64,000 nt of DNA, from assembly GCF_025999835.1 (NCBI RefSeq), contig NZ_AP025628.1, positions 3,038,001-3,102,000 on the forward strand, in the 5' to 3' direction. This document shows positions 1-64,000 of the stretch, piece by piece. The translations under genes were made by a program, and so were the position numbers. The stretch's first letter is position 1. Each line of letters begins with the position of its first letter. Source of the DNA: Caldinitratiruptor microaerophilus (GTDB lineage: Bacteria > Bacillota > Sulfobacillia > Symbiobacteriales > ZC4RG38). The notes beneath the pieces are model-generated. The model was not told where the DNA came from, did not search any database, and saw only the letters and a program-made list of their open reading frames with translations.

Positions 1-1
1 G

Positions 2-913
2 CGGCGGGCGGGCGAGCCGCGCCGGTTCGACTTCGAGCCCCGGCCGCACTGGGAGATCGGCGCCCAGCTCCGGGGGCTCGACTTCGAACGGGCGGCCAAG
101 GTCGCCGGGAGCCGGTTCGTGATCCTGCTGGGCGGGGTGGCCCGGCTGCACCGCGCCCTCATCGCCTTCTTCCTGGACCACCACCTGGCGAAGGGCTACC
201 GCGAGGTGCTCCCGCCCGTCGTGGTGAACACGGCCTCGTACTACGGGAGCGGCCAGTTCCCCAAGTTCAAGGAGGACGTGTTCAGCCTGGCCGGCACGGA
301 CTACCACCTCGCTTCCACGGCCGAGGTGCCCCTGGTGAACATGCACCGGGACGAGATCCTCGACGGGGCCGCGCTGCCGCTGAAGTACGTGGGCTTCTCG
401 GGCTGCTTCCGGGCCGAGGCCGGCGCCGCGGGCCGGGACACCCGCGGCCTCATCCGCCAGCACTACTTCGAGAAGGTGGAGATGGTCCAGTTCACCCGGC
501 CGGAGGAGTCGCCCGCCGCCCTGGAGGAGATGACCCGGAGCGCCGAGGAGATCCTGGAGAAGCTCGGCCTGCCGCACCGGGTGCTCCTCATGTGCACCGG
601 GGACATGGGCTTCGGCCAGGCCAAGAAGTACGACGTCGAGGTGTGGATGCCGAGCTACGGCCGCTACGTCGAGATCTCCAGCGTCAGCAACATGCGGGAC
701 TTCCAGGCCCGGCGCGCGAACATCCGCTACCGGCCGTCGGAGAAGGCCCGGCCGGAGTTCGTCCACACCCTGAACGGTTCGGGGCTCGCCGTCGGCCGCA
801 CCCTCGCCGCCGTGCTGGAGAACTACCAGGAGGCCGACGGCACCGTGACGGTCCCTCCCGTCCTCCGCCCGTACATGGGGGGGATCGACCGGCTCACGCC
901 GGACACGCCGTGA
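2..913 (+). CDS. serS: Seryl-tRNA synthetase, 3' part (5' end outside window)
   Basis: This is the catalytic part of seryl-tRNA synthetase, the cytosolic class II enzyme that charges tRNA-Ser. The reading frame is open from the first bases of the window, so the start and the N-terminal coiled-coil arm lie upstream. About 303 residues are visible. They include the PHWEIG stretch that follows the arm in this family, class II motif 2 around GCFRAEAG and motif 3 as [19 protein letters not shown] close to the C-terminus. A tRNA-Ser follows about 0.5 kb downstream, as in many Firmicutes. Identification is secure. Confidence 0.97.
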
Positions 914-1429
914 GGGTCTGGGGCGAAGGTCGGCCATGACGCCGCGCCCGCCGGCCGGCCGCCCCCGGCCCCGTCCGGCCCGACGTCCGCCCCCGGGCCT
1001 GACAGGCCCGTTGCCCGCGCCGCCGGCCGCCCCGAGCCCGCCAGGACAAGCGTTGTGCCGAATACCCCTTGGGGTATATGGCGCAGAAGTTGTGCGTGTT
1101 CGGCACTTGGGCCTCCTCATCGGGGTCCGTGTCGACGCGTAAGTCAAGTGATGTAACCAACGCACGGCAGGCTCACCGGGCCGCAGATGGTCGAATGCGC
1201 CTTCGCGGGCACGCCGGGATCGTTCTTGTGCCAGCGCTCGGCCCTCCGCCGGGTCAAGAGTTGTATCATCCCCCGTCGACGTCGGTCAACGCGGTCCGTC
1301 CACCACCGCCGCCTGCCCGACGCCGGCAGCCCACCCCGCGGCGCTCCCCAAGACGTCCGATGGTCCCGGGCCGCACGCCGTTCCTCTTGTCGCCGTCCGT
1401 CATCGTGCCGTATCATGATGAGGCGACTC
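914..1429. other. Intergenic region between serS and tRNA-Ser
   Basis: About 0.5 kb without a convincing gene. The open frames here are short, run on both strands and are rich in Arg, Pro and Gly, as expected from GC-rich noncoding DNA. The only structure that stands out is a palindrome at 1062-1077 nested inside a wider 8-bp inverted repeat (1055-1062 with 1099-1106). Confidence 0.5.
1062..1077. promoter_or_regulatory. Perfect palindrome, operator-like
   Basis: The sequence ATACCCCTTGGGGTAT is a perfect 7-bp inverted repeat with a 2-nt centre. It resembles the ATACCC/GGGTAT half-sites bound by CsoR/CstR-family metal or persulfide sensors. An outer 8-bp inverted repeat (GTGCCGAA at 1055 and TTCGGCAC at 1099) surrounds it, so it may instead be part of an RNA hairpin. 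No promoter or target gene is clear. Confidence 0.4.
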
Positions 1430-1520
<91 letters not shown>

Positions 1521-1603
1521 TGCGAACGAACCTCCCGCCGCAGCGGGGGGTTCCCTGCCATCGGCGCCGCACCCGTCCCGGGCGCCGGGACGGGTGCGCT
1601 ACT

Positions 1604-2053
1604 ATGGCGCGACCCGGCAGCGCCGGGCGCAAGGGGCGGGGGTTCTCCGACGGCCTGCGCCACGCGTGTTACGAGGGCCGGCTGGCCTACCCCGGCCACG
1701 AGGTCGCCTGCCGCGTCCGAGTGACGAACCCCCGGCGGCCCCTGGCCATCTCCGCCAACCTGCCCACCTGGAAGTCCCGCGTGCTGGACGTCGGGATGCC
1801 CGCCTTCATCCTGGCGCTGGTCGACCCCGCCGGCGGGGTGATCGCCAGGAGCCGCGGCGGGAGCGGCGATGAGGTCCCGATCTCCTCGACGTCAGTTACC
1901 GCTGCGAACACCCGCCGGCCACCGACCCCCCGACCCGCCGGCTCAGCCACATGGCCAGGAACGGGCCGGCCAGGGCGATCACCAGGAACCGGGTCAGGTG
2001 CATGGCCGCGACGACCGCGGTGTCGGCGCCCAGGTCGTGCGCCGCCGCCGTGA
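1604..2053 (+). pseudogene. Possible gene remnant, function unknown
   Basis: An ATG at 1604 opens a frame whose first 95 residues look protein-like: an extended stretch with YPGHEVACRVRVTNPRRPL followed by a hydrophobic segment. This faintly recalls the beta-sandwich of DUF58-type proteins, but the match is weak. The rest of the frame runs antisense into the AbrB-type gene and turns Pro/Arg/Gly-rich, like a shadow frame. It is best read as a truncated remnant or a small unknown protein. Confidence that it is translated is low. Confidence 0.3.
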
Positions 2054-3113
2054 TCGCATCCATCGCCCCCGGCAGGGCGCCGAGGAGGGCGGTCGCCACG
2101 TCCACCCCGGCCGCGAGGTGGAAGGCGTAACCCGTGACCGTCGATAGCGCGAGGAGGCCGGCGATGATCCCCAGGTCGACGGCGGCCGCTCGCCCGAGCA
2201 AGGCCAGGGTGCCCCGGTCGAACCGTGCCCCCACCGACACGCCGATGAGCGCGAGGGCGAGTGACTGGAGGACGGGGGGGACGGTGCCGGTCTCGACCCC
2301 CGCCCACCGCAGCGCAAGCCCCAGCGTGAAGGGGCCCAGGAAGTTCGGCGCCGGGAGGCGGAGCCGCCCGGCGAGTAGAGCGGCAAGGCAGGCTGCGGCG
2401 GCCAGGGCGGGGTAGTGGCTCGGCGGGATCCAGAGCGGCGCTCCCGCAACGCCCCCAGCCTGGGCGAGTGCCGCCCGGGCCGCCGCACCGCCCGCTCCGG
2501 CTGGAGGCCCCGGTGCGGGCAAGCGCCCGCTGCCGATCCACCCCTCGAGCGCCGCCGTGAGGAGCGGCCCCGCGGCGGCGACGGCGACCACGCGCAGGTA
2601 CTGCAGGGTGGCCACGACGCGCGGGTCGGTGCCCAGGTTCGTGCTCATCGCCACGATGCCGGAGGCGGCACCGGGCAGCGAGCCGAGCAGGCCCGAGCTC
2701 ACGTCGATCCCCGTCCACCGGGCGAGGAGGTAGCCCCCCAGGACGCTGGCAGCCGTGGTCACCACCACGACGAGGAGCAGGGCCCCGGCGCTGTGCCCCA
2801 CGGTGCGCAGCGCGTCCGGCCGGGAACTCAGTCCGATGCCCAGCCCGAGCACGACCTGGGCCGCCACCAGGAAACCGCCGGGAACCGCCCGGGGGAGCCC
2901 CGCGGCGAGGCGCAGCAGCACGGTCACCGCCAGCGGGCCGACGAGCCAGGGGGCGGGGACGTGCAGGCGCTCCGCGGCCCACCCTGCGGCGGTGGCGCCC
3001 AGAAGGACCAGGGCGAGGGCGACCGGCCCGTCCGGCTGCCCTCGCCCTCGTCCCGCCTCTGCCAACACGATCGCCTCCGGGGAAACGCCCGCCGGAATGC
3101 GGGCGGGAATCAA
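1896..3113 (-). CDS. AbrB-family integral membrane protein
   Basis: A 405-residue, very hydrophobic protein with about ten predicted membrane segments in two similar halves. Each half carries a Gly-rich GSLPGAASG or GALPGAMDA motif, the hallmark of the AbrB/ammonia-monooxygenase-like transporter family (not the DNA-binding AbrB regulator). Members are thought to be secondary transporters or quality-control proteins of the inner membrane; the substrate is unknown. The annotated ATG gives about 29 non-hydrophobic residues before the first membrane segment, so an internal GTG start is possible. It points away from tRNA-Arg and toward the remnant at 1604. Confidence 0.85.
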   Translation of the reverse strand: MIPARIPAGVSPEAIVLAEAGRGRGQPDGPVALALVLLGATAAGWAAERLHVPAPWLVGPLAVTVLLRLAAGLPRAVPGGFLVAAQVVLGLGIGLSSRPDALRTVGHSAGALLLVVVVTTAASVLGGYLLARWTGIDVSSGLLGSLPGAASGIVAMSTNLGTDPRVVATLQYLRVVAVAAAGPLLTAALEGWIGSGRLPAPGPPAGAGGAAARAALAQAGGVAGAPLWIPPSHYPALAAAACLAALLAGRLRLPAPNFLGPFTLGLALRWAGVETGTVPPVLQSLALALIGVSVGARFDRGTLALLGRAAAVDLGIIAGLLALSTVTGYAFHLAAGVDVATALLGALPGAMDAITAAAHDLGADTAVVAAMHLTRFLVIALAGPFLAMWLSRRVGGSVAGGCSQR

Positions 3114-3253
3114 TCCTTACGTGTATCGAGATATTCGTCTGCCCGGAACGCGACTCCTCCGACGGGTGCCGGGATCGCGCACGGCGAGGTGACCCGGCGG
3201 AGGCGGCCCGCCGGCAGAAATACCCACGACTGGAAGTCTATTCGCACCGGCCG

Positions 3254-3283
3254 TTGCGGCCCCGGGGCGGCCTGTGTTATGAT
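3254..3283 (+). promoter_or_regulatory. Promoter of tRNA-Arg
   Basis: TTGCGG (-35) and TATGAT (-10) are separated by 18 bp, ending 15 nt before the mature tRNA-Arg. Position and strength fit a stable-RNA promoter. Confidence 0.6.
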
Positions 3284-3298
3284 TCAGGTTGCGATCGC

Positions 3299-3375
3299 GC
3301 GCCCGTAGCTCAGATGGACAGAGCAGCGGTTTCCTAAACCGCGGGTCGGCGGTTCGAGTCCGTCCGGGCGCACCA
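3299..3375 (+). tRNA. tRNA-Arg (CCU anticodon), prophage integration target
   Basis: A 77-nt tRNA with acceptor stem GCGCCCG/CGGGCGC, encoded CCA, T-loop TTCGAGTC and anticodon loop TTCCTAA, giving anticodon CCT. From position 3331 on it is identical to the copy at attR, so after integration its 3' half is supplied by the phage and the gene stays intact. Such tRNA genes are classic tyrosine-integrase targets. Confidence 0.97.
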
Positions 3376-3376
3376 G
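3331..3376 (+). other. attL: attL core (46-bp direct repeat)
   Basis: The 46 bp from the anticodon loop of tRNA-Arg through the CCA end plus one base recur exactly at 56026-56071. The flanking bases differ at both ends. The copy restores the tRNA at this side. A tyrosine integrase and an excisionase sit next to the other copy, which supports att site identity. Confidence 0.95.
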
Positions 3377-3388
3377 TCAAGAGAGATG

Positions 3389-3421
3389 CCAACCCGCCAG
3401 GCTCAACGCTTGGCGGGTTGG
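3389..3421 (+). terminator. Hairpin terminator just inside attL
   Basis: A perfect 11-bp stem (CCAACCCGCCA and TGGCGGGTTGG) with an 11-nt loop lies 13 nt after the tRNA-Arg CCA end, on the phage side of attL. The downstream T tract is poor (TATTTG). It probably ends the tRNA transcript and insulates the lysogeny region. Confidence 0.7.
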
Positions 3422-3465
3422 TATTTGTAGGCAGGAGTATGCAGCTCTGTGTTTCGGCCCCGACG

Positions 3466-3484
3466 TGCAAACGGATTGCAAACG
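3466..3484 (+). repeat. Putative integrase arm-type site, left end
   Basis: Two direct copies of TGCAAACG (3466 and 3477) lie about 90 bp inside attL. An almost identical pair lies at 55887-55906 inside the right end. Paired direct repeats on both sides of the core after circularisation are what lambda-type integrases bind with their N-terminal domain. Confidence 0.6.
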
Positions 3485-3738
3485 TAGCCATTGCAACTTA
3501 TTTGGAGCGGCCCGAGGCTGGTCTCGGCCACCCCCAGGGTGGTCTTGGGGAACCACTTCGTGAGCATGATAACGAAACGTTGGCAACATGGACAAGCAGA
3601 CCTTGTGAACGGACATGGCCTGGTGTACGTCTATTCTATGATCGAGAGGTCAGGAGTTGTCTTGCGCCCACAAGAAGTTCGGCTGTAGAATCTCTCACGA
3701 ACATACGTTCGATAGACGCGAAGGGGGGGCGCTCCACG

Positions 3739-3936
3739 GTGCACTTGAATCCGGAGCGGGTGCGCGAGATGGCGGTCGTACTGCTTCGCGAGGGGCACTT
3801 TGCTGTGGCAGACGCCTTCACTGATCTAGCGGCTTGGTTAGATGGGGAAGGTCCGGAAGCTCCTTCTGGAGGACCCGGTACAGACGGACCGCCTCCAGGA
3901 CCTCCTCAGGGGAATAGCCCTGAGAAACCAGCGTGA
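3739..3936 (+). CDS. Small hypothetical protein
   Basis: A GTG start 10 nt after a purine-rich AAGGGGGGG opens a 65-codon frame. The N-terminal half (LNPERVREMAVVLL and a following acidic helix) looks like a compact helical domain. The C-terminal third is Pro/Gly-rich and runs antisense to the 3' end of the repressor gene, so it may be low-complexity or non-functional. No family recognised. Confidence 0.4.
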   Translation: MHLNPERVREMAVVLLREGHFAVADAFTDLAAWLDGEGPEAPSGGPGTDGPPPGPPQGNSPEKPA

Positions 3937-4180
3937 GAACTGCGGGCTCCCATTCCTCAGGCCAGGGCGGCCGGCGGTTGGGGTCGTCGGTTCCGGTCAG
4001 GAGGTAGTGCACTGCCACGTCAAAGTACTTAGCCAGTTTGAGCAGTGTCGCAAGGTCCGGTTCCCGTGTGCCTCGTTCCCAGTTGCCGACGGCTTCTGGG
4101 GTAACGCCCAAGTAGTTCGCTATGTCCTGCTGGGTGAGGCCCTTCGCGGTGCGGAGGGCCTTCAGCATTTGGCCGAACAA
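3818..4180 (-). CDS. XRE-family phage repressor (CI-like)
   Basis: A 120-residue DNA-binding protein. Residues 5-60 form a textbook helix-turn-helix: GLTQQDIANYLGVTPEAVGNW is a turn-containing recognition unit followed by ERGTREPDLATLLKLAKYF. The C-terminal half is short and helical and has no LexA-type peptidase domain, so induction would not be by RecA-stimulated self-cleavage. It is transcribed divergently from the Cro-like gene at 4357 with a 176-bp region between them, the classic layout of a lysogeny switch. Most likely it keeps the early operon silent. Confidence 0.9.
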   Translation of the reverse strand: MFGQMLKALRTAKGLTQQDIANYLGVTPEAVGNWERGTREPDLATLLKLAKYFDVAVHYLLTGTDDPNRRPPWPEEWEPAVLTLVSQGYSPEEVLEAVRLYRVLQKELPDLPHLTKPLDQ

Positions 4181-4281
4181 CCAGGCCGCCCCTCCCCCAA
4201 ACGTACCGTTTCCCCGAGTATTTTAGGCTAACACCGTGTCGGCTAGTAGACTTCTCGTAGCGACATTCCGTTTGACAGGTC

Positions 4282-4310
4282 TTGACACAAACGAGACGTC
4301 ATGGTACGGT
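4282..4310 (+). promoter_or_regulatory. Candidate early promoter (PR-like)
   Basis: TTGACA and TACGGT are spaced by 17 bp in the region between repressor and Cro-like gene. The -35 box is perfect; the -10 box is weak. It would drive the long early operon. Confidence 0.5.
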
Positions 4311-4320
4311 GGTCCTGACG

Positions 4321-4339
4321 ATCTAACAGATTGTTGGAT
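4321..4339. promoter_or_regulatory. Candidate repressor/Cro operator
   Basis: ATCTAACA and TGTTGGAT form a near-perfect 8-bp inverted repeat with a 3-nt spacer, 11 bp downstream of the candidate early promoter and 17 bp before the Cro-like start codon. Its place in the switch region fits an operator for the XRE regulators. Confidence 0.45.
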
Positions 4340-4356
4340 ATGGCGGTGGTACGACG

Positions 4357-4611
4357 GTGCGGAAGGCCATGCGCGATGCCCGGCTACGTCTGGGTCTGAG
4401 CCAGGAGGACCTCGCCCAGATGGTGGGCACCACCCCCGAGGCCATCGGCCTGTACGAATCCGGGGAGCGGCTCCCGCCACCCCGGGAGGCGGCCATCCTG
4501 GCCCTGACCCTACGGGTGCCGGTGTACGAACTGTTCCGAGAGTACGCCCCGCTGTTCACGGCGACGGTCGGCCTGCGCGCAAGCCAGGAGGCAGATCCAG
4601 GTGAGCGGTGA
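4357..4611 (+). CDS. XRE-family regulator (Cro-like)
   Basis: An 84-residue protein almost entirely made of a helix-turn-helix domain: LGLSQEDLAQMVGTTPEAIG is followed by LYESGERLPPPREAAILAL, the standard XRE fold. It starts with GTG and is the first gene of the early operon, divergent from the repressor. By position it is the Cro counterpart or an early activator. Its 3' end overlaps the next gene by 11 nt. Confidence 0.85.
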   Translation: MRKAMRDARLRLGLSQEDLAQMVGTTPEAIGLYESGERLPPPREAAILALTLRVPVYELFREYAPLFTATVGLRASQEADPGER

Positions 4612-4801
4612 CGTGTGCGTATCGTGCGGGGTCCGCCGGGAGGCCGTGCGGACGGCAACCGCCGAGGCGGTCTCCTGCGGGTGCGGGACGTTCCTGGTGC
4701 GGGGTTACTGGGAACGGATCACGGCCCGGGGATGGGTGCGAACCATGCGGGTCCGAAGCGCCCGCCGGGCCCGAAGGGGGGAACGTCGGGATGCTGCCTG
4801 A
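4601..4801 (+). CDS. Small Cys-containing hypothetical protein
   Basis: A 66-residue protein starting with GTG behind a good ribosome site within the end of the Cro-like gene. CVSCG near the N-terminus and CGCG about 22 residues later could form one zinc site. The C-terminus is very Arg-rich and overlaps the next gene by 11 nt, suggesting translational coupling. Function unknown. Confidence 0.55.
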   Translation: MSGDVCVSCGVRREAVRTATAEAVSCGCGTFLVRGYWERITARGWVRTMRVRSARRARRGERRDAA

Positions 4802-5171
4802 GGAGCCGGACCTTTACGGGTGGGTGGACTTGGACCACTGGCAGCGGTGGCGCGACGCCCTGGCCGAGTACCAGAACGAGCAGGGCCGGCTGCCAGACAG
4901 GAACTGGCGGGCGCTATTTCGGCTGGCCACGGTCACGCCGAACCTCTGGCGCCACGTGCGGTCCCACATCTGGTACCGAGATGGCACCGTCCACCCCGGG
5001 GTGGAGGATGGCGGGCACCTTTCTCACGGTGAGCGGCTCGTGCTGGCCGTGGCCCTGAACCTGTTCTGGGAGCGCGGTGTGATCAACCTGGCGGATCTGG
5101 CCCACACGCTCGGACTGTCGTGGTGGAACGTGGTCATGGTGGCCTTGGATGAGTTCCGGGGGGGCCACTAG
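4791..5171 (+). CDS. Hypothetical early phage protein
   Basis: 126 residues, ATG start preceded by GAAGGGGGGAACG. The protein is rich in Trp and His and looks globular, with two helical segments (the second around LVLAVALNLFW and LADLAHTLGLSWWNV, which could be a helix-turn-helix). No family recognised. It directly abuts the next gene, whose GTG follows the stop. Confidence 0.7.
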   Translation: MLPEEPDLYGWVDLDHWQRWRDALAEYQNEQGRLPDRNWRALFRLATVTPNLWRHVRSHIWYRDGTVHPGVEDGGHLSHGERLVLAVALNLFWERGVINLADLAHTLGLSWWNVVMVALDEFRGGH

Positions 5172-5663
5172 GTGGAGCGTCGGATCATCGGGCTCTGCGA
5201 GGTGTGCGGTGGTCCGGTGGAGGAGCGGCAGTGGCCGCCGGATGAGTTCGGGCCGGCCGAGACCGTCTGGGCGTGTGACCGGTGCGGTTGGTACTGCGAC
5301 CTGCAGATGGACGGCTGGGAGCCGCCGGTGCTCCTGTCAGCGCCCTACGGAGATGGGCGGCCCAAGAGGCAGTCTCCTCAGGGCGGGGAGGAGGTGGGAG
5401 CCAGGATGGTGCTGATCGAGCAGGTATCGGGCGGCCGGCGCCGGCGGTGTGACGCCCGGTGTTACAACGGCAAGCACGCCCGGTGCCGCTGCGTCTGCGG
5501 GGGGACGAACCACGGCAAGGGCCTGCGCCAGGCCCAGCAGAACACGGCCGAGATGGCTGAGGCGATGCTGCGAAACGCCCGCACCATGGGTGCCGAGCTG
5601 CACATCCCCACAGAGGTCCTCGATGCTGTCAGCCACCACAGCCAGATGCGGTTCTCTCTGTGA
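5172..5663 (+). CDS. Two-part Cys-rich (zinc) phage protein
   Basis: 163 residues. The N-terminal part has CEVCGG and, 25 residues on, CDRCGWYC, a zinc ribbon. The C-terminal part holds a second cluster, CDARCYNGKHARCRCVCGG, followed by NHGKG. This second cluster recurs in many siphovirus early proteins of unknown role. Probably two zinc modules. It starts with GTG right after the preceding stop, so the two are co-translated. Confidence 0.75.
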   Translation: MERRIIGLCEVCGGPVEERQWPPDEFGPAETVWACDRCGWYCDLQMDGWEPPVLLSAPYGDGRPKRQSPQGGEEVGARMVLIEQVSGGRRRRCDARCYNGKHARCRCVCGGTNHGKGLRQAQQNTAEMAEAMLRNARTMGAELHIPTEVLDAVSHHSQMRFSL

Positions 5664-5706
5664 CTGGCCGCCCCGAGGCGGCTACCGGGTACCTGCCTGA
5701 GAGGTT

Positions 5707-5961
5707 GTGAACGCAGGTGGAGCCGGGTGGGGAATCCGGCTGGGTAGGTGCTCGATGGCCGCTCCCGGAGCGGCCGAGAGGGCAGGAGCCGAGGTGGACA
5801 CAGTCCCGGCCGGGCGCATTCTCGGTGCCACCTGCCCCCTCGACCGCCCCGGGGGCAGGGCGGACCCCCATGATGCCACGAGGCAGGCCATGTCGCGACG
5901 CCCCGGAGCCGGCAGCCCCACGGAACCAGCACCCGGCCGGCCCGGGGCGGAAGGGAGGTGA
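5707..5961 (+). CDS. Small hypothetical protein, weakly supported
   Basis: 84 codons from GTG after GAGAGG. The composition (Gly, Ala, Pro, Arg-rich) resembles noncoding GC-rich DNA. However its stop overlaps the next GTG by 4 nt, as seen for genuine genes in this operon. A second open frame covers the same stretch, so which one is translated is uncertain. Confidence 0.35.
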   Translation: MNAGGAGWGIRLGRCSMAAPGAAERAGAEVDTVPAGRILGATCPLDRPGGRADPHDATRQAMSRRPGAGSPTEPAPGRPGAEGR

Positions 5962-6200
5962 ACGGCACGTACAGCCGCAAGACCGTCCGATACATCGAGG
6001 AGCTCGGCCCGTCCGGTTCCCGGTACTACCGACAGGAACTTATCACCAGTCGGTCGTGGCGAGACCCGTCCAGCCTGTACTGGACCACCCCGAGGCCGAT
6101 CACCGAGCGGATGTTCAGGCGGGCCGAAGCCCAGGGGTTTCCGGCGGTGCGACGGCGACCCCAGGGCCGATTGGCGGCGGTGTTGCCGATCAGGAGGTAA
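5958..6200 (+). CDS. Small hypothetical phage protein
   Basis: 80 residues, GTG start preceded by GGAAGGGAG. A basic, Tyr/Arg-rich sequence (YSRKTVRYIEELGPSGSRYY) of unknown fold. It lies in the early operon between two Cys-rich proteins; no known domain. Confidence 0.6.
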   Translation: MNGTYSRKTVRYIEELGPSGSRYYRQELITSRSWRDPSSLYWTTPRPITERMFRRAEAQGFPAVRRRPQGRLAAVLPIRR

Positions 6201-6204
6201 GTCC

Positions 6205-6510
6205 GTGCGGTACTCCGAGTTCCCGTATGTCGCCAGGAAAGCATGTGTCGATGCCAACAAAGAGTTGGCTGCTGTTTGTCAGATCTGCCCGTTTGCCCGG
6301 CTGTGCGAGGGATGCCCGGTTGCTGAGGCCCGCCGAATCTTGAACGACCTTCAGGTGCAGGCCACATGGGCCGAAACGGGCGTCAGCAACGCACTTGCCA
6401 AGCGACAGATCGGGGAAGGACGCAGGCAGTTCGCCGTGATCGAGGGAGGGAAGCAGCGTGCCACCGAGTACCAGCGAGCTGGTTCTGAGCCGCATTCGGG
6501 CGAGGCATGA
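6205..6510 (+). CDS. Small Cys-cluster protein
   Basis: 101 residues with an ideal AGGAGGT ribosome site and GTG start. The centre holds five cysteines (AVCQICPFARLCEGCPVAEA plus one earlier), a spacing compatible with a zinc or iron-sulfur site and loosely like WhiB-type or TraR-type modules, but without a full match. The 3' end overlaps the nuclease gene by 53 nt. Could be an accessory to the recombination module. Confidence 0.65.
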   Translation: MRYSEFPYVARKACVDANKELAAVCQICPFARLCEGCPVAEARRILNDLQVQATWAETGVSNALAKRQIGEGRRQFAVIEGGKQRATEYQRAGSEPHSGEA

Positions 6511-7486
6511 GGACTCCGGGTTCGACCCTTCGGAGATTCGGCTGTCGGAGGCCGGGGGCTGCCCGAGAAAGCAGACCCTACGCATCCTGGGGTACCCCGC
6601 AGAGGAGGTAACGGACAGGCAGCTCGGGATCTTTGAAGCCGGGGACTACTGGGAGGACTACCTGTTCCACACGTGGTCGGAACTGTACCCCCGGCGGGTC
6701 CGCCGGCAGGTACCTGTGCGGACTCCGTACGGAGTGGGCCACATCGACCTGTGGGTGGCGCCGGAACGGCACATCGTGGAGTGCAAGACCACCCAGGCGA
6801 AAAGCCGGGACTACCTGCCCATGGACCAGCACCTGGCCCAGGTGCAGATGTACCTGCACTTCTGGGGCCGCCATCGCTCGGCGACCGCCGAGGTGGCCTA
6901 CGTGATCAAGGAGACCGCCGAGGTCGTGAGCTTCCCGGTCCAGTACAACCGCTACTGGGCTGAGGAACTGGAGGAGGGCCTGCGCCGGATCGCTCAGCAC
7001 GTCACGGAGGGCAGGCCGGCGCCGGTGCCGGAGGGATACAGCCCGGACAGCTTCCCCTGCGGCTGGGGTGACGGCCGCTGCCCGTACTGGTCCCACTGCT
7101 GGGGCGACGACGACATCCGGGTGGCGCCGCCGACGCCGGAGGAGCTGGCCCCCGTCCTGGAGCCCCTGTTCGCGCAGTACGCGGCGGCCAAGGCCCGGCT
7201 GAAGGCTGCCGAAGACCAGGCGGAGGCGATCAAGTCCGAGGTGAAGAGCCTCGAGGCACGCATGGATGAACTGTTCCAGCGGGCCGGGGTGAACGTCCTG
7301 CGGGCCGGAGCCTGGGAGGTTCAGCGCACGCCGGTGGCCGGCCGGCCGAAGCTGGACCTCGACGCGGCGATCAAGGCCGGCGTGATTGACCCGCAGGCGG
7401 TGGCCCCCTACATGGGTACCACCGCCAGCTACACCCGCTGGACGATTCGGCAGCCGAAGGAGAAGGCGAAGGAGGCGAAGCGGTGA
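6458..7486 (+). CDS. Cas4/RecB-like PD-(D/E)XK exonuclease
   Basis: 342 residues. The PD-(D/E)XK core is visible: GHIDLWVAPERHIVECKTT supplies the catalytic D and E-x-K, and HLAQVQMYLHFWG is the QxxxY motif of RecB/Cas4 nucleases. A Cys near the N-terminus (GGCPRKQ) and three more at GWGDGRCPYWSHC fit the four-Cys iron-sulfur cluster of Cas4/AddB-type enzymes. The C-terminal third is a helical coiled coil. It overlaps the next gene by 4 nt. In phages such exonucleases act with an annealing protein in recombination of replicating DNA. Confidence 0.85.
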   Translation: MPPSTSELVLSRIRARHEDSGFDPSEIRLSEAGGCPRKQTLRILGYPAEEVTDRQLGIFEAGDYWEDYLFHTWSELYPRRVRRQVPVRTPYGVGHIDLWVAPERHIVECKTTQAKSRDYLPMDQHLAQVQMYLHFWGRHRSATAEVAYVIKETAEVVSFPVQYNRYWAEELEEGLRRIAQHVTEGRPAPVPEGYSPDSFPCGWGDGRCPYWSHCWGDDDIRVAPPTPEELAPVLEPLFAQYAAAKARLKAAEDQAEAIKSEVKSLEARMDELFQRAGVNVLRAGAWEVQRTPVAGRPKLDLDAAIKAGVIDPQAVAPYMGTTASYTRWTIRQPKEKAKEAKR

Positions 7487-8457
7487 TGCCCAGGGACGTG
7501 GACCTCGTTCCGGCAGAGCAGGAGGCCCGGATGCCGGGCATCCTCCTGCCCGACATGGTGATGGACTTCGCGCACATCAAGCGCCGTATGGAGGAGCTTC
7601 AGGCGTTCGTCCGCGACTACATGGTCCCCGGCGAGGACTACGGGGTGATCCCGGGGACCGACAAGCCGACCCTGAAGAAGCCGGGTGCTGAGAAGCTCTG
7701 CGACGTGTACGGCTTGCAGCGGCTGTTTGAGATCGTGGAGCGCGTCGAGGACTGGGACCGGCCGCTGTTCCACTACGTGGTCCGGGCGGACCTGATTCAC
7801 GCGGCCAGTGGAAAGCTCATCGCCCAGGGGCTCGGGGCGGCCAACAGCATGGAGGACCGGTACCGCTGGCGGTGGGTGTGGCCGTCGGAGGTCCCGCCGC
7901 ACCTTTCCAAGGACGGGCTGGTATCGAAGACCGTTCAGACCAGGAACGGTCCGGCCAAGAAGTACCGCATCCCGAACGACGATCCTTACACCCTGGTCAA
8001 CACGCTGATCAAGATGGCCAAGAAGCGGGCCTTGGTCGACGCCGTGCTGTCGGCCACCCGGTCCAGCGGTATCTTCACCCAGGACCTCGAGGACCTGGCA
8101 GATGCCGGGATGGATGAGGACGAAGAGGAGCGGCCCACCCGTCACCAGCCGGCGCCGCGCCAGCCGCAGGCGCGATATGGGAACGGCAACCGCCGGGCCT
8201 CGGCTCAGGGCGCCCCGGCCCAGGAGAACGGCACCGGCAACGGCCAGCCGCCCGCACAAGCAGCCGACCCGCTGGCCCAGCTCCGTCGGGAGATCATCGC
8301 CTTCGCACGCCAGGTGTTGGGCTACAGCGATGAACAGATCCGGTTCGTTGCCCGGTCGGCGGCTGGACGGGAGATCACCAGCCTGAAGGACCTAACGGAG
8401 GACGAACTACGGACCCTGGATGGCATGCTGCGGGACGCGGCGTCGCCCCAGGAGTAA
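7483..8457 (+). CDS. Probable phage recombination (single-strand annealing) protein
   Basis: 324 residues; start is GTG 7483 or ATG 7486. The N-terminal 200 residues form one domain with the conserved-looking block GEDYGVIPGTDKPTLKKPGA, then a Pro/Gln/Asn-rich linker of about 60 residues and a short helical tail. Proteins with this block recur in siphovirus recombination modules next to Cas4/RecB-like nucleases, as here. Linker-plus-tail layout resembles single-strand annealing and SSB-like proteins. Functional name is inference from context; the fold was not verified. Confidence 0.6.
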   Translation: MMPRDVDLVPAEQEARMPGILLPDMVMDFAHIKRRMEELQAFVRDYMVPGEDYGVIPGTDKPTLKKPGAEKLCDVYGLQRLFEIVERVEDWDRPLFHYVVRADLIHAASGKLIAQGLGAANSMEDRYRWRWVWPSEVPPHLSKDGLVSKTVQTRNGPAKKYRIPNDDPYTLVNTLIKMAKKRALVDAVLSATRSSGIFTQDLEDLADAGMDEDEEERPTRHQPAPRQPQARYGNGNRRASAQGAPAQENGTGNGQPPAQAADPLAQLRREIIAFARQVLGYSDEQIRFVARSAAGREITSLKDLTEDELRTLDGMLRDAASPQE

Positions 8458-8473
8458 GTCGAGGTGCCCGCCC

Positions 8474-8683
8474 GTGGATCGCGTGGAGTTGATACCCATC
8501 GAGGTTGGGAACGTGTGCTCGTGCGGCGAAGAGCAGGCGCTGTACGCGCTGGCCGGCATCCGCGTGGGGCGGCGGTGCCTGGCAGATCTCGTGGAACGGG
8601 CGATACAGGATCCGGACGTGTGGCGGGATCTCGAGCTGCGTGGCATCAGCCTCGGAGGTGGGGGACATGCGGGTACGCGTTGA
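8474..8683 (+). CDS. Small CxC protein
   Basis: 69 residues from GTG, preceded by GAGGTG. Contains NVCSCGEEQALYALAG and a later RRCL, perhaps three zinc ligands. The 3' end overlaps the sliding clamp start by 17 nt. Unknown role. Confidence 0.55.
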   Translation: MDRVELIPIEVGNVCSCGEEQALYALAGIRVGRRCLADLVERAIQDPDVWRDLELRGISLGGGGHAGTR

Positions 8684-9764
8684 GACCCGGGCGCTCCGGG
8701 AGGCCCTGGCCACAGCCGGACGGGCTGTGGCGTCACGGGCCAGCATACCCGTACTCTCCAGCGTGCTCCTCGGGGCGCACGCTGACGGCCTGAGCATCAC
8801 GGGGTACGACCTTGCTCTTGGGATTACGGCCAGGGTACGGGCCGCTGAAGTGGAGCGCGAGGGGGTGGGGTGCCTCCCGGCCCGCCCCCTGCTGGCGATG
8901 GTCGACCGGCTGGACGCTGCGGAGGTGGCCATCGACTGGGACGAGGAGCGATGCGTCGCGGAGATCACCTGGGCTGGCGGACGATACCGCTTGTCGGGGT
9001 TTTCCGCTGCGGACTACCCCTCCCTTCCTCCGCCTCGGGGCGGGCCGGCCCTGCGCCTGGCTGTGGAGACGATCCGGCACATGATCGGCCAGACGATTGT
9101 CGCCGTGGCCTCTGGCAGCGACAAGGCGCACCTTCAGGGCGTGCATCTCCGAGGTGGGAGCGACGAGCTGCTGGCCATGAGTTCAGACCAGGTTCGGGTG
9201 GCGCTCAAGCTGGTGAGGGGCCAGAAGCCGGCCGTGCCGTTTGAGGTCACGGTGCCGGCCGCTGCTTGCCGGGCGCTCCTCGCCGTTCTGCCCGACGAGG
9301 GGGAAGTGGCCGTCTATGTGGTCGAACAGGCGCTGGTCTGGGATACGCCTGAGGTCACGGTCGTAGCCCGCGGGATGGATGGCCGGTACCCGGACCTGGC
9401 TCGGGTGGTCCCGACTCGTTATGGGCCGGCATTCGAGGCAGACCGGCGGGCGTTTGCAGAGGCGCTGGAGCGGGCGGCCGCTGCCGCTGATGCGGTCGAT
9501 CTGCGGCTGGTCCACGGCGAGGTCCAGATGACGGCCCAAAATGACCTGGGCACCTACGAGGAATCCATGCAGGCTGACGTGCGTCTGGAGGAGGGCGACG
9601 CGTTCACGATCCGGTTCAACCCCAGGTATCTGGTCGACGGCCTCAAGGCCTTGCACGGTGAGCGTGTACGGCAGGAATTCATCGACGCGCGGCAGCCCTC
9701 TCGGCTCATCGACCCGGACGACGACAGTTACCAGTATGTGGTTCTTCCGATCGTGGTCTTTTGA
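8667..9764 (+). CDS. dnaN-like: DNA polymerase III beta subunit (sliding clamp), phage copy
   Basis: 365 residues, close to the 360-380 of bacterial beta clamps. It spans the three clamp domains: it opens with an N-terminal strand and RASIPVLSSVLL, continues through ADYPSLPP and GRYPDLARVVP, which are typical domain-boundary motifs, and ends in the conserved C-terminal strand VVLPIV. A homodimeric ring would tether polymerase to DNA at phage forks. ATG 8667 was chosen because it follows GGAGGTGGGGG and starts at the expected N-terminal strand. A phage-borne clamp suggests replication semi-independent of host DnaN. Confidence 0.93.
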   Translation: MRVRVETRALREALATAGRAVASRASIPVLSSVLLGAHADGLSITGYDLALGITARVRAAEVEREGVGCLPARPLLAMVDRLDAAEVAIDWDEERCVAEITWAGGRYRLSGFSAADYPSLPPPRGGPALRLAVETIRHMIGQTIVAVASGSDKAHLQGVHLRGGSDELLAMSSDQVRVALKLVRGQKPAVPFEVTVPAAACRALLAVLPDEGEVAVYVVEQALVWDTPEVTVVARGMDGRYPDLARVVPTRYGPAFEADRRAFAEALERAAAAADAVDLRLVHGEVQMTAQNDLGTYEESMQADVRLEEGDAFTIRFNPRYLVDGLKALHGERVRQEFIDARQPSRLIDPDDDSYQYVVLPIVVF

Positions 9765-9787
9765 GGGGGGAGCAGTTCGTAGCCTCG

Positions 9788-10081
9788 ATGGCAGATGAAC
9801 GGTACGTAACGTTGAATGAGGAGCGGTGGGACGATCTCGGCAAGGCAATTGACGCGGCATTCCTGCTGGTCATGTTGAAGGGGAAAGATGTAGAGGTTGA
9901 CGCTGTATCCGCGGAGATAAGAGAGCTTCTTGTAAAGTGGGCCGAACAGAAGAAGGAGCAAGGGCAACTGGTGCCACCCTATCTGATGATGCTGGCCTTG
10001 CTGATGATCATCGAGAGCCTGCGACTCGTGGTGTTCAAGACGGTGCAGGTCAAGAAGCTCGACGGTGGGGAGGTGAATTAG
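9788..10081 (+). CDS. Hypothetical helical protein
   Basis: 97 residues from ATG 9788; a TTG at 9761 in the same frame would overlap the clamp stop. Mostly alpha-helical, with a hydrophobic segment LMMLALLMIIESLRLVVF that could be a membrane helix. Unknown family. Confidence 0.55.
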   Translation: MADERYVTLNEERWDDLGKAIDAAFLLVMLKGKDVEVDAVSAEIRELLVKWAEQKKEQGQLVPPYLMMLALLMIIESLRLVVFKTVQVKKLDGGEVN

Positions 10082-10085
10082 GGGG

Positions 10086-10316
10086 GTGAGTGATAGCAAG
10101 ACGACGACCACGCAAGCGCAGCGTGAAGCCCTGAAGGCAGCAGGTTGGAAGATGGATTACGAGTACCCTGGAGTCTTTGAAACCTGGAAACACACGAAGC
10201 GTCCCTCAACGTTTCGATGCTATCGGGGTTGCATCCTGAACTTCCACGGACCTCTCAACGAGGCAAAGCGTGTCATCGCGATCTTGGAAGGGGGCCAGTC
10301 CTGTGTCCATCCGTGA
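10086..10316 (+). CDS. Small hypothetical protein
   Basis: 76 residues, GTG start right after AGGGGGG. Contains an aromatic-rich core (EYPGVFETWKH) and two Cys. No recognised domain. Overlaps the next start by 14 nt. Confidence 0.55.
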   Translation: MSDSKTTTTQAQREALKAAGWKMDYEYPGVFETWKHTKRPSTFRCYRGCILNFHGPLNEAKRVIAILEGGQSCVHP

Positions 10317-10458
10317 GATTCATGCTGGGTCAGACCAAACAAAACGTTTGGTCGCAGAGGTTGCTGCCGGGAAGAAGGACCGGGAGGCCGCGATTGATGA
10401 GTTGGCCGAGCGGTACCGGCCCAAGGGATTCATCCCGCGCCGGCGGGGCGGGCGCTGA
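10303..10458 (+). CDS. Small hypothetical protein
   Basis: 51 residues, GTG start preceded by GGAAGGGGG. A helical N-terminus (TKRLVAEVAAGKKDREAAID) and a basic end (IPRRRGGR) suggest a nucleic-acid or protein-binding peptide. Unknown. Confidence 0.5.
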   Translation: MSIREIHAGSDQTKRLVAEVAAGKKDREAAIDELAERYRPKGFIPRRRGGR

Positions 10459-10495
10459 AGCTGCGACGCCGGAGCCGGGATGGCTCCGGTCGAGG

Positions 10496-10870
10496 GTGTG
10501 GGTGGACTTCGAGGTGGCGGCCAGGGCACGGGAAGTGGCCCGGCGCACCTGGCCGCCCTTCGGGCCAGCCGATGAGAGGGAAGTCTGGCGAGAGCACGTC
10601 GTAGTCCGGGGCGGCGAGGGACCCAAGCCAGTGCGGCTCCTGTCGGGAGAGTGGATCATCCCCGGGTGGCCCCCGGATGGCCAGGCCCTGCCGCCGCCCC
10701 TCACCCGGGAGGAGTGGGAGTCGTCTCGGGAGTGGATCGCGTGGTGCATGGGGGCGCCCATCGTGACGCCCGGTTCGAGCGCCAAGAGGGCGAAGCTGAC
10801 AGAGGCAGACCGCCGGCGCATCGCAGAGCGCCAGAAAGCGAGGACCCGGAAGAAGGCTAAGGGGGCATGA
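10496..10870 (+). CDS. Hypothetical early phage protein
   Basis: About 124 residues; GTG 10496 is chosen as the first start downstream of the previous gene, though its ribosome site is weak. Trp-rich centre (EWESSREWIAWCMG) and a strongly basic C-terminus (ADRRRIAERQKARTRKKAKG). It ends in a 4-nt ATGA overlap with the next gene. No family recognised. Confidence 0.6.
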   Translation: MWVDFEVAARAREVARRTWPPFGPADEREVWREHVVVRGGEGPKPVRLLSGEWIIPGWPPDGQALPPPLTREEWESSREWIAWCMGAPIVTPGSSAKRAKLTEADRRRIAERQKARTRKKAKGA

Positions 10871-11034
10871 CCGTGATGGATCTGGAGCGACTTCGTAGGG
10901 CTGGCGAGTTGTACGTGTGGCTCCTCGTCGTGCGTGAGGCCATGGCAATCCTGGCTGCACTGATCGGTTTCGGTGCCCTGCTGTGGACGCTGGCCAAGTT
11001 CTGGGAGGCGGCCAGAGTTTTGGTTGGCATGTAG
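10867..11034 (+). CDS. Small single-pass membrane protein
   Basis: 55 residues, starting in a 4-nt ATGA overlap with the preceding stop. Residues 16-45 are hydrophobic (AMAILAALIGFGALLWTLAK in part), enough for one membrane helix, flanked by charged ends. No known family; it may be an early membrane-acting phage peptide. Confidence 0.5.
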   Translation: MTVMDLERLRRAGELYVWLLVVREAMAILAALIGFGALLWTLAKFWEAARVLVGM

Positions 11035-11046
11035 GGGGGAGGGGGC

Positions 11047-11316
11047 GTGATCGGCAACCGGCGTACGGGGTACCCCGTTCAACTCGTGGATGGCCACCCG
11101 GCGGTGGCGGAACTGCCCCTGAGAGATGGCGAAGAGATGGAGGTCCGCCTGGACGGAAAGTGGCTGACCGGGATCGTGCGCTTCAGTCCGTCTGACGGAT
11201 GGGGGATCGTTCTAGCAACCAACCCGGACGGTACCGGGACCCTTGTGAACGTTGCCCTGCGTGACGGCATGTTGCTCCGGTGGCCGCTCCGGCGCCGTGC
11301 CTTGCGGGCCGGGTGA
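11047..11316 (+). CDS. Small beta-rich protein, DUF5348-like
   Basis: 89 residues, GTG start after GGGGGAGGGGG. The segment LRDGEEMEVRLDGKWLTGIV followed by a DGWGIVLA strand resembles the small DUF5348 fold found in plasmids and phages, an assignment from pattern only. Unknown role. Confidence 0.5.
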   Translation: MIGNRRTGYPVQLVDGHPAVAELPLRDGEEMEVRLDGKWLTGIVRFSPSDGWGIVLATNPDGTGTLVNVALRDGMLLRWPLRRRALRAG

Positions 11317-11319
11317 CCA

Positions 11320-12258
11320 GTGGGGGCGGTACGCGTGCAGGCGTTTGAGTCGCTGCGGTGGGTGTTCCAGAACTCCACGCTCACGACAACCGAGAAAGTC
11401 GTGCTGACATGCCTGATCCTGCACGCGGATGAGACGGGGCGCTGCTGGCCTGGGAGCGATACGCTGGCGACGGAAACGGGGCTTAGCCGTCGGGCCGTGC
11501 AATACTGCTTGAAGCAATTGGAAGCCAAAGGGTTGATCGCCAGAGAGGCGATGCCTCCGAAACGCACCATCTACACGGTGCACCTGTTGCAGGGTGCATC
11601 GGATGCACAGTGCACCGGATGCACGGTGCAACAGCTGCACGGTGCACCAGATGCACAGTGCAACTCGTGCACGGTGCAAGAGGTGCGCCGAACGGTGCAC
11701 CAGGTGCGCCGTACCGTGCACCACGTGCGCCGTAACGGTGCACCTGGTGCGTCGATTGCAGTAACAAATGAGCCCGGAAACCAGCCTCCAGAGCGGGATT
11801 CCGGAACTGGAAGCGACGCCGAACTCCCCATTGAACTCCCCAATGAACTCCTCAATGAACTCCCCAGAGAGAGTACACACGACGCGCGGCGTCGTGCCTC
11901 CTCCCCTAAAGCCAACACGAAGCACAACCGGACGGTCAGCGAAGCGGAGCGTGCGTTGGTCGATCAACTGTGGCAGCACCTCAAAGTGAGTGACGCGTTA
12001 CCGGCCGACACCGACCGGTTCTACTGGCGCCTCGTCAAACAGGCACGTGACCTCTTGTCCGCCCGGTCGCTGGCCGAGTGGGCGGCCTGCATCGAGTGGG
12101 CCCTGCAGGACTCGTACTGGAGGGAGCGGCTGACGGACCTTCGTCAACTGGGCGAAAAGGTGTGGCCTCAGTTTGCCCGGCGGCGGAACCGTGAGACCAC
12201 TCCTGGACGGCCCAAGTTGCTAGAGCCGGAGGAGGTTTCCGATGACGACATCCGTTGA
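11320..12258 (+). CDS. Winged-helix replication initiator carrying the origin iterons
   Basis: 312 residues (GTG 11335 is an alternative start). Residues 15-85 are a winged helix of the phage replication-protein type: LTTTEKVVLTCLILHAD, then WPGSDTLATETGLSRRAVQY and a wing. A variable middle section is encoded by the iteron array at 11577-11754 and by four 12-bp repeats. The C-terminal 100 residues form a helical domain expected to contact the helicase. It overlaps dnaB by 17 nt. The layout matches lambda O: initiator gene containing its own binding sites. Function is inferred from layout. Confidence 0.85.
   Translation: MGAVRVQAFESLRWVFQNSTLTTTEKVVLTCLILHADETGRCWPGSDTLATETGLSRRAVQYCLKQLEAKGLIAREAMPPKRTIYTVHLLQGASDAQCTGCTVQQLHGAPDAQCNSCTVQEVRRTVHQVRRTVHHVRRNGAPGASIAVTNEPGNQPPERDSGTGSDAELPIELPNELLNELPRESTHDARRRASSPKANTKHNRTVSEAERALVDQLWQHLKVSDALPADTDRFYWRLVKQARDLLSARSLAEWAACIEWALQDSYWRERLTDLRQLGEKVWPQFARRRNRETTPGRPKLLEPEEVSDDDIR
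11577..11754 (+). repeat. ori: Ten tandem iterons (putative phage replication origin)
   Basis: Units beginning GGTGCA or a one-base variant start at 11577, 11593, 11609, 11625, 11641, 11657, 11673, 11694, 11715 and 11737. The first six are 16 bp with pattern RGTGCAnnnnnTGCAC; the last four are 21-22 bp with TGCGCCGTAAC-type tails. The array lies inside the initiator gene. The 16-bp period is not a multiple of three, so the encoded protein changes with phase, which argues the DNA repeat itself is selected. Confidence 0.85.
11821..11868 (+). repeat. Four 12-bp tandem repeats
   Basis: GAACTCCCCATT, GAACTCCCCAAT, GAACTCCTCAAT and GAACTCCCCAGA follow one another, 66 bp after the iterons. They encode a four-residue ELPx repeat. 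They may be a second origin element or simply slipped-strand expansion. Confidence 0.7.
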
Positions 12259-13582
12259 CCGGCGACCTCTTCCGCAGAATCTCGAAGCCGAGCAAAGCGT
12301 CCTCGGCGCGATCCTGCTCGACTCTGAGGTCGCCGGGTGGGTCCTCAACGAATTGCCGGCGGACGACTTCTACGCCGATCGCCACAGGATCATCTATCGG
12401 GCCATGCAGGCGCTCGCGGCCGAAGGGCGACCCATCGACCTCGTGACCGTTGGAGAGCGGCTACGTGGCGAGGACACGGAGAAGTGGGGTGGGTTGTCGT
12501 ATCTGGCGCACCTTCAGGGCTTCGTGCCGACGGCGGCGAATGTCGGGGCGTACGCGGAGATCGTGATGGAGCAAGCTCGCCGACGCCGGTCGATCCAGCG
12601 GATTCGGCGGGTTCTCGACGGCCTGTACGACCCGGCGGAGGACCTGACGGACCTGGCCTTGCTGGCCGCGTGGGCGGTAGAGGACTCGCCCGGCCAGCAC
12701 GCCGACGTGGAATCCATCGGGGAGGTGGCGGCCCGGCGCGTGACCGAGCTGCGGTCACGTCCTCCTGGCCAGATCCCCGGGCGAACCACGGGTTTCCAGG
12801 TGCTGGACCGCCTGACCGGAGGGCTTGAGCCCGGCGCCCTGTATCTGCTGGCCGCCAGGCCGGGGATGGGAAAGACGGGACTCGGTCTGGCCATCGTGCT
12901 GCGGAGCGCGGCGGCCACGGGGCTCCCCTGGCTGGTGGTGTCCCGGGAGATGACGGCGGAATCCCTGAGCGACCGAGCCGTTGCAAGCCTCGCCCAGATT
13001 CCCCTCGGCCTGCTCCGGCGCAACAGTTTGGCTGAGATGGGATGGACCAAGGTGGCCGACGTGCTGGAGCGGCTACACGGGCTGCCGGTCTATGTGACCA
13101 CTAGGGCCCGGCGGGTCTCAGAGATTCGCGACCGAGCCCGTGCCTTGCAGAAGTCGGCGAACGGGAGGCTCGGCGGCATCATGGTGGACTACCTGCAACT
13201 GTTGCAGGCCCGAACGAAGGGCGGCAACCGCCAGGAGCAGGTAGCGGAGATCAGCCGGGACTTGAAGAACTTGGCGGTCGACCTTGACACCCCCGTGCTG
13301 GCCCTGGCCCAGGTATCCAGGGCAGTCGAGGGGCGGGAGAACAAGCGCCCGACGCTGGCCGACCTCCGGGAGAGTGGCCAGCTCGAAGCCGATGCTGAGG
13401 CGGTACTGTTTCTGTACCGGCCGGCCTATTACGACCGCTTGGAGGGCAAGGAGACACCGCCCGCGGACAAGGTGGAGGTGATCCTGGCGAAGCACCGGAA
13501 CGACGAGGTGCGAACGGGCGAGTTGCTGTTCCACCCGGAGTGGGTGCTGTTCGATGACCCGGTGGGAGGGAACGGGACGTGA
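12242..13582 (+). CDS. dnaB-like: Replicative DNA helicase, DnaB family
   Basis: 446 residues, the normal DnaB length. The N-terminal helical domain begins LPQNLEAEQSVLGAILLD. The RecA-like motor has Walker A ARPGMGKTG near residue 205, Walker B GGIMVDYLQLL near 315 and the DLRESGQLEADAE block that contributes to the arginine-finger region. A homohexamer loaded on the lagging strand, it would be recruited by the preceding initiator. ATG start overlaps the initiator gene by 17 nt; the next gene starts in a 4-nt overlap. Confidence 0.96.
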   Translation: MTTSVDRRPLPQNLEAEQSVLGAILLDSEVAGWVLNELPADDFYADRHRIIYRAMQALAAEGRPIDLVTVGERLRGEDTEKWGGLSYLAHLQGFVPTAANVGAYAEIVMEQARRRRSIQRIRRVLDGLYDPAEDLTDLALLAAWAVEDSPGQHADVESIGEVAARRVTELRSRPPGQIPGRTTGFQVLDRLTGGLEPGALYLLAARPGMGKTGLGLAIVLRSAAATGLPWLVVSREMTAESLSDRAVASLAQIPLGLLRRNSLAEMGWTKVADVLERLHGLPVYVTTRARRVSEIRDRARALQKSANGRLGGIMVDYLQLLQARTKGGNRQEQVAEISRDLKNLAVDLDTPVLALAQVSRAVEGRENKRPTLADLRESGQLEADAEAVLFLYRPAYYDRLEGKETPPADKVEVILAKHRNDEVRTGELLFHPEWVLFDDPVGGNGT

Positions 13583-13794
13583 CGGAACTGGAGCGGGTGG
13601 CTTATGAGCGGGCGGCGGGACACGTGCAGGACGCCATCTTCGCCCTGAATGCGGCGGTCCATGTGAGGGAAGCCGCTCGCTGCCAGGCGGAAGGGATCGT
13701 GATCGAAGCCGCCTCGCACCTGGCCATGGCCAGGGTGCTCATCGGCAAGCTCTTGGGACGGAGGATGGTGTATAGTGAAAACAACAGCGTTTAA
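13579..13794 (+). CDS. Small helical hypothetical protein
   Basis: 71 residues, GTG overlapping the helicase stop. Predominantly alpha-helical and Ala-rich (YERAAGHVQDAIFALNAAVH). No family recognised; coupled to dnaB, so a replication accessory is possible. Confidence 0.55.
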   Translation: MTELERVAYERAAGHVQDAIFALNAAVHVREAARCQAEGIVIEAASHLAMARVLIGKLLGRRMVYSENNSV

Positions 13795-14020
13795 GACGGG
13801 CATGCTCATGTTCCTCATCGGTGCCAGTGCCTTGGATTCTCCTGGAGCGGCAGGATGGTATGCATTCGGACTTGGGCTCGCCGGCGTCATCCTGATGGTG
13901 TGGGCCTACCGCCGGGAGACGAGGTGTTTTCGTGCCCATGTGGAAACGAAACGTATGATACGCGCTGTGTCACACGAAACGTTATATGGTGATGCGCGTG
14001 AGGGTGGCGGAACGGGTTGA
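13775..14020 (+). CDS. Small membrane protein
   Basis: 81 residues from GTG 13775, inside the end of the preceding gene. Two hydrophobic segments (TGMLMFLIGASAL and WYAFGLGLAGVILMVWAY) form a likely helical hairpin in the membrane, followed by a basic tail. Unknown role. Confidence 0.55.
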   Translation: MKTTAFKTGMLMFLIGASALDSPGAAGWYAFGLGLAGVILMVWAYRRETRCFRAHVETKRMIRAVSHETLYGDAREGGGTG

Positions 14021-14303
14021 CGAGCGGACTCGGCGGGAACTGGAGCGGATCATGACGGAGCGGCCGAAGCCGGGCCGTGGTGGTCTGCTGCCCGGGGAAC
14101 GGATGCCTCCACCTCAGGTACCGAAAGACGGAGGCGGACCCACTGTGGAGTCCGTGGCCGGAATGGTCGGGGAGGTCCTGGCCCTGCTTCGGTTGGTCTG
14201 GGCAGAACAGCAGAACCTGCGGCGGTACGTGCAAGCTGTGGCGGCTCAGCAAGGGCGGAAGAGGCGCGCTGCGACGGAAGGCCAGTTGAGGCTGCCCATA
14301 TAG
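13986..14303 (+). CDS. Hypothetical protein with C-terminal helix
   Basis: 105 residues from ATG 13986, or from one of the ATG/GTG codons shortly after; no strong ribosome site. An N-terminal charged helix, a Pro/Gly-rich linker and a helix SVAGMVGEVLALLRLVWAEQ with a basic tail. Overlaps the preceding gene by 35 nt. Unknown. Confidence 0.5.
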   Translation: MVMRVRVAERVDERTRRELERIMTERPKPGRGGLLPGERMPPPQVPKDGGGPTVESVAGMVGEVLALLRLVWAEQQNLRRYVQAVAAQQGRKRRAATEGQLRLPI

Positions 14304-14321
14304 GGGGAGGGCGGTCCCGGA

Positions 14322-14840
14322 ATGACACCGCAGGAGCGGTTTGATACCAACAGACCGTTAGCATTCTGGGTGGCCAACCGGTATCGCGGCATGATACCGG
14401 CATCCGACCAGCTCGACCTGGAAAACGCCGCCCTGGTCGGACTTTGGAGAGCGTGCCTGAGGTACGACGAGGGTCGTGGGGTTCGGTTCTCCGGTTTCGC
14501 CGTGGCGTGCATCACGAACGAAATCCGGCAGCACATTCGCAGCACCTACCGGAAGGTCCCCTTCACCGTGATCTCTCTGGACGAACCGGTACCCGACACG
14601 GAGGGCCTCACGGTCGCTGACATGATCGGCTATGAGCCGGACCTCGGGGAGCGAGTGGTTTACCAGGAGCTGGCACAGATAGTGCGGGACGTGGGTGGGT
14701 GTGAACTGGCCGCCATGCTCATCGGTGGCCAGCCGGCTGCGGTGGTGGCGCGGAAAGCTGGCGTGAGCCCCAGCCAGATCTCAAGGCGACGCTCGAAGGC
14801 CATTCGTCGGGTACGCCAGGCACTTGCTGCTTGTGTGTAA
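14322..14840 (+). CDS. Sigma-70-like phage transcription factor
   Basis: 172 residues. Region 2 is recognisable: DQLDLENAALVGLWRACLRY and GVRFSGFAVACITNEIRQHI follow the core-binding and -10-recognition helices of sporulation and phage sigma factors. The C-terminus has a region 4-type helix-turn-helix (VVARKAGVSPSQISRRRSKA). ATG follows an AGGGGGAGGG site. It is placed at the end of the replication genes, as late-gene activators often are. Whether it directs RNA polymerase to the promoter at 18087 is inference. Confidence 0.85.
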   Translation: MTPQERFDTNRPLAFWVANRYRGMIPASDQLDLENAALVGLWRACLRYDEGRGVRFSGFAVACITNEIRQHIRSTYRKVPFTVISLDEPVPDTEGLTVADMIGYEPDLGERVVYQELAQIVRDVGGCELAAMLIGGQPAAVVARKAGVSPSQISRRRSKAIRRVRQALAACV

Positions 14841-14886
14841 GGGTCGGCCGTACGCCTGCGGACGAGGGAGCGTGTGGGGTGTTCGT

Positions 14887-15333
14887 ATGTCAGCGCTTGA
14901 GAAGCGGTGGACGCGGGAGCGCGTAACGGCGGTGCTCGGACCTCCGGGGTCGCGCCGGATCACTCTCGGGCTGGCGTCGAAGGAACTCGGGCTGAGCATG
15001 CGTCAGACCCGTCACCTGCTGCGGCTGTACGGGTACGACCGGGCAGATGGAGGTGAGCGAGACGGCGCACCGTATGCCGCCGGCCGTACGGGTCGGCAGG
15101 GACATCGAGGCGATGTTCGACTGGGGCACCACCGGCACCACGTACTGGCTGGAGATCCGAGTGGCTCTGGTGACCGGCCACCCGAGCTACGGGGTACCCC
15201 TCCGACCCCACGAAGAAGGGCTGATCCTGGCCCGGCAAATCATGCGCCTGCTGCCGCCGGCGCAGGCACGGGAGGCCGAGCGGGCGGTCAGCGCCGCGCT
15301 CGGGTCCTGTGGGGGTGGGCCGCATGGCGGTAG
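14887..15333 (+). CDS. Small helix-turn-helix protein with dubious C-terminus
   Basis: ATG 14887 opens a frame of 148 codons. Its first 55 residues look real (ALEKRWTRERVTAVL and ITLGLASKELGLSMRQTRHL, a helix-turn-helix resembling sigma region 4). From about 15050 the frame becomes Gly/Arg/Pro/His-rich while another frame becomes protein-like, so the tail overlaps the next gene by 287 nt. Either the proteins truly overlap or a frameshift joins them. Confidence 0.5.
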   Translation: MSALEKRWTRERVTAVLGPPGSRRITLGLASKELGLSMRQTRHLLRLYGYDRADGGERDGAPYAAGRTGRQGHRGDVRLGHHRHHVLAGDPSGSGDRPPELRGTPPTPRRRADPGPANHAPAAAGAGTGGRAGGQRRARVLWGWAAWR

Positions 15334-15490
15334 ACGACGTGCTCGACCGCCTCGAGGCCGAGGGGAGGAAGCGTCGGGTGGAGCGACGAGCGGCCCGCCA
15401 CACCCCCGAGGCCAAGGAGAAGCGGAACCGGGGCCGGACCCAGGCACGGCGGGGGTACAGAGCCGAGAAAGAGATCGAGGCCCGGCTTGA
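15047..15490 (+). CDS. Hypothetical protein, overlapped at both ends
   Basis: 147 codons. Residues 9-95 look genuine (VRVGRDIEAMFDWGTTGTTY and LEIRVALVTGHPSYGVPLRP), an alpha/beta segment of unknown family. After position 15324 the frame is low-complexity and the next gene takes over. ATG 15047 has no clear ribosome site; GTG 15053 or ATG 15074 are alternatives. Confidence 0.5.
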   Translation: MEVSETAHRMPPAVRVGRDIEAMFDWGTTGTTYWLEIRVALVTGHPSYGVPLRPHEEGLILARQIMRLLPPAQAREAERAVSAALGSCGGGPHGGRRRARPPRGRGEEASGGATSGPPHPRGQGEAEPGPDPGTAGVQSRERDRGPA

Positions 15491-15764
15491 GCGGTTTGGG
15501 TTCCGCCGGGTGCCCCTGTCCGGTCGGCTCGGCGGCCGGTACAGCGGCGACCTGCGCCGGGAGGGTTCCGGGGTCCTCACGGTCCTCGAGGTCAAGCGTC
15601 GGCAGGGAGGCCAGAAGCAGCTCAGGGCCTGGCTGGCCCAGGGTGGGGCTCAGGGGCTGGTCTTGGTACCGGGCGGTGGAGATGAGCCGGTGGCTGCCAT
15701 GACGCTCAGTACGCTTGAGCGGCTTCTGGAGGAGGCGGGGTACCTGGGGGGCGCGGGGCGATGA
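15324..15764 (+). CDS. Hjc-like nuclease (putative Holliday junction resolvase)
   Basis: 146 residues from ATG 15324. After a basic helical N-terminus comes RRGYRAEKEIEARLERFGF, then LSGRLGGRYSGDLRRE and LTVLEVKRRQ. E...GDL...EVK is the PD-(D/E)XK signature arranged as in archaeal-type Hjc resolvases and related phage nucleases. It would resolve replication or recombination intermediates before packaging. Overlaps the next gene by 4 nt. RusA and RuvC families were considered but their motifs are absent. Confidence 0.75.
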   Translation: MAVDDVLDRLEAEGRKRRVERRAARHTPEAKEKRNRGRTQARRGYRAEKEIEARLERFGFRRVPLSGRLGGRYSGDLRREGSGVLTVLEVKRRQGGQKQLRAWLAQGGAQGLVLVPGGGDEPVAAMTLSTLERLLEEAGYLGGAGR

Positions 15765-16636
15765 AGCGTCACCTGATCGGTTCCATTCACACCAGGGAGC
15801 GGGCGGACCCGCCCATCCTCAGGGTGCTCAGCCTCGGGGCCGGGGTGCAGTCGACCACCCTCGCGCTCATGGCGGCGGAAGGGGTGATCGAGCGACCCGA
15901 CTGCGCCATCTTTGCAGACACCGGCTGGGAACCCCGCATCGTGTACCGCCACCTGGATTGGCTCATCCCCCTGCTGCCCTTCCCTGTCCACGTGGTGACC
16001 GCCGGCAACATCCGTCGCGACACGCTTGATGCCGTGATGGGGATCCGCTCTCGGGTGGCCCAGCCGCCTGTCTACGTACGAAGTCCAGATGGATCTCAGG
16101 GTATGTTGCGGCGGGCCTGCACGGGGGACTACAAGGTTGCCCCCATCCGACAGAAGATCCGAGAACTCGCGGAAACGCACCCTGATTGGAGACGCCCGTC
16201 CGGCCTGGCCTGGGTGGAGCAGTGGTTCGGCATCTCACTCGATGAGGTCCACCGCATGAAGATGCCCGATGTTGGGTGGATCGAGCACCGTTACCCCCTC
16301 ATCGAACTTGGGTTGACACGTCTGGCTTGTCTGGAGTGGCTGCGGACCAGAGGCTACCCCGAACCGCCTAAGAGCAGCTGCGTGGGGTGCCCCTACCACA
16401 ACGACGCCTACTGGCGCTGGTTGCGCGACCACAGCCCTGACGAGTGGGCCCAGGCTGTCGAGTTCGACCATGCGATCCGCCGTGGGCTGCCTCACGTACG
16501 CGGAGAGGCCTACCTGCACCGGTCGATGGTGCCCCTGGATCAGGTCGACCTCAGCACGCCCGAGGAACGAGGGCAGATCACCTTCGACTTCGAGGACGGC
16601 TTCGGGAACGAGTGTGATGGCATGTGCGGTGTGTGA
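15761..16636 (+). CDS. PP-loop (PAPS-reductase-like) enzyme
   Basis: 291 residues. SLGAGVQSTTLALMAAEG is the PP-loop that binds ATP in the adenine-nucleotide alpha-hydrolase superfamily, followed by the strand CAIFADTGWEP. Later features are CTGDYKVAPIRQKIREL and SSCVGCPYHNDAYWR, Cys pairs typical of phage and bacterial PAPS-reductase-like proteins. The substrate is unknown: sulfate reduction is unlikely in a phage; adenylation in nucleic-acid modification or defence evasion is more plausible. It overlaps the nuclease gene by 4 nt. Confidence 0.8.
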   Translation: MKRHLIGSIHTRERADPPILRVLSLGAGVQSTTLALMAAEGVIERPDCAIFADTGWEPRIVYRHLDWLIPLLPFPVHVVTAGNIRRDTLDAVMGIRSRVAQPPVYVRSPDGSQGMLRRACTGDYKVAPIRQKIRELAETHPDWRRPSGLAWVEQWFGISLDEVHRMKMPDVGWIEHRYPLIELGLTRLACLEWLRTRGYPEPPKSSCVGCPYHNDAYWRWLRDHSPDEWAQAVEFDHAIRRGLPHVRGEAYLHRSMVPLDQVDLSTPEERGQITFDFEDGFGNECDGMCGV

Positions 16637-16651
16637 GGGGGTTGAGGGGCG

Positions 16652-17173
16652 ATGACGCTGGAGGAACACCTGCAACACCTTGCCGATCTCGTGACGGCCA
16701 ACCGGGCCGTGAACTGGGAACTGGATGACCAGGCGGCCGAGATGGTGCGGGAGTTCGGCCGTGAGGTCATCGGGAAGATCGCCGAGGTGTGCCAGTGCAG
16801 TCGGCAGCGGGTTCGGGACCTCATCGCGGTTAGCGTCACGTTTCCGGAGGACCAGCGGCACCCCGACGTTCCCTGGTCGGTGTACCTCGCCGCCGTCCGG
16901 GCCGCCAAGCGCTTGGAGATGCCGCCGCAGGAGGTGCTGGAACTGGCGATGCGTGAGGAGTTGTCTGCGGCCCGGGTGCGCCGGCTCGGGACGAAGGAGC
17001 CGTATGTGCTACGGTCCACCTGCGGCCGGTGCGCCGCTCGGGTGGTGGTGGAGACAGACGCGAGTCGGGGCCACATGCCCGTGATCTGCCCGTTGTGTGC
17101 CGATGACGGGGAGCGGGTGGTCCTGGGCTATGTCGGTCCCGAACCGGTACCCGAGGAGGTGCGGCCATGCTGA
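16652..17173 (+). CDS. DNA-binding protein with helix-turn-helix and zinc ribbon
   Basis: 173 residues, ATG after GAGGGG. Residues 35-70 contain IGKIAEVCQCSRQRVRDLIA, a helix-turn-helix. The C-terminal 50 residues carry CGRC and, 24 residues on, CPLC, a zinc ribbon. The mix suggests a phage-specific DNA or RNA polymerase-binding regulator. It overlaps the next gene by 7 nt. Confidence 0.65.
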   Translation: MTLEEHLQHLADLVTANRAVNWELDDQAAEMVREFGREVIGKIAEVCQCSRQRVRDLIAVSVTFPEDQRHPDVPWSVYLAAVRAAKRLEMPPQEVLELAMREELSAARVRRLGTKEPYVLRSTCGRCAARVVVETDASRGHMPVICPLCADDGERVVLGYVGPEPVPEEVRPC

Positions 17174-17430
17174 AGCCTGGGGAGACCGTCACGTGGACCT
17201 CGCAGGCCCACGGATCGGTCAAAACGAAGACGGGCACCGTCGTTGCCTATGTCGGCCCCGCTCAGGATGCGTACCGGTTCATCCCGCCCGGACTCGGGCG
17301 AGGCCGGGTTCATTTCCAGCAGTACAGCCAGGTACCGCGTTACGTCGTGGCGGTGCCGCGGCGGTCGGGGCTCCTGGACTACTACGCGCCGCCAGCACGC
17401 CTGCTTGAGCGGCTGGCACCGGAGGGATAG
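17167..17430 (+). CDS. Small beta-rich hypothetical protein
   Basis: 87 residues, ATG start after GAGGAGGTGCGG. Alternating strands (ETVTWTSQAHGSVKTKTGTV, YVVAVPRR) suggest a small beta barrel of SH3 type. Unknown role. Confidence 0.6.
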   Translation: MLKPGETVTWTSQAHGSVKTKTGTVVAYVGPAQDAYRFIPPGLGRGRVHFQQYSQVPRYVVAVPRRSGLLDYYAPPARLLERLAPEG

Positions 17431-17434
17431 TCCC

Positions 17435-17680
17435 ATGCGGACCGCCGAGGTTGTCGTGCGACTGGCGGAGCGTTGGGGGCCGGTGGCAGCAGTGGCCCTG
17501 CGATGCCCACGCTGCCGGGCGGACGACGGGCTGGTCGTGCGGCTCCACTCGGCGGCCATCGGGCGTTGCGTCTATTGCGGGTGGCGGGCCTCTCTCCGGT
17601 GGCTCCTGGCGCCCGAACGAGAGCAGAGGGATCGGGAGATCAAGTGGTTGATGAAACCGGAGGCCGAGGTGATTTACTGA
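17435..17680 (+). CDS. Zinc-ribbon protein
   Basis: 81 residues, ATG after GGAGGGATAGTCC. CPRC at about residue 24 and CVYCGWR about 20 residues later form one zinc ribbon, as in phage primases and TFIIS-like ribbons, with a helical C-terminus. Ends in a 4-nt overlap with the next ATG. Confidence 0.6.
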   Translation: MRTAEVVVRLAERWGPVAAVALRCPRCRADDGLVVRLHSAAIGRCVYCGWRASLRWLLAPEREQRDREIKWLMKPEAEVIY

Positions 17681-18114
17681 TGGAGGCCGGCAGGTTGAAA
17701 GTGGCACCTGAGCTGGCGGACCCTCGGCGCCCCCGGTGCCCTCGGTGCGGGCAGGAGATGCAGCGACGTGGCCCCGGTTGGTGGGCATGCCCGGACGGCC
17801 ACGGCGAGTGGCTGGATGCCGACGAACAGAACGATACTGAGCCGCCCGCCCAGGAGGGACGATACCCGAGAATGCCGTGGGAGGCGAAGCAGTACCGGAC
17901 CTGGCTTGGGTTGCCCTTGCTCGGGTGCCATATCCCTCGGCACCCCTCTGAGGACGTGCCGCGAGGTCATTCGGGGAAGGGGAGGAGTTCGAGCCGAGGC
18001 CGCGGAGCTTCGCCCCAGCGGCAGAAGTACGAAGCCTGGCTCCGACGCACACTCCCCGGCAGACACGCCCGATCTGTTGTAGTCAGTTGCAAGCCAACGA
18101 AATGTGTGTTATAA
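17680..18114 (+). CDS. Zinc-ribbon protein, last early gene
   Basis: 144 residues, ATG overlapping the previous stop (ATGA). CPRCGQEMQRRGPGWWACPD is a short zinc ribbon near residue 20; the acidic middle and a basic C-terminus look unstructured. Its last bases contain the promoter at 18087-18115. Function unknown. Confidence 0.6.
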   Translation: MEAGRLKVAPELADPRRPRCPRCGQEMQRRGPGWWACPDGHGEWLDADEQNDTEPPAQEGRYPRMPWEAKQYRTWLGLPLLGCHIPRHPSEDVPRGHSGKGRSSSRGRGASPQRQKYEAWLRRTLPGRHARSVVVSCKPTKCVL

Positions 18115-18115
18115 T
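18087..18115 (+). promoter_or_regulatory. Strong promoter at the early/late junction
   Basis: TTGCAA and a perfect TATAAT are spaced by 17 bp. This is among the best promoters in the window. Transcription would start near 18122 and meet a terminator about 35-60 nt later. Confidence 0.8.
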
Positions 18116-18154
18116 CCAGCCGGACAAATGCGTGGGTTCCGTCCCCCGCAGTGG

Positions 18155-18181
18155 CCGCCCGGGTTTTTCCCGGGCGGTTTT
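18155..18181 (+). terminator. Intrinsic terminator after the early operon
   Basis: A 9-bp perfect GC stem (CCGCCCGGG and CCCGGGCGG), loop TTTTT, followed by TTTT. It both ends the early operon and sits just downstream of the promoter at 18087, so late transcription from that promoter would need read-through. Confidence 0.9.
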
Positions 18182-18215
18182 CTATGCGCCAAAACGGTTT
18201 TGCGAGGTGGTTCGC

Positions 18216-18326
18216 ATGGCTGGAGGCAAGGTGGCACCGTCGAAGCCTGATGTTCCGTTCACCGTTCGCAAGCTGCCACGCGGTCTGAAGCTGCAGAAGG
18301 CCCCCAAGGAGGCGAAGAAGCAGTGA
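18216..18326 (+). CDS. Small basic protein
   Basis: 36 residues, ATG preceded by GCGAGGTGG. Lys-rich (KLPRGLKLQKAPKEAKKQ at the end). It starts 35 nt after the terminator and its stop overlaps the next GTG by 4 nt, so it may serve as a leader peptide or be a small structural protein. Unknown. Confidence 0.5.
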   Translation: MAGGKVAPSKPDVPFTVRKLPRGLKLQKAPKEAKKQ

Positions 18327-19495
18327 CGCTGCATCCGTGCCAGATCGCCGCGGTTAGTCCGGTCCGGATGCTGAACAGTGGTCTCACGGCCAGGGGAACA
18401 GGTGTGAAGGTGCTGTACTCGAACTCGCCAGAAAGCCTCAAGTACCGTCAGAACGACTTGCCGTCAAACCCTGAGATCATCGCCACCCTGGACGCGGGGT
18501 ACTATCTCGCCGGAGGAATCCCCATCTCTGGAACGCCGATCAGGGTATACATGTACCACCTCAACAACGTGGGCTCGGATCTTGAGTTCCTGGTGATGGT
18601 AGGCAATTCGGGAACCCAGACCATCGACGTGGTAGCAAACGGGTACGGGGCCGATCACAGCGGAAATCACTTCGACAACGCTCAGGAGGCTGCCTCGAAC
18701 GCCTGGGAGTGGTATCTGTACCGGCGTGGGACCGAACAGGTACTCTTCTCCGTTGGCCCAGGGGAAATTGCTGCCGCGGCACTCACTGTTCCGGCCGGCA
18801 AGGTTGGAGTTTTGATCATGGAACTCCGGGCCGTCAACCAGGCAGATGGTTCGCCGGCCTCGGACGCCGATCTCTTCTTGGCGGCTATGCAAGCGACGAT
18901 TGCCGGCACGACCATCGTTCCAGCGCCCCACCAGTACACCCAGCAGCAGGTCAACTTCGGCGGTTGTTCCGGCACGGTGCCTTACGGTGACATCCGGTTC
19001 GGGCAGGTCGTGCGCGGGGTGTGGGAGGTAGGGGACATCCACATCCCCATCGACCACGTGCTGGGGCAGAACGAGTATGTGGAGATCGGAGCGCGGGCTG
19101 CGTGCGATCCGTTCGGCGTCCCAATGGTGCCCGGTGAACTGCTGTGGGGCTACGACTGGACCTTCGGCAGCGGTACGCAGGTCTGGTGCTACGGCTCGTA
19201 TCCGTTCCTGTACCGGTTCGACATCACCTGGCGGAACACGGTGTCCTTCGAGCGGGAGGGGAGGACGTATCTCCAGTTGAACCCGGAGTTGTCCCCTGAA
19301 AGTAATTACATGTTCCTCACCGAGCTGAGCGGTGCCAGCCGGGCATTCTCGCCCATCTGCCGGGTGCCGGCGTCGGCCTCTGAGGGGTGGCCAGTGCACT
19401 CGGTACTGGTCCCGGCCAACTCGTCGGTGGTCACGCGGCTTGAAACCGCGATCCCGGGCGGAGGGTCCGGGCACGTGCGCCTAATCCTGGTGTAG
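18323..19495 (+). CDS. Beta-rich protein of unknown function
   Basis: 390 residues, GTG overlapping the preceding stop. No signal peptide. Dominated by beta strands and aromatic residues. The first half (YSNSPESL, YMYHLNNVGSDLEFLVMVGN) resembles a beta-sandwich region seen in some Firmicute surface proteins with copper-amine-oxidase-like domains, but this is only pattern memory. The second half ends in Gly/Ser-rich strands. It may decorate the virion or be lysogen cargo. It is followed by a strong hairpin and faces the lipoprotein gene. Confidence 0.6.
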   Translation: MTLHPCQIAAVSPVRMLNSGLTARGTGVKVLYSNSPESLKYRQNDLPSNPEIIATLDAGYYLAGGIPISGTPIRVYMYHLNNVGSDLEFLVMVGNSGTQTIDVVANGYGADHSGNHFDNAQEAASNAWEWYLYRRGTEQVLFSVGPGEIAAAALTVPAGKVGVLIMELRAVNQADGSPASDADLFLAAMQATIAGTTIVPAPHQYTQQQVNFGGCSGTVPYGDIRFGQVVRGVWEVGDIHIPIDHVLGQNEYVEIGARAACDPFGVPMVPGELLWGYDWTFGSGTQVWCYGSYPFLYRFDITWRNTVSFEREGRTYLQLNPELSPESNYMFLTELSGASRAFSPICRVPASASEGWPVHSVLVPANSSVVTRLETAIPGGGSGHVRLILV

Positions 19496-19523
19496 TCGCA
19501 AAGACGCCTGCAAGAACGCAAAG

Positions 19524-19553
19524 CGTGCCCCGGTGGCGAACCGCCGGGGCACG
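19524..19553. terminator. Bidirectional hairpin between convergent genes
   Basis: A 10-bp perfect GC stem (CGTGCCCCGG and CCGGGGCACG) closes a loop that can pair further. It lies between two convergent stop codons (19495 and 19562) without a T tract on either side. Position suggests transcription end for both genes. Confidence 0.65.
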
Positions 19554-19561
19554 TGCAGCGA

Positions 19562-20257
19562 TCAGTCGGCCTGTGGCAGTAGACGAATCGTGATCTCGAC
19601 TGGCTGGCCCATGACTTCCTCCCCATCTAGCTTGATAACAGGCGCCAACACCAATCGCGCCGGAAGAGCGGGTGCTTGCCGCATCCCGTCTCGGACAGGT
19701 CCCCACGAGATCCGAGCACGGGCAAGCCCTCCGAGAATCCAGTAGTAATTGCGGCCGAATGTGGCGGGTTCGCCCTGGATGGGTACCATCTCCACAACCG
19801 CGTCACCCTCTAGCACACGGATGGAAACGGGCGGCGGCAGTACCTTGGGGTCCGTGGGGTACGTAGGCATTCCGCCGGGCGGCCATACGAGCCGTCGTGG
19901 ATCAGGAGGGACATCTTCAGGGAGACGAACCTCGAGGTCGAGGGACAGGGATGGCGGTGAAACCAGCTCTCCAGCGCTTGCCCCGTCTCGAGTTGAGCGA
20001 ACGAACCCGGCGGTAGTGCCCGGAGGAAGGGGCGGAGGCTCGGGAAGCTTGGGAGGGCCGCTGTCTTGTGTCTGGAAGGAGACACCCGACTTCTCGACCT
20101 TGATGATCTTCAGCGGGACGTCCGGATGCGGCGGTTGGCTGAAGGACGCTTGAACGGATCTGGTCGGCGCGTCCTTGCACCCGCAAGCAGTGGCCCCGCT
20201 GAAGAGGGCTGTGAAGAGCCCCATACCGACGACGGCCACGGCATGAACTCGCCGCAT
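19562..20257 (-). CDS. Putative lipoprotein, possible lysogen cargo
   Basis: 231 residues on the strand opposite to the late genes. ATG 20257 follows GGAGGTGACGCAC. The N-terminus has Arg residues, a hydrophobic stretch (AVAVVGMGLFTALFSG) and Cys at ATACGCKD, a lipobox-like site. A Pro-rich middle is followed by a beta-rich C-terminal region. No family recognised. Opposite orientation and its own hairpin mark it as an independently expressed gene, perhaps displayed on the lysogen surface. Confidence 0.65.
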   Translation of the reverse strand: MRRVHAVAVVGMGLFTALFSGATACGCKDAPTRSVQASFSQPPHPDVPLKIIKVEKSGVSFQTQDSGPPKLPEPPPLPPGTTAGFVRSTRDGASAGELVSPPSLSLDLEVRLPEDVPPDPRRLVWPPGGMPTYPTDPKVLPPPVSIRVLEGDAVVEMVPIQGEPATFGRNYYWILGGLARARISWGPVRDGMRQAPALPARLVLAPVIKLDGEEVMGQPVEITIRLLPQAD

Positions 20258-20341
20258 GTGCGTCACCTCCGTGTGCTTAGACGTGCAGAATGCTCCTCAT
20301 GTTGCCGCAAAACTGTTTGACAGTGTGGAGGGCACATTGCT

Positions 20342-21724
20342 GTGGAGATCCGCCGGGTGCCCATCGCTCGGATTGAGATGGCCCCGTACAATCCCCGGAA
20401 GGACCTCAAGCCGGGGGACCCGGAGTACGAGGCCCTGCGGCGGTCGATTGGGCACTGGGGCCTTGTCGAGCCACTGGTCTGGAACGAACGTACGGGGCGG
20501 CTCGTCGGCGGCCACCAGCGACTGAAGGTCCTGATCGAGCAGGGCGTCCAAGAGGTCGAGGTAAGCGTCGTCAACCTGGATGAGCACGAGGAGAAGGCCT
20601 TGAACCTCGCCCTGAACAAGATCCAGGGTGACTGGGACGAGGAGAAGTTGCGGGCCGTCCTGCTCGAACTGGACGACCACGGGGTGGACCTGGCACTCAC
20701 GGGCTTCTCCGAGGCTGAGTTTGAGGATCTGGTGGGCGAGGGGGCCGGCGGCGGCAGCGTGGCCGATCAGGACGAGGACGAACTGCCCGAGCTTCCGCTG
20801 GAGCCGGTCACACGGCCCGGCGATCTGATTCTCATGGGCGAGCATCGTCTCCTGTGTGGCGATGCGCGGGATCCGGAATCCGTACGGCGTCTCCTTGCCG
20901 GTCGGACCGTGGACCTCCTGGTCACGAGCCCGCCGTACAACGTCGGGGTCCGCTACCAGAGCTATGACGACCGCGAGGTGGACCGGGACGATTACCTGAC
21001 CTTCTTGCGCCAGGTGTTGCGAATCTGGGTCCCGGCCCTGGCCCCGGGCCGGTTCGTGGCGTGGAACGTTTGGGTCTCGCCCAAGACGTATCACTACCAC
21101 CAGGCCGTCCTGCTCGAGGAGGTCGGCCTTCAGTTCTGGCGTCAGCTCGTCTGGGTCAAGAAGGGCATCCCGGTCCCGCATTTCTACAGCCAGACGAAGC
21201 GCCACCCGGAAGCCCGCAGGTATCACCCGAGCTACCGGCACGAGGTGATCTACCTGGCGACTGCCGGCGAACCGCGCGGCCTGGTATACGACCCCTCGTG
21301 GGACCACGAACTCGTGTACCTGTTCTCTACGGGCCCGCCGGAGTACGGCAGCCCGATCATGCTGCCTGGAGCGGGCGAATCCGATGTCTGGGACTTCATC
21401 AACCAGTCCACGACGAGCCGAGACATCCCCAACGCTCCCCCGGGAGCAGAGCATCATTCCAACCTGGATCGCCGCAGCGTGAAGCTGCACCCGGCCACGT
21501 TCCCCGTCGCGCTGCCGCAGACGCTGATGGGCTACCTGACGGCGCCGGGGGAAACGGTGCTTGACCCGTTCTGCGGCGCCGGCACGACGATCCTGGCGGC
21601 CGAGAAGATGAAGCGTGTTGCCCTCGGGGTCGAGATCGACCCCGTTTACTGTGACCTGGCGGTGATGCGTTGGGAGCGGATGACGGGTCGGAAGGCCGAG
21701 AGACGCCCGAAGGAGGAATGGTAG
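20342..21724 (+). CDS. ParB-like domain fused to DNA methyltransferase
   Basis: 460 residues. Residues 1-110 are a ParB/Srx-type domain: VPIARIEMAPYNPRKDL and LVGGHQRLKVLIEQG. Residues 150-460 are a beta-class amino-methyltransferase with catalytic TSPPYN near 198 and the SAM motif DPFCGAGTT near 402. Such fusions methylate adenine-N6 or cytosine-N4 and are common in phages, often protecting phage DNA. GTG 20342 follows GGAGGG. It ends 3 nt before the small terminase gene, and so is packaged into the late operon. Confidence 0.92.
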   Translation: MEIRRVPIARIEMAPYNPRKDLKPGDPEYEALRRSIGHWGLVEPLVWNERTGRLVGGHQRLKVLIEQGVQEVEVSVVNLDEHEEKALNLALNKIQGDWDEEKLRAVLLELDDHGVDLALTGFSEAEFEDLVGEGAGGGSVADQDEDELPELPLEPVTRPGDLILMGEHRLLCGDARDPESVRRLLAGRTVDLLVTSPPYNVGVRYQSYDDREVDRDDYLTFLRQVLRIWVPALAPGRFVAWNVWVSPKTYHYHQAVLLEEVGLQFWRQLVWVKKGIPVPHFYSQTKRHPEARRYHPSYRHEVIYLATAGEPRGLVYDPSWDHELVYLFSTGPPEYGSPIMLPGAGESDVWDFINQSTTSRDIPNAPPGAEHHSNLDRRSVKLHPATFPVALPQTLMGYLTAPGETVLDPFCGAGTTILAAEKMKRVALGVEIDPVYCDLAVMRWERMTGRKAERRPKEEW

Positions 21725-21727
21725 GCG

Positions 21728-22276
21728 ATGGACGCGCCGGCACCGTGGGAGCGGCAGCCCGGGGAGCCGGCGAGGGCGTATACCAACTTTTGTCTGTACC
21801 GTGACCTTCTCCCTGCCGAGCGCTCTCTGAGGAAAGTTGCGGAACGTGTCGCCGAGAGTTCGTCAAAACCTCGTCGGGTATCGGCCGTCGTACGTCAGTT
21901 GCAAAGGTGGTCATCTCGCTGGCGCTGGGTCGAGCGGGCAGCCGCCTGGGACGCCGAGTTGGACCGCCGGCGCCGGGAGGCCATGCTGAAGGAGGCTCGG
22001 GAGACCCAGGAGCGCCACCTCCGCATGGCACGGGCGATGCTGACCATCGTTGCCCGGCGCTTGCAGCAGATCGATCCTGCCGAGCTGACCCCAAAGGACG
22101 CTGCCCGGTGGGTGCAGGTGGCGGCAGAGTTGGAACGCCTGGCGCTGGAGCAGCCAACGGCGGTGTTGGAGCACCGTGGAACGCCGGCGGAGCAGTGGAT
22201 CAACGCGATTCTGGAGGTCTGGCGCCGGCGGCAGGCCGGAGGAGAAGGTGGCAGCGGTGCCGACCGCAGCGCATGA
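21728..22276 (+). CDS. Terminase small subunit (putative)
   Basis: 182 residues. An N-terminal helix-turn-helix-like segment (AYTNFCLYRDLLPAERSLRK), then a long charged helical region. Position immediately before the large terminase is the main evidence; the domain is like other HTH-bearing small terminases. It would recognise the phage packaging site. Overlaps the large subunit start by 20 nt. Confidence 0.75.
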   Translation: MDAPAPWERQPGEPARAYTNFCLYRDLLPAERSLRKVAERVAESSSKPRRVSAVVRQLQRWSSRWRWVERAAAWDAELDRRRREAMLKEARETQERHLRMARAMLTIVARRLQQIDPAELTPKDAARWVQVAAELERLALEQPTAVLEHRGTPAEQWINAILEVWRRRQAGGEGGSGADRSA

Positions 22277-23648
22277 GCATGGTCGCTCGCTGAATGTAGT
22301 CCCGGAACTCCGCAAGGCCCAGGAGGATTGGCTGGCCGACCCTGCCCGATGGGTTCGCGAGGTCTTCGGAGCCGAACTGGATCCGTGGCAGGTGGCCGTC
22401 CTCCGTGACCTCGACGCCGGCCGTAACGTCGCCGTGCGGTCTGGCCACGGCGTAGGGAAAACGGCCGTGGCCGCCCTGGCGGTGCTCCGGCAGCTCGTCC
22501 TGTACCCCTTCTCCGTGATCCCGTGCACCGCCCCGACGCAGCACCAGCTCCTCGATGTCCTGTGGCCCGAGATCGTGCGCTGGATCGAACGCAGCCGCGG
22601 CCTTGGGGAGATCCTTTACTGGACCGCGACGAAGGTTGCCGTCAAGGGCCACGAGGCCACGTGGTTCGCCGTTGCGCGCACGTCGAACCAGCCCGAGGGG
22701 TTGGCCGGCTTCCACGCGCCGCGCCTTCTATACGTCGCCGATGAGGCCTCGGGCCTGTCGGAGGCTGTCTGGCAGGTCATGGACGGCGCCCGAACCACCG
22801 TGGGGGCCAAGATCCTCGCCATCGGCAACCCAACCCGCCGCTCAGGCGGGTTCTTCGATGCCTTCCACCGCCACCGTGCCTCGTGGAGCTGCTACCACGT
22901 GTCCAGTGAGACATCGCCCCGGGTCGATCCTGGCTGGGTCGAGGACATGGCCCGCAAGTGGGGTCGTGACTCGGATGTGTTCCGGGTCCGCGTCCGGGGA
23001 GAGTTTCCGTTGGGCGAAGACGATGCGTTCATCCGGCTCGACCTGGTGGAGGCTGCGGTCCATCGGGATGTGCCGAAGGGCGGGGATGTCCAACTGGGCG
23101 TTGACGTGGCCCGGTACGGCGACAGCGAGACGGCCATCGTGGCCCGGCGAGGAAGCCAGGTTCTGTGGCTGGAAGCGTACCGCAAGCGGAGTGTCACGGA
23201 GGTTGTTGGTCTGGTCCTGGCCGCTGGCCGGAAGGTGATGGCGGCCACCGGGGCCGAGCGAGTGACGGTGAAGGTGGACGATGCAGGCGTCGGCGGCGGC
23301 GTCACCGATGGCCTGAGCGACCATGCACGGGAGGCGCCGTGGCTCGAAGTCGTTCCGGTGAACTTCGGCGGCCCGGGTGACGGCCAGCACTACGCCAACG
23401 CGGCTGCCGCCATGTGGGGCCATCTTCGCGAGCTATTCCAGGCAGCCGAGATCAGCATTCCCGCCGACGATGACCTGATCGGTCAGCTGACCACGAGGCG
23501 CTACCGAGTCAACTCCAGGGGGCTCATCGAGATCGAGAGCAAGGAGGACCTGCGGCGGCGGGGCCTGCCCTCGCCCGACCGGGCCGATGCCCTTGCGCTC
23601 GCGTTCTGGACGCCGGAGCCTGTCCTACCCGAGCCGGACATCTTCTGA
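22257..23648 (+). CDS. terL: Terminase large subunit
   Basis: 463 residues. GTG 22257 is favoured because GGAGGAGAAGG lies upstream. ATPase domain: Walker A SGHGVGKTAVAA near residue 65 and Walker B LLYVADEAS. Nuclease domain: GVDVARYGDSETAIVAR supplies the first metal-binding Asp, with later acidic residues at VKVDDAGVGGG and DRADALALAF. It pumps DNA into the prohead and cuts it. Its companion small subunit is just upstream. Confidence 0.94.
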   Translation: MPTAAHEHGRSLNVVPELRKAQEDWLADPARWVREVFGAELDPWQVAVLRDLDAGRNVAVRSGHGVGKTAVAALAVLRQLVLYPFSVIPCTAPTQHQLLDVLWPEIVRWIERSRGLGEILYWTATKVAVKGHEATWFAVARTSNQPEGLAGFHAPRLLYVADEASGLSEAVWQVMDGARTTVGAKILAIGNPTRRSGGFFDAFHRHRASWSCYHVSSETSPRVDPGWVEDMARKWGRDSDVFRVRVRGEFPLGEDDAFIRLDLVEAAVHRDVPKGGDVQLGVDVARYGDSETAIVARRGSQVLWLEAYRKRSVTEVVGLVLAAGRKVMAATGAERVTVKVDDAGVGGGVTDGLSDHAREAPWLEVVPVNFGGPGDGQHYANAAAAMWGHLRELFQAAEISIPADDDLIGQLTTRRYRVNSRGLIEIESKEDLRRRGLPSPDRADALALAFWTPEPVLPEPDIF

Positions 23649-23666
23649 CGAGGGAGGGAGCGGCAG

Positions 23667-25808
23667 ATGAGGCTGCGCGACCGCCTGCGCGTGCTCTTCA
23701 CAGGCCGGCTCCCCGACTCGGAAGAAGGCAAACAGGTTGGCGGCATGGTGATCAGCCCAGGAGTGGCGAGGTGGCCGGAGGACGGGTACACCAACTGGGC
23801 CCGGGACGCCTACGGCAAGAACGAGCTGGTCTACGCCTGCATCCAGGAGATCGCCACGAGCGTGCCCGAAGCGCCGCTCCGAGTCTACCGTGACACGGAC
23901 GCCGGCTGGGAGGAGATGCCCGACCATCCGCTGCGTCAGCTCGTCCGCCGGCCCAACCCGATCCTCAGCGAGTACGAGCTCTGGGAGCTGACCATCGTTC
24001 ACCTGTACCTGGCCGGCAACGCCTACTGGGAAGTTGTGACCAGTCGGGACGGCCGGCCGCGGGAGCTGTGGCCCCTGCGGCCGGACCGGGTGCGGATCAT
24101 CCCCCAGCCGGACCCGCAGGTCCACCACACCTACGCCTACGCGGTGGATGGGCGGCTGTATGACCTGGGCACGAACGTGGTCCACTTCCGGCTCCCGAAC
24201 CCGCTGGACGAGTACTTTGGGCAGCCGCCGCTGCGGGCGGCCGTGCGGGCGGTGGCGGTGGACAACGAGGCCACCGAGTACGTCAAGGTGCTCCTGCAGA
24301 ACGATGCCATGCCCCGGGTCATCGTGACCACCCAGCAGCGGCTGGACGAAGATACGGTGGAGCGGCTGAGGAGCCGGTGGCGGGAGCGGTACGGGCGCGA
24401 GAACCGCGGCATGCCCGCGTTCCTCCAGCAGGGCATGGACGTGAAGGTCTTGGGTCTCAACCTGCGGGACCTCGAGTTCCCGGACCTGCGGTCCATCAGC
24501 GAAACCCGGATCTGCGCCGTGTTCGGGGTGCCCCCGGTCTTGGTGGGGGCAAAAGTCGGGCTAGACCGCAGCACCTTCGCCAACTACGAGGAGGCCCGGC
24601 GGTCCTTCTGGGAGGAGACGGTCTCGCCCCTGCTTCGGCGGCTGGCCGACCGGATCAACCACAAGCTGCTGCCGATGTTCGGCAATCCAACCGGCCTGGA
24701 GGCGCGGTTCGACACCAGCGAGGTGTCGGCTCTCCAGGAATCGGTCACTCAGAAGTGGCGCCGGATCACCGACGCCGTGAAGGCGGGGTGGCTGGTAGTC
24801 GATGAGGCGCGTACCGAAGCGGGCTACGATCCGGTTCCTGGGGGGCGCGTCTTGCTGCGTCCCTCTAACGTGGTGGCTATCCCGGTTGACGAGGCGGGCG
24901 GGGGCGGCGAGGGCACGCCGGCAGCCGAACAGCCGGCGCCGGAGGATACTCCCGCGGCGGAACCGAACGGCGGCCCGCCGCCACAGGGGGAATCAGCCAA
25001 GCAACGGGACCGGCCGGTACGGTTGCTCAAGAGTCATGAGGCCATCGCCGAGTCCCGAAACCGTCTGGCCGACCGCTACGAGCGGCGCTGGCGGGAGTGG
25101 GCCCGGGAAGAGTTCCAGCAGGAGGCGCGCGACACGCTGCGCGCCTTTTCGCTTGCCGCCAAGGGCCGACGGCTCAAGGCGCTCAGCGACGAGGAGCTGG
25201 CGGCGTTCCTCACCCTGCTGGCCCAGGCCGCCATCGCATGGCGGGCCCGCATCCGGGAGACGGTCTTGGACCTGGCCTACCAGCAGCTCGCCGCAGCCGC
25301 TGACGAGGCTGCGGCCGAACTGGACGTGGCCTTCGAGCTGGACAACGAGTTCGCTCAGCGGTTCGTGGAGCAATACACGTTCCCGTTCGCCGGTGCGCTC
25401 TCGCAGGCCAGCCAGGACCGCATCCGCGAGATCATCCTGGCGGGGAAGCGGGATGGCCTCACCGTTGCAGAGATGCGGGACCGGCTGCTGGAGGAATTTG
25501 ACGACTGGACCCTGAGGCGGGCGGAGATGGTGGCCAGGACCGAGACGATCCGTGCGACGAACGCCGGGGCGGTCATGGCTTACCAGCAGCTCGGCGTGGA
25601 GATGGTCGAGTGGCTGCCGGCTACCGACGCCTGCCCCTACTGCGCGCCGTTGCGCGGGCGACGATGGGCCACCGGTGGCGAGTTGTTCCGGCAGGGCGAC
25701 GAGTGGCTGCCGGAGGGGATGGACCGACCGATGCGCCTGACGTACGAGCCTGTGCGCCACCCGCCGCTCCATCCGAACTGTCGGTGCACCATCGTGCCAG
25801 TGGTGTGA
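23667..25808 (+). CDS. Portal protein fused to Mu gpF-type minor head protein
   Basis: 713 residues, roughly the sum of two proteins. Residues 1-410 match HK97-type portals (NELVYACIQEIATSVPEAPL, FGVPPVLVGAKVG, SFWEETVSPLL). After a Pro/Glu-rich linker (about 410-460) comes a MuF-type domain whose end shows DACPYCAPLRGRRW and HPPLHPNCRCTIVPV. In other phages these are separate, adjacent genes. The dodecameric portal would carry the MuF domain into the capsid interior. No stop or frameshift is visible at the join. Confidence 0.93.
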   Translation: MRLRDRLRVLFTGRLPDSEEGKQVGGMVISPGVARWPEDGYTNWARDAYGKNELVYACIQEIATSVPEAPLRVYRDTDAGWEEMPDHPLRQLVRRPNPILSEYELWELTIVHLYLAGNAYWEVVTSRDGRPRELWPLRPDRVRIIPQPDPQVHHTYAYAVDGRLYDLGTNVVHFRLPNPLDEYFGQPPLRAAVRAVAVDNEATEYVKVLLQNDAMPRVIVTTQQRLDEDTVERLRSRWRERYGRENRGMPAFLQQGMDVKVLGLNLRDLEFPDLRSISETRICAVFGVPPVLVGAKVGLDRSTFANYEEARRSFWEETVSPLLRRLADRINHKLLPMFGNPTGLEARFDTSEVSALQESVTQKWRRITDAVKAGWLVVDEARTEAGYDPVPGGRVLLRPSNVVAIPVDEAGGGGEGTPAAEQPAPEDTPAAEPNGGPPPQGESAKQRDRPVRLLKSHEAIAESRNRLADRYERRWREWAREEFQQEARDTLRAFSLAAKGRRLKALSDEELAAFLTLLAQAAIAWRARIRETVLDLAYQQLAAAADEAAAELDVAFELDNEFAQRFVEQYTFPFAGALSQASQDRIREIILAGKRDGLTVAEMRDRLLEEFDDWTLRRAEMVARTETIRATNAGAVMAYQQLGVEMVEWLPATDACPYCAPLRGRRWATGGELFRQGDEWLPEGMDRPMRLTYEPVRHPPLHPNCRCTIVPVV

Positions 25809-25822
25809 AGGGGGGACGAGCG

Positions 25823-26983
25823 TTGCCGACCCGGGGCTATCCCACGGAGTTCAAGACGGTAGCCTTCACGCTGGAGCGGTTCGACGAGTCTGCGGGCACG
25901 GTCGAGGGCTACGCCTCCACGTGGGACCGTGACGAGGACGGGGATGCGATTGTCAAGGGCGCCTTCGCCAAGACGATCAGGGAGCGGGTCCCGGCGGGCA
26001 AGGTCAAGCTGCTGGACTCGCACAAGTGGGACTCGCAGCACGTCATCGGCACCGTGACCGAGGCCCGCGAGGAGGACCGGGGCCTGTGGATCAAGGCGGC
26101 CTTCTCCGGGACGGCGGAGGCACAGGCCATCCGGCAGAAGGTGCTGGAGGGCCACCTGAACAGCTTCAGCATCGGTTTTGAGGTCATCCGGGACGAGATC
26201 AAGCGCGACCCCAACGGCCAGACCACGCGGTACATCTACGAAGTCAAGCTGTACGAGGTCAGTGTGGTCCCGTTCCCGGCCAACGAGAACGCGGTCATCT
26301 TGGCCGCGAAGTCCGTGGTCCCGTTCCAGGACCTCCCGCTGGCGGACCGCGACCGGCCCTGGGATTCGGATGCCGCCGTTCAGCGGGTTCGCCGGTGGGC
26401 CTCGAGCGACGGGTCCGGGGAGAAGGACACCATCGACTGGGGCCGGTACCGCCGGGCGTTCGTCTGGTACGATTCGGCCGATGCCGAGAACTTCGGCGCC
26501 TACAAGCTCCCCATCGCCGATGTGATTGACGGGCGTCTGTACGCGGTGCCCAGAGCCGTCTTTGCCGCGGCGGCCGCGGTCCAGGGCGCCCGGGGCGGTG
26601 TGGACGTACCGGCCGAAGATGTGCCCGCCATCCGGCGGCACCTGGCCAGGTACTACGCCAAGATGGGTGAGACGCCGCCCTGGGAGCAGGACAGCATCGA
26701 CGCGCTGCTGGCCGAGCTGAAGTACGGGCGGCGCAACAGCTCTGCCGACTTTGAACGGATCGCCAACGCCATCGCGCTGCTGTTCGAGGTTCTGAACGAC
26801 GACGAGAAGGCGCAGGTGCTCGAACGCCTGGCCCCGTCCGCCGGGCCGGAGGACGAGCCTCCACCCACCGACGAGGGCGAGAAGGGCGCGGCCACCGAGC
26901 CGCCGGCGTCCGTACCGGCACTCATGGCCGAGCTGGGAGTGCTCGAAGCCGAACTGGACCTGCTGGAGACGGAGGTGGCCTGA
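25823..26983 (+). CDS. HK97-type prohead protease with C-terminal extension
   Basis: 386 residues from TTG 25823, after AAGGGGGGA; GTG 25805 is possible. Residues 1-150 carry the protease: catalytic His in DSHKWDSQHVIG and Ser in SFSIGFEV, with VSVVPFPANENA after it. Residues 175-300 form the extra domain often fused to such proteases (RRAFVWYDSADAENFGAYKL, GGVDVPAEDVPAIRRHLARY). The rest is acidic. It cleaves scaffold segments during capsid maturation. Confidence 0.9.
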   Translation: MPTRGYPTEFKTVAFTLERFDESAGTVEGYASTWDRDEDGDAIVKGAFAKTIRERVPAGKVKLLDSHKWDSQHVIGTVTEAREEDRGLWIKAAFSGTAEAQAIRQKVLEGHLNSFSIGFEVIRDEIKRDPNGQTTRYIYEVKLYEVSVVPFPANENAVILAAKSVVPFQDLPLADRDRPWDSDAAVQRVRRWASSDGSGEKDTIDWGRYRRAFVWYDSADAENFGAYKLPIADVIDGRLYAVPRAVFAAAAAVQGARGGVDVPAEDVPAIRRHLARYYAKMGETPPWEQDSIDALLAELKYGRRNSSADFERIANAIALLFEVLNDDEKAQVLERLAPSAGPEDEPPPTDEGEKGAATEPPASVPALMAELGVLEAELDLLETEVA

Positions 26984-26984
26984 C

Positions 26985-28256
26985 GTGGACCTGAAGGAGC
27001 TGGTCGGCCGGGCCCGGCAGCTTGTCGAGGAGGCCCGGCGGATTGTCGAGGAGTACGAAGGCAAGGACATGCCGGCAGACAAGGCGGCCGAGGTGAAGAA
27101 GCGCCTGGAGGAGGCCCGCAAGCTGAAGGAGCATGCGGACCAGCTTGCCGAGATGAAGCGGCTACAGGACTGGCTGGACGAGCCGCAGTACAAACGGCCC
27201 ATGGGCGACGCGGACACCAAGGCCAGGACGCCCGAGGGCGCGGAGGACAGCAAGGGCGAGCTGACCCCGGAGCAGAAGCGCAAGCAGACCAAGGCGTTCT
27301 TCAAGGCCCTGCGCGGCGGGCTGGCCGTGCTCACCCCCGAGGAACGGGACCTGTTGAACCCGGCCCACAAGGGCTTCGAGGCCAAGGCACTGGTCGAGGA
27401 CGCCACGGGCGAGATCCTGGTGCCGGAAGAGCTGGAGTCGGAGATCTACCGCAGCCTGCCCAAGATCACCGTCATCCGACCCCTGGCGACCGTCCGGCCG
27501 GTGCGGACCAACCGCGTGCGGCGCCGCTCGATGACCGAGCTGACGGTCGGCTGGGGCAAGCTCGAGACCGGCCGCCCGCTGAACGAGTCCACGCCGAACC
27601 CGAGCCAGGAGTTCCAGTACGTCGAGGACCTGTATGGGCTGGCTCGGATCGGCGAGGATGAACTGGACGACACGGACGTGAACCTCCAGGCGTTCGTGGC
27701 CGACAGCTTCGCGCGGGCCATCGCCGAGGCGGAGGATACGGCGTTCGTCGTCGGCACGGGCCACGCGAACCAGCAGCCCGAAGGTATCCTCAACGGTGCT
27801 GTGGTCCAGCGGGTATCCGCGGGCCAGACGGGCGCCATCACCACGGACGACGTGCTCAAGCTGATCTTCTCCGTCCCCACCCAGTACCGCCGCAACGGCG
27901 TGCTGATCATGCACCAGGAGACCGAACTGGCACTGCGGCTCCTCAAGGACAACAACGGCCAGTACCTCTGGCAACAGTCGCTCCAGGCCGGTCTGCCGAA
28001 CACCTTTGCGGGGTACCCGGTTTACAACCAGGCCGACGTGGGGCGGATTCCGACCCAGGCGGGGCAGACCGCAGACGTGATGATCTTCGGCGACGTCCGG
28101 GCCGGATACCGCATCCTGGACCGCCAGGGCATGACCGTGAAGGTGCTGGACCAGCTGTACGCCGAGCAGGGCATGATCGGCTACCGCGTCCGGTACCGCG
28201 TCGGTGGCGGCGTCGTGCGGCCGGATGCCCTGCGAATTCTCCGGGTGACCGCGTGA
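26985..28256 (+). CDS. Major capsid protein, HK97 fold
   Basis: 423 residues, GTG start one base after the protease stop. Residues 1-110 are a charged coiled coil, the delta/scaffold domain removed by the protease. The mature part begins near EAKALVEDATGEILVPEELE and shows the HK97-fold signature LPKITVIRPLATVRPV, WGKLETGRP and RPDALRILRV at the end. Hundreds of copies build the shell. The cleavage site is not resolved. Confidence 0.95.
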   Translation: MDLKELVGRARQLVEEARRIVEEYEGKDMPADKAAEVKKRLEEARKLKEHADQLAEMKRLQDWLDEPQYKRPMGDADTKARTPEGAEDSKGELTPEQKRKQTKAFFKALRGGLAVLTPEERDLLNPAHKGFEAKALVEDATGEILVPEELESEIYRSLPKITVIRPLATVRPVRTNRVRRRSMTELTVGWGKLETGRPLNESTPNPSQEFQYVEDLYGLARIGEDELDDTDVNLQAFVADSFARAIAEAEDTAFVVGTGHANQQPEGILNGAVVQRVSAGQTGAITTDDVLKLIFSVPTQYRRNGVLIMHQETELALRLLKDNNGQYLWQQSLQAGLPNTFAGYPVYNQADVGRIPTQAGQTADVMIFGDVRAGYRILDRQGMTVKVLDQLYAEQGMIGYRVRYRVGGGVVRPDALRILRVTA

Positions 28257-28543
28257 TGCGGGTGCGGATGTTGCGTAGCGTGGCGACGGGCCCGAGGGCG
28301 TACACCCTCGGGTCCGTTGCTGACGTGGAGGACTGGCTGGCCGTCCGGTGGCTGGAGGAAGGTGTCGCTGAACCGGTCGAGAAGGCGGCGGACGGACCGC
28401 CGGGAGTGAAAGCCAGGCTGGCCCCGCCGGAGGACAAGGGGGCCGGGGTGAGGGACGATGCCGGATCTCGTCACCTTGGAGGAGGCGAAGGAATACCTGC
28501 AAAGCCCCGTCGAGGACGACCCCCTCGTCAGCCGGCTGATTAG
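28256..28543 (+). CDS. Small head-associated protein (putative)
   Basis: 95 codons; ATG overlaps the capsid stop by one base. The first 50 residues (VRMLRSVATGPRAYTLGSVA, VRWLEEGVAEPVE) resemble the short beta-hairpin proteins common between capsid and connector genes in siphoviruses. The last 28 codons overlap the next gene and look low-complexity. Confidence 0.6.
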   Translation: MRVRMLRSVATGPRAYTLGSVADVEDWLAVRWLEEGVAEPVEKAADGPPGVKARLAPPEDKGAGVRDDAGSRHLGGGEGIPAKPRRGRPPRQPAD

Positions 28544-28997
28544 TCGGGCGTCCGCAGCGGTGGAGCGGTACACCGGGCGGGTCTTCATCCACACCGACCT
28601 GGCGGAGCGGCACGACGGGGGCTCGCACCTGCTGTTCCTCCGGCAACGGCCAGTCGTGGCCGTCACTCGCGTCACGGATCTGTCGACCGGCATCACCCTA
28701 GCGGCCGATGAGTACACGCTTGATGGTCTGGCTGGCCTCCTGATTCGCAACGTCGGAGAGTGGGACCGTGGCCTGCGGCGCTGGGAGGTGCAGTACACGG
28801 CGGGCTTTGGACCGACGGAAGCGGATGTGCCCGGCGACGTGAAGCAGGCGGTGCTCCACCTGGTGGCCGCTTGGTATCACCGGCGCGACCCGGGCGTGAC
28901 CGCTGAGCGGATCGGCGACTACAGCCGCGACGCGGAGCCCGGTCTGCCGTCGCAGGTCCGCGAGCTCCTGGCGCCCTACGTCGAGGTGGTGGTCTGA
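28458..28997 (+). CDS. Head-tail connector (gp6/gp15-like)
   Basis: 179 residues. The N-terminal helices LVTLEEAKEYLQ and PLVSRLISRASAAVERYTGR are the signature of the DNA-packaging adaptor family that docks onto the portal. Beta strands follow, then helix VPGDVKQAVLHLVAAWYHRR. ATG has GGGACG upstream. Forms the ring between portal and tail. Confidence 0.88.
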   Translation: MPDLVTLEEAKEYLQSPVEDDPLVSRLISRASAAVERYTGRVFIHTDLAERHDGGSHLLFLRQRPVVAVTRVTDLSTGITLAADEYTLDGLAGLLIRNVGEWDRGLRRWEVQYTAGFGPTEADVPGDVKQAVLHLVAAWYHRRDPGVTAERIGDYSRDAEPGLPSQVRELLAPYVEVVV

Positions 28998-28998
28998 G

Positions 28999-29325
28999 GT
29001 GCTGGCGGGCCTGCTGAACGAGACGGTAACCGTGGAGCGGGTAGGCCGCACCTCGGACGGCCAGGGAGGCTGGCTGGAGAGCTGGCAGGAGGTCGGGATA
29101 CAGCGGGCCAGGGTTCGTCCGGCGTCGGCGCGAGAGCGGGAGGCCGGGAGGGTCACCGAGGCCCTGATCACGCACGTGGTCTACCTTCCGCCCGGCGCCG
29201 ACGTTCGGCGCGGCGACCGGATCCGGCGGGCCAACGGTGAGGAGCTTACCGTCGTGGCCGTCCGCCGGCCCTCGGCTGGCCATCACCTCGAGGTGGACGC
29301 GGAGGCGACGCAACATGGCGGCTAA
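28999..29325 (+). CDS. Head-tail closure protein (SPP1 gp16-like)
   Basis: 108 residues, GTG one base after the connector stop. Small beta-barrel: LNETVTVERV, GGWLESWQEVG, VYLPPGADVRRGDRIR and ELTVVAVRRP are the strands typical of phage head-tail joining proteins. It would plug the connector after packaging. Overlaps the next start by 11 nt. Confidence 0.85.
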   Translation: MLAGLLNETVTVERVGRTSDGQGGWLESWQEVGIQRARVRPASAREREAGRVTEALITHVVYLPPGADVRRGDRIRRANGEELTVVAVRRPSAGHHLEVDAEATQHGG

Positions 29326-29809
29326 GGTCATCACGAGGTGGCGCCTGCCGCAATTCATGAGCCTCACGAAAGAGCACGTGCGCCGGGGCATGACGAAGGC
29401 GGTCCTGTTTGGCGAGGCGGAGGCCAAGAAGCTCGTGAGCCGCGGCAACAGGACGGGCGCGAACCCGTCGAAGCCCGGAGAGCCGCCTAAGGTTGTGACC
29501 GGCACCCTGCGGGCGAACATCGGCCACGACGTGACCGAAACGCCTCGGGAGGTCATCGGCATGGTCGGTGTCCGGAAGGGCCCGGCGGACAAGTATGCCC
29601 GGCGGCTGGAGCTGGGGTTCGTCGGTACGGTAACGGTACCGGCGCACACCCGGAAGCAAACGCACGTCTTCGGCCGGCGGTTGGCAAGCCCGATCACGGT
29701 GAAGGTCCGCTCGTATTCCTTCACGGTCTCGCAGGCGCCGAGACCCTATCTCCGGCCGACGGTGTGGAACAACAGGGCGAAGATCCTGGAGTTGATCGCG
29801 CGCGGGTGA
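29315..29809 (+). CDS. HK97 gp10-like tail-completion protein
   Basis: 164 residues; ATG 29315 follows GGAGGCGACG. The sequence begins with a helix (MTKAVLFGEAEAKKLVS), then SKPGEPPKVVTGTLRANIG, the hallmark P-x-x-x-T-G-x-L-R-x-S/N-I motif of HK97 gp10 proteins, and ends APRPYLRPTVWNN. Tail attachment. A beta insertion near residues 115-140 is larger than usual. Confidence 0.88.
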   Translation: MAAKVITRWRLPQFMSLTKEHVRRGMTKAVLFGEAEAKKLVSRGNRTGANPSKPGEPPKVVTGTLRANIGHDVTETPREVIGMVGVRKGPADKYARRLELGFVGTVTVPAHTRKQTHVFGRRLASPITVKVRSYSFTVSQAPRPYLRPTVWNNRAKILELIARG

Positions 29810-29827
29810 GGGGGGTGGTGACGAGCC

Positions 29828-30241
29828 GTGGGCGCCGTGACGCAGGCGATCTACGATCGGCTGGCGTCCGATTCGGTGCTGGCGGCCATGCTGGCCGTGT
29901 ACCGGGGGCGCCCGGCGATCTTCACTGCTCCGCCGCCCGGCGACGCCCCGTACCCGATGATCGTGACCATCGGCAACGTTACGGACGACCCCGACGACAC
30001 GAAAAACAGCCGCGGGCGAGAGGTCCGGCGGGACATCGGGTGTTACACGAAGGCGACCGGCAGCATGGCGGACCTGGAGGCGGTGGCCGAACGGGTCCGC
30101 CAGCTCTTTCACCGGGCCACGTTGGCCGTGGACGGGTACCGGGTCTGGCTCTGCGAGGCCAGCGGCCCGGTGCTGGGGGAGACGGACCAGACCGTCTACG
30201 GCCTCGTGGTCACGGTGCGGCTCAGAATGCAGGAGGTGTGA
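29828..30241 (+). CDS. Tail terminator protein (DUF3168-like)
   Basis: 137 residues, GTG start after GAGGGGGG. Matches the small alpha/beta tail-terminator fold: QAIYDRLASDSVLAAML, APYPMIVTIGN, and a C-terminal strand pair with LVVTVRLRMQEV. It caps the tail tube at the head end. Position between gp10-like and tube proteins is as expected. Confidence 0.85.
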   Translation: MGAVTQAIYDRLASDSVLAAMLAVYRGRPAIFTAPPPGDAPYPMIVTIGNVTDDPDDTKNSRGREVRRDIGCYTKATGSMADLEAVAERVRQLFHRATLAVDGYRVWLCEASGPVLGETDQTVYGLVVTVRLRMQEV

Positions 30242-30247
30242 CGGGCG

Positions 30248-30664
30248 ATGGCCATGAACGGTGCCCAGGTGCTCGTGCTCGTCCAGACCGGCACGGACCC
30301 GACTTCGGGGAATCCGATCTTCACCCCTGTAGGCGAACAGACCGGCCTGTCCGACGAGGCAAGCCGCGAGCTGATTGAGGCTGCGGCGAAGGGTGATGAC
30401 CACCTGAAGCACCTGTACGGACGGATGTCGACCACCGTGGAGCTGGAGGCGCTGTACGTCCCGAACGACCAGGCGTTCAGAGCAATCGAGGATGCGCTGC
30501 GTAACAAGACGGAGGTCATACTGCGCCGGTCTGAGAACGGAACGGTGGTGGAGGAGGCCGCCGCCAAGGTGGAGTCCATCTCGAGGGAGTGGCCGGATGA
30601 AGACACGGCCACGATCTCCGTCACCTTTCAGCTTCAGGAGCCCTGGACGGTGGTGACGCCCTAA
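30248..30664 (+). CDS. Major tail tube protein
   Basis: 138 residues. TP901-1/SPP1-like tube: GAQVLVLVQTGTDPTSGNPI, then QTGLSDEASRELIEAAAKGD, and a C-terminal strand ATISVTFQLQEPW. Polymerises into the tail tube. Its stop overlaps the next ATG (TAATG). Confidence 0.9.
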   Translation: MAMNGAQVLVLVQTGTDPTSGNPIFTPVGEQTGLSDEASRELIEAAAKGDDHLKHLYGRMSTTVELEALYVPNDQAFRAIEDALRNKTEVILRRSENGTVVEEAAAKVESISREWPDEDTATISVTFQLQEPWTVVTP

Positions 30665-31002
30665 TGCCGGCCAACCGTGAGCGTGGCGAGGTGGAACTGG
30701 CGCCTGGCTACGTCCTCCGGTACACCACGAACGCCCTCGTGAAGCTGGAGGACGCCCTGGGCAGGAGCATCACGCAGATGGGCGACGGCATGCGGGAGGC
30801 ACGGGCCCTTGTGTGGGCCGGCCTGTTGCACGCTCACCCAGACCTCACCCTTGAGCAGGCCGGGGAAATCATGGATCAGGTCGGTGTCGTGGAGGCCGTG
30901 GCGAAGGCCGGGCAGGCGCTGCGCCTCGCCTTCCCGCACATCACCAGCGGCCTGGGAAAAGGGGCGGCGGAGACCGCATCGACTGGCGAGAGTTCCGCCT
31001 GA
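30664..31002 (+). CDS. Tail assembly chaperone, short form (gpG-like)
   Basis: 112 residues. Small beta segment (VELAPGYVLRYTTNALVKLE) followed by helices, typical of phage tail chaperones that coat the tape measure during assembly. Its 3' end carries the slippery site GGGAAAA at 30954; most ribosomes should terminate at 31002, the rest shift to make the long form. Confidence 0.88.
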   Translation: MPANRERGEVELAPGYVLRYTTNALVKLEDALGRSITQMGDGMREARALVWAGLLHAHPDLTLEQAGEIMDQVGVVEAVAKAGQALRLAFPHITSGLGKGAAETASTGESSA

Positions 31003-31316
31003 ACGCCCTGCGTGCGGGGCTTCGGCCGGACGAGTTCTGGTCACTGACGCCTGCCGAAGTGGTCGAGGTGATCGAGGCCGATGCCTGGCGGTACGACCGC
31101 TGGGGGCGCACGTTGGCGGCGTTCGTGGCCAGCTTGATCAACACGCGGCCGGGCTGGCGGCGCAGGGTACGTCCCCGCGATCTGTGGCGGTCCCGGTTTC
31201 AGGCCGGGGCCGCTTCCGTGTCTCGCGAAGAGCGGCAGCGGCGGTTCGAGGAGGCGGTCCGTCTCATGGGACCGCAGGCCATCCCGGTGCGCCCGCGGCG
31301 AAAGGGGGTAGAGTGA
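30664..31316 (+). CDS. Tail assembly chaperone, frameshifted long form (gpGT-like)
   Basis: A -1 shift at GGGAAAA (30954-30960) joins the short chaperone to the overlapping frame. It continues GKRGGGDRIDWREFRLNALR, then LRPDEFWSLTPAEVVEVIEA, a typical T-domain opening, and ends at 31316. The product is about 217 residues. The downstream frame has no good independent start of full length, which supports frameshifting over a separate gene. Confidence 0.85.
30954..30960 (+). promoter_or_regulatory. Programmed -1 frameshift slippery heptamer
   Basis: In the zero frame the bases read G GGA AAA, a canonical X XXY YYZ heptamer close to lambda's GGGAAAG. It lies 14 codons before the short-form stop. 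The frame after slipping is open and protein-like. Confidence 0.85.
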
Positions 31317-31317
31317 C

Positions 31318-33894
31318 GTGGCGCTGAGTGCGGTGCTCGGGGAGGCGCTGGTGCCGATCCGGGCCAACCTGGATACCCTGCGCGCCGACCTGCAGGAGGC
31401 CCAGCGCATGACTGAACAGGCGCTGGGCAAGTCGATGCAGGATGTGGGCAAGCGGATGCAGGACATCGGGCGGTCGCTCAGCGCCTACGTCACCCTCCCC
31501 ATCGCCGGCGCCGGTGCGGCGGCCGTGAAGCTCGCCGGGGACTTCGAGTACTCGATGAACGTCCTGCGGTCGGTGTCCGGGGCCACGGCGGAGCAGATGG
31601 AGCGGCTGCGCCAGCTCGCTGTCGAGTTGGGCGCCGACGTCCGCCTGCCCGGTACCTCGGCGATTGATGCGGCCCAGGCCATGACGGAACTGGTCAAGGC
31701 CGGCCTGAGCGTGGAGCAGACCATGCGGGCTGCCCGTGGCGTGCTGGTGCTATCGGCCGCGGCGGAGATCGAGAACGCCGAGGCGGCTGAGATCGTAGCC
31801 AACGCGCTCAACGCCTTCCGCCTGAGCGGCGACAGGGCCACCCAGGTGGCCGACCTGCTGGCGAACGCGGCCAACGCCGCGTCGGGCGAGATCATCGACA
31901 TGGCCTATGGCCTGCGCCAGTCGGCGGCCGTGGCCCACATGGCCGGGCAGTCCATCGAGGACACGGTGACGGCCCTTTCGCTCATGGCGAACGCCGGGAT
32001 TCAGGGTGCCGACGCTGGCACTTCACTCAAGCAGATGTTCCTGAGCCTCGTCAACCCAACGAAGAAGGCCGCCGAGCTGATGAAGGAGTACGGCATCCGC
32101 GTTGTGGACGCCCGGGGCCAGCTAAAGCCGCTCCCGGCGCTGATCGAAGAGTTCTGGACGAAGCTTGGCCAGTTGCCGCCGGCCCAGCGAAACGCTGCCC
32201 TGGCGACCATCTTCGGCTCGGACGCGATCCGGGCCGCGAACATCGTCCTGATGGCCGGCCAGAAGGAATGGGAGAACATGCGGGCGGCCGTCACGCGCGC
32301 GGGCGGCGCCCAGGAAGTGGCCGCTTCCAAGATGCAGGGCTTCAAGGGCGCGATGGAGGCGTTCAAGAGCACGCTGGAGACCCTGGGCATCACACTGGGC
32401 GAACGGCTCCTGCCGCCCCTGACGGAACTGCTCAAGAGGGTGACGGAGGCCGTTGACCGGTTCGGTCAGCTCCCGGCCCCGATCCAGAACGTGGCCCTGG
32501 TGGCGGCCGGCCTGGCCGCCGCGCTGGGGCCGGCCCTCGTGGTCCTGGGAACGCTCGTGGGGGCGGTGGGCAACCTGCTGACCACCGGGCCGATGCTGGC
32601 GGCGTCGTTCGGTACGGTCGGGGCGGCTGCTCTGCCTGTGCTTGGAGTGCTGGCCGCGATCGCCGGCGCGGCGTACCTGATCTGGCAGAACTGGGGCACG
32701 GTCGGCCCTCGGCTGGCCGCGCTGTGGGAAGAAGTCCGTGCCCGTCTGCAGCCGGCCCTGGACGGCATGCGGCAGGCCATCGGCCAGGTGGTTGCCTACG
32801 TCCAGCAGCACTGGCCGCAGATTCAGGCGACCCTCCAGACCTTCCTGAACTGGGTGGGGCCCATCTTCAAGGTGGTCTGGGGCTTCGTGAAGGACACAGT
32901 GCTCTTCTACGTGGGCGCCGTGGTGAGCATCATCCAGGGCGCCGTGAACGTGATCACGGGCATCATCAAGCTCTTCGCCGCCGTCCTCAGCGGGGACTGG
33001 CGGGGGGCCTGGGAAGCGGTCAAGCAGATCGTCTACGGCGCGCTGCAAGCCCTGTGGGGCCTGTTCCAGATCTGGATCGTGGGCCGCATCGCGGGGCTGT
33101 TCAGCCGGGTGCTCAGCGGCATCCTGGGGACGGTCGGCGGGTGGGTGTCCGGCCTGTTGGGCCGGATCGGTTCGGGCATGGGCCAGGTGGTCAGCCGGAT
33201 CACGGGAGCCCTGGCCCAGGCCACCAGTGGATTCAGCAGCTTCATCAGCCGGACGCTCGGGGCGCTGGGGTCGATGCTGGGGCGGGTCGCGTCCTGGGCG
33301 GCCAGCCTGGTGGGCCAGGTCGCCGGCGCCATGGGCCGCTTCGGCTCAGCCATCTCGTCGGGCGTCACGCGGGCCATCGGGTTCTTCGCCCAGTTCGTGC
33401 GCGAGTCGGTCGGCCAGATCGCCCGGATGGGCAGCACCTTGTGGTCGCTTGGGCAGAACCTGGTCCGCAGCCTGTGGCAGGGGATCAGCAGCCTGGGTTC
33501 GTGGCTCAAGAGCCAGTTGTTGAGCTGGGCCCGCCGCATCATCCCCGGACCCATCGCGAAGGCCCTGGGTATCTCCTCCCCGTCCAAGGTCATGATGGCG
33601 TACGGCCAGGAAGTGGCGCAGGGGCTGGCGCTCGGAATGGAGCGCTCCATGGCGGTGGTGGCACGCGCTGCAGCCGGTCTGGCGGCGGCAGCGGTGGCGA
33701 TGCCCGCCGCCACGGCTGCCCCTGTGGCTCTGGCGCCGCAGCAGGCCGCGGGGGCCACGTCGTATACGCAGGCCGGACCGCTCATGCATATCGAGAACCT
33801 CCACGTCCGTAGTGACAGCGACATCTTTCGGCTCTCCCAGGAACTCGCGAACCTTAACCGGCACACCCTGCGGGCCCTGGGGGTGGTCCGGTGA
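31318..33894 (+). CDS. Tail tape measure protein
   Basis: 858 residues, the longest late protein but one. Helical N-terminus with RMQDIGRSLSAYVTLPIAGA, the TP901-type tape-measure opening, followed by GTSAIDAAQAMTELVKAGLS and a GADAGTSLKQMFLSL block. The middle and end have several hydrophobic stretches and Gly/Ser-rich amphipathic repeats. Length sets tail length; by the usual 1.5 angstrom per residue a tail of roughly 130 nm is expected. GTG start. Confidence 0.95.
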   Translation: MALSAVLGEALVPIRANLDTLRADLQEAQRMTEQALGKSMQDVGKRMQDIGRSLSAYVTLPIAGAGAAAVKLAGDFEYSMNVLRSVSGATAEQMERLRQLAVELGADVRLPGTSAIDAAQAMTELVKAGLSVEQTMRAARGVLVLSAAAEIENAEAAEIVANALNAFRLSGDRATQVADLLANAANAASGEIIDMAYGLRQSAAVAHMAGQSIEDTVTALSLMANAGIQGADAGTSLKQMFLSLVNPTKKAAELMKEYGIRVVDARGQLKPLPALIEEFWTKLGQLPPAQRNAALATIFGSDAIRAANIVLMAGQKEWENMRAAVTRAGGAQEVAASKMQGFKGAMEAFKSTLETLGITLGERLLPPLTELLKRVTEAVDRFGQLPAPIQNVALVAAGLAAALGPALVVLGTLVGAVGNLLTTGPMLAASFGTVGAAALPVLGVLAAIAGAAYLIWQNWGTVGPRLAALWEEVRARLQPALDGMRQAIGQVVAYVQQHWPQIQATLQTFLNWVGPIFKVVWGFVKDTVLFYVGAVVSIIQGAVNVITGIIKLFAAVLSGDWRGAWEAVKQIVYGALQALWGLFQIWIVGRIAGLFSRVLSGILGTVGGWVSGLLGRIGSGMGQVVSRITGALAQATSGFSSFISRTLGALGSMLGRVASWAASLVGQVAGAMGRFGSAISSGVTRAIGFFAQFVRESVGQIARMGSTLWSLGQNLVRSLWQGISSLGSWLKSQLLSWARRIIPGPIAKALGISSPSKVMMAYGQEVAQGLALGMERSMAVVARAAAGLAAAAVAMPAATAAPVALAPQQAAGATSYTQAGPLMHIENLHVRSDSDIFRLSQELANLNRHTLRALGVVR

Positions 33895-34694
33895 ACGGGT
33901 TCCGGTGGGGTACGGTCCACTCGTCCGACCTCGGCGTCGTGCTGCGCGACAGGAGCATCGGGCTCATCCCCGACACCCGTGACCTCGAGGTGACCATCCC
34001 GGGACGGGCGGGTGTCTACGACTACCGCACGGAGCACGACAAGCGCCGGCTCACCCTCGAGCTGCTGATCCTGGCGCCCGACAGCGGCGCCCTGGCCGAG
34101 CGCCTCCGTGCCCTCGCGGATCTCACGGACCCGACGAAGGGCTACCAGGCGCTCGTTTTCGATGACGAGCCCGAGCGAGAGTACCGGGTGAAGGTGACGG
34201 GCCAGGCGGAGGTGGAGTACGGCCACGGGTGGGCGACCGTGCAACTGTCCCTCAAGATGGCCGACCCGTTCATCTACGCGGTCACGGATACCGTGGTCCA
34301 GGCTGACCTGTTCTCTGGTTCATCCACCCAAGTGCAAAACGACGGCACCGCCCCAACGCCTGTCGTGGTGACCGTGGAAGTCGCAGGTGTCGTGGGACAA
34401 CCGCTCAGCCCGGCGTCAGGCGTCGGTACCGTGTACACCGAGTCGGTGGCCCTGCTGAACCCACGGGTGAGCATCGGCGGCGTGGAGTTTGCCTGGGCGG
34501 GCCAGGTACAGGCGGGTCAGCAGCTCGTCGTGGACACCGGCGCCATGACGGTGTTGCTCGACGGGGCCAACGCCTTGGGGGGATGGTCGGGCGACTTCCC
34601 CCTGCTGCCACCCGGGCCAAACGAGGTAGGCTACCGCGACGACGTGGGAGGGCTGGCCCGCCTGACCCTGCGTTTCCGCAGGAGGTGGACGTGA
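33891..34694 (+). CDS. Distal tail protein (Dit-like)
   Basis: 267 residues. N-terminal Dit barrel: FRWGTVHSSDLGVVLRDRS, then DLEVTIPGRAGVYDY and RRLTLELLILAPDSG. The C-terminal half is a beta-sandwich (galectin-like in this family) with FVDPFIYA-type stretch DPFIYAVTD. It forms the hexameric hub at the tail tip. GTG overlaps the tape measure stop by 4 nt. Confidence 0.88.
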   Translation: MNGFRWGTVHSSDLGVVLRDRSIGLIPDTRDLEVTIPGRAGVYDYRTEHDKRRLTLELLILAPDSGALAERLRALADLTDPTKGYQALVFDDEPEREYRVKVTGQAEVEYGHGWATVQLSLKMADPFIYAVTDTVVQADLFSGSSTQVQNDGTAPTPVVVTVEVAGVVGQPLSPASGVGTVYTESVALLNPRVSIGGVEFAWAGQVQAGQQLVVDTGAMTVLLDGANALGGWSGDFPLLPPGPNEVGYRDDVGGLARLTLRFRRRWT

Positions 34695-34695
34695 G

Positions 34696-35745
34696 GTGGC
34701 GATGAGGACCCGGCGCGACCGGAGCGCCCAAAACGTGCCGGTGGTGGGCTGGCAGGAGGGCGCCGATATCCAGGACGTGTTGCTCTTCGGGGCCGTCCAG
34801 GTGACCGACGTGGCCACCACGGACGGCTTCGGCGTGTTCACCACCACGAAGAAGCCGCTTCTGGACGTGAGCCACGACTGGACGACCGACCAGGACGGAA
34901 CGCCCCGGGAGCGCAAGATCGACGGCGCCGACATCACGGCCCGGCGCACCAGTGATAACGCGGTCCTCTACGTCGGCGAGGTGGACCCGGTTGCGGGTAC
35001 CGTAACGTTGTACACCGACGAGGCGATGACTACCCGGGCGGCCAACACCACAGCGCAGGTGACATACTGGACTCCGGTTCCTGTCCGGTTCGACCAGAAC
35101 GGCCAGCTTCAGGCCGTTGTCGCGGGGCCGCTCAGCGGGGCCGGCAACGTCAAGGTTGCTGTGGCCGAGTCCCTCCCGGCCGGGTCAAACAAGATTGGCA
35201 GCGTGGACATCGCCACCGCCCTGCCCGCCGGGAACAACATCGTTGGGAAGGTGATCATCCGCAACACCGCGGACGGCGGCGGTGAGGACAACTCGGTTCG
35301 TATCCGCGACTCGGCCGCCGGGAACCCCCTGACCGTCATCGCCTACAACGCAGACAGCAAGGCCATCCCCACGAACGGGTTCCCGCTGGCCGTATCGGAG
35401 CTGCCGTGGCTCTACAACGGGGACGGGACGGCCTCGAGGGTTCGGAATGCGCGCTACTTCCGGGCGGCCACGGCAACCGCGCAGGGTGTCACCACCGTCT
35501 GGACGCCGGCCGCCGGGAAGATCGTCGCCGTGCGGGGCTTCTTCCTCGCGGCCGACAGCGCTGTCACCGTGCAGTTCACTGTGGGCGGCACGCCCGTTGA
35601 CCCCAAGATCCCGCTGGCCGCTGGTATCCCGGTCTCGGTGGTATTCCCCAACGTGTGGATGCCAGGCGCGGCGGGCCAGGCCATCGGCGTCAGCCTCTCG
35701 GCGGCGGCCACTGTTGGCGTACTGCTGTTTGGCACGGAGGAGTAG
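34696..35745 (+). CDS. Tail tip/fibre structural protein
   Basis: 349 residues, beta-rich. An internal repeat appears as SLPAGSNKIGSVDIATALPA then GNNIVGKVIIRNT, similar to the repetitive strands of upper fibre proteins. N-terminal part (LFGAVQVTDVATTDGFGVF) also all-beta. Not assigned to a precise family. Sits between Dit and Tal, an unusual place, so it may be a hub-associated protein. Confidence 0.65.
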   Translation: MAMRTRRDRSAQNVPVVGWQEGADIQDVLLFGAVQVTDVATTDGFGVFTTTKKPLLDVSHDWTTDQDGTPRERKIDGADITARRTSDNAVLYVGEVDPVAGTVTLYTDEAMTTRAANTTAQVTYWTPVPVRFDQNGQLQAVVAGPLSGAGNVKVAVAESLPAGSNKIGSVDIATALPAGNNIVGKVIIRNTADGGGEDNSVRIRDSAAGNPLTVIAYNADSKAIPTNGFPLAVSELPWLYNGDGTASRVRNARYFRAATATAQGVTTVWTPAAGKIVAVRGFFLAADSAVTVQFTVGGTPVDPKIPLAAGIPVSVVFPNVWMPGAAGQAIGVSLSAAATVGVLLFGTEE

Positions 35746-35748
35746 GCG

Positions 35749-37125
35749 ATGCTCTACCCCGTGCTGCTCGACCCGCATGGCAAGCCAGAAGCCGTTCTGG
35801 AGAAGGCGTACGACTTCCAGGTCCGCGACCAGCTTCTCTCGGAGGACGCCGGGTTCGAGGTGCTCCAGTTCCGGCTGCCTGGGGACGACCCCAAGCAGGC
35901 GGGCCTTCAGACGGAGAAAGTCCTGCAAGTGACCGGTCGGCAGTTCGTCGTCCGCGTGGTCGAACGCGGCCGGGACGACCAGGGGCTCCTGAGCGTGTAC
36001 GTGGAGGCCGAAGCCACCTGGTATGACCTCGGCTCCATGGACCCGGTGGGGCCGGGGACCTGGACTGGCGTGACGGCGCTCGCGGTGATGGCTGATGTGC
36101 TGGCCGGGACCGGATGGACGGTCGGGGACGTGGACCTCAAGCAGCCGGCCGACTTCGTGCTCGATCAGGCGGTGAGCCCCCTGGCAGCCCTCCGGCTGGT
36201 GCCGTCCACGTACGGCGGGGAGTTGTTCTTCGACACGGCGGCCCGTACGGTGCACCTGCGGGAGCGGGTCGGCGCCGACCGCGACGTGCTCTTCGCCTTG
36301 GGGAAAAACCTTCGGACCCTGGAGCGCCGGGAGGACACCCGGGATCTGGTCACACGGTTGTACCCGTACGGGGCGAACAACCTCACCATCGCCGCGGTGA
36401 ACGGTGGGGTGCCGTACCTCGAGGATTACAGCTACTTCGACCAGTTCGGCCTGCCTCGCCTTACGAAGGTGGACGTGTTCCGGGACGAGCGGATCACGAA
36501 CCCGTACTACCTCAAGACGAGGGGGCTTCAGGTTCTGGCGCTGCGGTCGCGGCCCCGGCTCACCCTCCGGGTGGGTGTCCTGGCCGACGTGCCCGACCTG
36601 AACCTCGGGGACCGCGTGTGGGTCTACGACCCCGAACTCGGCGTGCGTTCCCGGTTCCGTGTGTCCCAACGGACCTGGTACCCGTTGGAGCCGTGGCGGA
36701 CCGAGCTGCAACTGGAGCAGCCCCTGCCGACCCTGGCCGAGGCCCTGGCCCGCCCGCCGCAGCCGGCCTCGGCCTTCTCCCTGGCTGGCGCCGTGACCGA
36801 ACAAGAGATGCAGGACCTCGGGGTATTCAACTACCTGCTGAACAGCCGGGCGGAACAGGGGCTCGCCTACTGGCAGAGCATGGGGTTCACGGTTGAGGCG
36901 GGCCGGGGGGTGACCGGCTCGGCTGCTTTCCGGTGCGATGGGGCGCCCGGACAGCGGAAGGAGCTGCGGCAGGTGGTCTACCCGGCCAACCGGGACCGGT
37001 ACATGCTGTCGCTTCAGGCCGACCTCTCGGGGTTGCAGCTCGGGCCCGCCGGGCGGGTGGGGGTCGAGGTCACCTTCCGGTACCGGGACGGGACGCAGGA
37101 GACGAAGTTCTACCCCATCACCTGA
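35749..37125 (+). CDS. Tail-associated hub protein (Tal/gp27-like)
   Basis: 458 residues. Matches the phage minor structural protein N-terminal region: AYDFQVRDQLLSEDAGFEVL, VTGRQFVVRVVERGRD, TWTGVTALAVMADVLAGTGW and GGELFFDTAARTVHLRERVG. The hub domain ends near residue 340; a beta-sandwich tail follows. Trimeric cap of the tail. No peptidase motif seen. Confidence 0.85.
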   Translation: MLYPVLLDPHGKPEAVLEKAYDFQVRDQLLSEDAGFEVLQFRLPGDDPKQAGLQTEKVLQVTGRQFVVRVVERGRDDQGLLSVYVEAEATWYDLGSMDPVGPGTWTGVTALAVMADVLAGTGWTVGDVDLKQPADFVLDQAVSPLAALRLVPSTYGGELFFDTAARTVHLRERVGADRDVLFALGKNLRTLERREDTRDLVTRLYPYGANNLTIAAVNGGVPYLEDYSYFDQFGLPRLTKVDVFRDERITNPYYLKTRGLQVLALRSRPRLTLRVGVLADVPDLNLGDRVWVYDPELGVRSRFRVSQRTWYPLEPWRTELQLEQPLPTLAEALARPPQPASAFSLAGAVTEQEMQDLGVFNYLLNSRAEQGLAYWQSMGFTVEAGRGVTGSAAFRCDGAPGQRKELRQVVYPANRDRYMLSLQADLSGLQLGPAGRVGVEVTFRYRDGTQETKFYPIT

Positions 37126-37139
37126 GGGGGGAAGCAGGC

Positions 37140-37313
37140 GTGAACGCCTTCACGCTGGCGCCGCAGGGCGAGGTGGAGGCCATCGAGGTGGCCATCGTGG
37201 TGGAGGACGCCACGGGCACCGCGTACTTCACCGACCTCATGCTCCAGCCGGGGGGCATCGCCACGCTGTGGCAGGGGCACCCGTCCGAGATCCCCTGGAG
37301 TTCGGAGGCGTGA
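37140..37313 (+). CDS. Small tail protein, paralogue of the next gene's N-terminus
   Basis: 57 residues from GTG 37140 with GAGGGGGG upstream. Its core EVAIVVEDATGTAYFTDLML recurs almost unchanged in the next protein (DVALVVEDATGAAFFTDVML). The pair looks like a tandem duplication of a small fibre-attachment segment. Confidence 0.6.
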   Translation: MNAFTLAPQGEVEAIEVAIVVEDATGTAYFTDLMLQPGGIATLWQGHPSEIPWSSEA

Positions 37314-37316
37314 CGG

Positions 37317-37916
37317 GTGCCGTACCTTCGGTTCCTGGCAGAGCTGAGGCCCGCCCGGCCCGTGGAAAGCCTGGACGTGGCCCTGGTGGTCGAGGACGCC
37401 ACCGGGGCCGCTTTCTTCACGGATGTCATGCTCCAGGACGGCGGGTTCCTGACGGGATGGCAGCCGCACACGCAGGAGGTGCTGCGCCGTGCCCGGGACG
37501 CTTCGGGCAACCCCTTGCCCGTGCGCCATTACTGCGCTGTGGGCCGGGGACCCATGATCCTCGTCCTGCCGAACCGCGGCGAGGTCACGAGCGGCCTTGA
37601 TGTGACGATTCGCGCGAGCGACCCGATGCCCAGGCTGAGCTTGGCCCACGAGTTCGGCGCTCACCGCAGCACGGCCCCGGCGCCGGCGTCCGAGGCCGTG
37701 CTGGCTGCCACCACCCGCGCTGCAACGCTTGACGGACAGCAAGTCCCCGGCTGGGGCAGCCGGTTCCTCTTCGCCCCGGCGGTGGACGCGAAGTTCGAGG
37801 TGGATCCGGAGTACCGTGCCGACCTCTCGGACCCGCCGCAGACTCCACCGGCCCGGCCGCACATGCGCGTCTTCGCCAGCCTGAAGGAGTGGGTATCGGG
37901 GCCCGAGCGGTTCTGA
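37317..37916 (+). CDS. Tail fibre-associated protein
   Basis: 199 residues, GTG start 3 nt after the preceding stop. Residues 18-50 repeat the motif of the small upstream protein. The rest contains short strands and a segment MPRLSLAHEFGAHRSTAP; the HEFGAH piece faintly recalls a metal site but no HExxH is present. Unknown function within the tail module. Confidence 0.6.
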   Translation: MPYLRFLAELRPARPVESLDVALVVEDATGAAFFTDVMLQDGGFLTGWQPHTQEVLRRARDASGNPLPVRHYCAVGRGPMILVLPNRGEVTSGLDVTIRASDPMPRLSLAHEFGAHRSTAPAPASEAVLAATTRAATLDGQQVPGWGSRFLFAPAVDAKFEVDPEYRADLSDPPQTPPARPHMRVFASLKEWVSGPERF

Positions 37917-37929
37917 GGAGGCGTGAGGC

Positions 37930-40722
37930 GTGCGCCCGCACCGGGGGCTGTTCACGTGGACGTTCATCGGCACGTACGACATGTACGACCGCCTGAACCG
38001 GTTCGCCCGCAAGCTGAGCCACGTGGGCCTGTTCAACTTCCGGGTACAGGCGGACGGCACGATCACGGGGCAGGTCCTGCCCCTGGACGAGCAGGCCCGG
38101 CTGTCCCACCCCGAGATCGAGTGGTACCTGACCGTCCGCAACGACGGGTACCGGTCAGTTTTCACCGCGCTGGTCACCGACCCGTCTGCCCGGAGCACCT
38201 TCCTGGCCGAGATCGCGCGACTGCTGGACACGTACCCCTGGGTGGCCGGGATCGACCTGGACCTCGAGCGGGGACCGAACGAGTACCGCTCCCAGACGAC
38301 GGACCTTTTCCGGGCCGTGGCCGATGTGGTGCACGCCCGGGGAAAGAAGCTTCACGCCGACCTGCCACCGAAGCAGGGCGACCATTCCCCCTGGTGGGAG
38401 GAGTGGTGCGACTACGGCGCCCTGGCCAGCATCCTCGACACGTGCCTCATCATGACGTACGGCTTCGCCTGGGCCGGCTCGGCGGTGGGGCCGATCACCC
38501 CGAGGAGCTGGTTGGAGGCCACGTACGACTACGCCGTGACCCGGTTCCGGCCGGAGCAGATCTTCATGGGGCTGCCGGCGTACGGGTTCCGCTGGCGCCT
38601 GGACAAGACGCCGCAGGAACTGGGCCGCACGTACCGGGGGGTGGGGGGACCGTACCTGCCCTTCCTCGACTGGATGCAGGGCACGAACACGCACACGGAC
38701 GGGCTGCACGACGGGCAGCCGGCCACCGAGACCCAGCCCCACATCGCGTGGGCGGGCATCTGGGACGAGGAGAACTGGCAGACCCGAGGCCTGTTCCACG
38801 TCTACGACGTGCTGGACGCCCGGGACTTCAGCCTGACCTCGCCGGCGGTCTCAGACGCCTGGGGCAACCGGCGTTACTTTGCCTCCTGGCGAAAGGACCG
38901 GCTGACGACGTTCGAGGGGGTGGCGGTGGACCGCGCCGGGGACAGCTACGACGACCACGAGGGCGCCGTCATCGTGGAGCCCTACGAGGAGCACTGGGCG
39001 GCCGTGGTCCACCCGCGGGTATGGCACCGGGAGGACGAGTACATCGCCACCGGCAACGGCCGCTGGGAGACTCTCTATGATCCGGTGACTGGGGAGCCGA
39101 TGGGGGACGAGTGGGTCGGCCTGACCACCTTCATGCTCGACTTCGCCCCCGTGGTCCCCGGCAGCGAGACCATCTACCTCAACGGCCGGCCCACCAACGA
39201 GTACCGCCTGGACTACGACACGGGTCTTCTGACGTTCGACGAGGCCCCAGCGGAAGGCGTGGACATCACGGCCACCTACGACTACACCGAGGTGGAGGGC
39301 CGGGCGCTTTACAACCTGAACGTCGCCCAGGGCGGAACGTACGACCTGGCCCTGCTGGTCAGCTTCCCGTGGTTCGACAAGCGGCAGCTGGCGGTGGAGC
39401 TGGACGGGGAACGGTTCATCGTCGGCGGCCCCGGGGTGGTCGAGCAGTGGTACCCGCTCTTCCAGACTCCCCACTGGATCGTGGTAGCCCGCCGGGCCCT
39501 CTCGGCGGGCTATCACACGTTCCGGCTCCTGGGCACCGACCTGGGGAGTGACCCCGGGGTCCGCCTGTACCGGATCGTGCTGGCCTCGTCGGTCACGCAG
39601 GAGGTTGTGGCCGGCAGCGGTTCGGCAACGGTGCACGCGCAGCCGCTGGTGGACCGGGACGGGAACCCGGCTTACCCCTACCAGAACCGCTTCCGGGTGG
39701 CACTGGAGTGGCTCAGGCGGGCCCCGGACCCGGCCCCGATCTGGGGCACCCGCTGGACCGAGTACCCGCTTGGCGCGCTGTCGAACCCGGCCTACCGGGT
39801 GTCCGGGAACTGGCGGATCGAGGAGTACGTTCCCACAGACGTCGGCTCCGGAACAGGCAACCAGGACCCGGGGGCCGGGACCGGCGAGGGGGGCGTTGGG
39901 ACCAGCGGGGGCCGGGCCCTACGGGGCCTCGGGACCCTGGACTTGGACTACGACGGCTTCACGGATCTCGTGGTCACGGCCAACGTGGTGCCGGGGGGCG
40001 GCACGGCACGCTGCGGGGTCTCGCACGCGGGCTACCGGGCGGCGCTGGAGAGCACAGGACGAGTGGTCCTCTGCGACGGCACCCGAGAGCTCGCGTCGGC
40101 GCCGGCGGCGTATGCGCCTGGAGTGCTCCGCACCCTGCGCCTGCGGCTGCGGAACGGCCTGGCCGACGTGTGGGTGGACGGGGAGCACGTCCTCGGTCCG
40201 GTGGCGGTCGCCTCTCGAACCGGCTCGACCGGGCTATTCGCGGAGGGCGGAGAGGCCCGCTTCACCGCGTTCCTGGTCGGTGACGCCCACTGGTACATGC
40301 CGATGGAGGCCATCCGGCTCCGGCGGCCGGACGGCGTGGAGGAGGTGGTGGGGCGTGTAGCGCGTACCGGGGTGGAGTGGAACGAGTGGGGTTACTTCCG
40401 GCTCCTGGACGAATCCCAGGAGGAGCTAGACACGAGGACGGAGCGGTTCTCGCTGGACTGGGATTACGCGGCCTCGCAGATCTTTGCCCTGGCTCCCGGC
40501 GCCTATCCCCTGACCGTCCGCTTCGAGGACCCTGGCGTGTGGGTGGCCCGGGTGTACCTGGGGGATGCAGACGGGTTCTCGGAGGCGCACTGGGCGGACT
40601 GGGAGACGCACCGGCGGTATGCCGACCTGGCGCACTACCGGTGGGGCCTGGCCGGGACAGGGTTTTGGGCTCTCGGGATGGAGGACCCGAAGCTCCTGCC
40701 GCACTTGCCGGACCAGACGTAG
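37930..40722 (+). CDS. Large tail protein with GH18-like glycosidase domain
   Basis: 930 residues, the longest protein of the element. Residues 1-310 form a TIM-barrel of glycoside hydrolase family 18: WVAGIDLDLERGP contains the D-x-D-x-E catalytic motif, followed by CLIMTYGFAWAGS and IFMGLPAYGFRW, as in YaaH/SleL spore-cortex glucosaminidases. The remaining 600 residues are beta-rich: a receptor or carbohydrate-binding segment with LDLDYDGFTDLVVTANV and a jelly-roll-like tail. It probably digests or binds cell-wall glycan at infection. GTG 37930. Confidence 0.88.
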   Translation: MRPHRGLFTWTFIGTYDMYDRLNRFARKLSHVGLFNFRVQADGTITGQVLPLDEQARLSHPEIEWYLTVRNDGYRSVFTALVTDPSARSTFLAEIARLLDTYPWVAGIDLDLERGPNEYRSQTTDLFRAVADVVHARGKKLHADLPPKQGDHSPWWEEWCDYGALASILDTCLIMTYGFAWAGSAVGPITPRSWLEATYDYAVTRFRPEQIFMGLPAYGFRWRLDKTPQELGRTYRGVGGPYLPFLDWMQGTNTHTDGLHDGQPATETQPHIAWAGIWDEENWQTRGLFHVYDVLDARDFSLTSPAVSDAWGNRRYFASWRKDRLTTFEGVAVDRAGDSYDDHEGAVIVEPYEEHWAAVVHPRVWHREDEYIATGNGRWETLYDPVTGEPMGDEWVGLTTFMLDFAPVVPGSETIYLNGRPTNEYRLDYDTGLLTFDEAPAEGVDITATYDYTEVEGRALYNLNVAQGGTYDLALLVSFPWFDKRQLAVELDGERFIVGGPGVVEQWYPLFQTPHWIVVARRALSAGYHTFRLLGTDLGSDPGVRLYRIVLASSVTQEVVAGSGSATVHAQPLVDRDGNPAYPYQNRFRVALEWLRRAPDPAPIWGTRWTEYPLGALSNPAYRVSGNWRIEEYVPTDVGSGTGNQDPGAGTGEGGVGTSGGRALRGLGTLDLDYDGFTDLVVTANVVPGGGTARCGVSHAGYRAALESTGRVVLCDGTRELASAPAAYAPGVLRTLRLRLRNGLADVWVDGEHVLGPVAVASRTGSTGLFAEGGEARFTAFLVGDAHWYMPMEAIRLRRPDGVEEVVGRVARTGVEWNEWGYFRLLDESQEELDTRTERFSLDWDYAASQIFALAPGAYPLTVRFEDPGVWVARVYLGDADGFSEAHWADWETHRRYADLAHYRWGLAGTGFWALGMEDPKLLPHLPDQT

Positions 40723-40725
40723 GGG

Positions 40726-40944
40726 GTGGCACTGGTGGAATCCTTGAACGCCCAGGTGGCCCGCCTCGACCAGCGGGTTGAGGACCTCGAGCGGTGGCAG
40801 AACCAGCAGAACGGAGCGCTGTACCGCCTCGAGGAGCGGGTCATCACCGTGGAGCGGCGGATCAACCAGCTTGGGTGGGGGATCGCCGCCACCTTGGGTG
40901 GCGTGATCCTTGACCTGCTTCTGCGCGTGAAGGGGGTGAAGTGA
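40726..40944 (+). CDS. XhlA-like membrane-anchored coiled-coil protein
   Basis: 72 residues. Heptad-rich coiled coil (LNAQVARLDQRVEDLERWQN) followed by one membrane helix (WGIAATLGGVILDLLL) and a basic tail. This is the XhlA/hemolysin layout found just before holin and amidase in Bacillus phages such as PBSX. Confidence 0.85.
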   Translation: MALVESLNAQVARLDQRVEDLERWQNQQNGALYRLEERVITVERRINQLGWGIAATLGGVILDLLLRVKGVK

Positions 40945-40945
40945 C

Positions 40946-41200
40946 GTGGACGTGACCTGGTGGGGTGTGCCGGCGTCGCTCCTGGTCATGGCGGTGGTGC
41001 AGCTTGCCAAGGAGGTCGGCTTCCCACCCAGGTACGCCGGCCTCCTGTCCGCCGGGCTCGGGGTCCTGGGTGGGGTCGCGGCCTACTTCTGGGGCAACTC
41101 GCCGGCGGCGTCGGCGGCCGTCAACGGCCTCGTGGCGGGTTTGGGCGCGGCCGGTTTGTGGTCAGCGGTCAAGAACGCCGCGGAAAGGAGGCAGGAGTGA
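40946..41200 (+). CDS. Holin
   Basis: 84 residues with three hydrophobic segments (VPASLLVMAVVQLAK, AGLLSAGLGVLGGVAAYFW, AVNGLVAGLGAAGLWSAV) and a charged C-terminus. Between XhlA and the lysin, overlapping the latter by 4 nt. It would form the membrane holes that time lysis. Confidence 0.85.
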   Translation: MDVTWWGVPASLLVMAVVQLAKEVGFPPRYAGLLSAGLGVLGGVAAYFWGNSPAASAAVNGLVAGLGAAGLWSAVKNAAERRQE

Positions 41201-42444
41201 CTGTGCCACTCGTCTGCATCGACCCCGGCCACGGGGGTTTGGACCCGGGAGCTTCGGGAAACGGGCTGGTGGAGAAGGAGGTGGTCCTGGACCTGGCCCT
41301 CAGGATTCGGGACCACCTCCTGGCGCAGTATGACGTGCAGGTGATGATGACGCGAGAAACCGACATTTACGTGAGTCTGGCGGACCGGTGCCGGCTGGCA
41401 AACGAGGCCGGCGCCGATTACTTTCACTCGGTTCACTGCAACGCCTTCGATGACCCGGCCGCGGAGGGCTACGAGGATTACATCCACACAAGCCTGAGCG
41501 ACACGTCCCGGACGGCCCAGATCCGGGATGCGGTGCACGCCGAGATCATGGGGTTCCTGGCCCCGTACGGGGTGCAGGACCGGGGGAAGAAGAAGGCCGA
41601 CTTCTACGTGCTCCGCAGGACGGTCATGTCGGCTGTCCTGACCGAGAACCTGTTCCTCACGAACGCCCAAGATGCCGCCCTGCCGCGCCAGAGTGAGTTT
41701 CGGGATCAGCTTGCGGCTGCTCACGCCCGGGGGATCGCCCGGGCGCTTGGTTTGCAGCCGAAGTCGGGCGGTACCGGGACGCCGATCCTTGGGCCGGCCC
41801 AGGTAAGCACTGAGCAGGCCCGGACGTGGGCCCGCAAACGCGGGGCCACGGCGGAGTTCGTGGGCCTGGCCGACCTGTACTGGCGGCTGGCGCCCGAGAG
41901 AGGGGGGGTGAGACCGGAAGTCGCCTTCTCGCAGGCCGCCAAAGAGACGGGGTTCGGGCACTTCGGAGGCACCGTGAAGCCCGGCTGGCACAATCCAGCC
42001 GGGCTCAAAACGTTCCGGGGCGGTGCAGACGACGACCCGGCGGCCTACCAGAAGTTCCCGTCCTGGGAGGCCGGGGTTACAGCACACCTCGACCACTTGG
42101 CGCTTTACGCCGGGGCGCCCGGGTATCCCCGAAAGGACACGCCGGATGAACGGCACTTGCCAAGCCGCTTCGGGGTGACCCGGACGGTGGAGGGCCTCGG
42201 CGGCCGGGACCGATGGGCTCCCACGCCGGATTACGGCGTGTCCATCGTCCGTGACTACCTGGCCTCACTCATGGTGACTCAGGCAGAGCCCGAGGACGAG
42301 GTGGTCCGGCTGCGCGAGCAGGTGGAGGAGCTGAAGGCGGCGCTGGCCCGGTCAGAGGTGGCGCGGATGGCGGCCGAGGAGGCGGCGAGGCTGTGCCGGG
42401 AGCGACTGCGGCAGATTGTTGATCTCGCGCGTGAAAGCGTCTGA
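41197..42444 (+). CDS. Two-domain endolysin: amidase_3 plus glucosaminidase
   Basis: 415 residues from GTG 41197, behind GGAAAGGAGGC. Residues 1-185 are an N-acetylmuramoyl-L-alanine amidase: zinc His in CIDPGHGG, Glu in VEKEV, second His in HSVHCNA and catalytic Glu in TENLFL. Residues 200-360 resemble a LytD-type glucosaminidase (SQAAKETGFGHFGGTVKPGW and a NPAGLKT block). The C-terminal 55 residues are a coiled coil. No signal peptide: release depends on the holin. Confidence 0.93.
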   Translation: MTVPLVCIDPGHGGLDPGASGNGLVEKEVVLDLALRIRDHLLAQYDVQVMMTRETDIYVSLADRCRLANEAGADYFHSVHCNAFDDPAAEGYEDYIHTSLSDTSRTAQIRDAVHAEIMGFLAPYGVQDRGKKKADFYVLRRTVMSAVLTENLFLTNAQDAALPRQSEFRDQLAAAHARGIARALGLQPKSGGTGTPILGPAQVSTEQARTWARKRGATAEFVGLADLYWRLAPERGGVRPEVAFSQAAKETGFGHFGGTVKPGWHNPAGLKTFRGGADDDPAAYQKFPSWEAGVTAHLDHLALYAGAPGYPRKDTPDERHLPSRFGVTRTVEGLGGRDRWAPTPDYGVSIVRDYLASLMVTQAEPEDEVVRLREQVEELKAALARSEVARMAAEEAARLCRERLRQIVDLARESV

Positions 42445-42456
42445 GGAGGGTCCATC

Positions 42457-43020
42457 ATGGGGTTCTTCACGGTTAATCGGTGCGACAAGTTTGGAGTATC
42501 TTCCGCAACGGTTCGTGACTGCACAGGCACGCAAATAGGCTATCTACGGGCGAAGGAGTTCTTCAACTTTGTCTCCGAAGGGAATATCTGCGGTAACTGG
42601 CTCGATCCAGCTAAACTGGTCTACTTTCTGAGCCAGTCGGGGTTCCGTGACGGTGTGGTCTCCGAAGGGTTGCCATACTATGCGCCGGAAACCGTGTTGC
42701 TGTATTATCTTTCCACGGTCTCCCTCGGCGGCAAAACACTCTATGTCTACGAGATTCAGAACCGCACCGAGGAAGTTTGGTTGCCAAACGGTAATTTTGC
42801 GCTGAATCTGCCCGTCGGCAGTCAAGTGGCCACGGATACTGATACGATGGGGGCCACGAAGACGTACGCATGGTTGATCAGGTACTACCGTCTTCCGGGT
42901 GGCAACTGGTCGAACCACTTCGAGGATGGCTACGGGAACGTTGCCAGTTACGGATTTGTGGACACTGGGCTGCGAACCGGTAGCGCGCCAACGACGACCA
43001 GCATAAAGACACGACTGTAA
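42457..43020 (+). CDS. Hypothetical protein, AT-richer than its neighbours
   Basis: 187 residues, ATG preceded by GAGGAGGG. Aromatic- and Asn-rich, all-beta in appearance (WLPNGNFALNLPVGSQVATD), with three Cys in the first 50 residues. Base composition is clearly lower in GC than the lysin gene. It ends in a strong terminator. Unknown family; could be a late-expressed accessory or virion protein. Confidence 0.65.
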   Translation: MGFFTVNRCDKFGVSSATVRDCTGTQIGYLRAKEFFNFVSEGNICGNWLDPAKLVYFLSQSGFRDGVVSEGLPYYAPETVLLYYLSTVSLGGKTLYVYEIQNRTEEVWLPNGNFALNLPVGSQVATDTDTMGATKTYAWLIRYYRLPGGNWSNHFEDGYGNVASYGFVDTGLRTGSAPTTTSIKTRL

Positions 43021-43031
43021 CGCAAGAAAGA

Positions 43032-43055
43032 GGCCCGGAACGTTCCGGGCCTTTT
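43032..43055. terminator. Terminator of the late operon, bidirectional
   Basis: A 10-bp perfect inverted repeat (GGCCCGGAAC and GTTCCGGGCC) flanked by AAGAAAGA on the left and TTTTCTT on the right, so it can terminate both the late operon and the convergent minus-strand gene. Confidence 0.92.
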
Positions 43056-43061
43056 CTTGTC

Positions 43062-43670
43062 TCACGGGACCCGAATCCGCGTGAGCACAGGAACAGGGTG
43101 TGGTACACCCTCTTTGGAGAAAACATTCAACCTGTAGATATATTCCTTGCCGGACTCTACACTTGTGTCGTTCCAGGCTGTCTCAGAAGCTAGAAGTTCA
43201 GTCAACAACTTGAAAGATATATCCGCCACAGCGCATGAGGCGGGGCGCTCGGGGCATGTCGCCCGGGTGATCGCGACCCGCGCGGGCATCTGCCAACCGG
43301 GCTCACATTCGCCGGCTGGTGTGCAAGGTCCGTAGTCCCAGGTAAGCCGGACGGTCTGCTGTTCAGTAAGCGTGGCCTGCAGATCCCAAATTCCAGGCAT
43401 GGGTGCAGGCTCTCCAGGTGGCACTAACGGCGGGGGACTGTACCGGCGGCTGGCGTTCGATGTGGTCGAGGCTGGACTGGGAGTTGCATCACTGGTTGCA
43501 GGTGGTGGCGAAGGGGTGCTTTCGGAACTAGAGGGACCCCCGTCAGGCGCCGTGGACTTGGTATTCGGCTGCGACGGTGACAACAAGCCCGCACCGACTG
43601 CCACACCAGCAGCGAAGCTGCCCACCAGCATGGCTCCGATGATCATGGCCCTCTTGAGCGACTGGCCCAC
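43062..43670 (-). CDS. Membrane-anchored protein with Fn3-like domain
   Basis: 202 residues from GTG 43670, or ATG 43646 behind AAGAGGG. One N-terminal membrane helix (MIIGAMLVGSFAAGVAVGAG), a Ser/Pro/Thr-rich stalk of about 60 residues, and a beta-rich domain with four Cys and the final strands SGKEYIYRLNVFSKEG, as in fibronectin type III. Outside-facing by the positive-inside rule. Likely lysogen cargo; unknown role. Confidence 0.6.
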   Translation of the reverse strand: MGQSLKRAMIIGAMLVGSFAAGVAVGAGLLSPSQPNTKSTAPDGGPSSSESTPSPPPATSDATPSPASTTSNASRRYSPPPLVPPGEPAPMPGIWDLQATLTEQQTVRLTWDYGPCTPAGECEPGWQMPARVAITRATCPERPASCAVADISFKLLTELLASETAWNDTSVESGKEYIYRLNVFSKEGVPHPVPVLTRIRVP

Positions 43671-43703
43671 AGGGTTCGCCTCCCCGTCGCATCTGATCAG
43701 TCT

Positions 43704-43958
43704 CTATCGACGCTCGATGAGGGGTGAGATGTTCCAACCGAGGGGGAGGAGGTCTGTCGTGCTCATACCGCTTCTGCAGCGCGCCCGGGCGTCCATCACC
43801 GAGCTGACGGAGTGGGCTTGGCGCCTGGACTGGCATGTGTCCCGCGGCTCCCAGGCCAGCTTGCAGTCCGGCCGGTACCCGACCGTCACGTACCCTCGCC
43901 AGCGGCCGTCTGGGAGCTTGTAAACACTGCCTTCGCCTTTGGAGCGGGCCATCATCAT
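43704..43958 (-). pseudogene. Truncated tyrosine integrase (N-terminal arm-binding domain only)
   Basis: The first 33 residues (RSKGEGSVYKLPDGRWRGYV and TVGYRPD) are the AP2-like arm-binding domain that opens many phage integrases. After that the sequence loses all resemblance: no core-binding or catalytic domain follows, and R, H and Y residues are missing. It is a fragment of a second integrase, probably from an earlier element. Confidence 0.6.
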
Positions 43959-44051
43959 GCCTCCAGTGCATGCTGGGTTGTCAGCATGTACAACTGGTTG
44001 GATCTGACCGGGTAATGGTGGCGTGTTGGGAGATGCTAGAAGCAGCTCTTA

Positions 44052-44080
44052 TTGACTGGTCATTGCGCGGTCTCTACACT
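44052..44080 (+). promoter_or_regulatory. Promoter of the PD-(D/E)XK gene
   Basis: TTGACT and TACACT are separated by exactly 17 bp, 21 nt upstream of the ATG at 44101. A ribosome site AGAGGTGATGG follows. It gives the gene its own transcription in the lysogen. Confidence 0.7.
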
Positions 44081-44100
44081 GAAACCAGAGGTGATGGGCC

Positions 44101-44856
44101 ATGGCGGACAGGTACGATACCGAGTCTGCCATGTACCCCGTCCTATTCGAGTACCTGCGAGACCAGGGCCGGTTCGTCTGTATGCAGGTGCCGGTCCGGT
44201 CATACCGGGCAGACTTCGTATCGTTCCAGGTAAACTGGGATGCAGCTAGGCTGCGACTCCAGTATGGCCTCCTGGAGCCAATACACCGAGCGCCTGTGTG
44301 GAGACTTCTGCTCACGCTCCGACAGTATCCCGGAGCCGGCCTCGCGGATTTGCCAGGGCTCCTACGTCTTACTCCCGGATATGTCCGCTCGCTGCTGAAT
44401 GAATTGGAGCGGTTGGAGGTATTGAGCGTAAACAGGTCCCGGGTTGACCTTCTGTACTGGCCGGATCTCCTGTTCCGAGATGCGCAGGTGGTGGAAGCCA
44501 AACTTTCGGATTGGAAGCGAGCTGTAAGGCAAGCCATGCGTTACGCATGCAGCGCTTCGCAACTATACATCGCTTTGCCACAACGGCTGGCGGACCAACT
44601 GGCAAACGATCCGCCACCTGGCCTCGCTCGATCCGGTGTAGGCATCCTGGCGGTCAATTCCGGCGTCCGAATTGCCTTGCCCTCTAGGGAATTTGGGTCC
44701 GGGAGGTACACCATCGAGCTTCACCAACTTAGCGAGTACCTGTGGTCCGAGATCCTTCATGCCCTCCGGAGGCTGAATCGGGAGGCCAAGCGCAATTCGT
44801 GGCTCCCCGTTAAGCCAGAAGACGTGCCCAGCGATCTACCGGCGGATGTCCGATGA
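44101..44856 (+). CDS. PD-(D/E)XK nuclease-like protein with inserted winged helix
   Basis: 251 residues. The N-terminus (YPVLFEYLRDQGRFVCMQVP, then YRADFV) and the segment QVVEAKLSDWKRAVRQAMRY together make a D...E-x-K...Q nuclease core, as in DUF2161-like restriction folds. Between them, residues 60-115 form a winged helix (LPGLLRLTPGYVRSLLNELE). GC is lower than in phage core genes. Its 3' end overlaps the convergent TGT-like gene by 47 nt. Sequence-specific binding plus nuclease suggests a defence or regulatory role. No close family named. Confidence 0.6.
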   Translation: MADRYDTESAMYPVLFEYLRDQGRFVCMQVPVRSYRADFVSFQVNWDAARLRLQYGLLEPIHRAPVWRLLLTLRQYPGAGLADLPGLLRLTPGYVRSLLNELERLEVLSVNRSRVDLLYWPDLLFRDAQVVEAKLSDWKRAVRQAMRYACSASQLYIALPQRLADQLANDPPPGLARSGVGILAVNSGVRIALPSREFGSGRYTIELHQLSEYLWSEILHALRRLNREAKRNSWLPVKPEDVPSDLPADVR

Positions 44857-45910
44857 TGTCGATGTTGAGTGCGTTGGCTTGCATAAGAAGATCGCCCGTG
44901 TCTTTCACCCACTCCCTGAGCAGTAACCTGGGGTTACTGCTTCCAGCAACTTCGGTTGCCTCTCGGCCACGTGCAAAGAGGTAGTGCCGTCGGATTCCGT
45001 TAACGTCGAATGGGACTCCATGCGCGCAGACAGGACAATCGCATGGCCCCATGAGTTCTTCCGCATAGATTTGCTCAACCATTCGCGGCTCGGCTCGTAC
45101 AAACCGCCGGGGCAGGTAATAGTTGTGCTGGATGCCCGAGATTTCCTCATCCCGGGTGAAGTATTCACGCCGGAGACTGGCCATATAGTTGATGCCCGAT
45201 ACGTAGCCAGACAGACCGAACGGGAATAGCAGGGTCGCCCAAGCAGGCCCTCGACCGAATAAGATCTCCCTAATTCCGATTTCCTGTAGCGACCGGAAGA
45301 AATTTACGACCGTCTCGTCGAGAGTGAGGTCCTGCCCCAGCTCGAAATCGGCTAGAAGCAGGTAGACGCGTTCTGGGTGATGGGGTTGCAGCAATTCCAG
45401 GGCGCCATGGAAGCCCTCGGGAGTTGCGATGGCTTGTGCCGTGATGCATAGGCTTGCATAGACCGGAGTTGTTTTCGTAATCCGGAAGAAATGAGCATAC
45501 CAAGCTCGCTGAACATCAAGCTGTGCGGATGACGGGAAGTGACTCTCCTCGAGGAGGAAATAGGGAGACAGCAGCACAGAAGCGCCAAGGTTTATCTGAA
45601 GGTCTGTAAACACCTGGACTATATCCTCTGCGTTATGTATCAGGTCCAGCAAAGCCGGGATGTTACCACTGAAGTACGGCAACCGCTTATAGGTCGGTTT
45701 GTTGCGGAAGTACGGAGTACGGATCTTTGCCGTATTGGGATCAATGGCTAACTCCAATCGCTCGGTTATGCTCTGGATTCGCTTGAGAACGTTTGGATAA
45801 GCTGCGGCGATATTGGCGTCCAACATGACGCCATGGGGTCGAAAGCCTTCTGTCATGGCATCTTCTAAGAGGCCTGCGTCTGGATTATAGGGACGAACCC
45901 AAAACTGCAT
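44810..45910 (-). CDS. TIM-barrel-like protein with TGT-type zinc motif
   Basis: 366 residues. Alternating strands and helices over residues 20-260 look like a TIM barrel (VYLLLADFELGQ, REILFGRGPAWATLLFPFGL, SGYVSGINYM). Near residue 290, GPCDCPVC has the C-x-C-x2-C spacing of tRNA-guanine transglycosylases, with a possible fourth ligand in RRHYLF. Canonical catalytic motifs of Tgt are not obvious, so substrate is open; 7-deazaguanine insertion into RNA or DNA (as by DpdA) is one hypothesis. RBS TTAGGAGGCG; low GC. Confidence 0.55.
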   Translation of the reverse strand: MQFWVRPYNPDAGLLEDAMTEGFRPHGVMLDANIAAAYPNVLKRIQSITERLELAIDPNTAKIRTPYFRNKPTYKRLPYFSGNIPALLDLIHNAEDIVQVFTDLQINLGASVLLSPYFLLEESHFPSSAQLDVQRAWYAHFFRITKTTPVYASLCITAQAIATPEGFHGALELLQPHHPERVYLLLADFELGQDLTLDETVVNFFRSLQEIGIREILFGRGPAWATLLFPFGLSGYVSGINYMASLRREYFTRDEEISGIQHNYYLPRRFVRAEPRMVEQIYAEELMGPCDCPVCAHGVPFDVNGIRRHYLFARGREATEVAGSSNPRLLLREWVKDTGDLLMQANALNIDIIGHPPVDRWARLLA

Positions 45911-46161
45911 ACAATTCGCCTCCTAAAAGATCACCTGTTAATATCGTGATTATACACTCGACCCAACCTGATAGTGCTAGCCACACTTCTCCATACGGCG
46001 CCCAACGCCGCCAGCACCATCACCGCCACCACGGCAGCACACCCGGGGCGGGCCGCCTCCGACCTTGCTGCAGCCGCGGCAGTGGTCCGTGCGGACGGCT
46101 CCCCCGCGGTCCGACTCGGCTGCCGCACCGGGATAGGCAACTCCCTGCCACTCGTGAAGCA
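45911..46161. other. Intergenic, holds promoter of the TGT-like gene
   Basis: About 250 bp between two minus-strand genes. On the minus strand a perfect TATAAT lies at 45954-45949, 38 nt before the TGT-like start, though its -35 is weak. The short open frames on both strands here are Ala/Arg-rich and probably not translated. Confidence 0.45.
45949..45954 (-). promoter_or_regulatory. -10 box of the TGT-like gene
   Basis: TATAAT on the minus strand, with no good TTGACA 17 bp upstream. RBS TTAGGAGGCG follows nearer the start codon at 45910. Confidence 0.4.
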
Positions 46162-46644
46162 TCAGCCATTCAGGGCGGCGCAGAAAGGATCGTTAGTGCC
46201 AGCCTTGAGTTTTCCGATTGTGAGCGGCCCAGCGATGCCATCCTTCTTAAGTTCGTTTGCTTCCTGAAAAGCGATCACTGCTCGCTCGGTCTTTGGTCCG
46301 AAAACACCGTCCGGTGATCCTGGATCAAAACCATGGCTCAATAGGCACATCTGCAGGGCGATCACATCGAATCCTTCGTTCCCGCGTCGGAAAATCCGCC
46401 GACCCGCTGCGCTCTGAGCCGAAGAGGAAATCTGCTGCGACGGTGACTGGCCTCCGGGGCAGAAAGTGAAGTATCCCAGGTCGCCGCATATGTATGACCC
46501 GGTATCCGATGGGCAGCTGTGCCATCGATGGCAGCCGCTCCTGTGGGCTTCGGCGGTTCGTGGAGCGAGTACAAGGAGCAAGGTGGTGAAGATCGAGAAA
46601 GCGGTCAGAAGGACAGAACCGACCACGGCCTTTCTACTCACCAT
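46162..46644 (-). CDS. Secreted peptidoglycan-binding protein
   Basis: 160 residues; ATG 46644 follows GGGGGAGAG. Signal peptide (VGSVLLTAFSIFTTLLLVLA then AEA). The mature protein starts with a Cys/His module (HRSGCHRWHSCPSDTGSYIC) found in exported bacterial proteins, then a PG_binding_1 domain: VIALQMCLLSHGFDPGSPDG, VFGPKTERAVIAFQ and KDGIAGPLTIGKL. It would attach to the wall of the lysogen. Last gene of a three-gene minus-strand group. Confidence 0.85.
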   Translation of the reverse strand: MVSRKAVVGSVLLTAFSIFTTLLLVLAPRTAEAHRSGCHRWHSCPSDTGSYICGDLGYFTFCPGGQSPSQQISSSAQSAAGRRIFRRGNEGFDVIALQMCLLSHGFDPGSPDGVFGPKTERAVIAFQEANELKKDGIAGPLTIGKLKAGTNDPFCAALNG

Positions 46645-46657
46645 GCAAACTCTCCCC

Positions 46658-47839
46658 CTATCTTTCGCACCCGACTCCATCATGATCACCGTCAAACCGA
46701 TGCGGATCAGCTCCCACCACGCTAAACCGCCGATAGGGCACATCCTTGCAGTCCAGGTCGGGCGGCGGAGGCGGGATGCATACCGTGGGGTAGGACGGGT
46801 CGCAGTTTCCCCGTGGCGGCGCGGTCGCCTGCGGCCTTGCGGGAGCAGGTTCCGGAGGTGCTGGTTTTGGCGGCGGAGCCCATAGCCCGATTCCGGCCTG
46901 TCGGGCCTCAGCTGCGAACTCGCGGAATAGGTCGGCATACTTCACGTCCGGCGGGTAGGTGGCCTGCTGGGCAAACCCACGGACGAGCAGGATGGCGTTG
47001 AACATACCGCTCCGGAGATCCTGCGGTGTCGGCTCGGCCGGAGGCTCTCGCAGCCACACGTACCGCAGGGCCCGGCCGTACTTGTCGGTCTCGGAGACAT
47101 CTTTCTCCAGCCAGACCGTCTTGCTCTCGAGCTCGCGTTTCGTGAAGGCAGCCGCCTCCTTGCCATAGGGCTCCACCTGGGTTGTGCTCTCCGGCGTATC
47201 CACGCCGATGAGGCGGACGCGGGTGGAGGGCAGTTTGGGTCCCGAGACGTGCTCGACCTCGATGGTGTCGCCGTCGATCGCGCGGACGACCTTGGCCTGC
47301 GTATGCGATACCGCGGGCTCATGCTCAGCTGGCTCTACCTGTGATTGGACCTGTGAGGCGTCATGAGTGGGAGGGCTGGACTCCTGCGTGACGGGAGGGG
47401 TCGGTGGTAGTTGAGTCGCGCTAGGCTTGTCCACGGACGTCTCGGCCTGCACTTGCGACTGTGTTGGAACGCCAGTTACTGACGGCCCGGGGGAAAGCGA
47501 AGGCCCCAGGAAGAACATCAGGACGGAACCCGCGAGGACCCACGCCGCCTTCTTGCGGTCCGCGATCAGGTCTGGCACCTCACCTTTCACAAGGCCGACA
47601 AGACCGACGATGAATCCGATGATGCCCAGCAACGCCAGGCAGATGCCGATCGCTGGCCACAACGATCCGTCGATGAGCGCACCGCCGGCAGACAGGACTA
47701 CGACGGACCCGACGAGAAAACGCGCTGCGCCCTTTCGGTCGGCGAGAAGCCCCTTGATGCCACCTACGGCCAAGCCGACCAAGCCTGTGAGGGCTCCGAT
47801 CAGCCCCAGGAGAACCAAGGCTGCACCCAGCGTACCCAC
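46658..47839 (-). CDS. Membrane-anchored thermonuclease (SNase) with excalibur domain
   Basis: 393 residues. Four N-terminal hydrophobic segments (as two related hairpins, LGLIGALTGLVGLAVGGIKG and its repeat), a Pro/Thr/Gln-rich stalk, then a staphylococcal nuclease domain: VVRAIDGDTIEVE, RVRLIGVDTPES and KYGRALRYVWL supply the catalytic D, R and E region. It ends in an excalibur calcium-binding motif (DGDHDGVGCER). The nuclease would act at the outer surface, possibly against incoming DNA. GTG 47839. Confidence 0.88.
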   Translation of the reverse strand: MGTLGAALVLLGLIGALTGLVGLAVGGIKGLLADRKGAARFLVGSVVVLSAGGALIDGSLWPAIGICLALLGIIGFIVGLVGLVKGEVPDLIADRKKAAWVLAGSVLMFFLGPSLSPGPSVTGVPTQSQVQAETSVDKPSATQLPPTPPVTQESSPPTHDASQVQSQVEPAEHEPAVSHTQAKVVRAIDGDTIEVEHVSGPKLPSTRVRLIGVDTPESTTQVEPYGKEAAAFTKRELESKTVWLEKDVSETDKYGRALRYVWLREPPAEPTPQDLRSGMFNAILLVRGFAQQATYPPDVKYADLFREFAAEARQAGIGLWAPPPKPAPPEPAPARPQATAPPRGNCDPSYPTVCIPPPPPDLDCKDVPYRRFSVVGADPHRFDGDHDGVGCER

Positions 47840-47881
47840 GTGACGTCTCCCCCCGCTCCGTTGCTCCGGCCCTGACGAGGA

Positions 47882-48862
47882 TCAGGTCGGATCCAAGCCA
47901 AGACGTTCCGCGGCATCAGGGAACGTCGGGTCGTAGGCATAAAGCTTCTCCCAGGTTCGTCGGGCTTTCTCTTGCTCGCCGGCCTGTTCGTAACTGCGGG
48001 CCAGAACGTGATGCACGACAGCCAGTTCCTGGTCGAGCCTGAGCTTCCGGCCGATAGCTGCCCGGCAGACCTCAATAGCGGCTGTGGGGCGGTCCAGTTT
48101 CAGCAGGGCCTCCGCCCGGACGGCGGCCACGACGGGCTCGGCTGGTAGGTCGGCCAGGAGGGTCAGGGCCCACTCCGCATCGCCAGCCTCCACCGCAGCC
48201 GTTGCCGCGTGGAGGCGATCCTGTGCTCCCAAGACGCCACCCCGCTCGGCGTACGCTTTGTAGGCCGCCGCCGCGTCCGTCCAGTTCTGGAGACGGACCT
48301 CGCACCTGGCCAAGCCGAGTCGAATCTCGGGGGCGTCGATTCCAAGTTCGAGAACCTTCCCGAGATGCTGCTTGCATGCCTCCCACTTTCCAAGGCTCCA
48401 GGCCCCACGGGCGGCATGGTAAGCGGCGTAGGCCAAGCGGCCGGGACGGCGCCACACCACCATGGTGATCGCGAGCAGGACGACCCCGACAGTTGTGCCT
48501 ACGGGAGGGGACCAAACGGCGATGAGGCCGATGAAGAACGCCCAGGATAGCCAGCGCCATCTGGCCAGGAGTGCGGGCATGGGAACGAAGTGGTCTTGGA
48601 CCTGTGGCCGCTGACTCGGGGCGTTAGCCGGCGCCTTGGTGGGTGTCGCCCCGGTTCTGTGGCTCTTTACTGGTCGCCACCATCGGGTCGTTTGGGACCA
48701 GTACAGGCCGGTTCCGGGGATGCCAACGGACTTGGTAATTCCCCGGGTGCTGACACCAAGCCGGAAGCCCTTCACACCACCGGAGATGCCGATGGAACGC
48801 TTCCCCAGGTTCAGCCGTACACCTTTCCCGAGGCTAAGACTCTTCCGAAATCGAAAGCCCAT
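47882..48862 (-). CDS. DUF4236-TPR membrane protein
   Basis: 326 residues. Residues 1-55 are a DUF4236 module (FRFRKSLSLGKGVRLNLGKR, then STRGITKSVGIPGTGLYWSQ). Two adjacent hydrophobic segments near 100-140 form a membrane hairpin. Residues 150-326 are tetratricopeptide-like helices (LAYAAYHAARGAWSLGKWEA to ARSYEQAGEQEKARRTWEKL). First gene of the minus-strand group with the SNase and wall-binding protein. Role unknown; DUF4236 proteins are often prophage or mobile-element-borne. Confidence 0.8.
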   Translation of the reverse strand: MGFRFRKSLSLGKGVRLNLGKRSIGISGGVKGFRLGVSTRGITKSVGIPGTGLYWSQTTRWWRPVKSHRTGATPTKAPANAPSQRPQVQDHFVPMPALLARWRWLSWAFFIGLIAVWSPPVGTTVGVVLLAITMVVWRRPGRLAYAAYHAARGAWSLGKWEACKQHLGKVLELGIDAPEIRLGLARCEVRLQNWTDAAAAYKAYAERGGVLGAQDRLHAATAAVEAGDAEWALTLLADLPAEPVVAAVRAEALLKLDRPTAAIEVCRAAIGRKLRLDQELAVVHHVLARSYEQAGEQEKARRTWEKLYAYDPTFPDAAERLGLDPT

Positions 48863-49671
48863 GACGGTCCGCTCCCATTAGTACTCAGGTGAATCTTCCG
48901 GTACTACGGTCTTGGCAAATCGTGGATACGCGGTTCCCTCGCTCCATATGGGTACGAGGTCGTCACCCCGATACCCTGGCGAAGAAAACTGGCCGATAAC
49001 CTCGGTAGATCATCGCCAGGCTCGCCCATTACCATATCCCTTGCTGCTGGCCGCACGGCAGGCCTGCCTCAACACAGTTAAACCGACCGCTTTAGAACGG
49101 TGAATCCGGGGGCAACGCGAGTCCCCCTCTGATTGTACCTGACTGTTGACTCCACACGGAATACTCGCTGAGGTGAGACAGGTAGAGGACGGTGGTATCT
49201 CTCGACCGACAGCTTATCCGCGTCCTTGCCGAGCTGTGTCGCGGCTTCCCCCCCGGGAGATACCCTGAGGGTAGCGCTTTTCATCTGCCTCGAGTTGGAT
49301 TCGGTGGGAACCCACCAGCGCGGTATCGAATATCCGGGCAGGTGCACGCAAACCGCGCCTGCCACATGGCGAGCGTACAGTGACGACGTACCCTTCGCCG
49401 TCGTACCGCCCTTGGTATCCGCCACATCCGCGCCGCTAGACCCCACCCGGGGCGAAGTGCCATTGCAGCCACCTCCTACCTGGGAATACGTGGGGGCCGA
49501 GCCGGGGTTCGCGGCGCGCGGTTTCAAGCCCGGTTTCAGGCGGCGACCCTCGCGGCGTCTTGACAATAGTCAAGTCCGAATGTGGCACCCCGTCGGACCG
49601 GCGGTCCCTCGCCAACACGATTGCGGACATGTGGCGGTACGGCTTTCAGTGGCCGCCAAGGAGGTAGCGGT
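48863..49671. other. Gene-poor region with a degenerate HTH copy
   Basis: About 0.8 kb without an intact gene. It holds a decayed copy of the gene at 50237 (around 49287-49380, minus strand) and a palindrome CTTGACAATAGTCAAG at 49559-49574, which could be an operator in front of the gene at 49672. Other open frames are compositionally noncoding. Confidence 0.5.
49287..49380 (-). pseudogene. Decayed copy of the 50237 HTH gene
   Basis: On the minus strand this stretch reads ARHVAGAVCVHLPGYSIPRW, against AGNVPGAVRVHLPGYPKPRW in the intact gene. DNA identity is about 80 percent by eye over 70 bp. Flanks do not match, so only a fragment of the duplicated gene remains. Confidence 0.6.
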
Positions 49672-49995
49672 ATGTACCACACCATCTCCCTGACCGCAAA
49701 AGTCGGTTCTCTCGCGGCCGACCCGGACCTGGGGGTGCGTTTACTTGAGGAGCTAGAGCGGCTCGAGGCAGCAGGAGTGATCGCTGCGCCGGTGACGGCT
49801 CAGGGGATGCGGGACGGAACAGTGAGCGCCACGGTGTGCGTGGACGGGGCCGCGTCCGCGATGGATGCGTTGAGACAGGCGCAGGACGCATTTGCATCGG
49901 CTCTTCTGGCCGCCACAGGAGGCACGGTGAGACAGCCGGTGTATTCGGAGATCCGGGTTGTGGAAGAGCGGGAGGAGGCGGCGACAATCGCATGA
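49672..49995 (+). CDS. Hypothetical protein
   Basis: 107 residues; ATG with ideal AAGGAGGTAGCGG. Alternating strands and helices (VRLLEELERLEAAGVIAAPV, AMDALRQAQDAFASALLAA) of unknown family. Overlaps the next ATG by 4 nt, so the two form a small operon. Confidence 0.65.
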   Translation: MYHTISLTAKVGSLAADPDLGVRLLEELERLEAAGVIAAPVTAQGMRDGTVSATVCVDGAASAMDALRQAQDAFASALLAATGGTVRQPVYSEIRVVEEREEAATIA

Positions 49996-50201
49996 CCGAG
50001 GAGATCGTGTCGGGTGCGGAGATCGCGCGCCGGCTCGGGGTCTCCCGGGAGCGAGTGCGTCAGTGGGCATCGGAACCGAGGTATCACTTCCCGGCCGCCC
50101 GTGGCCGGATCGGGCCGGCGAAGACGTGGGTATGGGACGAGGTGCGCCGGTGGGCAACCGAACACGGGTACCTGAAACCGAGAGAGCTGGCTGAAGCGTA
50201 A
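49992..50201 (+). CDS. MerR-like helix-turn-helix protein
   Basis: 69 residues. EIVSGAEIARRLGVSRERVR is a clear helix-turn-helix, followed by PAKTWVWDEVRRWATEHGYL, a wing and helix as in AlpA/excisionase-type DNA-binding proteins. ATG overlaps the preceding stop. Likely a small regulator. Confidence 0.75.
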   Translation: MTEEIVSGAEIARRLGVSRERVRQWASEPRYHFPAARGRIGPAKTWVWDEVRRWATEHGYLKPRELAEA

Positions 50202-50236
50202 CGATCCACCGGGGTGACGCCCCGGGGTTCGCCCTT

Positions 50237-50476
50237 TCACTCCGGCCGCTCGTAATGCTTGCCCCTAGGATTGGGCCGCCACGTCGAGTCGGCGGGAATC
50301 CACCAGCGCGGTTTCGGGTATCCGGGCAGGTGCACACGGACCGCGCCTGGCACATTACCGGCTGCGGCAGCCTGGGTCCCTGACTTGAGACTGATGCCGT
50401 GCGCCCGGCAGTACTCGCTCAACGGAATGTAGCCCTCGGGAATTCGGTGCAGTACCGGCTGGTCAGTCACGTGCAT
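50237..50476 (-). CDS. Helix-turn-helix/winged protein, probable local repressor
   Basis: 79 residues. GYIPLSEYCRAHGISLKSGT is an HTH-like unit with a wing at PGAVRVHLPGYPKPRWWIPA, as in small phage DNA-binding proteins of the HTH_17 type. Transcribed divergently from the DUF932 gene, with an 18-bp operator-like repeat over each promoter. This makes it a likely repressor of itself and of DUF932. A decayed copy exists at 49287. Confidence 0.65.
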   Translation of the reverse strand: MHVTDQPVLHRIPEGYIPLSEYCRAHGISLKSGTQAAAAGNVPGAVRVHLPGYPKPRWWIPADSTWRPNPRGKHYERPE

Positions 50477-50493
50477 CGTCCTCCAGACCGATT

Positions 50494-50511
50494 ATAGCGG
50501 ATAACGGCGAT
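50494..50511. promoter_or_regulatory. Operator copy 1, over minus-strand -10
   Basis: ATAGCGGATAACGGCGAT, 16-17 of 18 bases identical to the copy at 50561. On the minus strand TATAAT (50496-50491) overlaps it. Binding here would block the gene ending at 50237. Confidence 0.6.
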
Positions 50512-50552
50512 GACCGGGGCACGATGCCCTCCGGGATTCTTGAGGCCCCCTA

Positions 50553-50581
50553 TTGACATCATAGCGGATAACGGCTATCAT
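50553..50581 (+). promoter_or_regulatory. Promoter of DUF932 gene with internal operator
   Basis: TTGACA, 17-bp spacer and TATCAT. The operator ATAGCGGATAACGGCTAT (50561-50578), with ATAGC/GCTAT ends inverted, fills the spacer and part of the -10. It starts a leader of about 270 nt before the ATG at 50857. Confidence 0.75.
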
Positions 50582-50856
50582 GCGCTCAGAACGAAGCCGG
50601 ACCATGACAACCGAATAGCGAGGGCCCCGAGTACCCAGGGCTGGGTCGAGCGACGATCCCAGACGAGGCCCGGAGCGGCCCGAGTAACACCCGGCGGTGG
50701 CCGGGAACAGGCGGGCTAAAGAGCGATGGAGCCAGCGGGGGAGCCGGCGGAGCGGCAGGAAAAAGGGGCCGAACGAAGCACGCAGGCGTGCCAACAGAAC
50801 GGCGGATCACGAGGATGAATAACGGGAGGAACGTCGACGCGAAGGAGGAGATCCTG

Positions 50857-51783
50857 ATGGCGCATGAGGTTGAGACCATGTTCTACGTGCGTGAGGTGCC
50901 CTGGCACGGGCTGGGCACCCGGGTGGAGGAGGCGCCGGACAGCGAACAGGCTCTCGTCCTGGCGGGTCTCGCCTGGGCGGTGGAGCAGCGCCCCGTGTTC
51001 GTGGACGGCAACGAGGTGGAGGAGTACGTGGCGAACGTCCGCAGCACGGATGGCCGGGTGCTCGGGATCGTCGGTCGGCGCTACCGCGTTCTGCAGAACC
51101 GCGAGGCCTTCGCTTTTACGGACGCCCTGCTGGGTGAGGGGGTCCGGTACGAGACGGCAGGCGCTCTGAACGGCGGCCGGCGGGTATGGCTGCTGGCCCG
51201 CCTCGATCCGACCCAGATCCTCGGAGACGAGGTGGTTCCCTACCTGGTGTTCACCAACAACCACGACGGAACGGCCGCCGTGAAGGCAGCCCTTACTCCG
51301 GTCAGGGTGGTCTGCCAGAACACGCTGAATCTGGCACTTCAGGGTGCCAACCGGATCTGGTCCGTGCGTCATACCCTCTCGATCCATGACCGTCTCGACG
51401 AGGCCGCCCGCACGCTCGGCCTCGCCCGGCGGTACATGGAGCGGCTGGACGAATTCGCGCGGCACATGGTGGCCCAGCCATTCGAGGACTCCGACTGGCA
51501 GGGGCTTGTCGAGAAGCTAATCCCGATGCCCGAAAACCCGAAGAAGCCGGACGGCGTCGCTGTCGAGCACGTCTTCCAGCGCCGGCAGGCGCTGCATGAG
51601 GCGCTCCAGGCGGTGGACCTGGAGCCGTTCCGCAAGACGAAGTGGGGCGCCCTCCAGGCGGTGGTGGACTTCGCCCAGCACTTCCCTCCGATCCGCAAGA
51701 CCGAGACATGGCGGGAGCGCCGTTTCGAACGCACCATCGACGGTGATCCTCTGATCGACAAGGCGCTAGCCCTGCTTACCTGA
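50857..51783 (+). CDS. DUF932 phage/plasmid protein
   Basis: 308 residues; ATG 50857 has GAAGGAGGAGATCCTG. The family opening is clear: MFYVREVPWHGLGTRVEEAP, then GRRYRVLQNREAFAFTDALL and YLVFTNNHDGTAAVKAAL, TPVRVVCQNTLNLAL. DUF932 proteins are widespread on phages and plasmids, sometimes near recombination genes; their biochemical role is unknown. Here the gene is isolated behind its own repressible promoter and is closed by a terminator. Confidence 0.9.
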   Translation: MAHEVETMFYVREVPWHGLGTRVEEAPDSEQALVLAGLAWAVEQRPVFVDGNEVEEYVANVRSTDGRVLGIVGRRYRVLQNREAFAFTDALLGEGVRYETAGALNGGRRVWLLARLDPTQILGDEVVPYLVFTNNHDGTAAVKAALTPVRVVCQNTLNLALQGANRIWSVRHTLSIHDRLDEAARTLGLARRYMERLDEFARHMVAQPFEDSDWQGLVEKLIPMPENPKKPDGVAVEHVFQRRQALHEALQAVDLEPFRKTKWGALQAVVDFAQHFPPIRKTETWRERRFERTIDGDPLIDKALALLT

Positions 51784-51825
51784 TTACTACTATGGTGACA
51801 GGAGCCCACGGCACAGAAAGAGATA

Positions 51826-51860
51826 GCCCCGCCCTCTGATTGGGCGGGGCTTCTTCGTTT
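51826..51860 (+). terminator. Terminator of DUF932 gene
   Basis: 9-bp GC stem (GCCCCGCCC and GGGCGGGGC) with a 7-nt loop, then TTCTTCGTTT. A standard intrinsic terminator 43 nt after the stop. Confidence 0.92.
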
Positions 51861-52051
51861 CGTATATCTTACTTGCCGCGGTTCACCCAGAACCTGAATC
51901 CCGCGGCCGTTTTGGTATATGACCAGACCGTTGGGATATCCTCACTAGAGCTGGTACCATTGTTCTCCTGGCCCGTTTATGGCGTGGAAACGATAGCGAT
52001 ATCGGCCAGCGACGGTCGCGAACGCACATGAACAAAGGATGAGATGTCTAA

Positions 52052-52690
52052 TTAAATATCATAGTCCTCATAGTCATTGTGCATGTCCAGCTCCAGCTCC
52101 CACTTTATGTTGAGGTACTCCGATAGGTAATCGTTGAGCGCATCTAGAAAGTTCGAAACGCGGCCCATGACATCTGTAAAGTTACGGATGTCCACATACA
52201 CTCCTGTATTGGGTTTGCTCGGCTCTCCTCTCCTGTCAAATGGATAACGAAAAGCAAAGGAAGACGGGTCTGCAGAATCCAACTCATAGATGACAGATTC
52301 TACTGCGTCTAGATCACTTTTGTCAATCGATGGAAAGCGCGGTTGCTCAATTAGCAAACGCAGTTTGTACCAATAGTCCTTTAGTCCATGCGTTAGATGC
52401 ATCTCGGACTCATCGTCAGAAAGTTGCTTTGCCGTCCGGAGGAGACCCTTTAAGCGAAGTTCAACATAGTGGCGCCAGAGAAACACGATGGGGTAAACTA
52501 GAAGATCATGATCACCGCGAGTCTGCAATACGTGACTGGACAAAAGTTCGGCAGCCTCTCGATAGCCTGTCGCGTATACTTCCAGAGCCTGCCATCCTTG
52601 AACCCAGTGCAGTGTGGCCTTCTCCCACCAGTTACCTTCGGATATAAATAACCTATCACCTTGTCTTGGCCAACGGTCCTCTGAACTCAT
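52052..52690 (-). CDS. Helical protein of unknown function, possible defence gene
   Basis: 212 residues; ATG has GGGAGGTGTG upstream. AT-rich compared with all neighbours, which points to recent acquisition. The motif YPIVFLWRHYVELRLKGLL followed by HLTHGLKDYWYKL and PSSFAFRYPFD recalls a family of helical proteins found in defence islands with a HEPN-like look, but a strict R-x4-6-H signature is not certain. Acidic C-terminus. It stands alone between spacers, like a moron gene. Confidence 0.6.
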   Translation of the reverse strand: MSSEDRWPRQGDRLFISEGNWWEKATLHWVQGWQALEVYATGYREAAELLSSHVLQTRGDHDLLVYPIVFLWRHYVELRLKGLLRTAKQLSDDESEMHLTHGLKDYWYKLRLLIEQPRFPSIDKSDLDAVESVIYELDSADPSSFAFRYPFDRRGEPSKPNTGVYVDIRNFTDVMGRVSNFLDALNDYLSEYLNIKWELELDMHNDYEDYDI

Positions 52691-53231
52691 TCGGACACAC
52701 CTCCCGCTCGTGTTTCATGGTGGGGCATTGCGCTAGCATCAGTGCACCGCGGCCCGCCGCGGCGACCGTGAATCTGGTAATGCCCCAGCGGGGCTCCTGA
52801 TACTTGGGCATGTTACGTGGCGAGTTGGATGCATCTCGCTTGAAACAGGATGCTTGCGCTGGTGACCTATCTTCCTTCCGCGCTGGCGTATTTACATCAG
52901 TCATCTATCCTACCTGATCCCACTTCCTGGCGCCGGTGTTACCGGCTTGAAACGGAAGAAGAGGTTGGCGAGAGCGGTGAACTAGAGACGTGACTTGAGG
53001 TGAGGGGACTACTGGGCTGTGTGCCGGCAGTACACAGTGGCCCTCGGCCCATAACCGACCTGCCCAGTTGACTGGAAGTGATGCGCTGGTGTCAAGGAGC
53101 GGTTTGGGCAGGAACCGATCTACATCGAGATGGCCGGGCTTCCGGAAACCCTGGAATGAGAGGCGGCGGCACCGCTCTTAAAATCCCAAAGCGGCAAGTA
53201 TATCATAAGGCAGCAAGAGGGGGTGAGTCGC
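52691..53231. other. Gene-poor spacer
   Basis: About 0.5 kb. A minus-strand frame of 82 codons (52656-52904) precedes the helical protein and overlaps it by 35 nt, but composition and ribosome site are weak. The rest shows no gene, repeat or clear promoter. Confidence 0.4.
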
Positions 53232-53735
53232 GTGCTGACGTACAGGACCTGCGACGGCCGTGTGCTCGACCTCAGCTGCCTCACAGAGGAAGAGCGGCAG
53301 CACTTTGAGCGGGCTTACCAGGCCTATCGTAATGGCATGGCCGCTCCCAGTTTCAGCAACGAAATGGTCCACGGAATGGCGAACCCGCTCGTTGGCCGAG
53401 CTGGCGGCTGGGTGACGCGGGAGGTCTATCGGCACCCCCTGTTCCAGGCTCTGCGCGACCTTGAGGACAGGCTCGGACTCGCCCAGGGTTACCTCGAGCC
53501 TGCCGGCGAGGATCTGAGCGACCCTCTGGAGGACGAGTGGATTCCGGCGCCTGAGGCCGCGCGCCGGAAGGGCGTGACCCTCATGGGCCTGCACAACGCC
53601 ATCCGGCGTGGGGACGTGATCGCCCGCCCTGCCAAGCCGGGTGGGCGGCGCCTGCTCGTGAGCTGTAACAGCCTGGGCGCCTGGAAGATCGATGAGGTGC
53701 GCCAGGCAAACGCGAAGGCGAGGGCCCCGACATAA
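53232..53735 (+). CDS. DNA-binding-like hypothetical protein
   Basis: 167 residues from GTG 53232, eight bases after AGAGGGGG; GTG 53223 is too close to it. The N-terminal half is helical and unassigned. The C-terminal 55 residues (WIPAPEAARRKGVTLMGLHN, then GRRLLVSCNSLGAWK) form a helix-turn-helix with wing as in excisionase-like proteins. Role unknown; perhaps regulation of the accessory arm. Confidence 0.65.
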   Translation: MLTYRTCDGRVLDLSCLTEEERQHFERAYQAYRNGMAAPSFSNEMVHGMANPLVGRAGGWVTREVYRHPLFQALRDLEDRLGLAQGYLEPAGEDLSDPLEDEWIPAPEAARRKGVTLMGLHNAIRRGDVIARPAKPGGRRLLVSCNSLGAWKIDEVRQANAKARAPT

Positions 53736-53956
53736 CGGCCACGGGAGTAGCACCGAATGCGGGAGTTCTCGGTGACCCCCCCCGGGGAGACGGCCAAGGC
53801 CTGGTGAGGTATGCTACATGCATGAGCAGGTTTAGGCATCCTGTTTTGCGCCTGCAGAGGGCCTTACGTTTCACTCGCCACGCGAAAAGCGGAGCCGACT
53901 GAGCTTGCCCAGGGTTACGGTCCGAGCTGGTTCCACTACTGTTCCCAGAACTCAAG

Positions 53957-54304
53957 TCAATGCTTTTGCGATGTACCGGTCATTCGCCTCATGGATTCCA
54001 TGCCGAGTACCAGCATTACGATACCCAGAAACACTAGTGTTGCAGCTACACCATAATAGTACGCTCCCGCCTCGTGCACAAAGCCAGATTGCACAGGTAG
54101 GCGTGCCATTTTCTGTTGTGCGAACAGGCCTCGCAAACTCACCAGAGTCCCGGAAAGGCTCAAGCCAAAGAAAAGACCAAACCACCGAAAGATCTCATGT
54201 TTCTTCCAAAGGCGGATAGCCATCACGAATCCAGTTGTAAGCAGAACTGCACCCAAGGTGTGAATTACTAAGAAGCCTGGTGGCTCCAAGTACATCTGTC
54301 CCAC
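53957..54304 (-). CDS. Small multi-pass membrane protein
   Basis: 115 residues; GTG 54304 follows GAGGTGACC. Three to four hydrophobic helices (HTLGAVLLTTGFVMAIRL, WFGLFFGLSLSGTLVSL, GVAATLVFLGIVMLVLG). Lower GC than the integrase. No family recognised. It lies 7 nt after the excisionase stop on the same strand, so both may be co-transcribed; a superinfection-exclusion role is possible but unproven. Confidence 0.6.
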   Translation of the reverse strand: MGQMYLEPPGFLVIHTLGAVLLTTGFVMAIRLWKKHEIFRWFGLFFGLSLSGTLVSLRGLFAQQKMARLPVQSGFVHEAGAYYYGVAATLVFLGIVMLVLGMESMRRMTGTSQKH

Positions 54305-54311
54305 TTATAGG

Positions 54312-54575
54312 TCACCTCGTTCGTCCTCTGTCCCTCGATACATGTTCCTGTGAAATCGCTGCGGGCCCTATGGTAACCTCCTTGGGTACCGGAGGCAATC
54401 CTTGCGCCAGCCGACGCAGGGCCTCGACGGGTACGAGATAGCGGCGCCCTGCCCGGATCACGGGCGCCGGGAACCGACCTCGGCGAGCGAGGTCGTAAGC
54501 CATCGTCCGACCGATGCCAAGATACCTGGCAGCTGTTTCGACGGTTACGAACGCCCGATCTGTCGGCAAGTCCAT
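54312..54575 (-). CDS. xis-like: Excisionase-like HTH protein
   Basis: 87 residues from ATG 54575. FVTVETAARYLGIGRTMAYD, then LARRGRFPAPVIRAGRRYLV is the standard HTH_17/AlpA-Xis winged helix. It is divergent from the integrase and 110 bp from it. Most likely the recombination directionality factor that steers integrase toward excision; alternatively a repressor of int. Confidence 0.8.
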   Translation of the reverse strand: MDLPTDRAFVTVETAARYLGIGRTMAYDLARRGRFPAPVIRAGRRYLVPVEALRRLAQGLPPVPKEVTIGPAAISQEHVSRDRGRTR

Positions 54576-54685
54576 GGAACCCCACCCCGATGACGGTTGT
54601 CGGTACGGAGTTACGGCTGGTATCATTCTATGCAGAAGCCAACGGTACGTTCCCAACATGCGCATCCGAACAGGAGGGCCGGATC

Positions 54686-55873
54686 GTGCGGGGGCACATC
54701 CGACCCCGGGGCAAGGACACCTGGGTCATCGTGGTCGACGTAGGCAAGGACCCCGCGACGGGGAAGCGGAAGCAGAAGTGGGTTACCGTCAAGGGCACGA
54801 AGCGCGACGCCGACCGTAAGCTCGCTGAGCTTCTGAACGATTTGAACAAAGGTAGCTACGTTGAACCACCGAAGATAACCGTTGGAGAGTACCTGGACCG
54901 CTGGCTGGAGGATTACGCCCGTGCGAACACGAGCCAGAGAACGTTCGAGCGTTATGCGGAGATCGTGCGCCTGCACCTCAAGCCGGCCCTTGGGGGGCTC
55001 CAGCTATCGCAGCTCAGGCCGCTGCACTTGCAGCAGTACTACACGACGGCCCTGCGTGAAGGGCGTAAGGACGGCAAGCCCGGGGGCCTGAGCCCCCGGA
55101 CCGTGCTCCACCATCACCGGGTGCTGCACGAGGCCTTGGATCAGGCGGTGCGGTGGCAGCTCCTGGCGCGGAACCCGGCGGATGCGGTGGAGCCCCCGCG
55201 TCCAGAACGGCACGAGATGCAGGTCCTCACGGCAGAGCAGGTCCGGCTTCTCCTGGAAGCAGCACAGGATACCCCCTGGTACGTCCCGGTCCTCCTCGCA
55301 GTCACGACCGGGATGCGACGGGGAGAGATTCTCGGGCTGCGTTGGTCCGACGTAGACCTCGAGACGGGTATCCTGTCCGTACGCCAGACCATCCAGACCA
55401 GCCGCGAGCTAGGGTTGGTGTTCAAGGAGCCCAAGACGGACAAGAGCCGGCGGTCTCTTCCTGTGCCGGCCTATGTGGTGGAGGTCCTACGGGAGCACAG
55501 GAAGCGCCAGGCGGAGGTGCGGCTGGCAGCGGGACCCCGGTACCAGGACCACGGGCTCGTAGTGAGCGCGCCCGACGGCACGCCCATTCACCCCGACTCG
55601 TTTTCAAAGGCGTTTGCCCGGATCGCCCGGAAGGCGGGCGTTCCGGCCACCCGGCTCCACGACAGCCGTCATACCCATGCGAGTCTGCTTCTGGCTCAGG
55701 GGGTACACCCGAAGATCGTGTCGGAACGACTCGGGCATTCCGGGGTCGGGATCACGCTCGATACGTACTCGCATCTTCTCCCCGGGCTGCAGGAGGAGGC
55801 GGTTCGGCGCCTTGGGGACACACTGTTTGGCGAACGGCAGACCGTCGGCCGGCAGCGAAAGGGAGGGCGGTAG
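54686..55873 (+). CDS. int: Phage integrase, tyrosine recombinase family
   Basis: 395 residues from GTG 54686, behind AGGAGG. The N-terminus (RGHIRPRGKDTWVIVVDVGK) is the arm-binding AP2-like domain; residues 75-165 form the core-binding SAM-like domain. Catalytic residues are visible: R in TTGMRRGEILGLRW, K in EPKTDKSRRSLPV, H-x-x-R in HDSRHTHASLL, H in ERLGHSGVGI and Y in LDTYSHLLPG. It sits 150 bp from attR and catalyses recombination at tRNA-Arg. Confidence 0.96.
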   Translation: MRGHIRPRGKDTWVIVVDVGKDPATGKRKQKWVTVKGTKRDADRKLAELLNDLNKGSYVEPPKITVGEYLDRWLEDYARANTSQRTFERYAEIVRLHLKPALGGLQLSQLRPLHLQQYYTTALREGRKDGKPGGLSPRTVLHHHRVLHEALDQAVRWQLLARNPADAVEPPRPERHEMQVLTAEQVRLLLEAAQDTPWYVPVLLAVTTGMRRGEILGLRWSDVDLETGILSVRQTIQTSRELGLVFKEPKTDKSRRSLPVPAYVVEVLREHRKRQAEVRLAAGPRYQDHGLVVSAPDGTPIHPDSFSKAFARIARKAGVPATRLHDSRHTHASLLLAQGVHPKIVSERLGHSGVGITLDTYSHLLPGLQEEAVRRLGDTLFGERQTVGRQRKGGR

Positions 55874-55886
55874 AGCGGCGGCTGGT

Positions 55887-55906
55887 TGCAAACGGATTTG
55901 CAAACG
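55887..55906 (+). repeat. Putative integrase arm-type site, right end
   Basis: Two TGCAAACG copies at 55887 and 55899, matching the pair at 3466-3484 in sequence and orientation. They lie about 120 bp from the attR core. Confidence 0.6.
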
Positions 55907-55927
55907 CACGGTGTGATATGGTATCAT
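55898..55927 (+). promoter_or_regulatory. Possible outward promoter near attR
   Basis: TTGCAA, 18 bp and TATCAT, pointing toward tadA and overlapping the arm-type repeat. It could make an RNA across attR or drive tadA after integration. No experimental hint. Confidence 0.35.
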
Positions 55928-56025
55928 CCTGACCCGAACCGCGTGACACGAACGAAGTCTGAGATCCCGGATCGGAGGCCGGACGCGCGGACCTGGCCGG
56001 AGGAAACGGCATATGCCGGAGCGAA

Positions 56026-56071
56026 TTCCTAAACCGCGGGTCGGCGGTTCGAGTCCGTCCGGGCGCACCAG
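56026..56071 (+). other. attR: attR core (46-bp direct repeat)
   Basis: Exact copy of 3331-3376. Only the 3' part of tRNA-Arg is present, from the anticodon loop on, and the upstream flank has no tRNA 5' half, so it is not a functional tRNA. Confidence 0.95.
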
Positions 56072-56142
56072 CAGCCGGAAGGGGGCGGGACCCATCCCGC
56101 CCCTTGATTGACTCGGGGAGCAGACTCTCGGAGGCCGCGTGC

Positions 56143-56619
56143 GTGGACGAGCACGAGCGGTTCATGGCGGAGGCCCTGAAGGAGGCCCGGGTAGCGGCCC
56201 GCCTGGGTGAGGTGCCGGTCGGCGCGGTGGTCGTCCGGGACGGGGAGATCGTGGCCCGGGCGCACAACCTGCGTGAGACGCGGAACGACGCCACCGCCCA
56301 CGCGGAGATCCTGGCCATCCGGCAGGCGGGGGAGCGCCTCGGCTCGTGGCGCCTCGTGGGCTGCACGCTGTACGTGACCGTGGAGCCGTGTCCCATGTGC
56401 GCCGGGGCGCTCGTGCAGGCGAGGGTCGACCACCTCGTCTACGGCGCGTCCGACCCGAAGGCGTGGGCCGACCGCAACCTCCTGGAGATCGTGCAGAACC
56501 CGGGGCTCAACCACCGGCTCCGGGTGACCGGCGGGGTGCTGGCGGAGGAAGCGGCTGCCATCATGCGGTCATTCTTCCGCAGCCGCCGCAGTTGTCGCGA
56601 ACCGGCCGATCCCTTATAA
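56143..56619 (+). CDS. tadA: tRNA adenosine(34) deaminase
   Basis: 158 residues. GTG 56143 follows GGAGGCCGCGTGC and gives the usual ERFMAEALKEARVAA opening. Zinc and catalytic residues are in NDATAHAEILAIRQA and TVEPCPMCAGALVQAR. The enzyme converts A34 to inosine in tRNA-Arg(ACG). It starts just 70 bp after attR, between tRNA-Arg and tRNA-Ser, the normal Firmicutes neighbourhood. Its stop lies inside the tRNA-Ser promoter. Confidence 0.96.
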   Translation: MDEHERFMAEALKEARVAARLGEVPVGAVVVRDGEIVARAHNLRETRNDATAHAEILAIRQAGERLGSWRLVGCTLYVTVEPCPMCAGALVQARVDHLVYGASDPKAWADRNLLEIVQNPGLNHRLRVTGGVLAEEAAAIMRSFFRSRRSCREPADPL

Positions 56620-56620
56620 T
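56592..56620 (+). promoter_or_regulatory. Promoter of tRNA-Ser(CGA)
   Basis: TTGTCG, 17 bp, TATAAT. The -10 covers the tadA stop codon and lies 11 nt before the tRNA. Confidence 0.8.
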
Positions 56621-56631
56621 AGCGCACGCAC

Positions 56632-56722
<91 letters not shown>

Positions 56723-56734
56723 CTGTCCTTCTTG

Positions 56735-57012
56735 GGGTTTGGCCGTGCTAGACGGGGAGGTAGCGGTGCCCTGCACCCGCAATCCGCTACAGCGGGGTTG
56801 AATCCCTGCCCGCGGGTGCGTCCTGTGGGGTCCGGCTGGCGAAAGCGGCGAGGAAGGCTGGGTCCTGCGCGGCGGGGGCCCGTGAACCCGGACAGGCCCG
56901 GAAGGGAGCATCCGTAAGCGGAATCCCCCGTGCGCCGCAGGGTGGCCTGGCCCGAGCTGGCTACGGCAGTATCGCCCGGAGGGCGCATTCAACGGCAGGT
57001 GCACGGCCACTG
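56735..57012 (+). ncRNA. ffs: Signal recognition particle RNA, large Firmicutes type
   Basis: The 5' region has the Alu-domain pieces GACGGGGAGGTAGCGGTGCC and CCCGCAATCCGCTACAGCGG seen in the Bacillus SRP RNA. The middle holds the universal SRP54-binding region GGACAGGCCCGGAAGGGAGC and its partner GCCGCAGGGTGGCCTGG. The ends GGCCGTGC (56741) and GCACGGCC (57001) pair. Boundaries are approximate. Confidence 0.93.
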
Positions 57013-57020
57013 AGTTTCAT

Positions 57021-57050
57021 GGGCGGCGGCTCCAGGCGGGGCCGCCGCCC
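57021..57050 (+). terminator. Hairpin after SRP RNA
   Basis: 10-bp perfect stem GGGCGGCGGC and GCCGCCGCCC with a 10-nt loop, right after the ffs 3' end. No T tract follows, so termination strength is uncertain. Confidence 0.6.
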
Positions 57051-57158
57051 AGGCCTCTATGCGACCCGGGTTCCCTCACGCCCCCGGCGGAGGAAAGCCG
57101 GGGGGCGGGGAGAATCGCTCATTGACGGCGCACCGGTCGCGCGAGAGGGGGGCGCACG

Positions 57159-58889
57159 GTGGCAGGACTGGCGCTCTACCGGCAGTGGCGGCCCCAGTCC
57201 TTTCGGGACGTGGTGGGGCAGGAGCACGTCACCCGCGTGCTCCGGAACGCCCTGGTGGCCGGCCGCTTCTCCCACGCCTACCTCTTCTCCGGCCCCCGGG
57301 GTACCGGCAAGACGTCGGTGGCCCGGATCCTGGCCAAGGCCATCAATTGCCAGGCCCCCGAGGACGGGGAGCCCTGCAACCGCTGCCCGGCATGCGAGCG
57401 GGTGACGGGCGGCCGGTCGATGGACGTGATCGAGATCGACGCGGCGTCGAACCGGGGCATCGACGAGATCCGGGACTTGCGGGAGAAGGTCCGCTACGCC
57501 CCCGGCGACCTGCGGTACAAGGTCTACATCATCGACGAGGTCCACATGCTCACGGAGCCGGCCTTCAACGCGCTCCTGAAGACCCTCGAGGAGCCGCCGG
57601 CCCACGTCGTCTTCGTCCTGGCCACGACGGAGGCGCACAAGGTCCCTGTGACCATCCGCTCCCGCTGCCAGCGCCACGAGTTTCACCGCCTGACAGTTTC
57701 TCAGATCACGGAGCGACTAAGGCGGGTGTGCGAGGACGGCGGCTTCCGGGTCGAGGACGCGGCGCTGCGGGTCCTCGCCCGGCAGGCGGAGGGTGGCATG
57801 CGCGACGCCCTCAGCCTCCTCGACCAGCTGGTCACCTACGCGGGCGAGGGCGGCACGGTCACCCTCGACGACGCGCTCACCGTCCTCGGCGCGGCGCCGC
57901 TGGAGAGCTTCCTCCGCATCGACGACGCGGTGCTGGCCCATGACCCCGGCGCCGCCCTGGCGGTCCTGGACGAGCTGGTCCGCCAGGGCAAGGACCTCCG
58001 CCAGCTGGCCCAGGACTACCTGGGCCACCTCCGGGACCTGCTGCTGACCGGCGTGGACGACGGGGCGGCTCTGGTCGACCTGCCCGAGGGTGCCCGGGAA
58101 GCGGTGAGGGACAGGGCCGCCCGGTTCGGCCGGGAAGACCTCCTGGCCGCGATCCGCCTCATGGCCCGGACGGAGAGCGAGCTGCGACACACCGCACACC
58201 CGCGCCTGCTTCTCGAGGTCGCCCTCGTCCGGCTCTGCTCGCGCCTCTTTCCCGCCGAGGCCGAGGAGGGGCGGGCCCGGGCCGCCGCGGCCGCCGGCGA
58301 GTCCCGGTCCGGAGCGCCGCGGTCGGGGTCCGCCCGTGACCCGGGGACCGCGGCCGCCCTAGCGGGCGGGCTGGGCCCGGAGGCCGGGCCGGCCCCGGCT
58401 GCCGGGGCCCATCCGGGCGGGCCACCGTCGGGCGCCGCCGCCCCGGATACGGGCAGCACGGCGAACCCCTGGGCGGGTCCCGGCAGCGGTGCGGCCCACC
58501 GGGCCGCGGGCGGCGAGACCCCGCTCCTGGACCGCGTCCGCCAGGCGTGGCCGGAGGTGATCGCCCTCTTCGCCTCCGCGCCGCGGAGCCGGCCGTACCA
58601 GCCCTTCGTGGAGCAGGCCGTGCCGCACCGGATCGAGGGCCAGACGCTCGTGCTGGCCTTCCCGTCCACCCCGGAGGGCCGGACGGCTCGCGACATGCTG
58701 GAGAAGAAGGCGAAGTGGGTGGAGGAGGCGGTGAAGCGCCAGGGCCTCCCTCCGCTGCGGGTGGCCACGACCCTCATGAGCGGCGCACCGCCGGCTGGGG
58801 AGGACGGGGCGGGCGACCGGCCGGATCCGGTCGAACTCCTGCGCCGGCGCCTCGGACCGGACGTACCGGTAGACCTGAAGGAGGACTGA
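57159..58889 (+). CDS. dnaX: DNA polymerase III gamma/tau subunit
   Basis: 576 residues. GTG start opens ALYRQWRPQSFRDVVGQEHV; Walker A is SGPRGTGKTSVARI, a zinc module is CNRCPACERV, Walker B region YIIDEVHMLTEPAFNALLKT, sensor ATTEAHKVPVTIRSRCQR. The middle (about 370-440) is a Gly/Ala/Pro-rich linker and the C-terminal domain is the tau region. It is the clamp-loader ATPase. First gene of dnaX-ybaB-recR. No obvious internal frameshift for a gamma form. Confidence 0.97.
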   Translation: MAGLALYRQWRPQSFRDVVGQEHVTRVLRNALVAGRFSHAYLFSGPRGTGKTSVARILAKAINCQAPEDGEPCNRCPACERVTGGRSMDVIEIDAASNRGIDEIRDLREKVRYAPGDLRYKVYIIDEVHMLTEPAFNALLKTLEEPPAHVVFVLATTEAHKVPVTIRSRCQRHEFHRLTVSQITERLRRVCEDGGFRVEDAALRVLARQAEGGMRDALSLLDQLVTYAGEGGTVTLDDALTVLGAAPLESFLRIDDAVLAHDPGAALAVLDELVRQGKDLRQLAQDYLGHLRDLLLTGVDDGAALVDLPEGAREAVRDRAARFGREDLLAAIRLMARTESELRHTAHPRLLLEVALVRLCSRLFPAEAEEGRARAAAAAGESRSGAPRSGSARDPGTAAALAGGLGPEAGPAPAAGAHPGGPPSGAAAPDTGSTANPWAGPGSGAAHRAAGGETPLLDRVRQAWPEVIALFASAPRSRPYQPFVEQAVPHRIEGQTLVLAFPSTPEGRTARDMLEKKAKWVEEAVKRQGLPPLRVATTLMSGAPPAGEDGAGDRPDPVELLRRRLGPDVPVDLKED

Positions 58890-58896
58890 TCGGCCG

Positions 58897-59217
58897 ATGT
58901 TCCCGGGTGGCATGGGCAACATGATGAAGCAGATCCAGAAGATGCAGAAGCAGATCCTGGAGGCGCAGGAGCGGATCGCCGGCATGGAGGTCGAGGCGAC
59001 GGCCGGCGGCGGCGTGGTGAAGGTGGTCGTGAGCGGCCGCAAGGAGCTGAAGTCGGTCACGCTGGCGCCCGAGGTCGTCGACCCGGACGACATCGAGACC
59101 CTGCAGGACCTCATCGTGGCCGCGGTCAACGAGGGGATGCACAAGGCGGAGGAAATGGCTGCCAGGGAGATGGAGAAGATCACCGGCGGCATGCCGCGCA
59201 TCCCGGGGCTCTTCTAG
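58897..59217 (+). CDS. ybaB: YbaB/EbfC family nucleoid-associated protein
   Basis: 106 residues: [20 protein letters not shown], then [20 protein letters not shown] and [20 protein letters not shown], the full family pattern. Dimeric DNA-binding protein. Between dnaX (7-nt gap) and recR as in most bacteria. Confidence 0.96.
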
Positions 59218-59230
59218 GGCGGAGACAGGC

Positions 59231-59827
59231 GTGTTCTACCCGGAGGCCATGACCCGCCTGATCGAGGAGCTGGCCAGGCTCCCCGGCATCGGCCCCAAGA
59301 GCGCGCAGCGCCTCGCCTTCTTCCTCCTCGACTCCCCCGCCGAGCGGATCGACGCCCTGGTGGGGGCCCTGCGCGACGCGCGCGAGCGCATCCGCTACTG
59401 CTCGGTCTGCTGGAGCCTCACGGACACCGACCCGTGCCGGATCTGTCAGAACCCTGCCCGGGACCGGTCCACGCTATGCGTGGTGGAGCACCCGCGGGAC
59501 GTCATCGCCATGGAGAGGACCCGGGAGTACCGGGGGCTGTACCACGTCCTGCACGGCGCCCTGGACCCGATGGAGGGGGTCGGGCCGGACGACATCCGCC
59601 TGAAGGAACTGGTCCGGCGGGTCGGGGGCGGCGACGTCCGCGAAGTGATCGTGTGCACGAACCCCACCACCGAGGGCGAGGCCACCGCGGTGTACATCGC
59701 GCGCGTCCTGCGCCCTTTCGGCGTCCGGGTGACGCGGATCGCCCGGGGGCTACCGGTGGGCGGGGACATCGAGTACGCCGACGAGGTCACCCTGGCCAAG
59801 GCGCTGGAGGGTCGCCGGGAGATGTGA
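59231..59827 (+). CDS. recR: Recombination protein RecR
   Basis: 198 residues, standard length. Helix-hairpin-helix [20 protein letters not shown], zinc finger [16 protein letters not shown], Toprim domain ([36 protein letters not shown]) and C-terminal [20 protein letters not shown]. Works with RecF/RecO in loading RecA on gaps. GTG start after GGGCGGAGAC. Confidence 0.97.
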
Positions 59828-59933
59828 CTAGCGCGCCCCTTCACGGTCAATGTCTTGGAATGGGCGGGCACGTGCGAGGCGTCATCACACGCCCGCCGTC
59901 CACGTACTATGGCCGGTGACGGGGTGGTGGTCC

Positions 59934-60266
59934 ATGCTCAGCCGGCAGCAGGGCCTCCGCAGGCGGCCGCTCCTGTCCGGCCCGTCCGGGGCGGGGCCGG
60001 ACCCGGAGCTGGAGCAGCTCGTCCGCAAGGCGCTGGAAGAGTGGCAGGCCGCCCAGGCCCACTTCGACGCGGTGGCCGGAGCGAGCGACCCGGACCTGGT
60101 CGACCACGCGATCTACCACCTGGAGGCGGCCCGCCGCAAGTACATGTACCTCCTCAAGCAGGTGCAGAAGGCGCGGGGGCTGCCGGTGGTCTCGGGCATC
60201 CCCGCAGGGGCGCAGGGTCCCGACGTCATGGACCTCCCGGCGACACCGGAGGAGGGGGCCGGATGA
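59934..60266 (+). CDS. yaaL: YaaL-like DUF2508 protein
   Basis: 110 residues from ATG 59934. Central helical hairpin LVRKALEEWQAAQAHFDAV and VDHAIYHLEAARRKYMYLLK is the DUF2508 pattern. In Bacillus this small protein lies between recR and bofA, as here. Function unknown. The stop overlaps the bofA start by 4 nt. Confidence 0.85.
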   Translation: MLSRQQGLRRRPLLSGPSGAGPDPELEQLVRKALEEWQAAQAHFDAVAGASDPDLVDHAIYHLEAARRKYMYLLKQVQKARGLPVVSGIPAGAQGPDVMDLPATPEEGAG

Positions 60267-60535
60267 GCGGCGAGTGGGCGCTGTGGCTCGTCGGGCTACT
60301 GCTGGCCTACCTGGCGCTCTCCGCCCTGGCGGAGCCGGCACGCTACCTCGTGCTCCTCGTCTGGCGGGGCGTGCTCGGCTACGTGGCGCTCACCGTGCTG
60401 AACCTCCTCGGCCCGGCCCTGGGCTTCCACCTCCCGCTCAACCCCGTGTCGGCCCTGGTGGCGGGGGTGCTGGGGGTGCCCGGGGTGGTCGCGCTGGCGA
60501 TCATCGGGCGGCTGTACGCCGGGCTGGCGGTTTGA
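60263..60535 (+). CDS. bofA: Pro-sigmaK processing inhibitor BofA
   Basis: 90 residues, two or three membrane segments (LWLVGLLLAYLALSALAEPA, GVLGYVALTVLNLLGPALG, ALVAGVLGVPGVVALAIIG). The C-terminal half with HLPLNPVSALVAGVLGVPGV is the BofA signature (NPVS..G.LG.PG). In Bacillus it holds SpoIVFB inactive in the forespore membrane until sigma-K is needed. Its presence argues that the host can sporulate. Confidence 0.93.
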   Translation: MSGEWALWLVGLLLAYLALSALAEPARYLVLLVWRGVLGYVALTVLNLLGPALGFHLPLNPVSALVAGVLGVPGVVALAIIGRLYAGLAV

Positions 60536-60561
60536 CAGCCCCGTGGCGGAACCGGTACAAT
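60532..60561 (+). promoter_or_regulatory. Promoter upstream of gltX
   Basis: Perfect TTGACA, 18 bp, TACAAT. It starts within the bofA stop region. An intrinsic terminator-like hairpin lies 23 nt further on, before gltX. Confidence 0.8.
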
Positions 60562-60583
60562 GTGCCGGGGTCTAGGGAGCGAT

Positions 60584-60609
60584 CCCGTCCCTCCGGGGGG
60601 CGGGGTTTT
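60584..60609 (+). terminator. Terminator/attenuator-like hairpin before gltX
   Basis: 8-bp stem CCCGTCCC with GGGGCGGG (one G-U pair), then GTTTT. It may end the recR-bofA transcript or attenuate gltX. Confidence 0.65.
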
Positions 60610-60651
60610 GTTATGAGCGGCCGAGCCGCCCCTCTTCAGGAGGCAACGTCC

Positions 60652-62100
60652 GTGTCCGAGATGCGGCTGCGCTTCGCCCCGTCGCCCACGGGGCCCATCC
60701 ACGTGGGCAACGCGCACACGATGCTCTTCAACTGGCTCATGGCCCGCAGTCAGGGGGCCACCTTCGTCCTGCGGTTCGAGGACACCGACCGGGAGCGGTC
60801 CCGGCCCGAGTGGGAAGAGGTCATCCTGAGCGAGATGAAGTGGCTCGGGCTGGACTGGGACGAGGGTCCGGACATCGGGGGGCCGTACGCGCCCTACCGG
60901 CAGATGGGGCGCCTGGACCTGTACCGCGAGTACTTCGAGCGCCTCAAGGCCGCCGGCGCCGTCTACCCCTGCTACTGCACGCCGGAGGAGCTCGCCGCGG
61001 AGCGGGCCGAGGCCGACCGCCGCAAGGTGCCCTACAAGTACAGCCGGCGGTGTCTCCGCCTCACCGACGAGGAGCGGCGCCGCCTCGAGGCCGAGGGCCG
61101 CCGGCCTGCCTGGCGCCTGAAGGTGCCGGACGGCGAGGTCGTCGCCTACGAGGACCTGATCCGTGGCCGCATCGAGTTCCCCACCGACTCGATCGGCGAT
61201 CCGATCCTCGTGCGGTCGAGCGGCATCCCCGTGTACAACTTCACCGTGGTGGTGGACGACATCACCATGCGCATCACCGACGTGGTGCGCGGCGAGGGCC
61301 ACATCTCGAACACCCCCGTTCAGGTCCTCATCTACCGTGCCCTGGGAGTGGAGCCGCCCCGTTTCGCCCACGTCTCCCACCTCCTCAACGCCGAGCGCGG
61401 GAAGATCTCCAAGCGCAAGGGCGAGATGTCGGTCACCGAGTTCCGGGAGCGCGGGATCCTCGCCCCGGCCCTCTTCAACTACCTGGCGCTCCTCGGCTGG
61501 ACCCCGGAGGGCGAAGGCCGGGAGATCCTGAGCCGGGAGGAGATCATCCGGGAGTTCGACATCCGCAAGGTCAGCAAGGCCGCGGCCGTCTTCGACGAGA
61601 CCAAGCTCGAGTGGATGAACGGCGTCTACATCCGCCGCATGAGCCCCGAGGAGCTGGCCGAGCACGCCCTGCCCTTCGTGACCGGTGCCGGCCTGGCGTC
61701 CGAGGAGGATCTGCGGCGGCGGTGGCCGTGGTTCGTCCACCTCATCTCGCAGCTGCAGGAGCGGATCAACACCCTGGCGGAGGTGCCCGGGTACGTCGAC
61801 TTCTTCTTCCGGGACGAGATCGAGTACGACGACAAGGCGGTGCGCAAGTTCCTGAGCCCGCCTCCGGCCGACTTCTTCCGGCAGGTCGCCGGCGCCCTCG
61901 AGACCGTCGAGTGGACGGTCCCGGCGATCGAGGCCGCGGTGCGGGGGCTCCAGGCGGCATCGGGGCTGGAGGTGAAGGCCGCCCTCCAGCCGATCCGGGC
62001 GGCCGTCACCGGCCGCACCGTGAGCCCCCCTCTGTTCGATACGATCTACCTGCTCGGCAGGGAGAGGGCGCTCGCGCGCCTGCGGCGCTGGCTGGCGTAG
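60652..62100 (+). CDS. gltX: Glutamyl-tRNA synthetase
   Basis: 482 residues. GTG 60652 follows AGGAGGCAACGTCC. Class I signatures: RFAPSPTGPIHVGNAH (HIGH-like, here HVGN) and GKISKRKGEMSV (KMSKS-like KISKR), with FEDTDRERSRPEWEEVI between. The C-terminal helical cage for the anticodon follows. In Firmicutes it is often non-discriminating, charging tRNA-Gln too; that cannot be told here. Confidence 0.97.
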   Translation: MSEMRLRFAPSPTGPIHVGNAHTMLFNWLMARSQGATFVLRFEDTDRERSRPEWEEVILSEMKWLGLDWDEGPDIGGPYAPYRQMGRLDLYREYFERLKAAGAVYPCYCTPEELAAERAEADRRKVPYKYSRRCLRLTDEERRRLEAEGRRPAWRLKVPDGEVVAYEDLIRGRIEFPTDSIGDPILVRSSGIPVYNFTVVVDDITMRITDVVRGEGHISNTPVQVLIYRALGVEPPRFAHVSHLLNAERGKISKRKGEMSVTEFRERGILAPALFNYLALLGWTPEGEGREILSREEIIREFDIRKVSKAAAVFDETKLEWMNGVYIRRMSPEELAEHALPFVTGAGLASEEDLRRRWPWFVHLISQLQERINTLAEVPGYVDFFFRDEIEYDDKAVRKFLSPPPADFFRQVAGALETVEWTVPAIEAAVRGLQAASGLEVKAALQPIRAAVTGRTVSPPLFDTIYLLGRERALARLRRWLA

Positions 62101-62106
62101 ACGGCC

Positions 62107-62140
62107 GCCGCCCGGCCCCCCGACCCGGGGTCCGGGCGGC
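62107..62140 (+). terminator. Hairpin after gltX
   Basis: 9-bp perfect stem GCCGCCCGG and CCGGGCGGC. No T tract. It lies 24 nt before the aldehyde dehydrogenase start, so it may separate the two units. Confidence 0.5.
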
Positions 62141-62163
62141 GTGCGCATAGGGGGTACCCCGCG

Positions 62164-63669
62164 ATGGAGCTCGTGCGGAACTACATCGGCGGACAGTGGG
62201 TTCCGGGCAGCGGCGGCGAGCTGGATCCCGACTACGACCCCGCCACGGGAGAGGTGATCGCGCAGGTCACCCGGTCGACCCCCGCCGACGCCCGGGCCGC
62301 CGCGCAGGCGGCTGCGGCCGCGTTCCCCGCCTGGCGCAAGGTGCCGGCGCCCCAGCGGGGCGAGATCCTGTACCGGGTGGGCGAGATCCTCCGCCAGCGC
62401 AAGGAGGAGCTGGCCCGCCTGCTGACCCGGGAGATGGGCAAGGTCCTGGTCGAGGCCCGGGGCGACGTGCAGGAGGCCATCGACATGGCCTACTACATGG
62501 CCGGCGAGGGGCGCCGGATGTTCGGCCACACGGTGCCCTCGGAGTTGCCGGACAAGTTCGCCATGTCGATCCGCGAGCCCGTGGGCGTGGTGGCGGCCAT
62601 CACGCCGTGGAACTTTCCCATCGCGGTTCCGTCATGGAAGATCCTCCCGGCCCTCGTCTGCGGCAACACGGTGGTCTGGAAGCCGGCGCCCGAGACGCCG
62701 ATGACCTCCGCCGCCTTCGTGCAGTGCTTCATCGACGCCGGGCTGCCCCCCGGCGTGCTGAACCTCGTCGTCGGCGGGGGGGCGGACGTGGGCGCCGCCC
62801 TGGTTGAGGACCCGGACGTGCGCCTCATCAGCTTCACGGGCAGCACGGCGACCGGCCGCAAGGTCGCCGAGGCGGCGGGCCGGCACCTGAAGCGGGTCAC
62901 GCTCGAGCTGGGCGGCAAGAACGCCATCACGGTCCTGGCGGACGCCGACCTCGACCTGGCGGTGGAGGCGATCGTCTGGGCGGCCTTCGGCACCACGGGC
63001 CAGCGCTGCACCGCGGCCAGCCGCGTCATCGTCGAGGAGGCGATCTACGACGAGCTCGTCCGGCGCCTGGTGGAGCGCGTGAAGCGGTTGCGCCTCGGCC
63101 ACGGCCTCGAGGAGGGGGTCGAGGTGGGGCCGCTGGTGGGCGCCGCGGCGGTCGAGAAGGTGCAGCGCTACGTGGAGATCGGCCGCCAGGAAGGCGCCGA
63201 GGTGATCGTCGGTGGCGAGCCCGTCAAGGAGGGCGACCTGGCCCGCGGGTTCTTCTACTCGCCCACGATCCTCGGCCGGGTGAGCCCGGAGATGGCCGTG
63301 GCGCAGGAAGAGATCTTCGGGCCCGTGCTGGCGCTCATCCCGGTGAAGGACCTGGACGAGGCCATCCGGGTGAACAACAGCTCCCGCTACGGCCTGTCCG
63401 CCTCGATCTTCACCCGGGACCTGAACAAGGCGTTCAAGGCCATGCGCGAGCTGGACACGGGCATCGTCTACGTCAACCACGGGACCACGGGCGCCGAGAT
63501 CCAGCTGCCCTTCGGCGGCACGAAGGACACCGGCAACGGGCACCGCGAGGCCGGGCAGGCCGCCCTGGACGTGTTCTGCGAGTGGAAGTCGGTCTACGTG
63601 GACTACAGCGGGCGCCTGCAGCGCGCCCAGATCGACACGGAGGCGCTGGCGAAGGCCGGCCGGGGCTAG
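62164..63669 (+). CDS. NAD(P)-dependent aldehyde dehydrogenase
   Basis: 501 residues. Full ALDH pattern: TPWNFPIAVPSWKILPALVC, SFTGSTATGRKVAEAA, the catalytic Glu in VTLELGGKN and Cys in GTTGQRCTAASR, EEIFGPVL and LPFGGTKDTGNGHRE near the end. Closest in style to alpha-aminoadipate or ketoglutarate semialdehyde dehydrogenases, but substrate is not determined. Convergent with the IclR gene; the stop codons overlap by 4 nt. Confidence 0.95.
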   Translation: MELVRNYIGGQWVPGSGGELDPDYDPATGEVIAQVTRSTPADARAAAQAAAAAFPAWRKVPAPQRGEILYRVGEILRQRKEELARLLTREMGKVLVEARGDVQEAIDMAYYMAGEGRRMFGHTVPSELPDKFAMSIREPVGVVAAITPWNFPIAVPSWKILPALVCGNTVVWKPAPETPMTSAAFVQCFIDAGLPPGVLNLVVGGGADVGAALVEDPDVRLISFTGSTATGRKVAEAAGRHLKRVTLELGGKNAITVLADADLDLAVEAIVWAAFGTTGQRCTAASRVIVEEAIYDELVRRLVERVKRLRLGHGLEEGVEVGPLVGAAAVEKVQRYVEIGRQEGAEVIVGGEPVKEGDLARGFFYSPTILGRVSPEMAVAQEEIFGPVLALIPVKDLDEAIRVNNSSRYGLSASIFTRDLNKAFKAMRELDTGIVYVNHGTTGAEIQLPFGGTKDTGNGHREAGQAALDVFCEWKSVYVDYSGRLQRAQIDTEALAKAGRG

Positions 63670-64000
63670 TCGGGCTCGGCCCCGTCGAGCGGGTACCCAT
63701 CCGGCCGGCGCCGCGCCTCGGGGCGGTACCCGAGCGCCTGCGAGACGGCGAGGGCGGCCCGGCGCACCTTCTGGCCCATCTCGGCCAGGCTGGCGTCCCC
63801 GGTGCGGTAGGCTGGAGCGGAGATGCTGAGGGCGGCGATCACCCGCCCGGTGTGGTCGTACACGGGAGCCGCGGCGCAGCGGACGCCGGGCTCCCGTTCC
63901 TCGTTGTCGACGAAGTAGCCGAGCTTCCTGCCCTGCCGCAGGTCCTCCATCAGGGTCTTCAGGTTCGTGATGGTCTGGGGGGTGAACGCCGGCAGGCCGT
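63666..64000 (-). CDS. IclR-family regulator, 3' part (5' end outside window)
   Basis: About 110 C-terminal residues. GYFVDNEEREPGVRCAAAPV and AALSISAPAYRTG are the effector-binding domain motifs of IclR. The frame stays open to the window end, so the winged helix lies outside. It probably controls a nearby catabolic operon, perhaps the aldehyde dehydrogenase, but that is inference. Confidence 0.93.
   Translation of the reverse strand, partial: GLPAFTPQTITNLKTLMEDLRQGRKLGYFVDNEEREPGVRCAAAPVYDHTGRVIAALSISAPAYRTGDASLAEMGQKVRRAALAVSQALGYRPEARRRPDGYPLDGAEPD

Follow-up and report, generated by a model that had tools for sequence, protein, structure and literature searches.

The question raised by this locus is whether a tandem repeat lying inside a phage gene is dictated by the protein that it encodes or is a DNA element in its own right, and which protein would then recognise it. 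The window, that is, the whole 64,000-nucleotide stretch of DNA that was analysed (positions 3038001-3102000 of a single-contig 3.6-Mb genome), includes a 52.7-kb element bracketed by an exact 45-bp repeat of the 3' end of a tRNA-Arg (Table 1). This element contains genes for an integrase, a terminase, a portal, a tape measure, a tail protein and an endolysin, and is a complete-looking tailed-phage prophage. Its replication module is formed by a beta clamp gene, an O-like initiator gene and a DnaB helicase gene, the start of which overlaps the stop of the initiator gene. Both a beta clamp and a DnaB of its own are thus encoded by the prophage, and the same pairing was found beside the array of Thermus phage Lalka8 (L244). 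Elsewhere in the prophage, positions 20342-21724 encode a 460-aa protein in which a ParB-like partition domain is fused to a DNA methyltransferase domain (phrog_620, phrog_498). Toward the integrase end, a DUF4236-TPR protein (47882-48862) lies beside a staphylococcal-nuclease-domain protein (46658-47839); these are possible cargo genes.

Table 1. Features of the prophage and of its initiator gene (positions in the window).
Feature	Position	Strand	Evidence
attL, 3' end of tRNA-Arg(CCT), exact 45-bp repeat	3331..3375	+	sequence repeat
Phage-borne DNA polymerase III beta clamp	8505..9764	+	DNA_pol3_beta; phrog_947 2.9e-58
O-like replication initiator gene, 312 aa (GTG start assumed)	11320..12258	+	HTH_36 3.6e-12; phrog_391 2.8e-17
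Predicted recognition helix codons, residues 57-69, RRAVQYCLKQLEA	11488..11526	+	AF2 helix 57-69
Iteron array, ten imperfect dyads TGCA-N5-TGCR, encoding residues 87-144	11579..11751	+	TRF, pattern search
12-bp repeats GAACTCC-YCAAT (or YCAWT), four (3.8 copies), candidate unwinding element	11821..11866	+	TRF score 78
DnaB-type replicative helicase	12242..13582	+	DnaB_C 1.1e-73, DnaB 8.3e-31, phrog_19 7.7e-97
Tyrosine integrase	54590..55873	+	Phage_integrase 1.9e-23
attR, exact 45-bp copy of 3331-3375	56026..56070	+	sequence repeat

The first-pass annotation had placed a winged-helix initiator next to dnaB, and the profile searches bore this out: in addition to the HTH_36 match, the match to phrog_391 ("replication initiation O-like") spans residues 14-295 of the protein. 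In the AF2 model, an N-terminal winged helix (pLDDT 81-98 over the first 90 residues) is followed by a low-confidence linker (about 40-57) and a helical C-terminal part (about 62-77). Lambda O matches PF04492 (Phage_rep_O), and this match was absent from the window initiator in the Pfam search. No solved structure matches the initiator family by sequence, and a fold search with the family retrieved only general MarR/CodY-like winged helices. The locus does not have the layout of an iteron plasmid replicon of the Rep/RepA type: the dyads lie inside the gene and no Rep family scored above the cut-off.

The repeats had initially been described as ten almost gapless units, with a period of 16 bp and then of 21-22 bp. 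This array was recovered by TRF and repeat search, with period 16 at 11574-11678 and period 21 at 11671-11755. Modules start at positions 11579, 11595, 11611, 11627, 11643, 11659, 11675, 11696, 11717 and 11739, which gives six steps of 16 bp followed by steps of 21, 21 and 22 bp. A 13-bp dyad with two TGCA-type half-sites (20 half-sites in total) describes the unit better than the single RGTGCA core that had been proposed. The TGCA halves are perfectly paired in six modules, the last four being TGCA/TGCG, and the inner pairs are complementary in 11/20 cases, compared with about 5 by chance. The TGCA-N5-TGCR pattern occurs 19 times on the two strands of the window, 16 of them in the array, against a shuffle expectation of 3.65 and a shuffle maximum of 12; in tandem, it was found nowhere else in the 3.6-Mb genome.

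As the first-pass annotation had pointed out, the 16-bp period breaks the codon phase from unit to unit: successive units fall in phases 1, 2, 0, 1, 2, 0 and 1, with all three frames in use. Synonymous recodings were generated with the codon usage of the prophage genes. In 2000 of these, 2.47 +/- 1.20 modules were obtained and none reached the 10 observed; TGCA occurs 16 times compared with 6.9 under recoding (never reached in 2000), and the 16-bp self-similarity was 67 compared with 43.6 (0/2000). Codons that are rare in the prophage are used in the array (e.g. GCA for Ala, 6%). Selection on the DNA repeat, as originally suggested, therefore holds for the array as a whole, which lies beyond all 2000 recodings, but not for its 21-bp part alone, which keeps the reading frame and falls short of significance (246/2000). 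A DNA-level constraint on the array, as opposed to a by-product of the protein, is supported.

Close relatives are few; hence, distant ones were collected both by DNA pattern and by protein. The DNA-pattern set is biased toward repeats, and only matches in winged-helix genes were kept. The matches in viral contigs were mostly collagen-like GAT repeats and were discarded, and those of the strict pattern in genome contigs were mostly repeats outside winged-helix genes. Near-identical coliphage loci were left out of the comparison. The pattern-found set includes many divergent winged-helix genes in which the same module directly follows the winged helix. The peptides encoded by the module differ with the frame (VHxVH, GAPxAP, CTxCT), often within one gene; of the 18 pattern-found relatives that have at least three modules, 16 use more than one frame. 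The protein-similarity set, unbiased for repeats, comprised 46 initiator genes, drawn from Bacillota genomes as well as from phages and plasmids. In each gene, 8-mers that recur in another codon phase or on the other strand were scored against protein-preserving codon shuffles, and the median z of these 46 genes was 5.1 (78% above 3), compared with 0.9 (8% above 3) for 39 neighbour ORFs; the window gene scored 3.8. A hold-out of 31 further non-redundant relatives, nearly all of them of a Massilia plasmid-prophage initiator, gave a median z of 12.5 (97% above 3). A second Bacillota set of other winged-helix genes, mostly non-initiators, was mostly negative (median z 1.0) and was used for negative control and not for testing the recognition code. 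The likeness to lambda ori within O that had been suggested was upheld by the positive control, since lambda O carries the same repeat signal (z 8.3; lambda P, 1.3).

Relatives keeping the amino acids but losing the DNA repeat had been named as the finding that would count against a role of the DNA. Instead, a DNA repeat is retained in the relatives at the same place, following the winged helix, with different encoded peptides, and the arrangement is common to a large initiator family, not peculiar to the window. These data also bear on the possibility that selection acts on a Val-His/Gly-Ala linker, the repetition of the DNA being a by-product of a recent tandem duplication. The 21-bp part, which keeps one frame and by itself stays within the synonymous null, would fit such an origin, as would relative L142, in which only in-frame repeats were present (z -0.8). 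Nevertheless, the frame shifts at every 16-bp unit, the modules exceed the number expected under synonymous recoding, several frames are used in nearly all the relatives mentioned above and the linker has low AF2 confidence, all of which makes a protein-level repeat very improbable. The linker at the array is probably disordered, judging from the model, and the array would be tolerated in a coding region because the encoded linker accepts almost any peptide.

The two halves of the dyads change together between lineages, giving compensated dyads in the relatives: GCAG-CTGC, GCAA-TTGC, GACA-TGTC, GCCA-TGGC and GAAC-GTTC in the hold-out, and GGTGACT-AGTCACC, GGTAGGTTC-GAACCTACC and CGGCAC-GTGCCG outside it. 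Association between iteron class and protein sequence was analysed over 72 winged-helix columns in the 62 genes that have three or more dyads sharing a register. The three top columns (46, 41 and 42) all lie in the recognition helix and correspond to Y62, R57 and R58 of the window protein, within its predicted recognition helix. Base 3 of the half-site is C in 7/7 genes that have Arg at column 46 (helix position 6), compared with 0/55 of the others (Fisher 2e-9, with kinship ignored and the rule noticed post hoc in the same 62 genes). In the hold-out alone the figures were 3/3 and 0/22 (p 4e-4), the three cases (L282, L291 and L296) occupying separate places among GCA-type relatives in a tree with many poorly supported forks. 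The rule also agrees with a few additional Bacillota genes, which were read by eye and belong in part to the same lineages. A second rule, Asp at column 41 with A at half-site base 2, is weaker: it holds in three of the four Asp genes, and three genes have A without Asp. The simplest reading of this covariation is that the recognition helix would read the iteron sites. Array and recognition helix would be inherited and exchanged together because they lie within about 250 bp of each other.

Iteron-like arrays also serve partition, and the array might be the target of another DNA-binding protein (partition, packaging or host factor), such as the ParB-like/methyltransferase protein that the prophage encodes. 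However, the motif varies with the recognition helix of the initiator itself and, in phages that are unrelated, is still located in the initiator gene; we consider such a target very improbable.

Downstream of the array, positions 11821-11880 are the least stable 60 bp of the initiator gene and lie at the 98.9th percentile of the prophage, with a GC content of about 53-54% that is not AT-rich in absolute terms. The 12-bp repeats found here reuse codons rare in the prophage (GAA, 21%; AAT, 7%), which would not be independent if the units arose by duplication. Because these repeats are in frame, the window alone cannot show them to be DNA-driven. In the relatives, of all 5-mers downstream of the winged helix, GAACC most often recurred at a distance of 10-13 bp (12 of 45 protein-ascertained genes), compared with a mean of 2.1 in shuffles, where the largest count of any 5-mer was 7. 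The short GAACC spacings in the first two sets of genes were 10 bp (3), 11 bp (18) and 12 bp (13), with none of 13-16 bp in these sets, and those in the hold-out were 11 bp (4) and 12 bp (16). All 54 GAACC pairs are on the coding strand (0 opposite), and the spacings of 11 and 12 bp mix frames. The lowest GC falls at the GAACC-repeat region in 26 of 30 hold-out genes. The GAACTCC-YCAAT repeats of the window look like the equivalent of the GAACC repeats of the relatives, and both may have a role in strand opening; the 12-bp repeats belong with the iteron array as part of the same picture.

The covariation with the recognition helix would be explained equally well if the array were an autoregulatory or silencing roadblock that limits expression of the initiator and DnaB, with replication starting elsewhere, and the sites do lie upstream of dnaB within a gene that is transcribed. 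An operator made of ten sites and placed about 260 bp into the gene would be unusual, however; the downstream GAACC repeats at 10-12 bp would be left unexplained, and in lambda O the counterpart known from experiments is the origin (PMC7466680, PMC5043065). We consider autoregulation unlikely.

In lambda, O dimers bind each dyad iteron and open the adjacent 40 bp of A+T-rich DNA (PMC5043065, PMC7466680). Features of a lambda-type origin found in the window are dyad units suited to dimer binding, an initiator-specific repeat array within the initiator coding sequence and an adjacent region that is easily melted in terms of relative stability (GC about 53-54%). In both lambda O and the window, dyad iterons in the middle of the initiator gene are followed by a weak region, and the C-terminal part of lambda O matches phrog_391, as does the window protein. 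The N-termini differ (Phage_rep_O in lambda O, HTH_36 in the window), lambda ori has four iterons of 18 bp and of other sequence as opposed to ten modules, lambda O has no GAACC repeats, and lambda P loads the host DnaB whereas the window phage encodes its own. Very probably, the prophage replication origin is embedded in the gene of the initiator itself, and the array forms the initiator-binding half of this origin. As the covariation suggests, each of the ten dyad iterons would be bound by the N-terminal winged helix, probably in dimeric form. The loaded array would form a complex like the lambda O-some, which would stress and open the adjacent weak GAACTCC repeats; this step is proposed from their position, their stability and the lambda precedent. 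The C-terminal part of the initiator would then hand the phage's own DnaB to the opened strand. We infer binding, unwinding and origin activity, and the best reading is a lambda-like origin inside the initiator gene, common to the broad HTH_36 initiator family and with a candidate recognition code.

For the family as a whole, the proposal is more tentative and we give it slightly less than an even chance: HTH_36 phage initiators of several bacterial phyla would carry in their own genes a two-part origin, made of coded dyad iterons and a strand-specific GAACC opening array. In the candidate code, Arg at helix position 6 would read the G opposite base 3, and Glu or Asp at helix position 1 would tend to set C or A at base 2. 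The GAACC repeats, spaced at about one helical turn, are a candidate opening element specific for the initiator or the helicase.

Among the O-like relatives are those of Thermus phage Lalka8 (L244), Pseudomonas phages LESphi3 (L249), Riah (L252), PseuP_222 (L263) and AV001 (L254), lambdoid mEp460 (L264) and a Massilia plasmid-prophage (L255). They share an HTH_36-type winged helix with dyad iterons right after it and, in most, a GCA core; several have downstream GAACC repeats. Iteron number, spacing and the bases outside the core differ, and the iterons are unmarked in those deposited annotations that were examined. An origin inside the initiator gene itself is already known from lambda, and a putative case is Francisella phage KIRK, for which repeats were predicted inside the replication gene fhv_0043 and likened to lambda (PMC7924643). 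The likeness drawn here between KIRK and the window is one of arrangement, repeats within a phage replication gene; the parts of its description consulted contain no family-wide or specificity analysis (PMC7924643). In the PLE satellites of Vibrio cholerae phages, RepA recognises semi-palindromic iterons with an initiator-specific recognition that diversifies, but these iterons lie in a noncoding region and the initiator, likened here by description only, is a different one (PMC8263062).

No description of the iterons or of the GAACC repeats of HTH_36 initiators was found in the open-access literature, nor were footprint, binding or replication data for a member of the family, subscription journals being outside the scope of the search. 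As far as this literature shows, what is new is the sharing of GCA-core dyad iterons by phages of several phyla, together with the candidate recognition code and the phased GAACC repeats. To our knowledge, the replication origins of most phages are unmapped. If the proposal is true, the origin of many temperate phages could be read from the initiator gene, and phages could be sorted into replication-compatibility types. The paired switches in both partners would be a natural protein-DNA code open to direct test, and the GAACC repeats, strand-specific and spaced 10-12 bp apart, would add a new conserved component to such origins, beside the A+T-rich region of lambda.

Other repeats were also observed. 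In a Bacillota genome (L404), iteron-like GTGATAGGAACTGTGGTTCC repeats with an even-length centre follow the winged helix (z 17.1) and do not fit the register in which the code was tested. The actinobacterial relatives on Streptomyces and Thermobifida plasmids (L256, L260) have in common another repeat type after the winged helix, AGATTG / CTGACC-like. Finally, short GTGCAC tandem repeats were spread over many contigs of the same genomes, outside genes matching the winged-helix profile, in Acidobacteria Ww172 (L181, L182, L183, L195, L197, L201, L204, L206), Vicinamibacterales (L199, L209, L215, L216, L222, L225, L233) and Thiobacillus (L186, L187, L193, L202, L203, L212, L214, L218-L220, L230).
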